From the NCBI GenBank assembly GCA_011391695.1, contig JAABQB010000033.1:1-34177 (forward strand): 34,177 bases of DNA. The letters run 5' to 3'. Source of the stretch: Desulfobacteraceae bacterium. GTDB taxonomy: Bacteria > Desulfobacterota > Desulfobacteria > Desulfobacterales > RPRI01. Both the position numbers and the translations under genes were made by a program. Shown here piece by piece: positions 1 through 34,177 of this stretch. Each line of letters starts with the position of its first letter. Positions within the stretch are counted from its first letter, which is position 1. The notes below the pieces were generated by a model. It searched no databases, had not been told where the DNA came from, and worked only from the letters and a program-made list of their open reading frames with translations.

Positions 1-1
1 C

Positions 2-115
2 AAGCTGCCTGTTGGAATCCTTACTGTAGCAGTGCTGTTACGTTTAATCGCTCCTGACTGGTTTGAGCGGATACGCGCATGGGTGCTTCAAAAGAATTAT
101 TATGGAACACGGTAA
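2..115 (+). CDS. C-terminal fragment of an unidentified protein
   Basis: An open frame runs from the window edge to a TAA at 113-115 and encodes 37 residues, beginning KLPVGILTVAVLLRLIAPDW and ending with a basic, aromatic tail (KNYYGTR). The hydrophobic run followed by Trp, Arg and Lys could be a final membrane-proximal helix. That would suit a polysaccharide-locus protein such as a glycosyltransferase, flippase or acyltransferase. This is a guess from context. The 53-base gap to the methyltransferase and the shared direction are compatible with one transcript. The gene cannot be named without upstream sequence, and the frame itself could be chance. Confidence 0.4.
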   Translation, partial: KLPVGILTVAVLLRLIAPDWFERIRAWVLQKNYYGTR

Positions 116-168
116 TGATCTGGTACGGTAAAGCGGATACAACTTTACTGGCTTAGTGAGAAAGCTGA

Positions 169-897
169 ATGAGTCCAAATAATGAAAACCAGGATAAGAT
201 CTGGGATTATTTTCAGAACGAGGGTGTCGAATCTTTCTCGCAGAGCCGAGGTCGTCAAGAATTTCTTGTTCGCCACATTTCGCATGGTATGCGTGTGTTA
301 AATATCGGTGTTGGAGATGGTGCGCTTGAGATGCTGGCAGCTGCCAAGGGTGTCGATATATGGTCAATTGACCCCAACGAACGCGCCATAGATAGATTGC
401 GTAAAACATCGAACCTTAGCGAAAAGGCTAAGGTTGGATACAGCCAGAAGATACCATTCCCGGATGAATACTTTGATTGCGTCGTGATGTCAGAAGTATT
501 GGAGCACCTTGATGACGATGTTATGGAGGCATCACTTGATGAAGTGTGCAGAGTTCTGAATTCAAATGGATTATTCATAGGCACTGTGCCTGCTCGTGAG
601 CGTCTTAACGATCAAAAAGTTGTTTGTCCCCAGTGTGGATGCCATTTTCATCGCTGGCATCACAAGCGCAGTTTTAATATTGAAACCTTGACGCGTGTTT
701 TAAGTACTCGGTTTGTTGTCAGGAATTCAATGGAAAAGTTTTTCATAGATTGGGAATCAGTCGGGTTGTGTCGCAAGATTCAAGGGCTCGTCAAGATGTT
801 TCTGTCCTGGCTGGAAATTGGCACATATGGAATTTGCAGAAATATTTATTTTGAAGCTTATAAATCTTCAAATAACACATATGATTCCAAAACATGA
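169..897 (+). CDS. Class I SAM-dependent methyltransferase with Cys/His insert
   Basis: A protein of 242 residues with a Methyltransf_11-type Rossmann core. Motif I is VLNIGVGDG (about 43-51), the acidic end of strand beta2 is WSIDPN (about 65-70), and the IPFPDEYFDCVVMSEVLEHL block (about 95-113) is typical of small-molecule or glycan methyltransferases. After the core lies CPQCGCHFHRWHH (153-165), a Cys/His-rich stretch that looks able to bind a metal and is seen in some envelope-locus methyltransferases. It opens a run of glycan genes, so it probably methylates a sugar or a glycan end. The substrate cannot be read from sequence. The start ATG follows GAAAGCTGA, a weak ribosome site. No other start fits the N-terminus better. 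Confidence 0.8.
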   Translation: MSPNNENQDKIWDYFQNEGVESFSQSRGRQEFLVRHISHGMRVLNIGVGDGALEMLAAAKGVDIWSIDPNERAIDRLRKTSNLSEKAKVGYSQKIPFPDEYFDCVVMSEVLEHLDDDVMEASLDEVCRVLNSNGLFIGTVPARERLNDQKVVCPQCGCHFHRWHHKRSFNIETLTRVLSTRFVVRNSMEKFFIDWESVGLCRKIQGLVKMFLSWLEIGTYGICRNIYFEAYKSSNNTYDSKT

Positions 898-1061
898 CTA
901 TCCTTGAATAGTTATTGTTAATAATATGACCGCATTATTATATTTATTTTCAAATACGTTCTCGGCCAGTTCATTCCGAATTGGTTCGGTTTGGCTTTCG
1001 ATTATTTGGATCGGGTAAAATATTCTATTCCGGTATGTTGTCGATTGAACTGAAACTTTAA

Positions 1062-2204
1062 ATGGAACCAGGTTCTTACAGAAAGCAGGTGTTTTTCCTC
1101 ATTCGCAGCCTTGAGCGTGGCGGCGCTGAGCGTCAATTGGTTTTGCTTGCTATTGAACTCAATAGGCGAGGGTACCAAGTTTCTGTTGTCGTCTTCTATG
1201 ACGGCGGCCCATTCGCTGCAGAATTAAAGACGGCTGGTGTGCGCCTCATCGTGCTGGATAAGAGCGGCCGCTGGGATATTCTGCCTTTTTTTATCCGACT
1301 TTCCCGCCTGCTGCGTAAGGAACGCCCTACTTCTCTGCACTCCTATCTGACCGTCCCCAATATATTTGCGGCATTTCTTAAACCTTTGTTACCAGGCACG
1401 CGCATCATCTGGGGGTTGCGCGCTTCAAACATGGACCTGTCGCATTATGACTGGCTAGCCAGGCTCACAGGAATTATCGAACTTCTACTTGCCCGTATAC
1501 CAGACGTAATTATTGCCAACTCACATGCCGGCAAGATTCACGCTGTTGATCAAGGCTTTCCGTCTGACAGAATGTTGGTTATCCCAAACGGTATTGACAC
1601 AACGCGCTTTGCACCCGACGCGTCGGCGCGGTTGCGTCAACGGATTGAATGGAATATTCTTGAAGATGAAATTCTGGTCGGATTGACTGCCCGCCTGGAT
1701 CCCATGAAGGACCACTCAAACTTCTTGCGTGCGGCTGGCCTGGTAGCCAATAAATATTCTCATGTACGTTTTGTCTGCGTGGGTGATGGACCAGTGGACT
1801 TTCAAAGGCAATTGCGTGAACAGGCACTGCAAGCTGGTTTGACCGAGCGGTTGATCTGGGTCGGCATACGTACCGATATGCCCGCAGTATACAGTGCCTT
1901 GGATATCGCTTCTTCTTCTTCTTTTAGCGAGGGCTTTTCAAATTCGATTGCTGAAGCAATGTCCTGCGGTGTGCCTTGCGTTGTAACGAATGCAGGTGAT
2001 TCGGCATGGATCGTTGGAAAAACCGGCATAGTGGTTCCGCCTGGTAATCCTGAGAAGTTGGCTGATGGGTTTATGCGCCTCATTGATTTACCAGCCGATA
2101 AGCGAATCGAACTTGGTTTGCATGCACGTGACAGAATTATAGCTGAATTTGGCGTTGAGGCTCTTGTAATTCGCACAGAACAGGCAATGGATTTGACGCG
2201 ATGA
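1062..2204 (+). CDS. GT4-family glycosyltransferase
   Basis: A 380-residue GT-B glycosyltransferase of family GT4. The N-terminal domain opens with a beta strand and a GGAERQL loop (about 20-26), the acceptor-side signature of this family. The C-terminal domain has the LTARLDPMKDHSNF block and the donor-binding EX7E motif, EGFSNSIAEAM, followed by GVPCVVTNAGD. The length is normal for the family. It should act in the cytoplasm and add a nucleotide-sugar-derived residue to a lipid-linked glycan. The donor and linkage cannot be told. The stop codon overlaps the next gene's ATG by 4 bases (ATGA), so the two are probably translationally coupled. The ribosome site is poor. A 164-base AT-rich gap without a convincing gene lies upstream. 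Confidence 0.88.
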   Translation: MEPGSYRKQVFFLIRSLERGGAERQLVLLAIELNRRGYQVSVVVFYDGGPFAAELKTAGVRLIVLDKSGRWDILPFFIRLSRLLRKERPTSLHSYLTVPNIFAAFLKPLLPGTRIIWGLRASNMDLSHYDWLARLTGIIELLLARIPDVIIANSHAGKIHAVDQGFPSDRMLVIPNGIDTTRFAPDASARLRQRIEWNILEDEILVGLTARLDPMKDHSNFLRAAGLVANKYSHVRFVCVGDGPVDFQRQLREQALQAGLTERLIWVGIRTDMPAVYSALDIASSSSFSEGFSNSIAEAMSCGVPCVVTNAGDSAWIVGKTGIVVPPGNPEKLADGFMRLIDLPADKRIELGLHARDRIIAEFGVEALVIRTEQAMDLTR

Positions 2205-3322
2205 GAGTAGTGCATATTATTTCCAGCTTATCGATTGGTGGTGCGGAGATGATGCTTAAGCGTCTGGTTGAGTCAGTACCTGAAAATATCCCATCCACAA
2301 TTGTTGTGTCGCTTACCAATATTGGTCAGATCGGCGAGTCATTACGTAAAAACGGAGTTAGAGTATATGCTCTTGGAATGTCATCATTATTGGGTTTGCC
2401 TCATACCCTTTGGCGTTTAGTCCGGCTTATCCATCATCATCGGCCGGAAATAGTACAGACCTGGATGTACCATGCGGACCTCCTGGGAGGAGTTGCGGCA
2501 CGTTTGGCCGGGAACTATACTGTTGTTTGGGGTGTACGCACTACAGCTATCCCACAGGGGCCGTTTAGCGTCACATACTGGCTGGTTCGTTTTTGTGCAA
2601 TATGTTCTTATATAATTCCCCGCCGAATCATCTGCTGCGCAAAATCGGCAAAATCTGCACACATTAAACTGGGATATCCGGCGCACAAAATGACATTTAT
2701 ACCCAATGGATACGATTTTTCTGCTTATGATCAACACATGAATTCAAGAGAAAGGACACGTACCGAGTTGGGGCTAAAAAATAAGGAAATAGTCATTGGT
2801 ACAGTCGGTCGCTTTGATCCATTGAAAGATTTTCATAATTTCGTAATTGCCGCATCAAAATTATCTGCCAGGCGGGTCAATGTTAAATACTTAATGGTTG
2901 GTCGCAACATTGAATGGTCTAATCCAACCCTTCGTGGGTGGATAGAATCCGAGGGGTTAAATAATTTCCAGTTAGTTGGAGAGCAGGCCGATGTGCCTTA
3001 TTTTCTTTCAGCAATGGACATCTTTTGTCTTTCGTCAGTCAACGAGGCATTCCCTAATGTAGTTGTTGAGGCCATGGCAATGGGGCTGCCTTGTGTGGTT
3101 ACACGAGCTGGGGATGCGGCTGATATTCTTGGCGTGGATAATTATGTTGTCCCGGTACAAGATTCACTATCTCTTTCCGATGCGTTATTGAAGATGTGTG
3201 ACCTTGGCCAGGAAGCTCGAAGAAGGCTTGGCGAACAAAGTGCAAGAAAGGTACGGGCAGAATACGGAATCGAAAATATCAGACAAAAATATGAAAATCT
3301 ATATGCTGAAGCTATCAACTAA
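2201..3322 (+). CDS. GT4-family glycosyltransferase, sister of the preceding gene
   Basis: A 373-residue GT-B enzyme of family GT4. It shows GGAEMMLKRL near the N-terminus, the GTVGRFDPLKDFHNF block in the donor domain, and the EX7E-type motif EAFPNVVVEAM followed by GLPCVVTRAGDAADILG. The same blocks in the same order, including the AGD tail, occur in the preceding gene. The two probably arose from one ancestor and add successive sugars, or diverged in donor or acceptor. It starts at the ATG inside the upstream gene's ATGA overlap. Its stop codon directly abuts the ATG of a possible 43-codon ORF. The exact sugar and linkage are unknown. Confidence 0.88.
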   Translation: MRVVHIISSLSIGGAEMMLKRLVESVPENIPSTIVVSLTNIGQIGESLRKNGVRVYALGMSSLLGLPHTLWRLVRLIHHHRPEIVQTWMYHADLLGGVAARLAGNYTVVWGVRTTAIPQGPFSVTYWLVRFCAICSYIIPRRIICCAKSAKSAHIKLGYPAHKMTFIPNGYDFSAYDQHMNSRERTRTELGLKNKEIVIGTVGRFDPLKDFHNFVIAASKLSARRVNVKYLMVGRNIEWSNPTLRGWIESEGLNNFQLVGEQADVPYFLSAMDIFCLSSVNEAFPNVVVEAMAMGLPCVVTRAGDAADILGVDNYVVPVQDSLSLSDALLKMCDLGQEARRRLGEQSARKVRAEYGIENIRQKYENLYAEAIN

Positions 3323-3454
3323 ATGAATATTTCCCGGGCTGACAATTCTGACCCCCGAACATTTCAATGGATCGGAGATGATTTGATCAAATTTTATCAG
3401 ACAGGTATTTCTGCTGAAGAATTTATTATTTACTGTGAAGTAGTTTATCTGTGA
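3323..3454 (+). CDS. Possible small protein, 43 residues
   Basis: The ATG directly follows the TAA of the upstream glycosyltransferase, and the frame runs 43 codons to a TGA 10 bases before asnB. The product (MNISRADNSDPRTFQWIGDD at the start, a mixed polar and aromatic tail at the end) has no transmembrane segment or motif that I recognise. It fills almost the whole 142-base gap, and its position between two coupled genes fits a real small ORF or the remains of a decayed gene. There is no strong ribosome site, so expression would need reinitiation after the upstream stop. Confidence is low. Confidence 0.3.
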   Translation: MNISRADNSDPRTFQWIGDDLIKFYQTGISAEEFIIYCEVVYL

Positions 3455-3464
3455 AGGAAATGTC

Positions 3465-5462
3465 ATGTGCGGACTGACCGGTTACTTTTCTAGCCGCCCT
3501 TTAAACGCACGGGAAACCTTAACTGCGATGGGTAAAGTCATTAACCACCGAGGTCCTGACGACTTCGGATATTGGCATGACTCTGAAGCTGGCATCGGCT
3601 TGGTTCATTGTCGCCTGTCGATAATTGATCTTTCTTCAGCCGGTCATCAACCAATGTTTTCGCCTTCCGGTCGTTTTGTAATTGTCTATAATGGTGAGAT
3701 ATATAATCATCTGGAAATCAGGAAAGAGCTGGAGAAATTAAGAAATGAACCTCATTGGCGAGGTCATGCTGATACCGAGTCTCTTTTGGCTGGATTTGAT
3801 GCATGGGGCATTGAAGCAACCCTGAAACGCTCTGTGGGCATGTTTGCCATGGCGGTTTGGGATAAAGCGGAGAAGACTCTTACGCTTGCGCGTGACCGCA
3901 TTGGAGAGAAACCGTTATATTATGGCTGGAATCGGGAATCTTTTCTATTTGCATCCGAGCTTAAAGCCATGCGAGCTTATCCGGGTTTTATTTCAAATAT
4001 TAACCGTAACGCCGTGGCTCTTCTCCTACGCCACAATTACATCCCTGCGCCATACTCAATATATACAGGTATTTATAAACTCTGGCCTGGAACCATGCTG
4101 ACACTGCGAAAGGGTGCACACAGTGTCTGTCCGTGGGATGTTGATGCTCCACCCTTTGAACATTTCAATGCCAATGGCGTTTCGATTTGCCAGTATTGGT
4201 CGTTGCGGGATGTGGCGGAACAAGGACAGGCGAATCCATTTACCGGCTCAGAAAGCGAAGCGATAAATGAACTCGAGTGTGTGCTGACCGAGGCAGTACA
4301 ATCGCAACAGATTTCTGATGTACCTTTAGGGGCGTTTCTTTCCGGCGGAGTTGACTCTTCATCTATTGTGGCATTGATGCAAGCACATTCTGCCCATCCT
4401 GTGAAGACTTTTACAATCGGTTTTCAGGAAGATAATTACAACGAGGCTGAATATGCCAAGGAGGTAGCGCATCATCTGGGGACTGAACATACGGAGTTAT
4501 ATGTGACGCCTGATGAGGCTATGGCGGTTATTCCTCGGTTGCCGACACTCTACGATGAGCCGTTTTCCGATTCATCACAGATACCAACTTTTCTTGTGTC
4601 TCAACTGGCTAAGCAGCATGTTACTGTTTCTTTGTCCGGAGATGCCGGGGACGAACTCTTTGGCGGTTATAATCGTTATTTATTGACAAATGCTATTTGG
4701 AAAAAAATCGGCTGGCTTTCCTGTGCGAAACGACAAACCTTAGCTCATGGAATTACAAAAATATCTCCTTCTCAATGGGATCAGCTTAATTCGCTGATTT
4801 TACCTGTTATTCCAATTGAAAAACGATCAACGAGGGTAGGGGACAAGGCCCACAAGCTGGCAGAAATTCTGGCAGCAGATACCCCGGAGGCAATTTATCG
4901 CAATTTGGTTTCTCACTGGAAATCACCTGCCGCAATCGTGCGTAACAGCCAGGAACCTTTGACTTCGCTGACAAACCGCATGAGCTTGACTAAAATACCA
5001 GAACTTGAACATCGCATGATGTTTCTGGATGCAATCAGCTACCTGCCTGATGACATTCTGACCAAAGTTGACCGGGCTGCGATGGGGGTGAGCCTGGAAA
5101 CACGCGTGCCGTTTTTGGATCATCGGGTAGTGGAGTTTGCCTGGCGATTGCCGCTCAACCTGAAGATTCGCAACGGCCAGGGCAAATGGCTTCTGCGACA
5201 GGTGCTGTACAAATATGTTCCCCGCGAAATGATCGAGCGCCCAAAAATGGGCTTTGGTGTGCCAATCGATTCCTGGCTGCGCGGTCCGCTACGTGAGTGG
5301 GCCGAAGAGTTGCTGAACGAAAATCGGTTGAAGCAGGAAGGATTTTTTGATCCGGAACCAATACGTTTGAAATGGGAAGAGCACTTGTCAGGTCAACGCA
5401 ATTGGCAGTATTATCTATGGGACATATTGATTTTCCAGGCATGGCTGGAGAGCACAGGGTGA
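3465..5462 (+). CDS. asnB: Asparagine synthase-like glutamine amidotransferase
   Basis: A 665-residue protein. Residue 2 is the N-terminal Cys nucleophile of class II glutamine amidotransferases (MCGLTGYF). It is followed by YNGEIYNHLEIR, ADTESLLAGF and LARDRIGEKPLYYG, the glutaminase landmarks. The synthetase half has the PP-loop LSGGVDSSS (about residue 291) and SGDAGDELFGGYNRY. Known enzymes convert Asp and Gln to Asn and Glu. Longer relatives inside polysaccharide loci are thought to amidate uronic acids or other carboxyl groups, which this context favours without proving. GTGAAGGAAATGTC places a ribosome site just before the ATG. The stop overlaps the GTG start of the next gene. Confidence 0.9.
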   Translation: MCGLTGYFSSRPLNARETLTAMGKVINHRGPDDFGYWHDSEAGIGLVHCRLSIIDLSSAGHQPMFSPSGRFVIVYNGEIYNHLEIRKELEKLRNEPHWRGHADTESLLAGFDAWGIEATLKRSVGMFAMAVWDKAEKTLTLARDRIGEKPLYYGWNRESFLFASELKAMRAYPGFISNINRNAVALLLRHNYIPAPYSIYTGIYKLWPGTMLTLRKGAHSVCPWDVDAPPFEHFNANGVSICQYWSLRDVAEQGQANPFTGSESEAINELECVLTEAVQSQQISDVPLGAFLSGGVDSSSIVALMQAHSAHPVKTFTIGFQEDNYNEAEYAKEVAHHLGTEHTELYVTPDEAMAVIPRLPTLYDEPFSDSSQIPTFLVSQLAKQHVTVSLSGDAGDELFGGYNRYLLTNAIWKKIGWLSCAKRQTLAHGITKISPSQWDQLNSLILPVIPIEKRSTRVGDKAHKLAEILAADTPEAIYRNLVSHWKSPAAIVRNSQEPLTSLTNRMSLTKIPELEHRMMFLDAISYLPDDILTKVDRAAMGVSLETRVPFLDHRVVEFAWRLPLNLKIRNGQGKWLLRQVLYKYVPREMIERPKMGFGVPIDSWLRGPLREWAEELLNENRLKQEGFFDPEPIRLKWEEHLSGQRNWQYYLWDILIFQAWLESTG

Positions 5463-6589
5463 AACGTCCCAAACTTTTATATGTAGTTACAGAGGACTGG
5501 TATTTCTGCTCTCACCGCATGCCAATTGCCATTGAGGCGCAAAAACAGGGATACGAAGTTGTGGTTGCCACCAGGGTTGACCGTCATGGCAAATATATCA
5601 CAGATGAGGGATTCAAGCTCATTCCTTTGAAGATGCAGCGCCGCAGCACAAACCCTTTTAACGAAATCGCCGTAATTATTCAATTGATTGGTATCTATCG
5701 AAGTGAAAAACCGGATGTTGTTCATCACGTTGCAATGAAGCCGGTCTTGTATGGTTCACTGGCCGCTCGTCTTTCACTAGTCCCAGGTGTGGTAAATGCG
5801 CTCGCGGGATTAGGTTATGTTTTTACTTCTGATAAGATAACGGCTCGTTTCTTACGTTTCATAATCGGTAGCGCATTCAGAGTACTTCTTAACATCCGCA
5901 ATTCACGCCTAATACTCCAAAATCAGGATGATCGAGCGATATTTATCCTTAAGCGTTTCATAAATAAGGATCGAATCAAGCTAATCAGGGGATCAGGGGT
6001 TGATACCGCTATTTTTTCACATAAACCTGAGCCGTCAGGCATTCCTGTCGTTATGCTTGCGTCACGAATGTTATGGGATAAAGGGATTAAGGAATTCGTG
6101 GAAGCTGCAAGACAACTCAAAGCTCATGGAGTGAGAGCCCGTTTTGTACTGGTGGGTGATACGGATACACATAATCCATCATCAATTCAAAAAGAACAGC
6201 TGACTTCCTGGCATACGGAAGGAGTGATTGAGTGGTGGGGACAGTGTGACAACATGCCGGCGGTTCTGGCACAATCACACTGTGTTTGCCTTCCTTCATA
6301 CCGTGAAGGACTGCCTAAGGTGCTGCTTGAAGCCGCATCAACAGGACGTCCCATTGTTACTACCAATACTCCAGGTTGTCGTGAAATAGTCCGAAACGGA
6401 GAAAACGGTTTACTTGTTTCTGTACGTAGCGCAGAAAAAGTGGCTGACGCAATTCAAAGACTTATCGAAAATCCGGAATTACGTCAAAAAATGGGAGCGC
6501 GGGGACGGGAAATCGTTGTCAGCGAGTTTGCTATTGAAAAGGTTATTTCAGAAACGATGACTGTTTACAAAGAACTCCGACAAACATAA
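5459..6589 (+). CDS. GT4-family glycosyltransferase, PglA-like type
   Basis: A GT4 enzyme of 376 residues if translation starts at the GTG overlapping the asnB stop (GTGA). The frame is open back to an ATG at 5372, but that would overlap asnB by 91 bases. An ATG at 5441 is a second alternative. The sequence just inside the GTG (KRPKLLYVVTEDWYFCSHR) is the natural first strand of the N-terminal domain. A GGAG lies at 5447-5450. The donor domain contains PSYREGLPKVLLEAASTGRP (EX7E-type) and NTPGCREIVRNGENGLLV. This resembles PglA-like enzymes that add the second sugar after a phosphoglycosyl transferase such as the one encoded next. The substrate is unknown. Confidence 0.85.
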   Translation: MKRPKLLYVVTEDWYFCSHRMPIAIEAQKQGYEVVVATRVDRHGKYITDEGFKLIPLKMQRRSTNPFNEIAVIIQLIGIYRSEKPDVVHHVAMKPVLYGSLAARLSLVPGVVNALAGLGYVFTSDKITARFLRFIIGSAFRVLLNIRNSRLILQNQDDRAIFILKRFINKDRIKLIRGSGVDTAIFSHKPEPSGIPVVMLASRMLWDKGIKEFVEAARQLKAHGVRARFVLVGDTDTHNPSSIQKEQLTSWHTEGVIEWWGQCDNMPAVLAQSHCVCLPSYREGLPKVLLEAASTGRPIVTTNTPGCREIVRNGENGLLVSVRSAEKVADAIQRLIENPELRQKMGARGREIVVSEFAIEKVISETMTVYKELRQT

Positions 6590-6640
6590 GGTTTTGATAA
6601 TAGGTTCATCCTCCGATTTGATTTTTCGAGACTGGCCCGA

Positions 6641-7201
6641 ATGAAAAGATTATTCGATTTTATTGGCGCGGTTTTGCTGCTGATTATTTTATTGCTTCCA
6701 ATGCTTGTCATTTCGATTCTGATAAAATTGACCTCAAAAGGGCCTGTGCTTTACTGGTCGGACAGGGTGGGACGAAATAATGCTATTTTCAGGATGCCGA
6801 AATTCCGATCTATGAGAACGGATACACAGCCTGTTGCAACTCATCTGTTGGAAAATCCAGACCAATACATAACGCCTTTTGGTAAATGGATCAGGAAATC
6901 GAGCATTGACGAACTGCCCCAGATATTCAGCGTGCTGAAAGGCGATATGAGTTTTGTCGGCCCGAGACCGGCCCTTTTCAATCAGGATGATCTTGTTGCG
7001 CTCCGGACATCAAAAGGTATTCACACTCTTGTTCCGGGAATAACAGGTTGGGCGCAGATAAACGGCCGGGATGAACTTCCGATTCCAATCAAGGTCGATT
7101 ATGACCTCTATTATATGAAAAACCGGTCATTTATCTTTGACATAAAGATACTGCTGTTGACTTTGTCTAATGTAGTCGCAGGAAAAGGAGTCACGCACTG
7201 A
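6641..7201 (+). CDS. Phosphoglycosyl transferase, PglC/WcaJ type (small monotopic)
   Basis: A 186-residue bacterial sugar transferase. A single N-terminal hydrophobic helix (about 10-28) precedes the cytosolic catalytic part. The landmarks are FRSMRTD, the Asp-Glu catalytic dyad in SSIDELPQ (about 88-95), FVGPRPAL and PGITGWAQINGRDELP. The length fits the minimal PglC class rather than the long WcaJ/WbaP class with extra helices. These enzymes move a sugar-1-phosphate from a UDP-sugar to undecaprenyl phosphate and so start glycan assembly at the inner membrane. Genes for glycosyltransferases and a 4,6-dehydratase on either side agree with that role. A 51-base gap separates it from the upstream glycosyltransferase. 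Confidence 0.92.
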   Translation: MKRLFDFIGAVLLLIILLLPMLVISILIKLTSKGPVLYWSDRVGRNNAIFRMPKFRSMRTDTQPVATHLLENPDQYITPFGKWIRKSSIDELPQIFSVLKGDMSFVGPRPALFNQDDLVALRTSKGIHTLVPGITGWAQINGRDELPIPIKVDYDLYYMKNRSFIFDIKILLLTLSNVVAGKGVTH

Positions 7202-7209
7202 CGTTTTTA

Positions 7210-7962
7210 TTGAAGAAAATTGCAGGACTGATTCTATCGCCCCTGACAGTTTGTATCATACTGCTTGTTTCGGGCATTTTTCTTCTATTTACAAGAAAGC
7301 AGAGAACGGGAAAAATCACGGTTACTATAGGTGTTGTTTTTCTACTGTTAATGAGTTACGATGCACTACCGGATCGGGCACTCAGAACCCTTGAACAAAA
7401 ATATTCGACTCTAAAAATAAATGACTCTATATCCGATGCAAAATGGATTGTGGTGCTTGGCGGAGGGCATATAACAGATCCGAATCTGCCAGCGGCAAGC
7501 AGGCTTTCCGAAGAGTCTTTATCAAGACTTATTGAAGGAGTTGCCATACATAAAAGATTACCTCAAAGTAGAATGGTTATGTCCGGTGGCAATGTATTCG
7601 ATCCTGTTCCCGAATCAAAAAGCATGGCGAATCTTGCAATTAACCTTGGAATTGATAAAGACAACATTCATGAAGAACCATCAGGTTTGGATACTGAAGA
7701 TCAGGCGATATTAATCAAAAAAATAGTCGGAAAGGATAAATTTATTCTGGTTACGTCCGCTTTTCATATGCCACGCTCAATGGCTCTTTTTCAAAAGCAG
7801 GGAATGCATCCGATACCTGCGCCTGCAGGGCACAGGGTTAAAAACAGAAACGAATTTGATCCTTCTATGTTATTCCCTGACTCGGAGGGAATTGAGAAAA
7901 TGGAATTTACCGTTCATGAATATCTGGGTGTACTGTGGGCCAAATTAAGAGGACAAATATAG
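7210..7962 (+). CDS. YdcF/ElyC-like DUF218 membrane protein
   Basis: A 250-residue protein with two N-terminal hydrophobic helices (about 5-25 and 32-50) followed by a DUF218 domain. The visible landmarks are WIVVLGGGH, the Arg-rich turn SRLSEESLSRLIEG, MSGGNVF, the acidic segment GLDTEDQA and VTSAFHMPRSMALF. This is the ElyC/SanA/YdcF layout; ElyC is tied to envelope or lipid-carrier homeostasis. The assigned start is TTG at 7210, without a good ribosome site. A CTG at 7198 sits at better distance from GGAG at 7187-7190 and could be the true start. The stop shares one base with the GTG of the next gene. Its location among glycan genes fits a carrier-lipid or envelope role. Confidence 0.8.
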   Translation: MKKIAGLILSPLTVCIILLVSGIFLLFTRKQRTGKITVTIGVVFLLLMSYDALPDRALRTLEQKYSTLKINDSISDAKWIVVLGGGHITDPNLPAASRLSEESLSRLIEGVAIHKRLPQSRMVMSGGNVFDPVPESKSMANLAINLGIDKDNIHEEPSGLDTEDQAILIKKIVGKDKFILVTSAFHMPRSMALFQKQGMHPIPAPAGHRVKNRNEFDPSMLFPDSEGIEKMEFTVHEYLGVLWAKLRGQI

Positions 7963-9875
7963 TGAGAATCAGAGCTCTTTATATCAACTTCTTTATTGTT
8001 CTTGGAATTGATATCGCCCTGATACTTGCTTCAATATACGGAGCATATCTTCTCCGCTTTGAATTCTCAATTCCTTCCCAAAATCTTGCTTTGCTGTATA
8101 AAGCGCTTCCCGTAATAATACTAGTCAAAATAACATCCTTCTATTTTTTCGACCTCTATCGGGGTGTGTGGAGATATACAAGCATTGGGGATCTTTTTAA
8201 CATCATCAAAGCAGCCACCATAAGCAGCTTCCTGATCATATCCTTTATACTCTTCATGACAAGATTTGAAGGCTTTTCACGTTCCACTTTCGTAATCGAC
8301 TGGTGTTTCACTATTTTACTGATTACAGGGTATCGTGTGGCTATACGCCTGTATTACGAACAGTTAAGCGGTGAAGGTTCCTGGTCGGTTGCAATACGAA
8401 ATTTAATTGGTTTTTTGACCAGAAAACAATCTGAAGGGAAAAAGATACTTATTGTCGGGGCAGGGGATTGCGGGGAAAAAATCTGCAGAGAAATTATTAA
8501 TAATTACAAATTACAGCACAACATAGTCGGATTCATAGATGATGATCCTGAAAAGCTCGGAAAAAAAATCCATGGCATTCCTGTTCTCGGTTTTACCGGG
8601 GAGATAAAAAAAGTTTCACAGAAAACAAGAGCAGATGAAGTCCTTATTGCCGTTCCTTCGGCTACATCGAAGGAGATACGAAAAATCATCGATACATGTA
8701 AAGAAGGCGGAATTACATTCAAAATTATCCCTGGATACGGCGAACTTATCGACGGGAGAGTGACCGTCAATTCAATACGAGAAGTTGCTTACCGTGATTT
8801 GCTTGGCCGCGAAGTGATTAAACTGGATGCCGAAAGTATCGGAGGATATTTAAAAGGAAAGATAATTCTGATAACTGGAGCAGGAGGTTCAATTGGTTCT
8901 GAACTTTGCAGGCAGATATGCAGATTCAAACCCGAAAGCGTTATTTTATACGACAGGGCCGAAAGCCCCTTGTATGAAATCGAACTCGATATCCGGCATA
9001 GTTTTCCAGGCATAAGATGCACCGCTGTTCTTGCTGATGTGAGAGATACTGCAGAGCTGAATAAAACCTTTACTGCGAATAATCCTCATGTTGTTTTTCA
9101 TGCAGCAGCATACAAGCATGTTCCAATGCTGGAACTGCAACCTTGGAAAGCGATAGAAAACAACATCCATGGGACATTTAATATTGTTGAGGTCTCAAAA
9201 AAGCATAAGGTTGAACGTTTTGTTTTTGTTTCAACCGACAAGGCCGTCCGTCCGACGAATGTCATGGGCGCTTCAAAACGTGTGGCTGAAATGCTTGTGC
9301 AGAGTCAGAACGGATGCGGCTTGTCAAATACCCGTTTCATGATTGTGCGGTTTGGCAATGTAATTGGAAGCGTAGGCAGCGTGGTTCCACTGTTTAAAAA
9401 GCAGATAGAAAAGGGAGGGCCGGTGACCGTAACGCATCCTGATGTAACAAGGTATTTCATGACCATTCCCGAAGCATGCCAGCTTATTCTCCAGACAGGC
9501 GCAATGGGGATTGGCGGTGAGATATTTCTTCTTGACATGGGTACCCCGATTAAAATTGTTGATATGGCAAGAGACCTTATCAGATTATCCGGATTCGTAC
9601 CCGATGAAGATATTAAAATTGAATACATCGGATTGAGGCCGGGTGAAAAACTTTATGAAGAACTTATAACGAAAGGTGAGGGAATAGTTCCAACGAGCCA
9701 TGAAAAAATAATGACATTGAAGGGACTGGACTGCAGTTTGGATATTCTGAACGGCAATATAGAAGAATTAGACAGACTATCAAAAGACCAGGATCATAAT
9801 AAAATTAAACAGATGCTGAAAAAAATTGTCCCGGAATATATGCCGGCCGCCTCCGGCGGAGTGAATGGTGAATAG
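7962..9875 (+). CDS. Membrane-bound UDP-sugar 4,6-dehydratase, WbpM/PglF/CapD type
   Basis: A protein of 637 residues from the GTG at 7962, which overlaps the previous stop (TAGTG) and follows AAGAGGA by 8 bases. An ATG at 7935 is in frame but would overlap the upstream gene more. The order is about four transmembrane helices (about 5-130), a first Rossmann domain (GAGDCG, about 166-171) and an extended SDR domain with GAGGSIG (about 306-312). The active site reads STDK and then MGASK, so the usual Tyr of YxxxK is Met (about 435) before Lys439, as in WbpM and PglF. Such enzymes convert UDP-GlcNAc to a 4-keto-6-deoxy sugar, the precursor of QuiNAc, FucNAc or bacillosamine. No aminotransferase or acetyltransferase follows here. 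Confidence 0.92.
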   Translation: MRIRALYINFFIVLGIDIALILASIYGAYLLRFEFSIPSQNLALLYKALPVIILVKITSFYFFDLYRGVWRYTSIGDLFNIIKAATISSFLIISFILFMTRFEGFSRSTFVIDWCFTILLITGYRVAIRLYYEQLSGEGSWSVAIRNLIGFLTRKQSEGKKILIVGAGDCGEKICREIINNYKLQHNIVGFIDDDPEKLGKKIHGIPVLGFTGEIKKVSQKTRADEVLIAVPSATSKEIRKIIDTCKEGGITFKIIPGYGELIDGRVTVNSIREVAYRDLLGREVIKLDAESIGGYLKGKIILITGAGGSIGSELCRQICRFKPESVILYDRAESPLYEIELDIRHSFPGIRCTAVLADVRDTAELNKTFTANNPHVVFHAAAYKHVPMLELQPWKAIENNIHGTFNIVEVSKKHKVERFVFVSTDKAVRPTNVMGASKRVAEMLVQSQNGCGLSNTRFMIVRFGNVIGSVGSVVPLFKKQIEKGGPVTVTHPDVTRYFMTIPEACQLILQTGAMGIGGEIFLLDMGTPIKIVDMARDLIRLSGFVPDEDIKIEYIGLRPGEKLYEELITKGEGIVPTSHEKIMTLKGLDCSLDILNGNIEELDRLSKDQDHNKIKQMLKKIVPEYMPAASGGVNGE

Positions 9876-9916
9876 TGAATAGAAAAGGGGGCAAGGGTTC
9901 AAGGATTCGAGTGAGG
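9862..9916. repeat. Short tandem 'TGAATAG' units plus dispersed repeat of the TTCAAGGATTCGAG family
   Basis: Three 7-base units (TGAATGG, TGAATAG, TGAATAG) lie at 9862-9882, overlapping the end of the dehydratase gene. A G-rich stretch and TTCAAGGATTCGAGTGAGG follow, just before the ATG at 9919. The TTCAAGGATTCGAG motif recurs in variant form at 18816-18852, 31309-31344 and, on the other strand, 32550-32619. The copy here also supplies the GAGG that would serve as ribosome site of the next gene. Confidence 0.65.
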
Positions 9917-9918
9917 AA

Positions 9919-11106
9919 ATGAGAAATATATCAGGGAAAATAGAAGAGCTTTTAAATAAAGGGGTTGTCATTCCTGATCCGCGCAATATTTATATCGGTG
10001 ATGAGGTTGACACAGGCAGAATTTCAGGAAACGGGGTGATAATATACCCGGGCTGCAAAATATACGGAAGCTCTGTTCTTATTCTTGATAGGGTGAAAAT
10101 AGGATATGAAGGCCCTGTCACACTTGAAAATTGCCAGTTAGGACCTGATGTGAATTTAAAAGGGGGATTTTTCAAGGAAGCTGTTTTTCTCAAAGGCGCG
10201 AGTCTGGGCTCCGGTTCCCATGTGAGAGAAGGAACAATTCTTGAAGAAGAGACAGGCATTGCCCATACAGTTGGTTTGAAGCAGACGATACTTTTCCCCT
10301 ACGTGACGCTCGGAAGCCTAATAAATTTTTGTGATTGCTTCATGTCGGGCGGAAGCAGCAGCAAAGATCACAGTGAAGTAGGGAGTTCTTATATCCATTT
10401 TAATTATACTCCAAGCCAGGACAAAGCTACGCCCTCTCTTATAGGAGATGTTCCGAAAGGAGTGATGTTGAAAGAAAAACCGATATTCCTGGGAGGGCAG
10501 GGGGGGCTTGTAGGTCCATGCAGGCTTGCTTTCGGAACAACTATTGCAGCAGGCACAATCTGCAGAAAAGACGAACTCCGCCCCGGACGTTTAATATTCG
10601 GAGGTCCGGCGAAGAGCGGTAACATGCCTTTTACACCTGGTGATAACAGAAATATCAAAAGAATTATGACCAATAACATCGTTTATATTTCAAATCTCAC
10701 GACGCTGATGCACTGGTATTCTCACGTCCGGTCACAATTTATATCGGCTGAATTTCCTGAAGCTCTTCTGAAAGGCCTGAAAGATAAACTTGATTCGGCT
10801 ATTGCTGAACGGATGATAAGATTGAAGGAATTTTGTGAAAAAAATGAAGAAATCGGTGCCGCAATAAAAAAATGGTCTGAGTTTGAAAACTGCTTTAAAT
10901 CAAGCGTAGGCACAGAAGATAGTGTTCCTTTTCGTGATAATTTTCTTGAAATAATCGCTTCAGACATTATGGAATATGGGAAGGATTATTTGACGATAAT
11001 AAAATATCTGAAAGACGAAGAGAGCAATAAAGGAACAAAGTGGCTTCAGGGAATAGTTGATGCCAAAACATCCGAAGCGACAAGAATTCTGGTTTCCGGT
11101 TTGTAG
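9919..11106 (+). CDS. Left-handed beta-helix protein, pyrophosphorylase-like (GlmU/LbH type)
   Basis: A 395-residue protein. After a short start, residues about 15-235 show hexapeptide-like turns (IYPGCKIYGSS, VKIGYEGPVTLENCQLGPDV, VREGTIL, GPCRLAFGTTIAAGTICRKD) of a left-handed parallel beta-helix. The GGSSSKDHSEVGSSYIHFNY stretch resembles proteins annotated as UDP-GlcNAc pyrophosphorylase-related in deltaproteobacteria. No N-terminal nucleotidyltransferase (GXGTRM) domain is present. The last 160 residues look helical and may be a separate module. The start ATG follows GAGTGAGGAA, which is part of a dispersed repeat. A role in nucleotide-sugar or envelope metabolism is inferred. Enzyme activity is not shown. 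Confidence 0.7.
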   Translation: MRNISGKIEELLNKGVVIPDPRNIYIGDEVDTGRISGNGVIIYPGCKIYGSSVLILDRVKIGYEGPVTLENCQLGPDVNLKGGFFKEAVFLKGASLGSGSHVREGTILEEETGIAHTVGLKQTILFPYVTLGSLINFCDCFMSGGSSSKDHSEVGSSYIHFNYTPSQDKATPSLIGDVPKGVMLKEKPIFLGGQGGLVGPCRLAFGTTIAAGTICRKDELRPGRLIFGGPAKSGNMPFTPGDNRNIKRIMTNNIVYISNLTTLMHWYSHVRSQFISAEFPEALLKGLKDKLDSAIAERMIRLKEFCEKNEEIGAAIKKWSEFENCFKSSVGTEDSVPFRDNFLEIIASDIMEYGKDYLTIIKYLKDEESNKGTKWLQGIVDAKTSEATRILVSGL

Positions 11107-11163
11107 TTTCTGGTTTTATTAATCATCGCCTTACTTGTTTTTGTTAAAAACTTATTTTATCTT

Positions 11164-11181
11164 CGATGTACGATGTACGAT
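11164..11181. repeat. Tandem CGATGTA repeat between convergent genes
   Basis: Two exact copies of CGATGTA and a third partial CGAT lie in the 91-base gap between the convergent beta-helix gene and larB. Similar GTACGATGTACGAT-type sequences are scattered in genomes of this group, though only one copy is seen here. A terminator could also sit in this gap: GTTTTTGTTAAAAAC, just upstream, forms a short AT-rich hairpin. Confidence 0.5.
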
Positions 11182-11197
11182 CTTCTATTTACGGATT

Positions 11198-11968
11198 TTA
11201 AATTCTGTTTATAATTGAAGCCATATACCCCGCCCCAAACCCGTTATCAATATTCACGACAGCGACATTTGAACTGCAACTGTTAAGCATTGCAAAAAGC
11301 GCTGTCAGCCCGCCAAAACTGACTCCATAGCCTATACTCGTGGGAACGGCAATCACAGGTCGGCTTACCATCCCTGCCACAACACTCGGAAGCGCACCCT
11401 CCATACCGGCGACAACAATTAGAACGGAAGCGTCGTCGATCATTTTCCTGTGATCAAACAGCCTGTGAATACCCGCAACTCCAACATCAAAAACGGAATC
11501 GACTTCGTTTCCCATCGCCTGTGCCGTGATATATGCCTCCTTTGCAACGGGAATATCAGATGTGCCGGCTGAAAGCACAAGTATCTTTCCACGTCCTTTG
11601 ATGAGAATATCTTTCTTCTTCCTGACGATCATCCTTGCATCATTGTAATACACAGCCTCGGGAAATCCTGAAAGCACCTCTTCGGCTTTTGCTTCATCAA
11701 CTCGTGTAACAAGAATGATCTCCTCTTGTACTGCCATTTTCCCCATTATCCCTGCAATCTGCCCAGCGGTTTTACCCTCGCCGAATATGACTTCCGGAAA
11801 CCCTTTCCGGAGCGAACGGTTATGATCTATGTGGGCATAATCGATATCCTCGATATGCATATGCGTGAGTGTATTTAAGGCATCTTCAACGGAAGCTCTG
11901 CCAGTTGAAACACTTTTAAGAATATTTTCAAGGTATCCTTTATCCATGATATTTGAGATCCTGTTCAA
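11198..11968 (-). CDS. larB: LarB, nickel-pincer cofactor biosynthesis carboxylase/hydrolase
   Basis: A 256-residue protein related to PurE (AIR carboxylase fold) and matching the LarB pattern: SAGTSDIPVAKEAYITAQAMGNEV in the middle, then VAGMEGALPSVVAGMVSRPVIAVPTSIGYGVSFGGLTAL and the C-terminal LNSCSSNVAVVNIDNGFGAGY. Cys231 lies in the conserved LNSC segment. LarB carboxylates and cleaves nicotinate adenine dinucleotide to give the pyridinium precursor of the nickel-pincer cofactor of lactate racemase-like enzymes. It lies 66 bases downstream of guaA on the same strand. LarC, LarE and LarA are not in the window, so the pathway is incomplete here. The start is the first in-frame Met; Met8 is a possible alternative. 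Confidence 0.9.
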   Translation of the reverse strand: MNRISNIMDKGYLENILKSVSTGRASVEDALNTLTHMHIEDIDYAHIDHNRSLRKGFPEVIFGEGKTAGQIAGIMGKMAVQEEIILVTRVDEAKAEEVLSGFPEAVYYNDARMIVRKKKDILIKGRGKILVLSAGTSDIPVAKEAYITAQAMGNEVDSVFDVGVAGIHRLFDHRKMIDDASVLIVVAGMEGALPSVVAGMVSRPVIAVPTSIGYGVSFGGLTALFAMLNSCSSNVAVVNIDNGFGAGYMASIINRI

Positions 11969-12034
11969 CGATTTTTCCGGGCTTTTAAGCCGCTACTTTT
12001 TAAAAAACTGGTCCAGTGTCCTATATTTTTTAAT

Positions 12035-13564
12035 CTATTCCCATTCAATGGTTGCCGGAGGTTTAGAGCTTATATCATAGACAACCCTGTTTACACCTTC
12101 TACTTCATTGATAATTCTGTTCGATATCTTTCCCAGCAGCGAATGAGGCAATTTCGCCCAGTCGGCGGTCATCGCATCTTTGCTCGTAACCGCCCTTATC
12201 GCAACAATATTTTCATAGGTGCGCTGATCGCCCATTATTCCCACGCTCTTTAGAGGAAGCAGAATCGAAAAAGACTGCCACAGTTTCCTGTAGAGGCCTG
12301 CATTTTTAATTTCTGTAATCAGAATGTCGTCAACCTCCCGGAGGATGGAAAGCCTTCGTTTTGTGATTTCTCCGATTATTCTTATGGCAAGGCCCGGTCC
12401 AGGGAAAGGCTGCCTCCATATCATCTCGTCATGCAGCCCGATTGCTTTGCCGAGGCGGCGCACTTCATCCTTGAACAGGTATTTTAAGGGTTCGACCAGT
12501 TTCAGTTTCATCTTTTTGGGAAGACCGCCTACATTATGATGGGATTTTATCACGGCAGTGGGACCGCCAAAGGCCGATCTCGATTCGATTACATCAGGAT
12601 AAAGAGTGCCCTGTGCCAGGAATTTTACACCCTTTATCTTTTGTGCTTCAGATTCAAAAACATCCATGAATATTTTCCCGATTATCTTGCGCTTCTTCTC
12701 TGGATCGGCTACTCCGGCAAGCTCTTTTAAAAACCTGTTTCCGGCATTGACGAACCTGATATTGATATTGAGGTTCCGAGTAAGAGTCTTTTTAAGCTTT
12801 TCCATTTCGTTTTTTCTGAGCAGGCCGTTGTCGACAAAAATACAGGTGAGACGCCTTCCTATGGCTTTATGAATCAGCATTGCGGTTACAGACGAATCGA
12901 CTCCTCCACTCAGTCCTAAAATTACCTTTTTATCACCGACCGTTTCCCTGATTTCATTTATCGCTTTTTTTGCAAATGATTTCATCGTCCATGAGTGACT
13001 ACATCCGCATATATCAAAAAGAAAATTCTTAAGCATTTTCTTTCCCATCGGAGTATGCTCCACTTCGGGATGAAACTGCAGTCCGTAAAGTTTTTTGCTG
13101 CCGTTGACAATGGCGGCTATTTCGGTGTTTTCTGTTGAAGCGGTGACGGTAAAGCCTTCCGGTAATTTATTTATGGAATCGCCATGGCTCATCCAGCATT
13201 TGGTTGCTCTGCCGGTATCTTTGAGAACGTGTTCCTGCCTTTTTATGCGAAGCTCTGCAAAACCGTATTCCCGTTTTCCGGCTCTTTCAACACTTCCTCC
13301 AAGTGAATGCACCATGAATTGCATTCCATAGCAGATTCCGAGGATCGGAATTCCAAGATTAAATATCTCTTTATCTATCTTGGGGCTGTTTTTTTCATAA
13401 ATACTTGACGGTCCGCCGGATAATATTATTCCTTCAGGTGAAAGATTTCTTATTTCAACAGCATTAATTGTAGGAGGCTCGATCATGCAATAAACGCGGT
13501 TTTCACGTACCCGTCTTGCTATAAGCTGATTATACTGGGATCCAAAGTCTATTATCAGTATCAT
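12035..13564 (-). CDS. guaA: GMP synthase (glutamine-hydrolysing)
   Basis: A full-length 509-residue GuaA. The glutamine amidotransferase triad is Cys78 in GICYGMQFM with His165 and Glu167 in LQFHPEVEH. The ATP-pyrophosphatase P-loop is [10 protein letters not shown] (about 216-225). The C-terminal dimerisation domain ends in the usual [18 protein letters not shown]. It converts XMP, ATP and glutamine to GMP. AAAGGA precedes the ATG at good distance, and a TATAAT-like -10 lies about 20 bases further up. The gene is divergent from the TrpF-like gene, and larB follows on the same strand. Confidence 0.97.
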
Positions 13565-13583
13565 GTAAATCCTTTAATATTAA

Positions 13584-13589
13584 ATTATA
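13584..13589 (-). promoter_or_regulatory. Candidate -10 element for guaA
   Basis: On the - strand this is a perfect TATAAT, 19 bases before the guaA ATG, leaving a short leader that holds the AAAGGA ribosome site. Only a weak -35 (TTCAAT or TCAATA, three of six consensus bases) is present 17-18 bases upstream. The surrounding 71-base gap between guaA and the divergent gene is very AT-rich, so a chance match is possible. Confidence 0.35.
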
Positions 13590-13635
13590 AAATTAATTTG
13601 TCTGATATTGAAGAATATGTTAGACACGGCACAAA

Positions 13636-14466
13636 ATGTCAACTTTATTTTATAACAAAATAATAATTCAGATTTATGAAATCCAAACACCTCACGAAGC
13701 GGAAGAGATTATAGAAGCCGGAGTCGATCACATCGGGAGTGTTCTGACTCTGGAAGGAACTTTGAAGCAGCCACTGCTTAAAAAAACAATCGATGTTGTG
13801 AGAGGATCGACTTCAAAAAGTTCTCTGATACCTCTTTTTTCAGATATCGACTCCATTTTACATGCCCTGGATTTTTATAAACCGGATATTGTGCATTTTT
13901 GTGAGGATCTATATAGATATAAAGACAGCCGCTTTGATTTGAATTTCCTGATTGATTTGCAGGAGAATGTTAAAAAAAGATTTCCCGAGATACTCATAAT
14001 GAGATCAATTCCGATTCCACAGCCCGGAATTGCTGAACTTATTTCTTCAATTGAACTTGCAAAAGCATTTGAACATGTAAGCGATTTTTTTCTGACAGAT
14101 ACGTTTATATTGAACAATTCAGGCCCGATTCCGGATGATCAGCCGGTAAACGGATTCGTCGGAATCACAGGTCTCACATGCAATTGGGATATTGCAAGAA
14201 AACTTGTTGATTCGACCGATATACCTGTGATACTTGCAGGCGGACTTTCACCGGATAATGTTTTTGACGGGATTATAAAGGTAAAGCCTGCAGGAGTCGA
14301 CAGTTGCACGCATACAAATGCCCGTGATATGAAGGGCAACCCTGTCAGATTTAAAAAAAACATGGCCAGGGTGAAACGGTTCGTTGAAGAATCTAATAGA
14401 GCGCAAACAAAAACGGGTGATACAAACAGTCAGGGAGGAAAGCAGGCAGATGTACGAAAGCGGTAA
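13636..14466 (+). CDS. TrpF-like TIM-barrel protein lacking the catalytic Cys
   Basis: A 276-residue protein similar in layout to phosphoribosylanthranilate isomerase (TrpF). The likely equivalents are IQIYEIQT (11-18) for the KICGIT strand, FFLTDT (151-156) for the strand carrying the catalytic Asp (Asp155 kept), GITGLTCNWD (176-185) for the GGTGxxFDW phosphate loop, AGGLSPDNV (201-209) and GVDSCTHTN (220-228). The catalytic Cys of TrpF is replaced by Tyr14, so normal isomerase activity is doubtful. No trp gene is nearby. The last 17 bases overlap efp. The barrel is confident; the reaction is unknown. Confidence 0.7.
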   Translation: MSTLFYNKIIIQIYEIQTPHEAEEIIEAGVDHIGSVLTLEGTLKQPLLKKTIDVVRGSTSKSSLIPLFSDIDSILHALDFYKPDIVHFCEDLYRYKDSRFDLNFLIDLQENVKKRFPEILIMRSIPIPQPGIAELISSIELAKAFEHVSDFFLTDTFILNNSGPIPDDQPVNGFVGITGLTCNWDIARKLVDSTDIPVILAGGLSPDNVFDGIIKVKPAGVDSCTHTNARDMKGNPVRFKKNMARVKRFVEESNRAQTKTGDTNSQGGKQADVRKR

Positions 14467-15013
14467 TCTGAAAAAGGGACTTAAAATAGAGATAGATGGC
14501 GATCCATACGTTATAATTCAGTTTGATTTTGTGAAACCTGGAAAAGGGCAGGCACTGTACAAGTGCAAGCTAAAGAATATGGTGACAGGCGCTCAATTTG
14601 AAAGAACATTCAGGTCTGGTGATAAATTTAACGAGGCCAATCTTGAAGAGCACCAGATGGAATATTTATATTCGGACAGGAACGGTTACTGCTTTATGAA
14701 TACATCTTCCTACGTGCAGGAATTTCTTATGGGTGACCAGGTTGGAGATGCAAAAAATTTTTTAAAGGAAAATACCGTATGCAATGTTCTTTTTTTTGGA
14801 GAAAAAGCTATTGGCCTTTCTCTTCCCAATTTTGTCAATCTCAAGATAATTAAAGCGGACCCATGGGCAAAAGGAGATACGGCTGCAGGCAGCACCAAAC
14901 CGGCAACTCTTGAAACAGGATATGTTGTTCAGGTACCCCCTTTTGTTGAAGAAGGCGAACTTGTGCGGATTGATACAAGAACCTGGCAATATGTTGAACG
15001 TGTTAAGAAATAA
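14450..15013 (+). CDS. efp: Translation elongation factor P
   Basis: EF-P of 187 residues, starting at the ATG at 14450, which follows GGGAGGAA. A longer frame from 14384 exists but would add 22 residues not seen in the family and overlap the TrpF-like gene more. The N-terminal KOW-like domain has GLKIEIDGDPYVII and the loop FVKPGKGQALYK, with Lys32 at the tip equivalent to the E. coli Lys34 that is beta-lysylated. The OB domains end in GYVVQVPPFVEEGELVRIDTRTWQYVERVKK. It relieves ribosome stalling at polyproline. No EpmA or EpmB homologue is in the window, so whether Lys32 is modified cannot be told. Confidence 0.96.
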   Translation: MYESGNLKKGLKIEIDGDPYVIIQFDFVKPGKGQALYKCKLKNMVTGAQFERTFRSGDKFNEANLEEHQMEYLYSDRNGYCFMNTSSYVQEFLMGDQVGDAKNFLKENTVCNVLFFGEKAIGLSLPNFVNLKIIKADPWAKGDTAAGSTKPATLETGYVVQVPPFVEEGELVRIDTRTWQYVERVKK

Positions 15014-15017
15014 TGGA

Positions 15018-15054
15018 CTCGGAAAACAAATAGTGATGGTTATTTTGTTTCGAG
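15018..15054. terminator. Possible bidirectional terminator between efp and the corC-like gene
   Basis: CTCG at 15018-15021 pairs with CGAG at 15051-15054, and AAACAAA pairs with TTTGTTT after a two-base bulge, giving an AT-rich stem with a roughly 12-base loop. It sits in the 26-base convergent gap and runs into the last codons of the corC-like gene. AT-rich arms would give U-rich tails in both directions. The match is imperfect. Confidence 0.4.
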
Positions 15055-16299
15055 TGTTTCTACAATGATGGTATGAATCGATTTTTTGCCTGATGACCGG
15101 ATGGTAAATCTTATATTATCAAACAATAACGACTCGCCTTTTCTTGGAATTTTACCTAGTTGTTTGAGCAGGAAACCGCCTATGGTTTCATAATCCTCCT
15201 TGGGAATGCTTAAATTCATTATTTCATTTGCATGCTCTATTTCCATCCTGGCATTTACAAGAAACCTGTTTTCACCCAGTCTGACAAACTGCTTTGTGTC
15301 ATCGTCATACTCATCGTTGATCTCACCAAGAACTTCCTCAAGGATATCCTCTATAGTTATGATTCCGACTGTGCCACCATACTCATCGAGAGCTATTGCA
15401 ATGGAATTTTTTGTTTTCTGAAGCATTACCAGAAGGTCATGGGCTTTTTTTGATTCCGGAACAAAAGGGACTTCACGTATAAACGGACCGATAGGGGCAT
15501 TTTCATCGGTAATATGAATCAGATCGAAAGGATTGATGATTCCAACCAGGTTGTCAATTCTGCCCTTATATACGGGAAGTCTTGAATAATCTGTGCTGTT
15601 AAAAGTTTTTATAGCCTTTCCGACGGTTGATTTGTATGAAATTGCGGTTACATCAACAAGAGGAACCATGACATCCGAAACATTCGATTCAAAAAGCTGG
15701 AAAACCCTGCGTATAAGGTTTTTCTCTCCTGTTTCAAGATCACTTCCATCTCCATCGATTGAAAGGGCAAGCTCCAACTCTTTCTTTGAAATATAGAAAT
15801 TCCGTTTAAGAGTCTCTTTTCCGATCAGTTTGTAAAATGCCCTGCTGCTCCAAAAAACAAGATATGTTACCGGCAAAATAATTATGGAAACATATATAAA
15901 AAGAGATGCGATTTTAAGGGCTATCTCGTCTGCTTTCTGCTGAAAAATAGTTCTGGGCAGGATCTCCCCAAATATCAGCAGAACCGGAGTTATAATAAGA
16001 ATTGTAAACAGTTCGCTGTTATGCCGGAATACTTTATGCCGGAATACTCCATTAAGCCATACCGCCGCAAATATGGATGCAATGATTACAAACATATTCG
16101 TGCCGGTACTTGTTGTCGCAAGTGACCATTCGGGTTTTTCGATGAGTTTTAAGAAACGTGCAGCCCCCTTATGCCCCCGCTTTGCAGCCTGTTTCAGTTT
16201 TATCCTGTTGGAAGAGAGAATCACCATCTCGGATCCCGAAAAGAATCCCTGAAATAAAATACATGAAGCTATAACAATAATATAAATAAAGGTATTCAC
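15040..16299 (-). CDS. CorC/HlyC family membrane protein with DUF21, CBS pair and C-terminal domain
   Basis: A 419-residue protein with the complete family layout: an N-terminal DUF21/CNNM membrane region of about four hydrophobic segments (about 1-150, starting FFSGSEMVILSSNRIKLKQA), two CBS domains (about 200-330, with VSDVMVPLVDVTAIS and GTVGIITIEDILEEVLGEI), then the CorC_HlyC domain (about 345-419, with FLVNARMEIEHANEIM and IGGFLLKQLGKIPRKG). Relatives are linked to magnesium and cobalt efflux or tolerance; older names include hemolysin. Its ATG overlaps the stop of the upstream paralogue by 4 bases, so they are probably made together. The transported ion is not shown by sequence. Confidence 0.88.
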   Translation of the reverse strand: MNTFIYIIVIASCILFQGFFSGSEMVILSSNRIKLKQAAKRGHKGAARFLKLIEKPEWSLATTSTGTNMFVIIASIFAAVWLNGVFRHKVFRHNSELFTILIITPVLLIFGEILPRTIFQQKADEIALKIASLFIYVSIIILPVTYLVFWSSRAFYKLIGKETLKRNFYISKKELELALSIDGDGSDLETGEKNLIRRVFQLFESNVSDVMVPLVDVTAISYKSTVGKAIKTFNSTDYSRLPVYKGRIDNLVGIINPFDLIHITDENAPIGPFIREVPFVPESKKAHDLLVMLQKTKNSIAIALDEYGGTVGIITIEDILEEVLGEINDEYDDDTKQFVRLGENRFLVNARMEIEHANEIMNLSIPKEDYETIGGFLLKQLGKIPRKGESLLFDNIRFTIRSSGKKSIHTIIVETLETK

Positions 16300-17309
16300 T
16301 TTAATTCCCTGTCATATTCATCATAAATTTCTCCGAACAACTCACCGAGAAGATCGTCCATTGTTAAAAGACCTGTAACTCTTCCCTGTTTATTTATGCA
16401 TATAGCGATATGTATCCGTTTTTTCTTTAAAATATGAAACAGATCATCTGTCTTGATATTTTCATTAACAAAAAAAGGCTTTCGATAAATTTTCAGAATT
16501 GATTTTTCATCTTCTCCTGATTTAGCAGTGTTGATTTTTAAGAGATCTTTTGCATAAAGAATTCCGACTATGTTGTCGAAACGGTTTTTGTAAACGGGTA
16601 TTCTTAAAAACCGGCTTTCCTGTACTGCTTTTACTGCCCTTTCAACGGTCATATCTTCGGACAGGGAAAATATTTCATTTAAAGGCGTCATAATTTCAAA
16701 AGCCTGAGTATCGCTGAATTCAAAAACATTATGTATAAGATCCCGTTCAGCCCTGTTAATTTCTCCGCTTTCATGACTTTGATCAACCAGAGCTCTGAAT
16801 TCATCTTCCATTATGGTAGTTGAAACATGTTGTTTTTCAAATCCTGCTAATTTTGCAAGTGTTACCGAGATGTTGTATAATATTAATCGTACTGGAAAAA
16901 TCAATTTTGAGAAAAAATAAAGGGGACCGCAAATAAAAGGCGCGACTCTTTCATTATAAGTCATGGCCAGTGTTTTTGGTACAACTTCTGCAAAGATGAG
17001 TGTTAAAGGTGTCATCACCGCCATGGCAATCCATTCGCCATAATCTTTATTAAATGAGACAAAGAGTGAAGCAGCAATGACAGAAGATGCTATATTGACC
17101 ATATCGTTTCCGATAAGAATTGTTACAATAAGCTTTCTCGGTCGTGATAAGAGTTTATTTATTAATAACCCTTTGTTATTGTTTTTCCTCTTAATCCGTT
17201 CACGTTGAATCTGAGATAAAGAAAAAAGGGCGGTCTCAGAACCGGAAAAAAATCCTGAAAATATGAGCAGAATAAGAAGTATCCCTGCGTATGGCAATAT
17301 TAAATCCAA
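16296..17309 (-). CDS. CorC/HlyC family membrane protein lacking the C-terminal domain
   Basis: A 337-residue paralogue of the downstream gene. It has the DUF21 membrane region (FFSGSETALFSLSQIQRERIKR at the start, about four hydrophobic segments) and the CBS pair (about 195-325, with AFEIMTPLNEIFSLS and GRVTGLLTMDDLLGELFGEI), but stops at EYDRELK where its partner continues into the CorC_HlyC domain. It starts with TTG at 17309, with AAGGA 7 bases upstream. The stop overlaps the partner's ATG (ATGA). Truncated members occur in this family, so this is a plausible working protein, perhaps the other half of a heteromer. Confidence 0.86.
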   Translation of the reverse strand: MDLILPYAGILLILLIFSGFFSGSETALFSLSQIQRERIKRKNNNKGLLINKLLSRPRKLIVTILIGNDMVNIASSVIAASLFVSFNKDYGEWIAMAVMTPLTLIFAEVVPKTLAMTYNERVAPFICGPLYFFSKLIFPVRLILYNISVTLAKLAGFEKQHVSTTIMEDEFRALVDQSHESGEINRAERDLIHNVFEFSDTQAFEIMTPLNEIFSLSEDMTVERAVKAVQESRFLRIPVYKNRFDNIVGILYAKDLLKINTAKSGEDEKSILKIYRKPFFVNENIKTDDLFHILKKKRIHIAICINKQGRVTGLLTMDDLLGELFGEIYDEYDRELK

Positions 17310-17352
17310 GATGGTTCCTTATAAAAGGTGGTTGAAAGAAGATAATAAAACT

Positions 17353-17358
17353 ATTATA
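17353..17358 (-). promoter_or_regulatory. Candidate -10 element for the corC-like pair
   Basis: TATAAT on the - strand, about 45 bases upstream of the TTG start of the first corC-like gene, inside the 151-base divergent spacer with glmM. TTGCAA lies 19 bases further up, longer than the ideal spacing. The match is to the hexamer only. Confidence 0.3.
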
Positions 17359-17377
17359 TAGGCATTATTGCTTAATA

Positions 17378-17406
17378 TTGCAAGATTTACAGAACATTTT
17401 TATTAA
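17378..17406 (+). promoter_or_regulatory. Candidate sigma70-type promoter for glmM
   Basis: TTGCAA (17378-17383) and TATTAA (17401-17406) are separated by 17 bases, four of six matches each to the consensus, about 55 bases before the glmM ATG. A near-palindrome of 23 bases (17393-17415) covers the -10 element and could be an operator. The region is AT-rich, so this is only a candidate. Confidence 0.35.
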
Positions 17407-17460
17407 AAATATGTTAAGCGATGACCTATGAAAAACAAATTATTATGGAAACTATAAGCC

Positions 17461-18861
17461 ATGGGTAAACTTTTCGGAACAGACGGAATCAGGGGTGTTG
17501 CAAATGAGTATCCAATGACATCTGAAATGGCTGTCAAAATCGGAAAATCAGTTGCATATGCATTTAATAAGGAAGAAGCATCCACCCCGTTATTTATTAT
17601 AGGAAAAGATACGCGCCAATCAGGTAATATGCTTGAATATGCTTTAGCATCAGGTATTTGTTCTACAGGTGCTAATGTTTTGCTTGCAGGTATTCTGCCG
17701 ACTCCAGGGATAGCTTATTTGACCAGGACGTTAAAGGCAAATGCCGGCATAGTAGTGTCTGCTTCACACAACCCATTTTTTGACAATGGAATAAAGTTGT
17801 TTGATAAAAATGGCTATAAGCTTACAGACGAAGCAGAAGATGAAATAGAAGACCTGTTGTTAAATAACAGTATGTTATTAGAAAGTAAGCCTGGAAATAA
17901 TATTGGCGCCGTCTCAGTATTAGATGATTCCGCGAAAAGGTACTCTGATTTTTTAAAAAGCTCGCTTACTGAAGGATTTACCTTAAATGGATTAAAGATA
18001 GTAATGGATTGTTCAAACGGTGCTACGTATAAAATTGCTCCGGAATTGTTATCTGATCTTGGAGCAGATGATATAGATATCTTATATAACAGACCGGATG
18101 GAAAGAATATTAATGAAAATTGCGGTTCTGAACATCCCGAATCTCTGATAAATAAAGTATTGGAAAATAAAGCTGACATTGGAATTGCTTTTGATGGCGA
18201 CGGAGACAGGCTTATTGTAGTGGATGAGACCGGAAAAATTCTATCTGGAGATAAAATGCTTGCAATAAGTGCAATTATAATGAAGAAAAATAAACAGTTA
18301 ACAAATAACCATGTTATCAGTACGGTCATGAGCAACATGGGATTGGTATCATTATTCAAAGAGAAAGGCATTAATCACACCATGACTCAGGTCGGAGATA
18401 GATATGTAATGCAGGAAATGATAAAAACGGGATCTGTCCTTGGCGGAGAAGATTCCGGACATATCATTTTCTCAAATTTCCAGACAACCGGAGATGGAAT
18501 GCTGACCGCATTAAAGTTGATCCAATTCATGAAGGAAGAATCAAAACCACTTTCAGAACTCAATAAAATCATGACAGTGTATCCGCAGATGTTAATAAAT
18601 ATCTATGTTTCACATAAACCCGAAATAGATAGCGTCCCTGAAATTGCGGATTCAGTCAAGCATGTTGAAAATATTCTGAAAGAGAAGGGGAGGGTGCTTG
18701 TGCGATATTCGGGGACTCAATCAATTTGCAGAGTTATGGTTGAAGGACCTGATATGAAAGAGATAGAAAAACTTTGTCAACTGATAGCAGACAAAGTAAG
18801 GCAAACTATAGGAGAGGATTCAAGGGGCCAAGGATTCAAGTATTCGAGTGAACTTCTTTAA
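17461..18861 (+). CDS. glmM: Phosphoglucosamine mutase
   Basis: A 466-residue GlmM. The start LFGTDGIRGVAN, the phosphoserine loop VSASHNP (Ser102), the metal loop DGDGDR (245-250) and the phosphate-binding RYSGTQSICRVMVEG near the end identify it. It converts glucosamine-6-phosphate to glucosamine-1-phosphate for UDP-GlcNAc, which would feed peptidoglycan, LPS and the glycan locus. The C-terminal residues GEDSRGQGFKYSSELL come from a copy of the dispersed repeat (18816-18852), so the protein ends with a repeat-derived tail of about 14 residues. No strong ribosome site is seen. The gene is divergent from the corC-like pair. Confidence 0.96.
   Translation: MGKLFGTDGIRGVANEYPMTSEMAVKIGKSVAYAFNKEEASTPLFIIGKDTRQSGNMLEYALASGICSTGANVLLAGILPTPGIAYLTRTLKANAGIVVSASHNPFFDNGIKLFDKNGYKLTDEAEDEIEDLLLNNSMLLESKPGNNIGAVSVLDDSAKRYSDFLKSSLTEGFTLNGLKIVMDCSNGATYKIAPELLSDLGADDIDILYNRPDGKNINENCGSEHPESLINKVLENKADIGIAFDGDGDRLIVVDETGKILSGDKMLAISAIIMKKNKQLTNNHVISTVMSNMGLVSLFKEKGINHTMTQVGDRYVMQEMIKTGSVLGGEDSGHIIFSNFQTTGDGMLTALKLIQFMKEESKPLSELNKIMTVYPQMLINIYVSHKPEIDSVPEIADSVKHVENILKEKGRVLVRYSGTQSICRVMVEGPDMKEIEKLCQLIADKVRQTIGEDSRGQGFKYSSELL
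18816..18852. repeat. Dispersed repeat copy inside the 3' end of glmM
   Basis: Contains GGATTCAAGGGGCCAAGG, then ATTCAAGTATTCGAGTG. This is the same TTCAAGGATTCGAG-type sequence as at 9887-9916 and 31309-31344. It is translated in frame as the last residues of GlmM, and the stop codon lies 7 bases after it. Confidence 0.7.
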
Positions 18862-18923
18862 AAACTATAAATGATCCGGGTGGTTGGAATCGGTTTTTAT
18901 ATTTAGTTTACGTTCAAAAGATA

Positions 18924-18960
18924 AAGAGCTACTAACTATTAAAAGCGGTTAGTAGCTCTT
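18924..18960 (-). terminator. Terminator hairpin between glmM and the BI-1 gene
   Basis: A perfect 13-base inverted repeat, AAGAGCTACTAAC (18924-18936) and GTTAGTAGCTCTT (18948-18960), with an 11-base loop. Read on the - strand, the stem is followed by TTATCTTTT, as expected for a terminator of the BI-1 gene that ends at 18992. On the + strand no T-run follows, so it would end glmM transcripts less well. Confidence 0.72.
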
Positions 18961-18991
18961 GTGAATTATCAGATCTTATTATGCAAATAAT

Positions 18992-19693
18992 CTATTTTCT
19001 GTTTCCTAATATTCTAAGTAACATTAAGAAAAGATTGATAAAATCAAGATATAAAGTAAGAGCGCCTAAAATTGTACCTTTTTTTATTACGCTTGAATCA
19101 AGGCCTTCGGGTTGATCGATTGCCATATGTTTCAGTTTCTGCGTGTCATATGCCGTTAAACCAACAAATACAATCACGCCAATGTAACTGATTATCATAT
19201 CCATTGCAGAGCTTCGAATAAAAATGTTTACAACGGAAGCGATAATAATCCCAATCAAACCCATGGTCATGAAACCACCAACGGAAGTAAGATCGCGCTT
19301 TGTCGTCATTCCATAAATGCTGCAGGAGATAAAAGTTGCAGAACAAATGAAGAAAGTTGTAGTGATAGATGAACTCGTATAAACTAGAAATATTGAAGAT
19401 AATGTCGCTCCGTTTAAGGCAGCAAAAAGGATGAAAAGAGAAGTTGCGGTTGAAGCTGTAATTTTCCCAATTCTTGCACTTATAAAGAAAACAAGTGCTA
19501 ATTCGCCGATAATTAGACCAAAAAATACAAGTTTATTCCCAAAAATTAAATTCTGGATTGAAATATCAGTTGAAACATAATAAGCAATTAAACCTGTAAT
19601 TGCCAGACCGATGCCCATCCAATTGTAAACACTGCGAATAAATTCATTTGTAATTGACTGGACCTTTGTACTATTGACTGGATATGATTGCAT
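18992..19693 (-). CDS. Bax inhibitor-1 / YccA family membrane protein
   Basis: A 233-residue protein with about seven hydrophobic segments. It opens MQSYPVNSTKVQSITNEFIR and then IGLAITGLIAYYVST, and has the family landmarks LFAALNGATLSSIFLVYTSSS and VIVFVGLTAYDTQKLKHMA (near the end). It is the bacterial BI-1/YccA/YetJ type; YetJ is a pH-sensitive calcium leak channel and E. coli YccA modulates FtsH. Which applies here cannot be told. The start is the ATG at 19693 with AGGAGG just upstream. Two GC-rich hairpins lie beyond the start, between this gene and the divergent one. Confidence 0.9.
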   Translation of the reverse strand: MQSYPVNSTKVQSITNEFIRSVYNWMGIGLAITGLIAYYVSTDISIQNLIFGNKLVFFGLIIGELALVFFISARIGKITASTATSLFILFAALNGATLSSIFLVYTSSSITTTFFICSATFISCSIYGMTTKRDLTSVGGFMTMGLIGIIIASVVNIFIRSSAMDMIISYIGVIVFVGLTAYDTQKLKHMAIDQPEGLDSSVIKKGTILGALTLYLDFINLFLMLLRILGNRK

Positions 19694-19715
19694 TTAAACC
19701 TCCTTTGAACCGAAG

Positions 19716-19820
19716 CAGCGAGCGCATTCCCCGTCCGCTCTGCGGCGGGGTTAGCGAGCGAATTAAAAACGGATAATATTCCTTACGGTCGAAGTTTCCC
19801 GTCCGCTCTATGGCGGGAAG
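19716..19820. repeat. Two GC-rich hairpin repeats in the divergent spacer
   Basis: Copy 1 (19729-19750) pairs CCCCGTCCGC with GCGGCGGGG with one bulged T. Copy 2 (19797-19819) pairs TTCCCG with CGGGAA, and its flanks GAAG and CTTC extend the stem. Both share CCCGTCCGCTCT. Copy 1 is framed by AGCGAGCG at 19718-19725 and 19753-19760. A third hairpin of the same kind (CCCGCCA ... TGGCGGG) lies at 32582-32602. The hairpins look like a mobile or REP-like element, and copy 1 lies about 35 bases upstream of the BI-1 start. Confidence 0.7.
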
Positions 19821-19875
19821 CTTCAATTATTGAATAGATTATAAACCATAATAACTATTTTTCAAGAGGATTTTT

Positions 19876-20196
19876 ATGAAATCTGAACAAATTTTCGTTG
19901 AGCTCAAAAATCTATCAGAAAAATTAAATATCACATTAAGTGAACAAAATTTTCGAAAGACTGGAATAAAGGTCAGAAGTGGTTTTTGTATAGTTAAAGG
20001 GAAAAATTATTTTATTTTTGATAAAGATCTTTCAATTCATAAAAAAAACGACTTGATAGCTGAATATTTGAGCACCCTTGATTATGAAAATATTTACATA
20101 GTCCCGGCAGTTCGCGATTTTATTAATATGAACAAAAATAGCAAAAAGGGGATAGTTGTGCTTTCAGAGATTGAAAAGGCTCCAAACACCATTTAG
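19876..20196 (+). CDS. Conserved-looking hypothetical protein
   Basis: A 106-residue protein of mixed polar and hydrophobic character without signal peptide or membrane helix. The central part (GIKVRSGFCIVKGKNYFIFDKDLSIHKKNDLIAEYLSTL) alternates basic and aromatic residues, like a small alpha/beta fold, and the tail has IYIVPAVRDFINMN. I recall similar unnamed proteins in deltaproteobacteria but no function. AAGAGGA lies before the ATG. The next gene, xseA, starts 107 bases downstream with a candidate promoter between, so it may be a separate transcript. Function unknown. Confidence 0.6.
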   Translation: MKSEQIFVELKNLSEKLNITLSEQNFRKTGIKVRSGFCIVKGKNYFIFDKDLSIHKKNDLIAEYLSTLDYENIYIVPAVRDFINMNKNSKKGIVVLSEIEKAPNTI

Positions 20197-20227
20197 TTGA
20201 CATAATATTCATTATCAGACGTTGTAT
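20197..20227 (+). promoter_or_regulatory. Weak candidate promoter for the xseA operon
   Basis: A perfect TTGACA (20197-20202) lies just after the stop of the small hypothetical gene. TTGTAT (20222-20227) is 19 bases downstream, and TATAAA follows at 20225-20230 at 22 bases. The spacing is long in both cases, so the pair is weak. The first gene of the xseA-tlyA run starts at 20304. Confidence 0.3.
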
Positions 20228-20303
20228 AAAAGGGTTGGTTTCGGGGGTTTCCGGTTTTAATATCAAAATTTGTCGTCTAAATATAAAAATACAGGCTTAA
20301 CAT

Positions 20304-21626
20304 ATGGAAAATAAAATATATTCTATAACTGAACTGACAGGTGAAATTAAAAGATTACTTGAAGATCATTATCCTTTTGTTTGGGTATATGGAGAAATTT
20401 CCAACTTGAACATCCCCGCTTCAGGACATCTCTATTTTACATTGAAGGATATGAATTCACGTATCAATTCTATTATTTTTAAAGGTCAACTCAGGAATTT
20501 CAGATTTACTCCTGAAAATGGAATGTCTGTTATCGGTTTTGGCAGGTTAAGTCTTTATGAATCAAGAGGAACTTATCAAATTATATTTGAATATTTAGAG
20601 CCGAAAGGAATCGGTTCGTTGCAACTGGCGTTTGAACAGCTTAAGTCAAAACTATCCGATGAAGGCATCTTTGACGAAATACACAAAAAAAAGCTCCCTT
20701 TCCTTCCGGATACAATATCAATCATTACATCAACTACCGGATCTGTACTATTTGATATTCTTAATGTTATAAATAGGCGATTTCAGAATGTTCATATTCA
20801 GATAATACCCGTGAAAGTCCAGGGAGAATCATCTGAAGAAGATATTGTTGATGCAATTAAGATAGTTAACGATCATGGCAGCGCCGACGTTGCAATAATT
20901 GCTCGTGGTGGCGGTTCCATCGAGGAAATGCAGTCTTTTAATTCGGAGTCTGTTGCAAGGGCAATCTTTGAATCAAAAATTCCGATTATATCTGCCATAG
21001 GGCATGAAACTGATTTTACGATTGCTGATTTTGTTGCAGATTACAGAGCCCCAACACCATCGGTGGCCGCAGAAATTGTTGTTCCACTAAAAAATGATCT
21101 TTTAATAAACATAAATAAATTAACTGCATTATTAAAATCAAATTATATCAGATATATTAAAGAATATCGAATATTTATTAATAACCATCTGAAGCGGCTC
21201 AAAGATCCAAAAAGAAAAGTTCAGGATTTATTAATCAGAAATGACGATCTTAATAACCGTATTTTAAGAGCATTAATGATGTTGATAAAACAACACAGGA
21301 GTTATATATTCTGGAGACATGATAAGTTGTTATCATACAGTCCTGTTAAATATGTTTCAGATAATAAAGGCAATAATAATATGATATTGTTAAATATAAT
21401 TAAGTTATTCAATGCAATAATAAGCAGAAAAAGATTCATGCTGCATGAACATTTGTCAAAATTATCAGCGTTAAATCCGGTCGCTATACTTCAGCGTGGC
21501 TACAGCATCACAAGGACTATACCTGATAAACAGATTATAACAGATTCAAAAAATGTTAATATTGATCAAAGGCTTGAAGTAATAGTTTCAAAAGGATCTA
21601 TAATATGCCGTGTTGAAAGGATATAA
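20304..21626 (+). CDS. xseA: Exodeoxyribonuclease VII large subunit
   Basis: A 440-residue XseA. The N-terminal OB-like domain reads PFVWVYGEISNLNIPASGHLYFTLKD. The catalytic domain starts at LPFLPDTISIITSTTGSVLFDILNV and has IIARGGGSIEEMQSFN and PIISAIGHETDFTIADFVADYRAPTPS, the conserved family blocks. The C-terminal half is a long helical region ending in LNPVAILQRGYSITRT. With XseB it forms exonuclease VII, which degrades single-stranded DNA from both ends. It opens a run with xseB 4 bases downstream. Confidence 0.96.
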   Translation: MENKIYSITELTGEIKRLLEDHYPFVWVYGEISNLNIPASGHLYFTLKDMNSRINSIIFKGQLRNFRFTPENGMSVIGFGRLSLYESRGTYQIIFEYLEPKGIGSLQLAFEQLKSKLSDEGIFDEIHKKKLPFLPDTISIITSTTGSVLFDILNVINRRFQNVHIQIIPVKVQGESSEEDIVDAIKIVNDHGSADVAIIARGGGSIEEMQSFNSESVARAIFESKIPIISAIGHETDFTIADFVADYRAPTPSVAAEIVVPLKNDLLININKLTALLKSNYIRYIKEYRIFINNHLKRLKDPKRKVQDLLIRNDDLNNRILRALMMLIKQHRSYIFWRHDKLLSYSPVKYVSDNKGNNNMILLNIIKLFNAIISRKRFMLHEHLSKLSALNPVAILQRGYSITRTIPDKQIITDSKNVNIDQRLEVIVSKGSIICRVERI

Positions 21627-21630
21627 TTAA

Positions 21631-21867
21631 ATGGCAAAGCTTACCTTTGAAATTGCGATGAAACAACTCGAAAATATTGTCCATGACCTTGAATCAGGAA
21701 ATCTTTCTCTGGACGATTCTATTAAAAAATTTGAAGAAGGCATAAAGCTTTCAAACTATTGTTCAACCAAGCTTGATGAAACAGAAAAAAGAATTACAAT
21801 TCTAATGAAAGATCAGGATGGGATAATCACAGAAAAACCTTTTGCTCCCGAAAAGGATAAAGAATGA
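21631..21867 (+). CDS. xseB: Exodeoxyribonuclease VII small subunit
   Basis: A 78-residue helical protein with the typical XseB core: FEIAMKQLENIVHDLESGNLSLDDSIKKFEEGIKLSNYCSTKLDETEKRI. It follows xseA after 4 bases, with AAAGGATAT before the ATG, and shares an ATGA overlap with ispA. It binds several copies per XseA to make exonuclease VII. The charged tail after residue 55 is within normal length for the family. Confidence 0.93.
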   Translation: MAKLTFEIAMKQLENIVHDLESGNLSLDDSIKKFEEGIKLSNYCSTKLDETEKRITILMKDQDGIITEKPFAPEKDKE

Positions 21868-22766
21868 TCCATCAACAGTTTATTTTCGATCTGGACTCAT
21901 ACCTTGAGTCGAAAAACAATCTGATAAATAACGAGCTTGAGAAAATTATCGATGCCCAAAGTTCAAATCTCATATCAAAGGCAGTCAGATATTCTCTTAT
22001 GTCAGGAGGTAAAAGATTAAGACCTGTTCTATGCATTGCAGCTGCCGAAGCAGTTGGTGGCGAAGAAAAATGTGTTATTCCGGCAGCCTGTGCCATCGAA
22101 ATGATACATACATACTCTTTAATACACGATGATCTTCCTGCAATAGATAACGATTCTTTAAGAAGAGGTAAACAAACCTGCCACATTGCTTTTGACGAAG
22201 CTACAGCTATTCTGGCCGGAGATGCCCTGCTTACCCTATCCTTCCAGGTACTTTCATCGACAGATTTAAACGATCACGATGCAGGCACATGGTTAAGAGT
22301 TATAAGTTTAATTGCAATCGCTGCAGGATATAAAGGGATGATCGAAGGACAAATGAGAGATATTTCTCACGAAAACAGGCAGATATCAATAGAAAAACTT
22401 GAAGTAATGCATTCCTTGAAAACCGGAGCACTCATTGAGGCATCGGTAAAATCAGGCGCTATACTCGGGAATGGGAGTCCGGAACAGATAGAACAGCTTC
22501 AGACATACGCGAAGAATATAGGCCTTGCTTTTCAGATTACAGATGATCTTCTTAATGTCACAGGAGATCCATCAGTTACAGGAAAAGAGGTTGGAACAGA
22601 TAAGGCGCGAAATAAATGCACCTACCCTGCCCTTCTTGGAATTTCCGAATCAGAAGCGTATGCAAAAAAACTTGTAAATAATGCCTTGAATGCTATTGAA
22701 TTATTTGATAATAAATCCGACCCGCTCAGGGCAATCGCAATGTATATTATTGAAAGAAAACGATAG
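21864..22766 (+). CDS. ispA: Polyprenyl diphosphate synthase (farnesyl/geranylgeranyl type)
   Basis: A 300-residue trans-isoprenyl diphosphate synthase. The first Asp-rich motif is DDLPAID (89-95) with RRGKQTCH following, and GGKRLRP (about 48-54) precedes it. The second motif reads DDLLN (227-231) where family members usually have DDxxD, so its last Asp is Asn. It condenses IPP with allylic diphosphates to give FPP or GGPP. The product length cannot be read reliably. It overlaps xseB by 4 bases and is followed by dxs, an established operon order that feeds isoprenoid carriers such as undecaprenyl phosphate and quinones. Confidence 0.9.
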   Translation: MIHQQFIFDLDSYLESKNNLINNELEKIIDAQSSNLISKAVRYSLMSGGKRLRPVLCIAAAEAVGGEEKCVIPAACAIEMIHTYSLIHDDLPAIDNDSLRRGKQTCHIAFDEATAILAGDALLTLSFQVLSSTDLNDHDAGTWLRVISLIAIAAGYKGMIEGQMRDISHENRQISIEKLEVMHSLKTGALIEASVKSGAILGNGSPEQIEQLQTYAKNIGLAFQITDDLLNVTGDPSVTGKEVGTDKARNKCTYPALLGISESEAYAKKLVNNALNAIELFDNKSDPLRAIAMYIIERKR

Positions 22767-22791
22767 ATATTAAGATAAAGGACTGCAACAT

Positions 22792-24708
22792 TTGAGCATA
22801 ATTGATAAAATTAATTTTCCTGAAGACTTGAAAAAAATTCCCCGCTCATCCCTTCCGCAACTTGCTTCAGAACTGCGTAAAATGATTGTAGATGTGGTAT
22901 CTAAAAATGGAGGGCATCTTGCTTCCAGTCTTGGTGCGGTTGAGCTTGCGATAGCGATTCATTATGTTTTTGACACACCTAAAGACAAGATTATCTGGGA
23001 TGTAGGGCATCAGGCTTATGCTCACAAAATAATTACAGGAAGGCGGGAGCAGTTTCACTCTCTCCGTAAACATGAAGGCATTTGCGGGTTTACCCGTATG
23101 TGCGAAAGCCCGTATGATTCATTTTCAACCGGACACAGCGGCACTTCAATATCTGCAGGCCTTGGAATGGCCTGTGCCAAGCAATTAAAAAATGAGAACT
23201 CAAAAGTCATTGCTGTAATCGGGGATGGTTCTTTAACCTCCGGTCTTGCATATGAAGGTTTAAACCAAGCCGGTGACACCCATAAAGACAAAGACATCAT
23301 TGTTATACTAAATGACAATGATATGTCTATTGCTCATAATGTCGGTGCATTATCATCATTTTTGAGCAGAAAATTTTCAGCAAAATATTTACAGGATCTC
23401 AGAAAAGAATTTGGTGAATTTCTGAAATCTCTTCCGAAAATCGGGGATGATGTTTATAAATTCGCAAAACGTTCTGAAGAATCTTTTAAGGCCTTTGTGA
23501 CTCCGGGCATGCTTTTTGAGGCCTTTAATTTTGAATACTTTGGACCGATAAATGGCCACAACCTGAATCATCTTATAGATATTCTCAATAATATCAAGTA
23601 TCTTAAAGAACCTACACTCCTCCATGTAATAACGAAAAAAGGGAAAGGATATCTCCCCGCCGAAAAAAACCCTGTATATTTTCATGGTGTCGGATGTTTT
23701 GAAGTCGAAACCGGCAACGGTATAGATAAACGAGATAATATACCGACCTACACTGAAGTTTTCGGCGAAACGATGGTTAAACTTGCCGGGGAAGATAAAA
23801 AAATTATTGCTGTAACTGCTGCTATGCCGGAAGGAACAGGGCTTACAAAGTTTCAGGCAACGTTTCCCGATCGTTTTTTTGATGTCGGAATTGCCGAGCA
23901 GCATGGAGTTACTTTTGCCGCAGGTCTCGCAACCGAAGGATTCAAACCGGTTGTAGCAATATATTCAACTTTTCTGCAAAGAGCATATGACCAGATATTA
24001 CACGATGTCTGCATCGAATCCCTCCCTGTTATTTTTGCCATAGACCGCGGAGGTATCGTTGGTGAAGATGGCGCTACTCATAACGGATTGTTTGATCTCT
24101 CCTATATGAGAAGTCTTCCCAATATGGTAGTTATGGCGCCAAAGGACGAAAATGAGCTGCGCCGCATGATAGTAACCGCATTATCTCATAACGGCCCTAT
24201 TGCTTTTCGTTATCCGCGAGGAAGGGCGATTGGCGTTCCTTTGGATGAGAATATTACACCATTGCCGATAGGGAAATGGGAAATCCTGAATAAAGGAAAA
24301 GATATTCTGATTTTATCTGTAGGGAGATCTGTTTATGAGGCATCAAAAGCGCATAAAATACTGGCGTCAGATTATGGAATATACTCAACTGTAGTAAACT
24401 GCCGTTTTATAAAGCCGATTGATCTTGAATTAATCACTTCTCTTGTCGGGGAAATTCCACGCATCATAACAGTAGAAGAAAATGTCCTTCAGGGAGGATT
24501 CGGGAGCGCCGTGCTTGAATGTCTTAATGATCACGATATATCAGGTTTTAAGCTGGAACGACTCGGCATACCCGATCTTTTTGTTGAACATGGACCTCAA
24601 AAGCTCCTCAGAACCAAATATAAAATAGATTCCATTGCTATAGTCAATTCAGCGTTAAAGATCATGGGATATTCGCCCCCCATTTCTCCCGATCATATGG
24701 GATCCTGA
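22792..24708 (+). CDS. dxs: 1-deoxy-D-xylulose-5-phosphate synthase
   Basis: A 638-residue thiamine-diphosphate enzyme, the first step of the MEP isoprenoid pathway (pyruvate plus glyceraldehyde-3-phosphate to DXP). It shows IIWDVGHQAYAHKIITGR, the TPP/Mg motif GDGSLTSGLAYEGLN followed by NDNDMSIAHNVGALS, then in the second half VGIAEQHGVTFAAGLA and GDEDGATHNGLFDLSY-like VGEDGATHNGLFDLSYM. The common NDNEMSI is here NDNDMSI. The start is TTG at 22792, 25 bases after ispA, with AAAGGA upstream. Its last base is shared with the ATG of tlyA (TGATG). Confidence 0.96.
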   Translation: MSIIDKINFPEDLKKIPRSSLPQLASELRKMIVDVVSKNGGHLASSLGAVELAIAIHYVFDTPKDKIIWDVGHQAYAHKIITGRREQFHSLRKHEGICGFTRMCESPYDSFSTGHSGTSISAGLGMACAKQLKNENSKVIAVIGDGSLTSGLAYEGLNQAGDTHKDKDIIVILNDNDMSIAHNVGALSSFLSRKFSAKYLQDLRKEFGEFLKSLPKIGDDVYKFAKRSEESFKAFVTPGMLFEAFNFEYFGPINGHNLNHLIDILNNIKYLKEPTLLHVITKKGKGYLPAEKNPVYFHGVGCFEVETGNGIDKRDNIPTYTEVFGETMVKLAGEDKKIIAVTAAMPEGTGLTKFQATFPDRFFDVGIAEQHGVTFAAGLATEGFKPVVAIYSTFLQRAYDQILHDVCIESLPVIFAIDRGGIVGEDGATHNGLFDLSYMRSLPNMVVMAPKDENELRRMIVTALSHNGPIAFRYPRGRAIGVPLDENITPLPIGKWEILNKGKDILILSVGRSVYEASKAHKILASDYGIYSTVVNCRFIKPIDLELITSLVGEIPRIITVEENVLQGGFGSAVLECLNDHDISGFKLERLGIPDLFVEHGPQKLLRTKYKIDSIAIVNSALKIMGYSPPISPDHMGS

Positions 24709-25454
24709 TGTCAGAAAAGAAGAAACGGCTCGATATTAAACTCTTTGAATGCGGAATGGCGCAAAGCAGAGAAAGAGCAAAAAGCCTTATAATGGCAGGC
24801 AAGATTACGGTAAACGACAGAATTAGGGACAAGCCCGGCATACTGGTTTCTGATGATGATGCCATCTCTCTTAAGGAAAAAGAGATTCCATTCGTCAGCA
24901 GGGGCGGAATCAAGCTTGAATCAGCTTTAAAGTCATTTAATATTGAAATCAATGATTCAGTCTGCCTGGATGTTGGAGCATCAACGGGCGGCTTTACTGA
25001 TTGCCTGCTCAAACATGGAGCAAAGCAGGTTATTGCAGTTGATGTCGGTTACGGGCAAATGGCATGGAACCTCAGAAAAGATCCCAGGGTTGTTACTATT
25101 GAACGCACCAATATAAGGTATCTGCCTTATGAAGCAGTCTCCATGACCGTTGACCTTGTAACAGTTGATGTTTCATTTATTTCCCTGAAAATAGTTATCC
25201 CGGCCGTACTAAAGTTTGTGAAAGCAAATGGATCCATCATTGCCCTTATTAAACCGCAGTTTGAGGTTGGAAAAGGCAGAGTCGGTAAGGGAGGAGTTGT
25301 AAGGGAATCTCTCATGCATGATGAAGTAATAAAGAATTTATCGGCTTTTTTTATCGAAACAGGTTTAATAATAGAAGGTCTTATCCCTTCTCCTGTTTAT
25401 GGACCGAAGGGCAACAAGGAGTTTTTAATTTATTTGAAATTTCCTGGCGTATAG
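24708..25454 (+). CDS. tlyA: TlyA-type S4/FtsJ rRNA methyltransferase
   Basis: A 248-residue protein. An N-terminal S4 RNA-binding domain (RLDIKLFECGMAQSRERAKSLIMAGKITVND) leads into an FtsJ/RrmJ-type methyltransferase with VCLDVGASTGGFTDCLLKHGA (SAM binding, about 85-105), VDVSFISLKIV and IALIKPQFEVG. TlyA homologues 2'-O-methylate cytidines in 16S and 23S rRNA. Some members are called hemolysins. The start overlaps the dxs stop by one base. A 151-base gap follows before the EF-G-like gene. Confidence 0.92.
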   Translation: MSEKKKRLDIKLFECGMAQSRERAKSLIMAGKITVNDRIRDKPGILVSDDDAISLKEKEIPFVSRGGIKLESALKSFNIEINDSVCLDVGASTGGFTDCLLKHGAKQVIAVDVGYGQMAWNLRKDPRVVTIERTNIRYLPYEAVSMTVDLVTVDVSFISLKIVIPAVLKFVKANGSIIALIKPQFEVGKGRVGKGGVVRESLMHDEVIKNLSAFFIETGLIIEGLIPSPVYGPKGNKEFLIYLKFPGV

Positions 25455-25605
25455 TATTCGCAATATAAGGATTTTCAGCTTGATTTTGTTTAAACAAAAC
25501 TATATGCGTAAAAAGCTAATATTCATCAGCACATCCGATCAAAATACTTTATAAGGAGACCTTTGAAAAGGGTGTCATGCAATGGTCTAATAGAGAGGAG
25601 CTTAA

Positions 25606-27678
25606 ATGAGTGAAAGGTTAAATAAATTAAGAAATATTGCTCTTGTTGGTCACGGTAGTTCCGGGAAAACGTCTCTGTCTGAAATAATGCTGTTTAAAAC
25701 CGGTGCGATAAAGCGTCTTGGGCGAGTTGAAGATGGAAATACTGCCATGGATTTTGAACCGGAAGAATTAAAGCGGTTAATAAGCATCAGCAGCGGGTTT
25801 TACCAGCTTAACTGGAAAAAGCATGTTATTTCCCTTATTGATACGCCTGGGGATCAGAATTTTTTTACCGATACGATAAACTGTATGCAGGCCGCCGATG
25901 GGGCTATAGTTGTAATTGATGCCGTTGACGGCATAAAAGTTCAAACCGAAATGGCATGGGACTATGCAAAAGAATTCGGCCTTCCATGCGCCATATTCAT
26001 TAATAAGTTGGACAGGGAACGATCGGATTTTGCTCGTACATTACAAGATGCGGTAAATATTTTTGATCCCAAACCAATTAAAATTCAACTGCCGATAGGA
26101 TCTGAAAACAATTTCAGGGGGGTCGTGGATCTTATTACCATGAAGGCGCATATTTACGGTCCTGACGGTAAAGTCACAATAGGCGATATCCCGGAAGATA
26201 TGATTGAACTGGCTAACAGTGAAAGAGAAGCTCTTATAGAAAATGTTGCTGAAGCAGATGATAATCTTATCGAAAGATATCTTGAGGGAGAAACGCTTTC
26301 CGATGATGAAATAAAATCGGCTTTAAGAAAAGGCACGATATCCAGAGCATTCATCCCCGTTATTTGTGGTTCGGCAATTAAAGATATAAGTATCGATCTT
26401 TTATTGGACCTGATCATAAATTGCATGCCTGCTCCGAACGAAAGAACGCTCAAAAAAGGTGTCAACCCGAATAACGGCGAAACAATCGAGCGGACCCCCG
26501 ATCCTGATGCTCCGTTTTCCGCCCTTGTGTTCAAAACAGTTGCCGATCCATACGCCGGGCGCCTCTCAATAATGAAAATTGTTTCCGGCTCACTCGGAGA
26601 AAGCGGTAATTTTTACAATACAAACAAAGAATCAAAAGAGCGTTATAACCAGCTTCTCATGTTAGCCGGCAAGGAACAAAAACCGATTACCGAAGCAGGC
26701 GCTGGAGAAATTGTCGCTGTTGCCAAACTTAAGGAAACCACGACCGGAGATACATTGTGTGATGAAAACAATAAAATTAAATTCGAAAGCATAAAACCGC
26801 TGCCCACACTCATATCTTTTGCGGTAGGATCAAAAGTTAAAGGTGAGGAAGATAAAATATTCCTCTCCCTTTCAAAGCTGCTGGAAGAAGACAGCGCTTT
26901 GAAAATCGAAAGAAACGCTGAGACCAAGGAAATACTCCTCTCAGGAAGAGGCCAGGTTCATATAGAGGTTGTGGTTGAGAAGGTAAAAAGAAAATTCAAT
27001 GTCGATGCCCAGCTTAACACTCCCAAGGTCCCATACAGGGAGACAATTAAGAAAAAAGTCAGGGTTCAGGGAAGGCATAAAAAGCAGTCCGGCGGACATG
27101 GTCAGTTTGGTGATTGCTGGATCCAGATGGAGCCTTTGCCGAAGGGAAGCGGGTTTGAATTTGTCGATGCTATTGTCGGTGGATCTATTCCGCGGCAATA
27201 TATTCCGGCTGTTGAAAAAGGCATTATTGAATCAAGCCAGAAAGGTGTTCTTGCCGGATTTACGTGTGTCGATTTCAGAGTGACTCTTGATGACGGCTCT
27301 TTTCATGCTGTTGATTCATCTGAAATGGCTTTTAAGGTTGCCGGATCAATTGCCTTTAAAAAAGCCGTTCAGGAAGCAAAACCTGTGCTTCTTGAGCCGA
27401 TAATGAAAGTCTCAATTACTACCCCTGATGAATACATGGGCGATATAATGGGAAACCTGAACAGCAGGCGTGGCAGAGTTCTTGGAATGGACACCGCCGG
27501 TAAAAATCAGGTAATTCTGGCAAATGTTCCGATGTCTGAATTTCTGACATATGAACCGGATTTAAGATCAATGACAGGTGGCCGGGGAATTTACACCATG
27601 GAATTTTCGCATTATGATGAAGTGCCCGCCCAACTCGCAGAAAAGATTATCGAAGAGGCTAATAAAGACAAAGAATAA
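25606..27678 (+). CDS. EF-G-like translational GTPase (EF-G2 type)
   Basis: A 690-residue GTPase with the EF-G domain order. The G domain has GHGSSGKTS (G1), ISISS, DTPGDQNF (G3) and NKLDRERSDF (G4). Domains III-V include QSGGHGQFGDCWIQMEPLP, FRVTLDDGSFHAVDSSEMAFK and LEPIMKVSITTPDEYMGDIMGNLNSRRGRVLGMD. The segment GAIKRLGRVEDGNTAMDFEPEELKRLISISS is the hallmark of the second EF-G group rather than the canonical translocase. Its role in ribosome function is uncertain. GAGAGGAGC before the ATG is a strong ribosome site. The canonical fusA is not in the window. Confidence 0.88.
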   Translation: MSERLNKLRNIALVGHGSSGKTSLSEIMLFKTGAIKRLGRVEDGNTAMDFEPEELKRLISISSGFYQLNWKKHVISLIDTPGDQNFFTDTINCMQAADGAIVVIDAVDGIKVQTEMAWDYAKEFGLPCAIFINKLDRERSDFARTLQDAVNIFDPKPIKIQLPIGSENNFRGVVDLITMKAHIYGPDGKVTIGDIPEDMIELANSEREALIENVAEADDNLIERYLEGETLSDDEIKSALRKGTISRAFIPVICGSAIKDISIDLLLDLIINCMPAPNERTLKKGVNPNNGETIERTPDPDAPFSALVFKTVADPYAGRLSIMKIVSGSLGESGNFYNTNKESKERYNQLLMLAGKEQKPITEAGAGEIVAVAKLKETTTGDTLCDENNKIKFESIKPLPTLISFAVGSKVKGEEDKIFLSLSKLLEEDSALKIERNAETKEILLSGRGQVHIEVVVEKVKRKFNVDAQLNTPKVPYRETIKKKVRVQGRHKKQSGGHGQFGDCWIQMEPLPKGSGFEFVDAIVGGSIPRQYIPAVEKGIIESSQKGVLAGFTCVDFRVTLDDGSFHAVDSSEMAFKVAGSIAFKKAVQEAKPVLLEPIMKVSITTPDEYMGDIMGNLNSRRGRVLGMDTAGKNQVILANVPMSEFLTYEPDLRSMTGGRGIYTMEFSHYDEVPAQLAEKIIEEANKDKE

Positions 27679-27693
27679 CAGACGCCGTCAGAC

Positions 27694-30399
27694 TTATACC
27701 GGAATTATAAAAGAGAAAGTGGACCCTTTCCCGGGTTCACTTTCCACCCAGATTTTACCGTTATGATAATCAACAATTCGCTTCGTTATGGTCAATCCTA
27801 AACCTGTTCCTCGCGGGCGTCCCAATTTCGTATCAATCACCTGCTTGAATTTTTCAAATATCATATCCTGATTTTCGCGGCTGATCCCTATGCCGTTATC
27901 CGAAACATCAATCCTGAGGTGTTTATTTTCACGGCTTAGTTTTATATTAATATTCCCATCTTTATTGTCGCAAAATTTTACAGCGTTTGAAACAAGATTA
28001 AACATTACCTGTATGAGCCTGTCCCTGTCGCCTGATACAAGAGGCACAGAAGCCGGTAAATCCAGATTTACTCGTATATTTTTTTCATAAATAAGCTGGC
28101 TTGTGGCATTAACGGCTTCATTGACTATATCTTTCAAATCAATACGGGAAATCTGCCATTCCATCCTGCCCGATTCCATTTTCTGATAATCCAGAATCTG
28201 GCTGATAAGACGGGTTAACCTTTTACTTTCATTGATTATTATCCCGGTAAAATTGCTGTGCTGTTCAGGGCTTATATCCGGAGTCTCATGAAGTATTTCA
28301 GCAAGAGATCTGACCGAAGTAAGAGGCGTTCTTAATTCATGCGTAACAGTTGAAATAAATTCATCCTTAAGCTGGTCAAGCTCCTTGAGTCTTTCATTTG
28401 CAGCCTTTAAATCTGAGGTTGCTTTCTCAAGCTCCCTTGAATAAGCGATGACCTGTCTCGTTTCATCCAGAATATCCATCACTTCATCGATGCCGATAGG
28501 TTCTTCCTTGACTACGGAATCGACCATGACGCGCGCTGAAGCCGATCCTATGGCTCCGGCAAGCAGTCTTTCGACATAACTCACAAGTCCGGCATCCGCC
28601 GTTAAAGCGGCTTTCCAGTCGATGTTGCGTTTTTCTGCATATGAGGAAAGAGCTTCGTCGGCCCTGTGCTGCCCGAGAAACCTGCTCAAAAGAGACCGCA
28701 GGTCGGGAACCGATGCTGTCCTCCTCCATATCGGAGATTCATCCGTTTCGCCTGAATGTCTGAATACATCCACGAAAAGGGCGGCCTGGCTGTGTTCAAT
28801 GGCAGTCGGGCGGCTGTACAAAGATACTCCCGTGTAAGCGCCTATATTGGCAAGCATGCTCCAGAACAACGAATGAGCTATGTGATCGAAATTCTGCAGC
28901 CCGAAAAGCTGGAAGGGTTTTAAAAACTCTATTCCGAAAGGACCCTCTGTTACAAAACTCTGGGGAAGAAAACCGGCCTGAACAAGGGACGGAAAAACAA
29001 GCGTGTATGCCCATACCAGAATACCCGCAAGCAATCCGCATAAAGCCCCTGCCCTTGTCCCTCTCTTCCAGAAAATACCTCCGAGGATGGAAGGCGCAAA
29101 TTGCGCGACTGCGGCGAACGATACAAGACCTATCGATACCAGGGCATAAAATTCACCGATGAACCGGAAGTACATATAGCTGAAAAGCAGTACCAGGACT
29201 ATGCTCCCCCTGCGTATTGAAAGCAGAATGGTGCTTAAATCGGCTTGTTTTGATATCTGGAAAAACTGCACCCGTATGAGAACCGGCATGACAAGATCAT
29301 TGCATATCATGGTTGAGAGTGCGATTGTTTCAACAATTACCATTCCTGTGGCTGCGGACAGACCGCCGATAAAAACGAGAAGAGCCAGACCTTCCTTATG
29401 TTCGACCATGGGAAGGGTTAGAACAAAGGTATCGGCGTCCACTTTCCCGATTCCGAAATGAAGAACTCCTCCAAGCGCAATCGGCATAACAAAAATGTTT
29501 ATAGCAAGCAGATACAGAGGGAAAAGCCATATGGCCTTGCTTAAATGCTCTTCGTTTACATTTTCAACAACGGCCACCTGAAATTGTCGCGGAAGGAACA
29601 TTATAGCCATCATTGACAGGAATATATATATGCTCCAGTCGGCATATGCTCCGGAGCTTTCTCCCAATGTAAAAATATTTCTCAATTCGGGAACAGCTTC
29701 GGCTTTTCTGAAAACATCTCCGAAACCATCATATACACCGTAAGTAACAAATATGCCGACTGCAAGAAAGGCGATAAGTTTTACAATCGATTCGAATGCT
29801 ATTGCAGCCACAAGCCCTTCATGGCGTTCTGTTGCATCAAGATGACGGGTTCCAAATAAAATTGTAAATACAGCAAGCAGAAGCGCAACATAAAAAGCAG
29901 TATCGGCAAGCACCGGAATATCCGCAAAATGAACAGGTTCTGAAATCAGCGGGTATTGCCTGATAAGCAGATAGCTGGTTGAAATAGCCTTAAGCTGGAG
30001 AGAAATATAAGGTATGATTCCAAGAACCGCAATAATCGTTACGGCTCCCCCGAGTGTTGTGCTCTTCCCGTAACGTGAGGCAACCAAATCGGCTATGGAT
30101 GTTATCCGGTGAACCTTGCTTATCCTGATTATTTTTCTCAACACAAACCAGCCGAGAATTGCTATGAGAGTTGGACCTATGTAGATGGTGAGAAATCCGG
30201 GGCCGGTGTTGACGGCTCGTCCGACGCTTCCGTAAAATGTCCACGCCGTGCAGTAAACCGCAAGCGACAGCGCATATATATAAGGATTGCTTATAATGCT
30301 TCGCCCGATATCCGCCCTTTTGTCGCCATAGTACGCAATAGCAAAAAGGAGCCCGATATAGCCGAATGAGACCGAAAGAATAGTTCCTGTCTCAAGCAT
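27694..30399 (-). CDS. SLC5-family transporter fused to STAC domain and histidine kinase
   Basis: A 901-residue membrane sensor. The first ~510 residues form about 13 hydrophobic segments of a sodium/solute symporter (SLC5, PutP/CbrA-like; FTILFGTRHLDATERHEGLVAAIAFE). A STAC linker domain follows (about 550-620; ADEALSSYAEKRNIDWKAALTADAGLVSYVERLLAGAIGSASARVMV), then a coiled coil, a HisKA domain (THELRTPLTS, His687) and a HATPase domain (NLVSNAVKFC, DNGIGIS, GTGLGLTI). Such proteins probably sense transport or binding of a small solute and phosphorylate a response regulator. None is encoded here. A 74-residue membrane protein lies 9 bases upstream. Confidence 0.93.
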   Translation of the reverse strand: MLETGTILSVSFGYIGLLFAIAYYGDKRADIGRSIISNPYIYALSLAVYCTAWTFYGSVGRAVNTGPGFLTIYIGPTLIAILGWFVLRKIIRISKVHRITSIADLVASRYGKSTTLGGAVTIIAVLGIIPYISLQLKAISTSYLLIRQYPLISEPVHFADIPVLADTAFYVALLLAVFTILFGTRHLDATERHEGLVAAIAFESIVKLIAFLAVGIFVTYGVYDGFGDVFRKAEAVPELRNIFTLGESSGAYADWSIYIFLSMMAIMFLPRQFQVAVVENVNEEHLSKAIWLFPLYLLAINIFVMPIALGGVLHFGIGKVDADTFVLTLPMVEHKEGLALLVFIGGLSAATGMVIVETIALSTMICNDLVMPVLIRVQFFQISKQADLSTILLSIRRGSIVLVLLFSYMYFRFIGEFYALVSIGLVSFAAVAQFAPSILGGIFWKRGTRAGALCGLLAGILVWAYTLVFPSLVQAGFLPQSFVTEGPFGIEFLKPFQLFGLQNFDHIAHSLFWSMLANIGAYTGVSLYSRPTAIEHSQAALFVDVFRHSGETDESPIWRRTASVPDLRSLLSRFLGQHRADEALSSYAEKRNIDWKAALTADAGLVSYVERLLAGAIGSASARVMVDSVVKEEPIGIDEVMDILDETRQVIAYSRELEKATSDLKAANERLKELDQLKDEFISTVTHELRTPLTSVRSLAEILHETPDISPEQHSNFTGIIINESKRLTRLISQILDYQKMESGRMEWQISRIDLKDIVNEAVNATSQLIYEKNIRVNLDLPASVPLVSGDRDRLIQVMFNLVSNAVKFCDNKDGNINIKLSRENKHLRIDVSDNGIGISRENQDMIFEKFKQVIDTKLGRPRGTGLGLTITKRIVDYHNGKIWVESEPGKGSTFSFIIPV

Positions 30400-30408
30400 A
30401 ATGGCGCC

Positions 30409-30633
30409 TCAGTCCCTTATGTCGGGAAATTTGTTATCTCTGGGATACCGATTTATAACAACAACCAGTATGATCGATAATATCCAGACAAAAAAAAGAT
30501 ACAGGTATAAAACAGGAATACCCGATATTCTGTTCGAAATGTTGAATAGAGATAGAATCGGATAATTGTAGAGTACAACAACAAACAAAAACAAGCCGAC
30601 GAGGCGTCTGCTTTTTTCCTTGTCAAAAGTCAT
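30409..30633 (-). CDS. Small two-helix membrane protein
   Basis: A 74-residue protein with two hydrophobic helices: RRLVGLFLFVVVLYNYPILSL (about 10-30) and a long second one (about 40-61). The ends are charged. It sits 9 bases upstream of the transporter-kinase gene and 3 bases after the thermonuclease stop. Small membrane partners are common beside SLC5 symporters, though this sequence is not one I can name. It is probably co-translated and may stabilise or regulate the sensor. Function inferred from position only. Confidence 0.65.
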   Translation of the reverse strand: MTFDKEKSRRLVGLFLFVVVLYNYPILSLFNISNRISGIPVLYLYLFFVWILSIILVVVINRYPRDNKFPDIRD

Positions 30634-30636
30634 CGG

Positions 30637-31296
30637 CTAATCTCCCTGGTCGTTTTCTTTCAGGCATTTTCTGCACGGGGCATAACCATCCCGGTAAGCA
30701 TCCCGTTTTCCCTTATAGATTCTTATGCCGTTCTTGTCAATTTTTCCTGCAAACGGACAACTTTTTAAATGAAATCGTTTTGATCTGCTGTTTCCTATAT
30801 ATTCTCCAGGATTATCATTTAGATGCTGCCATATGCCTTTATTTGACTGCATCGCCTTTTGCTGTGACTTTAAAAACAGTCTTTCATATTTCAGATTAGG
30901 TTTTTTGGGCAGACAATAGGCATATCCTGCTGTTATCATGGCATTATTAATAAAAGTGCCGTCTTCTAAAAAAACATACGCAAGCAATCGGCCATATTGG
31001 TCATATTTTTCATTGTCGAATTCGAGGCGAACTTTTTTCAGATAAACCAGTTCCCGGTTTAATGCTTTTGCTTCATCCCCGAAAGGTTCCGCTTTGGAAT
31101 AATCACTTTCAACTTCCGGCGAATCTATGCCTATGTATCTTACACGCCTTCCATCCTTCAAAACAATAGTATCCCCGTCATCCACCCATCTGACTTCAAA
31201 AAACCCGGAGCATTCGGCATAACTTCCCGCACATAATAGAAGGAAAAGAAAACCGGTAACAAGTATATTACAACAAATCCGATCTTTTAATCTCAT
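30637..31296 (-). CDS. Secreted thermonuclease (SNase) with C-terminal Cys/His motif
   Basis: A 219-residue protein from the ATG at 31296. Its N-terminus is a signal-peptide-like helix (ILVTGFLFLLLCAGSYAECSG). The SNase domain shows WVDDGDTIVLKDGRRVRYIGIDSPEVE and KYDQYGRLLAYVFLEDGTFIN with the usual Arg, Asp and Glu residues. A short C-terminal segment, RFHLKSCPFAGKI ... GYAPCRKC, has the Cys and His spacing of an Ada-type zinc-binding motif. The frame is open upstream to 31464, but the extra residues partly translate a dispersed repeat and lack a signal sequence. The chosen start has no clear ribosome site, so it is uncertain. Confidence 0.82.
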   Translation of the reverse strand: MRLKDRICCNILVTGFLFLLLCAGSYAECSGFFEVRWVDDGDTIVLKDGRRVRYIGIDSPEVESDYSKAEPFGDEAKALNRELVYLKKVRLEFDNEKYDQYGRLLAYVFLEDGTFINNAMITAGYAYCLPKKPNLKYERLFLKSQQKAMQSNKGIWQHLNDNPGEYIGNSRSKRFHLKSCPFAGKIDKNGIRIYKGKRDAYRDGYAPCRKCLKENDQGD

Positions 31297-31308
31297 AAGT
31301 TGGGAGAA

Positions 31309-31344
31309 AGGGGTCAAGGATTCCAGGATTCGAGGGTTCAAGTG
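31309..31344. repeat. Dispersed repeat copy upstream of the thermonuclease
   Basis: Contains GGGGTCAAGGATTCCAGG and ATTCGAGGGTTCAAGTG, the same family as 9887-9916 and 18816-18852. It ends 13 bases before the proposed start codon on the - strand and lies in the gap after the SPL-like gene. If translation began upstream it would be read as HLNPRILESLTPF. Confidence 0.7.
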
Positions 31345-31442
31345 TTTGTTTTCTATGGATGTTATGCAAAGTCTCATATCCAATGCGCCCGGTTTTTGAT
31401 TTCGTTTCTTATAGGATGCCGTTTGCGGCATAAAATTGCTTT

Positions 31443-32543
31443 TTACGAAGTCATCAGTCCGCAATGAAGAATAGCGCGGTTATCAAGCATTGTGGACAAC
31501 CCGCCTTTATCTTTTGGATTAAAACCGGCAGCTTTTTCCCACACCTCGTCATCTTCCATGCAGAAATAAACAACTACATCCGGCGCTATTTCTTTTATCC
31601 ATTCAACCATTTTTTTATAAATATCAATCCTCAATGGCTTGAAATATCTGATTTTACCATCAAGTCCCGTAATGAATTCACCGTATGGAATTTTTGAATC
31701 CGGAAACCGCTTCCGGATTATTGATTTAAGATCGGGCATAAAGCGGAATGTGCCTATACTTATCCATACTGTATTGTCGGGAGAAACATAAGAAAAGATG
31801 CTCCGGATAACTTTTTTATATTCTTCCTCGCACCCATCATACAGGATCACGGGATCAAAATGGAATGAAACAGGATATCCCCAGGACTCGCATACCGCTG
31901 CAGCCTTGAGCCTTGCGGTAAGTGAAGAGGTACGGCGTTCCTGCTCTTTTATTATCCTTTCCGTATTCAAAGACCAGGAGACTATCGTTTTTTTGTTATG
32001 GGATAGCCCTTTAAGAAGATCGATATCGGTTGTTTTTGTTTTAAGCTCAAGAACTGCTCTCGATTGCTTCGAGAACTCCGGTATCAGGATAGTTGAAAGA
32101 TCGGTCCATCTTTCCCATATCATGCTGTCTGTAAACTCCCCGGTTCCAACCCTGGAAACGGATTCCTTCTTAAAAAGCGTATCTAATTCCTTTATAAGAT
32201 CTTCATGGTTTACAAAGAACTGGAGAACAGGAGGATGAAAATATGACTGGAGAATGCAGTAGGAACAATCCATGCTGCAGAACGTCCCTATGTGCAGAAT
32301 CTTATAACCGCAGCAGGTGTAGTAACTTGTTCCAGGGCATTCCTTTATGAAAGAACCCCTGTTTTTTTTTATGTAAAGAGTCTCTTTCGCCTGTTGAACG
32401 GGATTCTCTGAACCGGATATGAATTCATAAACCGTATCCTGACTTGCAACCGTTTCATAGGGCATCTTGTTTCGCTGAAGCATCAATTTCGTAGCGGGAT
32501 AGTCAATCGCTTTTTCGTCTATGAAAAGTTTTGTAATCTTCAA
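31443..32543 (-). CDS. Spore photoproduct lyase-like radical SAM protein
   Basis: A 366-residue radical SAM protein. The cluster motif is CSMDCSYC (89-96, CX3CX2C) in HIGTFCSMDCSYCILQSYFHPP, as in SPL/SplB. RVGTGEFTDS (131-140) lies where B. subtilis SplB has its H-donor Cys141, and no Cys is present. GCEEEYKKVIRSIFSYVSPDN and the C-terminal YFCMEDDEVWEKA are family-like. It may act on another substrate or use another donor. True SPL repairs UV spore thymine dimers and would be odd in a non-spore former. It is followed by the thermonuclease on the same strand. Confidence 0.78.
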   Translation of the reverse strand: MKITKLFIDEKAIDYPATKLMLQRNKMPYETVASQDTVYEFISGSENPVQQAKETLYIKKNRGSFIKECPGTSYYTCCGYKILHIGTFCSMDCSYCILQSYFHPPVLQFFVNHEDLIKELDTLFKKESVSRVGTGEFTDSMIWERWTDLSTILIPEFSKQSRAVLELKTKTTDIDLLKGLSHNKKTIVSWSLNTERIIKEQERRTSSLTARLKAAAVCESWGYPVSFHFDPVILYDGCEEEYKKVIRSIFSYVSPDNTVWISIGTFRFMPDLKSIIRKRFPDSKIPYGEFITGLDGKIRYFKPLRIDIYKKMVEWIKEIAPDVVVYFCMEDDEVWEKAAGFNPKDKGGLSTMLDNRAILHCGLMTS

Positions 32544-32549
32544 ATTTCC

Positions 32550-32619
32550 CGACTACTCGCCCCCTCGAACCCTGCCGAAGGCCCGCCAATCAATATGGCG
32601 GGAATCCTCGAACCCTTTC
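32550..32619. repeat. Dispersed repeat with inserted GC-rich hairpin
   Basis: On the - strand AAGGGTTCGAGGATTC and CAGGGTTCGAGGG flank CCCGCCA-ATCAATA-TGGCGGG (32582-32602), a perfect 7-base stem. The flanks belong to the TTCAAGGATTCGAG family, and the hairpin resembles those at 19729-19820, so one element appears to sit inside another. It fills the 80-base gap between the CBS-DUF294 gene and the SPL-like gene. Confidence 0.65.
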
Positions 32620-32623
32620 TTAC

Positions 32624-34177
32624 TCACGGCATCCCTATAAATTCAAAGCCCAGTTTAGTCTGTATCTTTTCAATTTTCTTGAATATCTCTTTTAACATGG
32701 TCTGTTCAATTCTGGAAAGCTTTTTCGGATTAATGTAATTGTCGGGTTTTGATTTATCATCTACAACAGAGGCGACCTGTCGTACAAACCTGAGTTGCAT
32801 CATGAAGCTGTATGCCTGATCAATCTCATTGTAATCCTCCCAGGCCAGTACATTTTTTAAATATAACTGATAGAGCCTCTCCTGTGTGTTTGTTTCTTCA
32901 ATGCCATTTTTTAATGCATATATCCTTGCAAAATCGACTATCGGCGTCATGGCGCTTTTGATATCAAGCGAATCCCGGTGTTCGCCTTTTGATTCGACAA
33001 CAAAATTCCTGAAAAAGCCTATTGGAGGCTTGAAGTACAATGCGTTCTCGGAAAGATGCCGGAAAAAGCCTGCCCACCCACCCAATGATTTAAAAAGGTG
33101 ATTCCTTAACTGTCCGGTAAGATTTGAATCGCCGTAAGCGCATCTGAAATCAAAAAATATGCTTGATTTCAGGAGGTCTTCAGCCTCTGAAGTATGAATC
33201 CAGGATGAAAAATACTGTTTCCAGACAGATAACGGCTGGCACCATTTGGGGTTTTTAGCCATGATATCGCCCAGACAAAAATCGTAACCCGCCATGTCCA
33301 GCCACGTACAAACTTTCTCTCCGAAATTTAAAAAATATTCCCTGACTCCATCATTTTTATCTTCAGGAACATCATTAAAAATTATTGCATTATCCTGATC
33401 AGTTTTCAACGTCTGTTCTTTTCTCCCCTCGCTTCCCATTATCATGAATACAAACGGGGCGGGAGGCGGGCCGAGGTCATTAATTGCAAATCCGATAATT
33501 TTGTTCAAAATCGTATCCGAAACTGTTGTAATAAACCGGGTAACATTTTTCGCTTTTGCTCCGTTATTGATAAGAGTCTTTACCAGTTTCGGCATGCGCC
33601 TGTGTTTGTCTATAATTTCCTCGATACTGTTTGCAGTAATTATTTCCCGCACAACAAAAAAAGGAGATTGACCCTGCGCGGTCAAAAGATCTCTGTTTGT
33701 TACTATGCCTGTTACTTTTCCATCAGTATCGGTAACCGCTATGTGCTTTATATTCTGCTGCATCATCGCCATGAGAGCTTCAAATACAAGGGACTGCCCC
33801 GATATTTTACATAAAGGAGAAGACATTATGTCTGCGGCAGGAAGTTTTATGTCATAACCTTTTGCGATTACTTTTTTTCTGAGGTCATTATCTGTAACAA
33901 CGCCGACAAATTCGCCTGCATTATCTTTTACAAAGATTGAGCTGCAGCCCTGTCTGCTCATAATAGATGCAGCATCCTGAATTGACATATCTATCCCGCA
34001 ATAAACAAGCCTGCTGTTTGTAACTGCCGATACAGGCTGGTTAAGAAACTGCAGGGCTTCTTCCTTGGGCTGAATGTTCTTTGCTATTATCTCGGCATAT
34101 GACTTATCCAGCATCCTCTTGCCGAAAGTATCGGTGAAATAATCGGAAAAAGATTCATATCTGCTGCAGATATCCAG
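32624..34177 (-). CDS. CBS-pair / DUF294 nucleotidyltransferase-like protein (5' end cut)
   Basis: At least 517 residues; the frame is open through the window edge, so the N-terminus is missing. The first visible Met (34114) is probably internal, because 21 upstream codons (LDICSRYESFSDYFTDTFGK) read on naturally. That segment fits the end of a cyclic-nucleotide-binding-type domain, as in relatives. Two CBS domains follow (about 30-150 from that Met), then a DUF294 nucleotidyltransferase-like domain with GSEGRKEQTLKTDQDNAII (227-245) and a helical C-terminal domain. Family members resemble GlnD-type nucleotidyltransferases and often neighbour SLC5 permeases or kinases. The reaction is unknown. 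Confidence 0.87.
   Translation of the reverse strand: MDICSRYESFSDYFTDTFGKRMLDKSYAEIIAKNIQPKEEALQFLNQPVSAVTNSRLVYCGIDMSIQDAASIMSRQGCSSIFVKDNAGEFVGVVTDNDLRKKVIAKGYDIKLPAADIMSSPLCKISGQSLVFEALMAMMQQNIKHIAVTDTDGKVTGIVTNRDLLTAQGQSPFFVVREIITANSIEEIIDKHRRMPKLVKTLINNGAKAKNVTRFITTVSDTILNKIIGFAINDLGPPPAPFVFMIMGSEGRKEQTLKTDQDNAIIFNDVPEDKNDGVREYFLNFGEKVCTWLDMAGYDFCLGDIMAKNPKWCQPLSVWKQYFSSWIHTSEAEDLLKSSIFFDFRCAYGDSNLTGQLRNHLFKSLGGWAGFFRHLSENALYFKPPIGFFRNFVVESKGEHRDSLDIKSAMTPIVDFARIYALKNGIEETNTQERLYQLYLKNVLAWEDYNEIDQAYSFMMQLRFVRQVASVVDDKSKPDNYINPKKLSRIEQTMLKEIFKKIEKIQTKLGFEFIGMP

Follow-up and report, generated by a model that had tools for sequence, protein, structure and literature searches.

The DNA analysed here, called the window throughout, is a stretch of 34,177 nucleotides from a Desulfobacteraceae bacterium (GenBank assembly GCA_011391695.1, contig JAABQB010000033.1). 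An SPL-like open reading frame lies on its minus strand at positions 31443 to 32543; the preliminary description of the locus had named no strand. The frame begins with a TTG codon and encodes 366 residues. Downstream lies a gene for a SNase-domain nuclease (30637 to 31464, minus strand), recognized by PF00565, and upstream a gene for a CBS/DUF294 protein (32624 to 34114). Farther away in the window are a membrane histidine kinase (27694 to 30399) and EF-G (25606 to 27678). The histidine kinase has 901 residues, with a long membrane part before the kinase, and a similar protein is encoded near the SPL-like gene in another locus, L207.

The identification of the gene product as an SPL-like radical SAM enzyme is borne out. 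The protein scores 98.2 bits against the Pfam SPL model PF20903, for which the gathering cut-off is 27, and its gene is the single PF20903 gene in its own genome. With phmmer it matches the solved SPL of Geobacillus thermodenitrificans (Gt) at an E value of about 1e-12. Scores below the respective cut-offs were obtained with TIGR04070 for SplB (129.7 bits, cut-off 400), with TIGR03886 for the SPL family (42.5 bits, cut-off 437.55) and with the radical SAM model PF04055 (22 bits, cut-off 29.5). Membership in the radical SAM enzymes is supported by a CxxxCxxC motif at residues 89 to 96 and by the VIA-align match list, which is filled with radical SAM structures. Structure modelling, proposed earlier as a check, gave an SPL fold: the AlphaFold2 model (52-row alignment; pLDDT 83.8, pTM 0.86) matches SPL in Foldseek at an E value of 1.4e-20, and VIA-align superimposes it on SPL structure 4fhf with a Z score of 31.2 over 311 residues (model residues 1 to 329), the next family reaching Z 13.6. 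In the model, the GTGE motif discussed below follows a predicted strand at residues 130 to 133.

Open reading frame, HMM and AlphaFold2 evidence place the protein in what we call the GTGE family, with the signature CPGT..Y.CCGY - CxxxCxxC[I/V] - R.GTGE..DS - HFDP - CME. All members in an alignment of 20 diverse representatives match both TIGR04070 and TIGR03886, and other models account for three memberships only; we therefore found no NCBIfam model dedicated to the family. The GTGE family is an SPL-fold radical SAM family without a curated name of its own.

Among radical SAM enzymes, SPL is the textbook example of a radical relay through the protein. In SplB, according to the relevant passages of two reports, the thymine radical receives its hydrogen atom from Cys141, and the deoxyadenosyl radical is restored by Tyr99, which Tyr97 assists (PMC3742179; PMC5368176). 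phmmer sets RVGTGEFTDS of the window protein opposite RFEAACTSDI of the Gt enzyme, so that Glu136 stands at Cys140, the equivalent of Cys141 in Bacillus subtilis (Bs). MAFFT with the SplB of Bacillus velezensis puts Glu136 in the same column. The two alignments confirm the earlier placement of the segment GTGEFTDS (residues 133 to 140; 32124 to 32147, minus strand) in the region of SplB Cys141. The segment is conserved to a degree well outside what chance would give: in 81 proteins, the window protein and the best 80 of 133 genome relatives, G133, T134, G135, E136, T138, D139 and S140 are invariant (81/81), and the motif takes the form GTGE[F/Y]TDS. Among 89 rows drawn from the phylum, plasmids and phages, 72 combine G133 with Glu or Asp at 136, and two further rows read CTGE.

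The relay is altered at a further site. The cluster motif CSMDCSYC (residues 89 to 96; 32256 to 32279, minus strand) has invariant Cys residues (81/81), and its Tyr95, equivalent to Gt Tyr96 and Bs Tyr97, is likewise kept in 81/81. Ile97 (32253 to 32255, minus strand), in contrast, stands in the alignments at Tyr98 (Gt) or Tyr99 (Bs) of the relay. Next to the third cluster Cys, on its C-terminal side, 74/74 GTGE rows have Ile, Val, Phe or Ala, and rows of the other classes have Tyr throughout (24/24). Of the three relay residues, the GTGE family thus lacks Cys141 and Tyr99 together and retains Tyr97. Since both are absent, the published SplB radical relay cannot run in the window protein. Radical SAM enzymes carry their SAM-binding GGE motif at the end of the strand that corresponds to residues 130 to 133. 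Because Glu recurs here in several classes and directly follows the predicted strand, we infer that Glu136 binds SAM as the Glu of that motif ordinarily does and that Cys141 of SplB is the special state.

Set beside SplB of B. subtilis and G. thermodenitrificans (TIGR04070; PDB 4fhc-4fhg, 4k9r and 4rh0), the window protein has the same fold over residues 1 to 329 (Z 31), the CxxxCxxC motif, the Tyr97 equivalent, E202, R211 and R267. It differs in having Glu136 for Cys141 and Ile97 for Tyr99, an extra Cys-bearing loop, a tail beyond residue 329, where the VIA-align alignment with SPL stops, a host without the spore markers SASP and Spo0A, and a score under the NCBIfam cut-off.

The extra loop carries candidate replacements for the lost Cys. 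Cys69 (32337 to 32339, minus strand) is invariant (81/81 close proteins; 72/72 GTGE rows), and both aligners, phmmer and MAFFT, place it on Gt residue 76, a placement to be read with caution: there are 20 residues from Cys69 to the cluster but only 14 from SPL residue 76, the HMMER posteriors in the loop are modest, and the AlphaFold2 pLDDT is about 62 for residues 71 to 80. Gt residue 76 is Ser in wild-type SPL and Cys in the sequence of the solved C140A/S76C mutant, PDB 4rh0. The S76C substitution is reportedly an engineered substitute donor (Benjdia's 2014 "rewiring"). Cys77 and Cys78 of the same loop (32310 to 32315, minus strand), candidate hydrogen donors or extra Fe-S ligands, are both present in 81/81 close proteins, and in the GTGE rows C78 is found in 72/72 and C77 in 69/72. 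Outside the loop, Cys328 of the CME motif (31560 to 31562, minus strand), near the tail and just inside residue 329, is present in 81/81 close proteins and in 71/72 GTGE rows, the remaining row having a gap.

A natural enzyme offers a comparison. The SPL of Clostridium acetobutylicum, as presented in parts of PMC5368176, has a conserved Cys, C74, projected to the side of the pocket opposite the Tyr; when it repairs the dinucleotide form of the spore photoproduct, about 80% of the product is correct. It resembles the GTGE family in having a conserved Cys in its N-terminal region in place of Cys141; it differs in its known spore-photoproduct repair, and the comparison is one by description, in which C74 is probably the equivalent of Gt residue 76. 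Because Cys69 falls on the site engineered in 4rh0 and the C. acetobutylicum enzyme has its conserved C74, sequence comparison suggests that another Cys, Cys69 on residue 76, may fill the role of hydrogen donor. The preliminary description had named two observations that together would count against it, another Cys in the donor's role and repair of spore photoproduct; our results bear on the first half, through invariant loop Cys residues, one of them on Gt residue 76. A different use of these residues, in which Cys69, Cys77, Cys78 and Cys328 are ligands of an additional Fe-S cluster or of a metal and hydrogen donation involves no Cys, is compatible with either of the substrate readings weighed below. 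The set looks ligand-like, with C69 and C78 invariant, C328 missing from one GTGE row through a gap and C77 nearly constant. However, C77 is Ser in 3/72 rows and C328 is far off in the sequence, and we regard this use as rather unlikely.

Several classes can be told apart at the Cys141 site: GTGE, Cys, SYD, NLGE, NSGE, LGK and DxGEN. SplB belongs to the Cys class, as do its relatives from cyanobacteria, Acidobacteriota and Alphaproteobacteria. A Cys 10 to 24 residues before the cluster is present in all 83 rows without Cys141 from the GTGE, NLGE, LGK, NSGE and SYD classes, in 0/9 DxGEN rows and in none of the 6 Cys141 rows; the protein of locus L181, outside these script-counted rows, is by eye a Cys row without the upstream Cys. 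We considered a superfamily-wide rule under which every protein has a Cys at one of the two sites and rejected it: 83 and 6 rows fit, but the nine DxGEN rows have neither, and hence not every relative needs such a Cys. The proteins of TIGR03886 (cyanobacteria, Acidobacteriota, Alphaproteobacteria, Actinomycetota and Deinococcota) belong to the same superfamily as the window protein; they differ in that SCYTD rows keep the Cys and DxGEN rows are without both, and the window protein falls short of their model's cut-off.

The named close relatives of the window protein are Desulfobacterales-type bacteria, largely represented by metagenome-assembled genomes; Desulfonema magnum and Desulfosarcina widdelii are among the relatives. 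Such bacteria live in sediment or the subsurface, where there is little UV. The distribution described here covers Desulfobacterota genomes and a few plasmid and phage records. In a tree built by a quick method, unrooted and with long branches, the six Cys rows form one side of a branch with support 100; the duplicate L147, matches with E above 1e-10 and the two 10-base placeholders L146 and L160 had been left out beforehand. The phylogeny proposed in the preliminary description thus sets the Cys rows apart, and its lack of a root leaves the direction of change out of the picture. The window enzyme is a sister-family variant of SPL that lacks the relay and extends across the phylum, not a lone enzyme that lost its hydrogen donor; the missing Cys, first noticed as an oddity of one gene, is the signature of a widespread family. 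A relay-free sister family with an invariant Cys at an engineered donor site makes the evolution of the relay directly testable.

The genomic setting had been read as a probable non-spore former with a nuclease beside the gene. The former is supported: matches to Spo0A_C (PF08769) and SASP (PF00269) were not found in the bacterium's own genome, which is 98% complete, and the B. subtilis control was positive for the search. The nuclease is indeed adjacent, but the suggested link to it fails. In 80 close Desulfobacterales loci, the SPL-like gene is followed by SNase in 37 and by EF-G in 39, and PurC occurs in 29. Of 297 Desulfobacterota genomes, 180 have an SPL-like gene, and 131 of these also have SNase genes; among the 117 without one the figure is 94 (p 0.17). 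We therefore rejected SNase as a functional partner, judge the neighbour functionally unlinked, and take its adjacency, since there is no association over the 297 genomes, as local synteny of the kind seen with EF-G and PurC.

The more likely partners lie outside the window. In 34 of the 80 close loci, a gene for a ParB_N protein of about 300 to 330 residues lies no more than 5 kb upstream on the same strand. Of 40 distant loci, 26 (18 of 29 family codes) have a ParB-like gene at most 450 nt upstream in the same orientation, often separated from the SPL-like gene by only tens of bases or overlapping its frame, and the two thus often resemble an operon. Thirteen of the 40 distant loci, from nine family codes, also encode nearby a family-2 glycosyltransferase (GT2) with a common signature; in 11 of the 13 it stands at position -2.

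By per-genome tallies over the 297 Desulfobacterota genomes, and at a threshold of E <=1e-26, 153 of the 180 genomes that match PF20903 have the ParB-like protein, versus 5 of the 117 that do not; in genomes counted as lacking it the best match, at about 1e-16 to 1e-25, is presumably an ordinary ParB. When families are called by majority, 53 have both the SPL-like and the ParB-like protein, 33 neither, 9 the SPL-like protein alone and 1 the ParB-like protein alone. The GT2 is found in 162/180 genomes with the SPL-like gene versus 7/117 without (genome G030, with a GT2 match at 1.4e-64, was scored negative). All three genes are present in 146 genomes, none in 110 and a mixture in 41, which makes 256/297 all-or-none; these figures come from search alignments whose rows were chosen by adjacency, with cut-offs set after the values had been seen, and from genomes that share ancestry. 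The bacterium that carries the window has all three genes, unlinked: the SPL-like gene on C43, the ParB-like gene at C36:31303-32235 and the GT2 gene at C61:24676-25485. The ParB-like gene there (G000:C36:31303-32235; L214, about 5289 to 6269) directly follows purC, and relatives often have purC, the ParB-like gene and the SPL-like gene in a row.

Shared vertical ancestry, with no shared function, might account for this co-inheritance: families lacking all three genes may descend from few losses, and the genomes are not independent. We think this unlikely. The order ParB-like then radical SAM gene recurs across the 18 of 29 family codes, and the SNase control showed no association. Moreover, in f15, f21, f22, f29, f52, f79, f83 and f88, single genomes are without all three genes, and other genomes of the family carry the whole set or most of it. 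The ParB-like gene does not adjoin the SPL-like gene in f79 (L162, L210), and so the joint absence there was not one deletion of the ParB-like/SPL-like pair. The three-gene co-inheritance is the part that a specialist would not expect; the portions of the literature covered by our search contain no recognisable report of a ParB-like/SPL-like radical SAM pair or of co-inheritance of the three genes. The tight co-inheritance supplies this orphan radical SAM family with two named partners, a ParB-like protein and one GT2 subfamily.

As to the partners themselves, PF02195 (ParB_N, cut-off 26.3) recognizes three of five ParB-like proteins (44, 33 and 37 bits), a fourth scores 25.7 and the fifth has no match. 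The family profile matches ParB 4umk (2.8e-19) and Noc 7ng0 (4.3e-18) within residues 23 to 185. In Foldseek the AlphaFold2 model (pLDDT 93.1) has Noc, ParB and KorB as its top matches and also matches Spo0J; sulfiredoxin and a free serine kinase follow as weak matches lower in the list. Residues G58, R61, N95, R99, N102 and E105, invariant in 32 rows, are predicted to serve in CTP binding and hydrolysis. Judged by its sequence and predicted structure, the partner keeps two ParB domains in succession, the one that binds the nucleotide and, after it, the one that binds DNA. It resembles the ParB, Noc and KorB CTPases in this succession of domains and in the GxRR and N..R.LN..E motifs; it differs in having a C-terminal part of its own with a PPPxFE motif, in scoring under all NCBIfam ParB and Noc cut-offs, and in being paired with a radical SAM enzyme. 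The nearest named kin of the GT2 are polysaccharide enzymes, and it scores below all the NCBIfam cut-offs shown. In one locus (L205:3278-4816) the GT2 is a frame of 513 residues, longer at the N terminus by about 220; by eye this extension resembles a nucleosidase, and it has no Pfam match.

We tentatively favour a reading in which this unnamed SPL-fold enzyme acts on nucleic acid together with the ParB-like protein. Glu136 would bind SAM as an ordinary GGE-motif Glu, and the 5'-deoxyadenosyl radical would abstract a hydrogen atom from the substrate. A Cys in the upstream loop, Cys69 in the first place and Cys77 or Cys78 next, would then donate hydrogen to the substrate radical with no Tyr99 relay, and for this reason SAM would probably be consumed as a co-substrate and not recycled. 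The ParB-like protein would bring the enzyme to its nucleic-acid substrate. The SPL fold, the changes in the relay, the Cys69 site, the pairing and co-occurrence with the ParB-like gene and the ParB fold all speak for such a role; against it, a GT2 with polysaccharide-type kin fits DNA repair poorly, the co-inheritance is confounded by ancestry and the three genes are unlinked in the window's genome. The earlier suggestion that the enzyme acts on a different DNA lesion or substrate fares well in one part: another substrate is plausible, with Cys141 and Tyr99 gone and the spore markers absent. Its framing as a lone oddity beside a nuclease does not stand.

The GT2 can also be made the centre of the system, with the radical SAM enzyme serving glycan or envelope biosynthesis and the ParB-like protein acting as a regulator or as a small-molecule kinase-like enzyme instead of targeting DNA. 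We hold this to be only somewhat less likely than the nucleic-acid reading: GT2 co-occurrence is as tight as that of the ParB-like protein, its nearest named kin make polysaccharides, and the ParB and sulfiredoxin folds include free serine kinases (weak matches), yet the closest solved fold to the window protein is a DNA-lesion lyase and the partner retains the nucleotide-binding and DNA-binding domains of ParB. That the protein is a genuine repair enzyme for lesions such as the spore photoproduct or for other thymine dimers, an SPL that differs in detail and relies on a different Cys, seems improbable, given the lack of Spo0A and SASP in the genome, the low-UV habitats of its Desulfobacterales-type close relatives, the loss of Tyr99 in 74/74 GTGE rows and a TIGR04070 score of 129.7 bits against 400, even though the SPL fold and the position of Cys69 at Gt residue 76 are what such an enzyme might have. 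The same account can point to the C. acetobutylicum enzyme, for which parts of PMC5368176 describe spore-photoproduct repair with the conserved C74. An extension of our favoured nucleic-acid reading would join GT2, ParB-like protein and GTGE radical SAM enzyme into a three-part system marking or repairing nucleic acid in anaerobes. The clamp would load on DNA, the enzyme would open a base (for example at the thymine methyl) with the relocated Cys donor, and the GT2 would act on the product, in chromosomal base hypermodification or the repair of glycosylated lesions; in this full form the scheme is speculative and improbable. A role as an activase of glycyl or aminoacyl radicals was considered and dropped: PMC11528403 cites SPL, and nothing in the parts of it that concern us ties its activases to SPL.

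Related proteins on mobile elements and in other phyla add some minor observations. A scan of viral contigs with SplB gave one locus, and the same scan with the GTGE alignment gave no match; a phage collection held two gut records with SYD-class proteins. The SYD(T/A)D class at the Cys141 site comprises these human gut phage records (L117 and L118) and Fusobacterium vincentii (L114); its proteins have a Cys upstream of the cluster at a distance of 17 residues. Vent Epsilonproteobacteria are not known to form spores. An SPL homolog had already been noted among them in a paper on Nautilia (PMC2628731). On a plasmid of Roseomonas haemaphysalidis (L181:1-1626), two SPL-family genes form a tandem pair with an overlap of a few bases. 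DxGEN-class genes adjoin genes for cryptochrome/photolyase and dinB on a Streptomyces plasmid (L186:1-1632) and a Deinococcus plasmid (L182), which suggests that this class is linked to light or damage.
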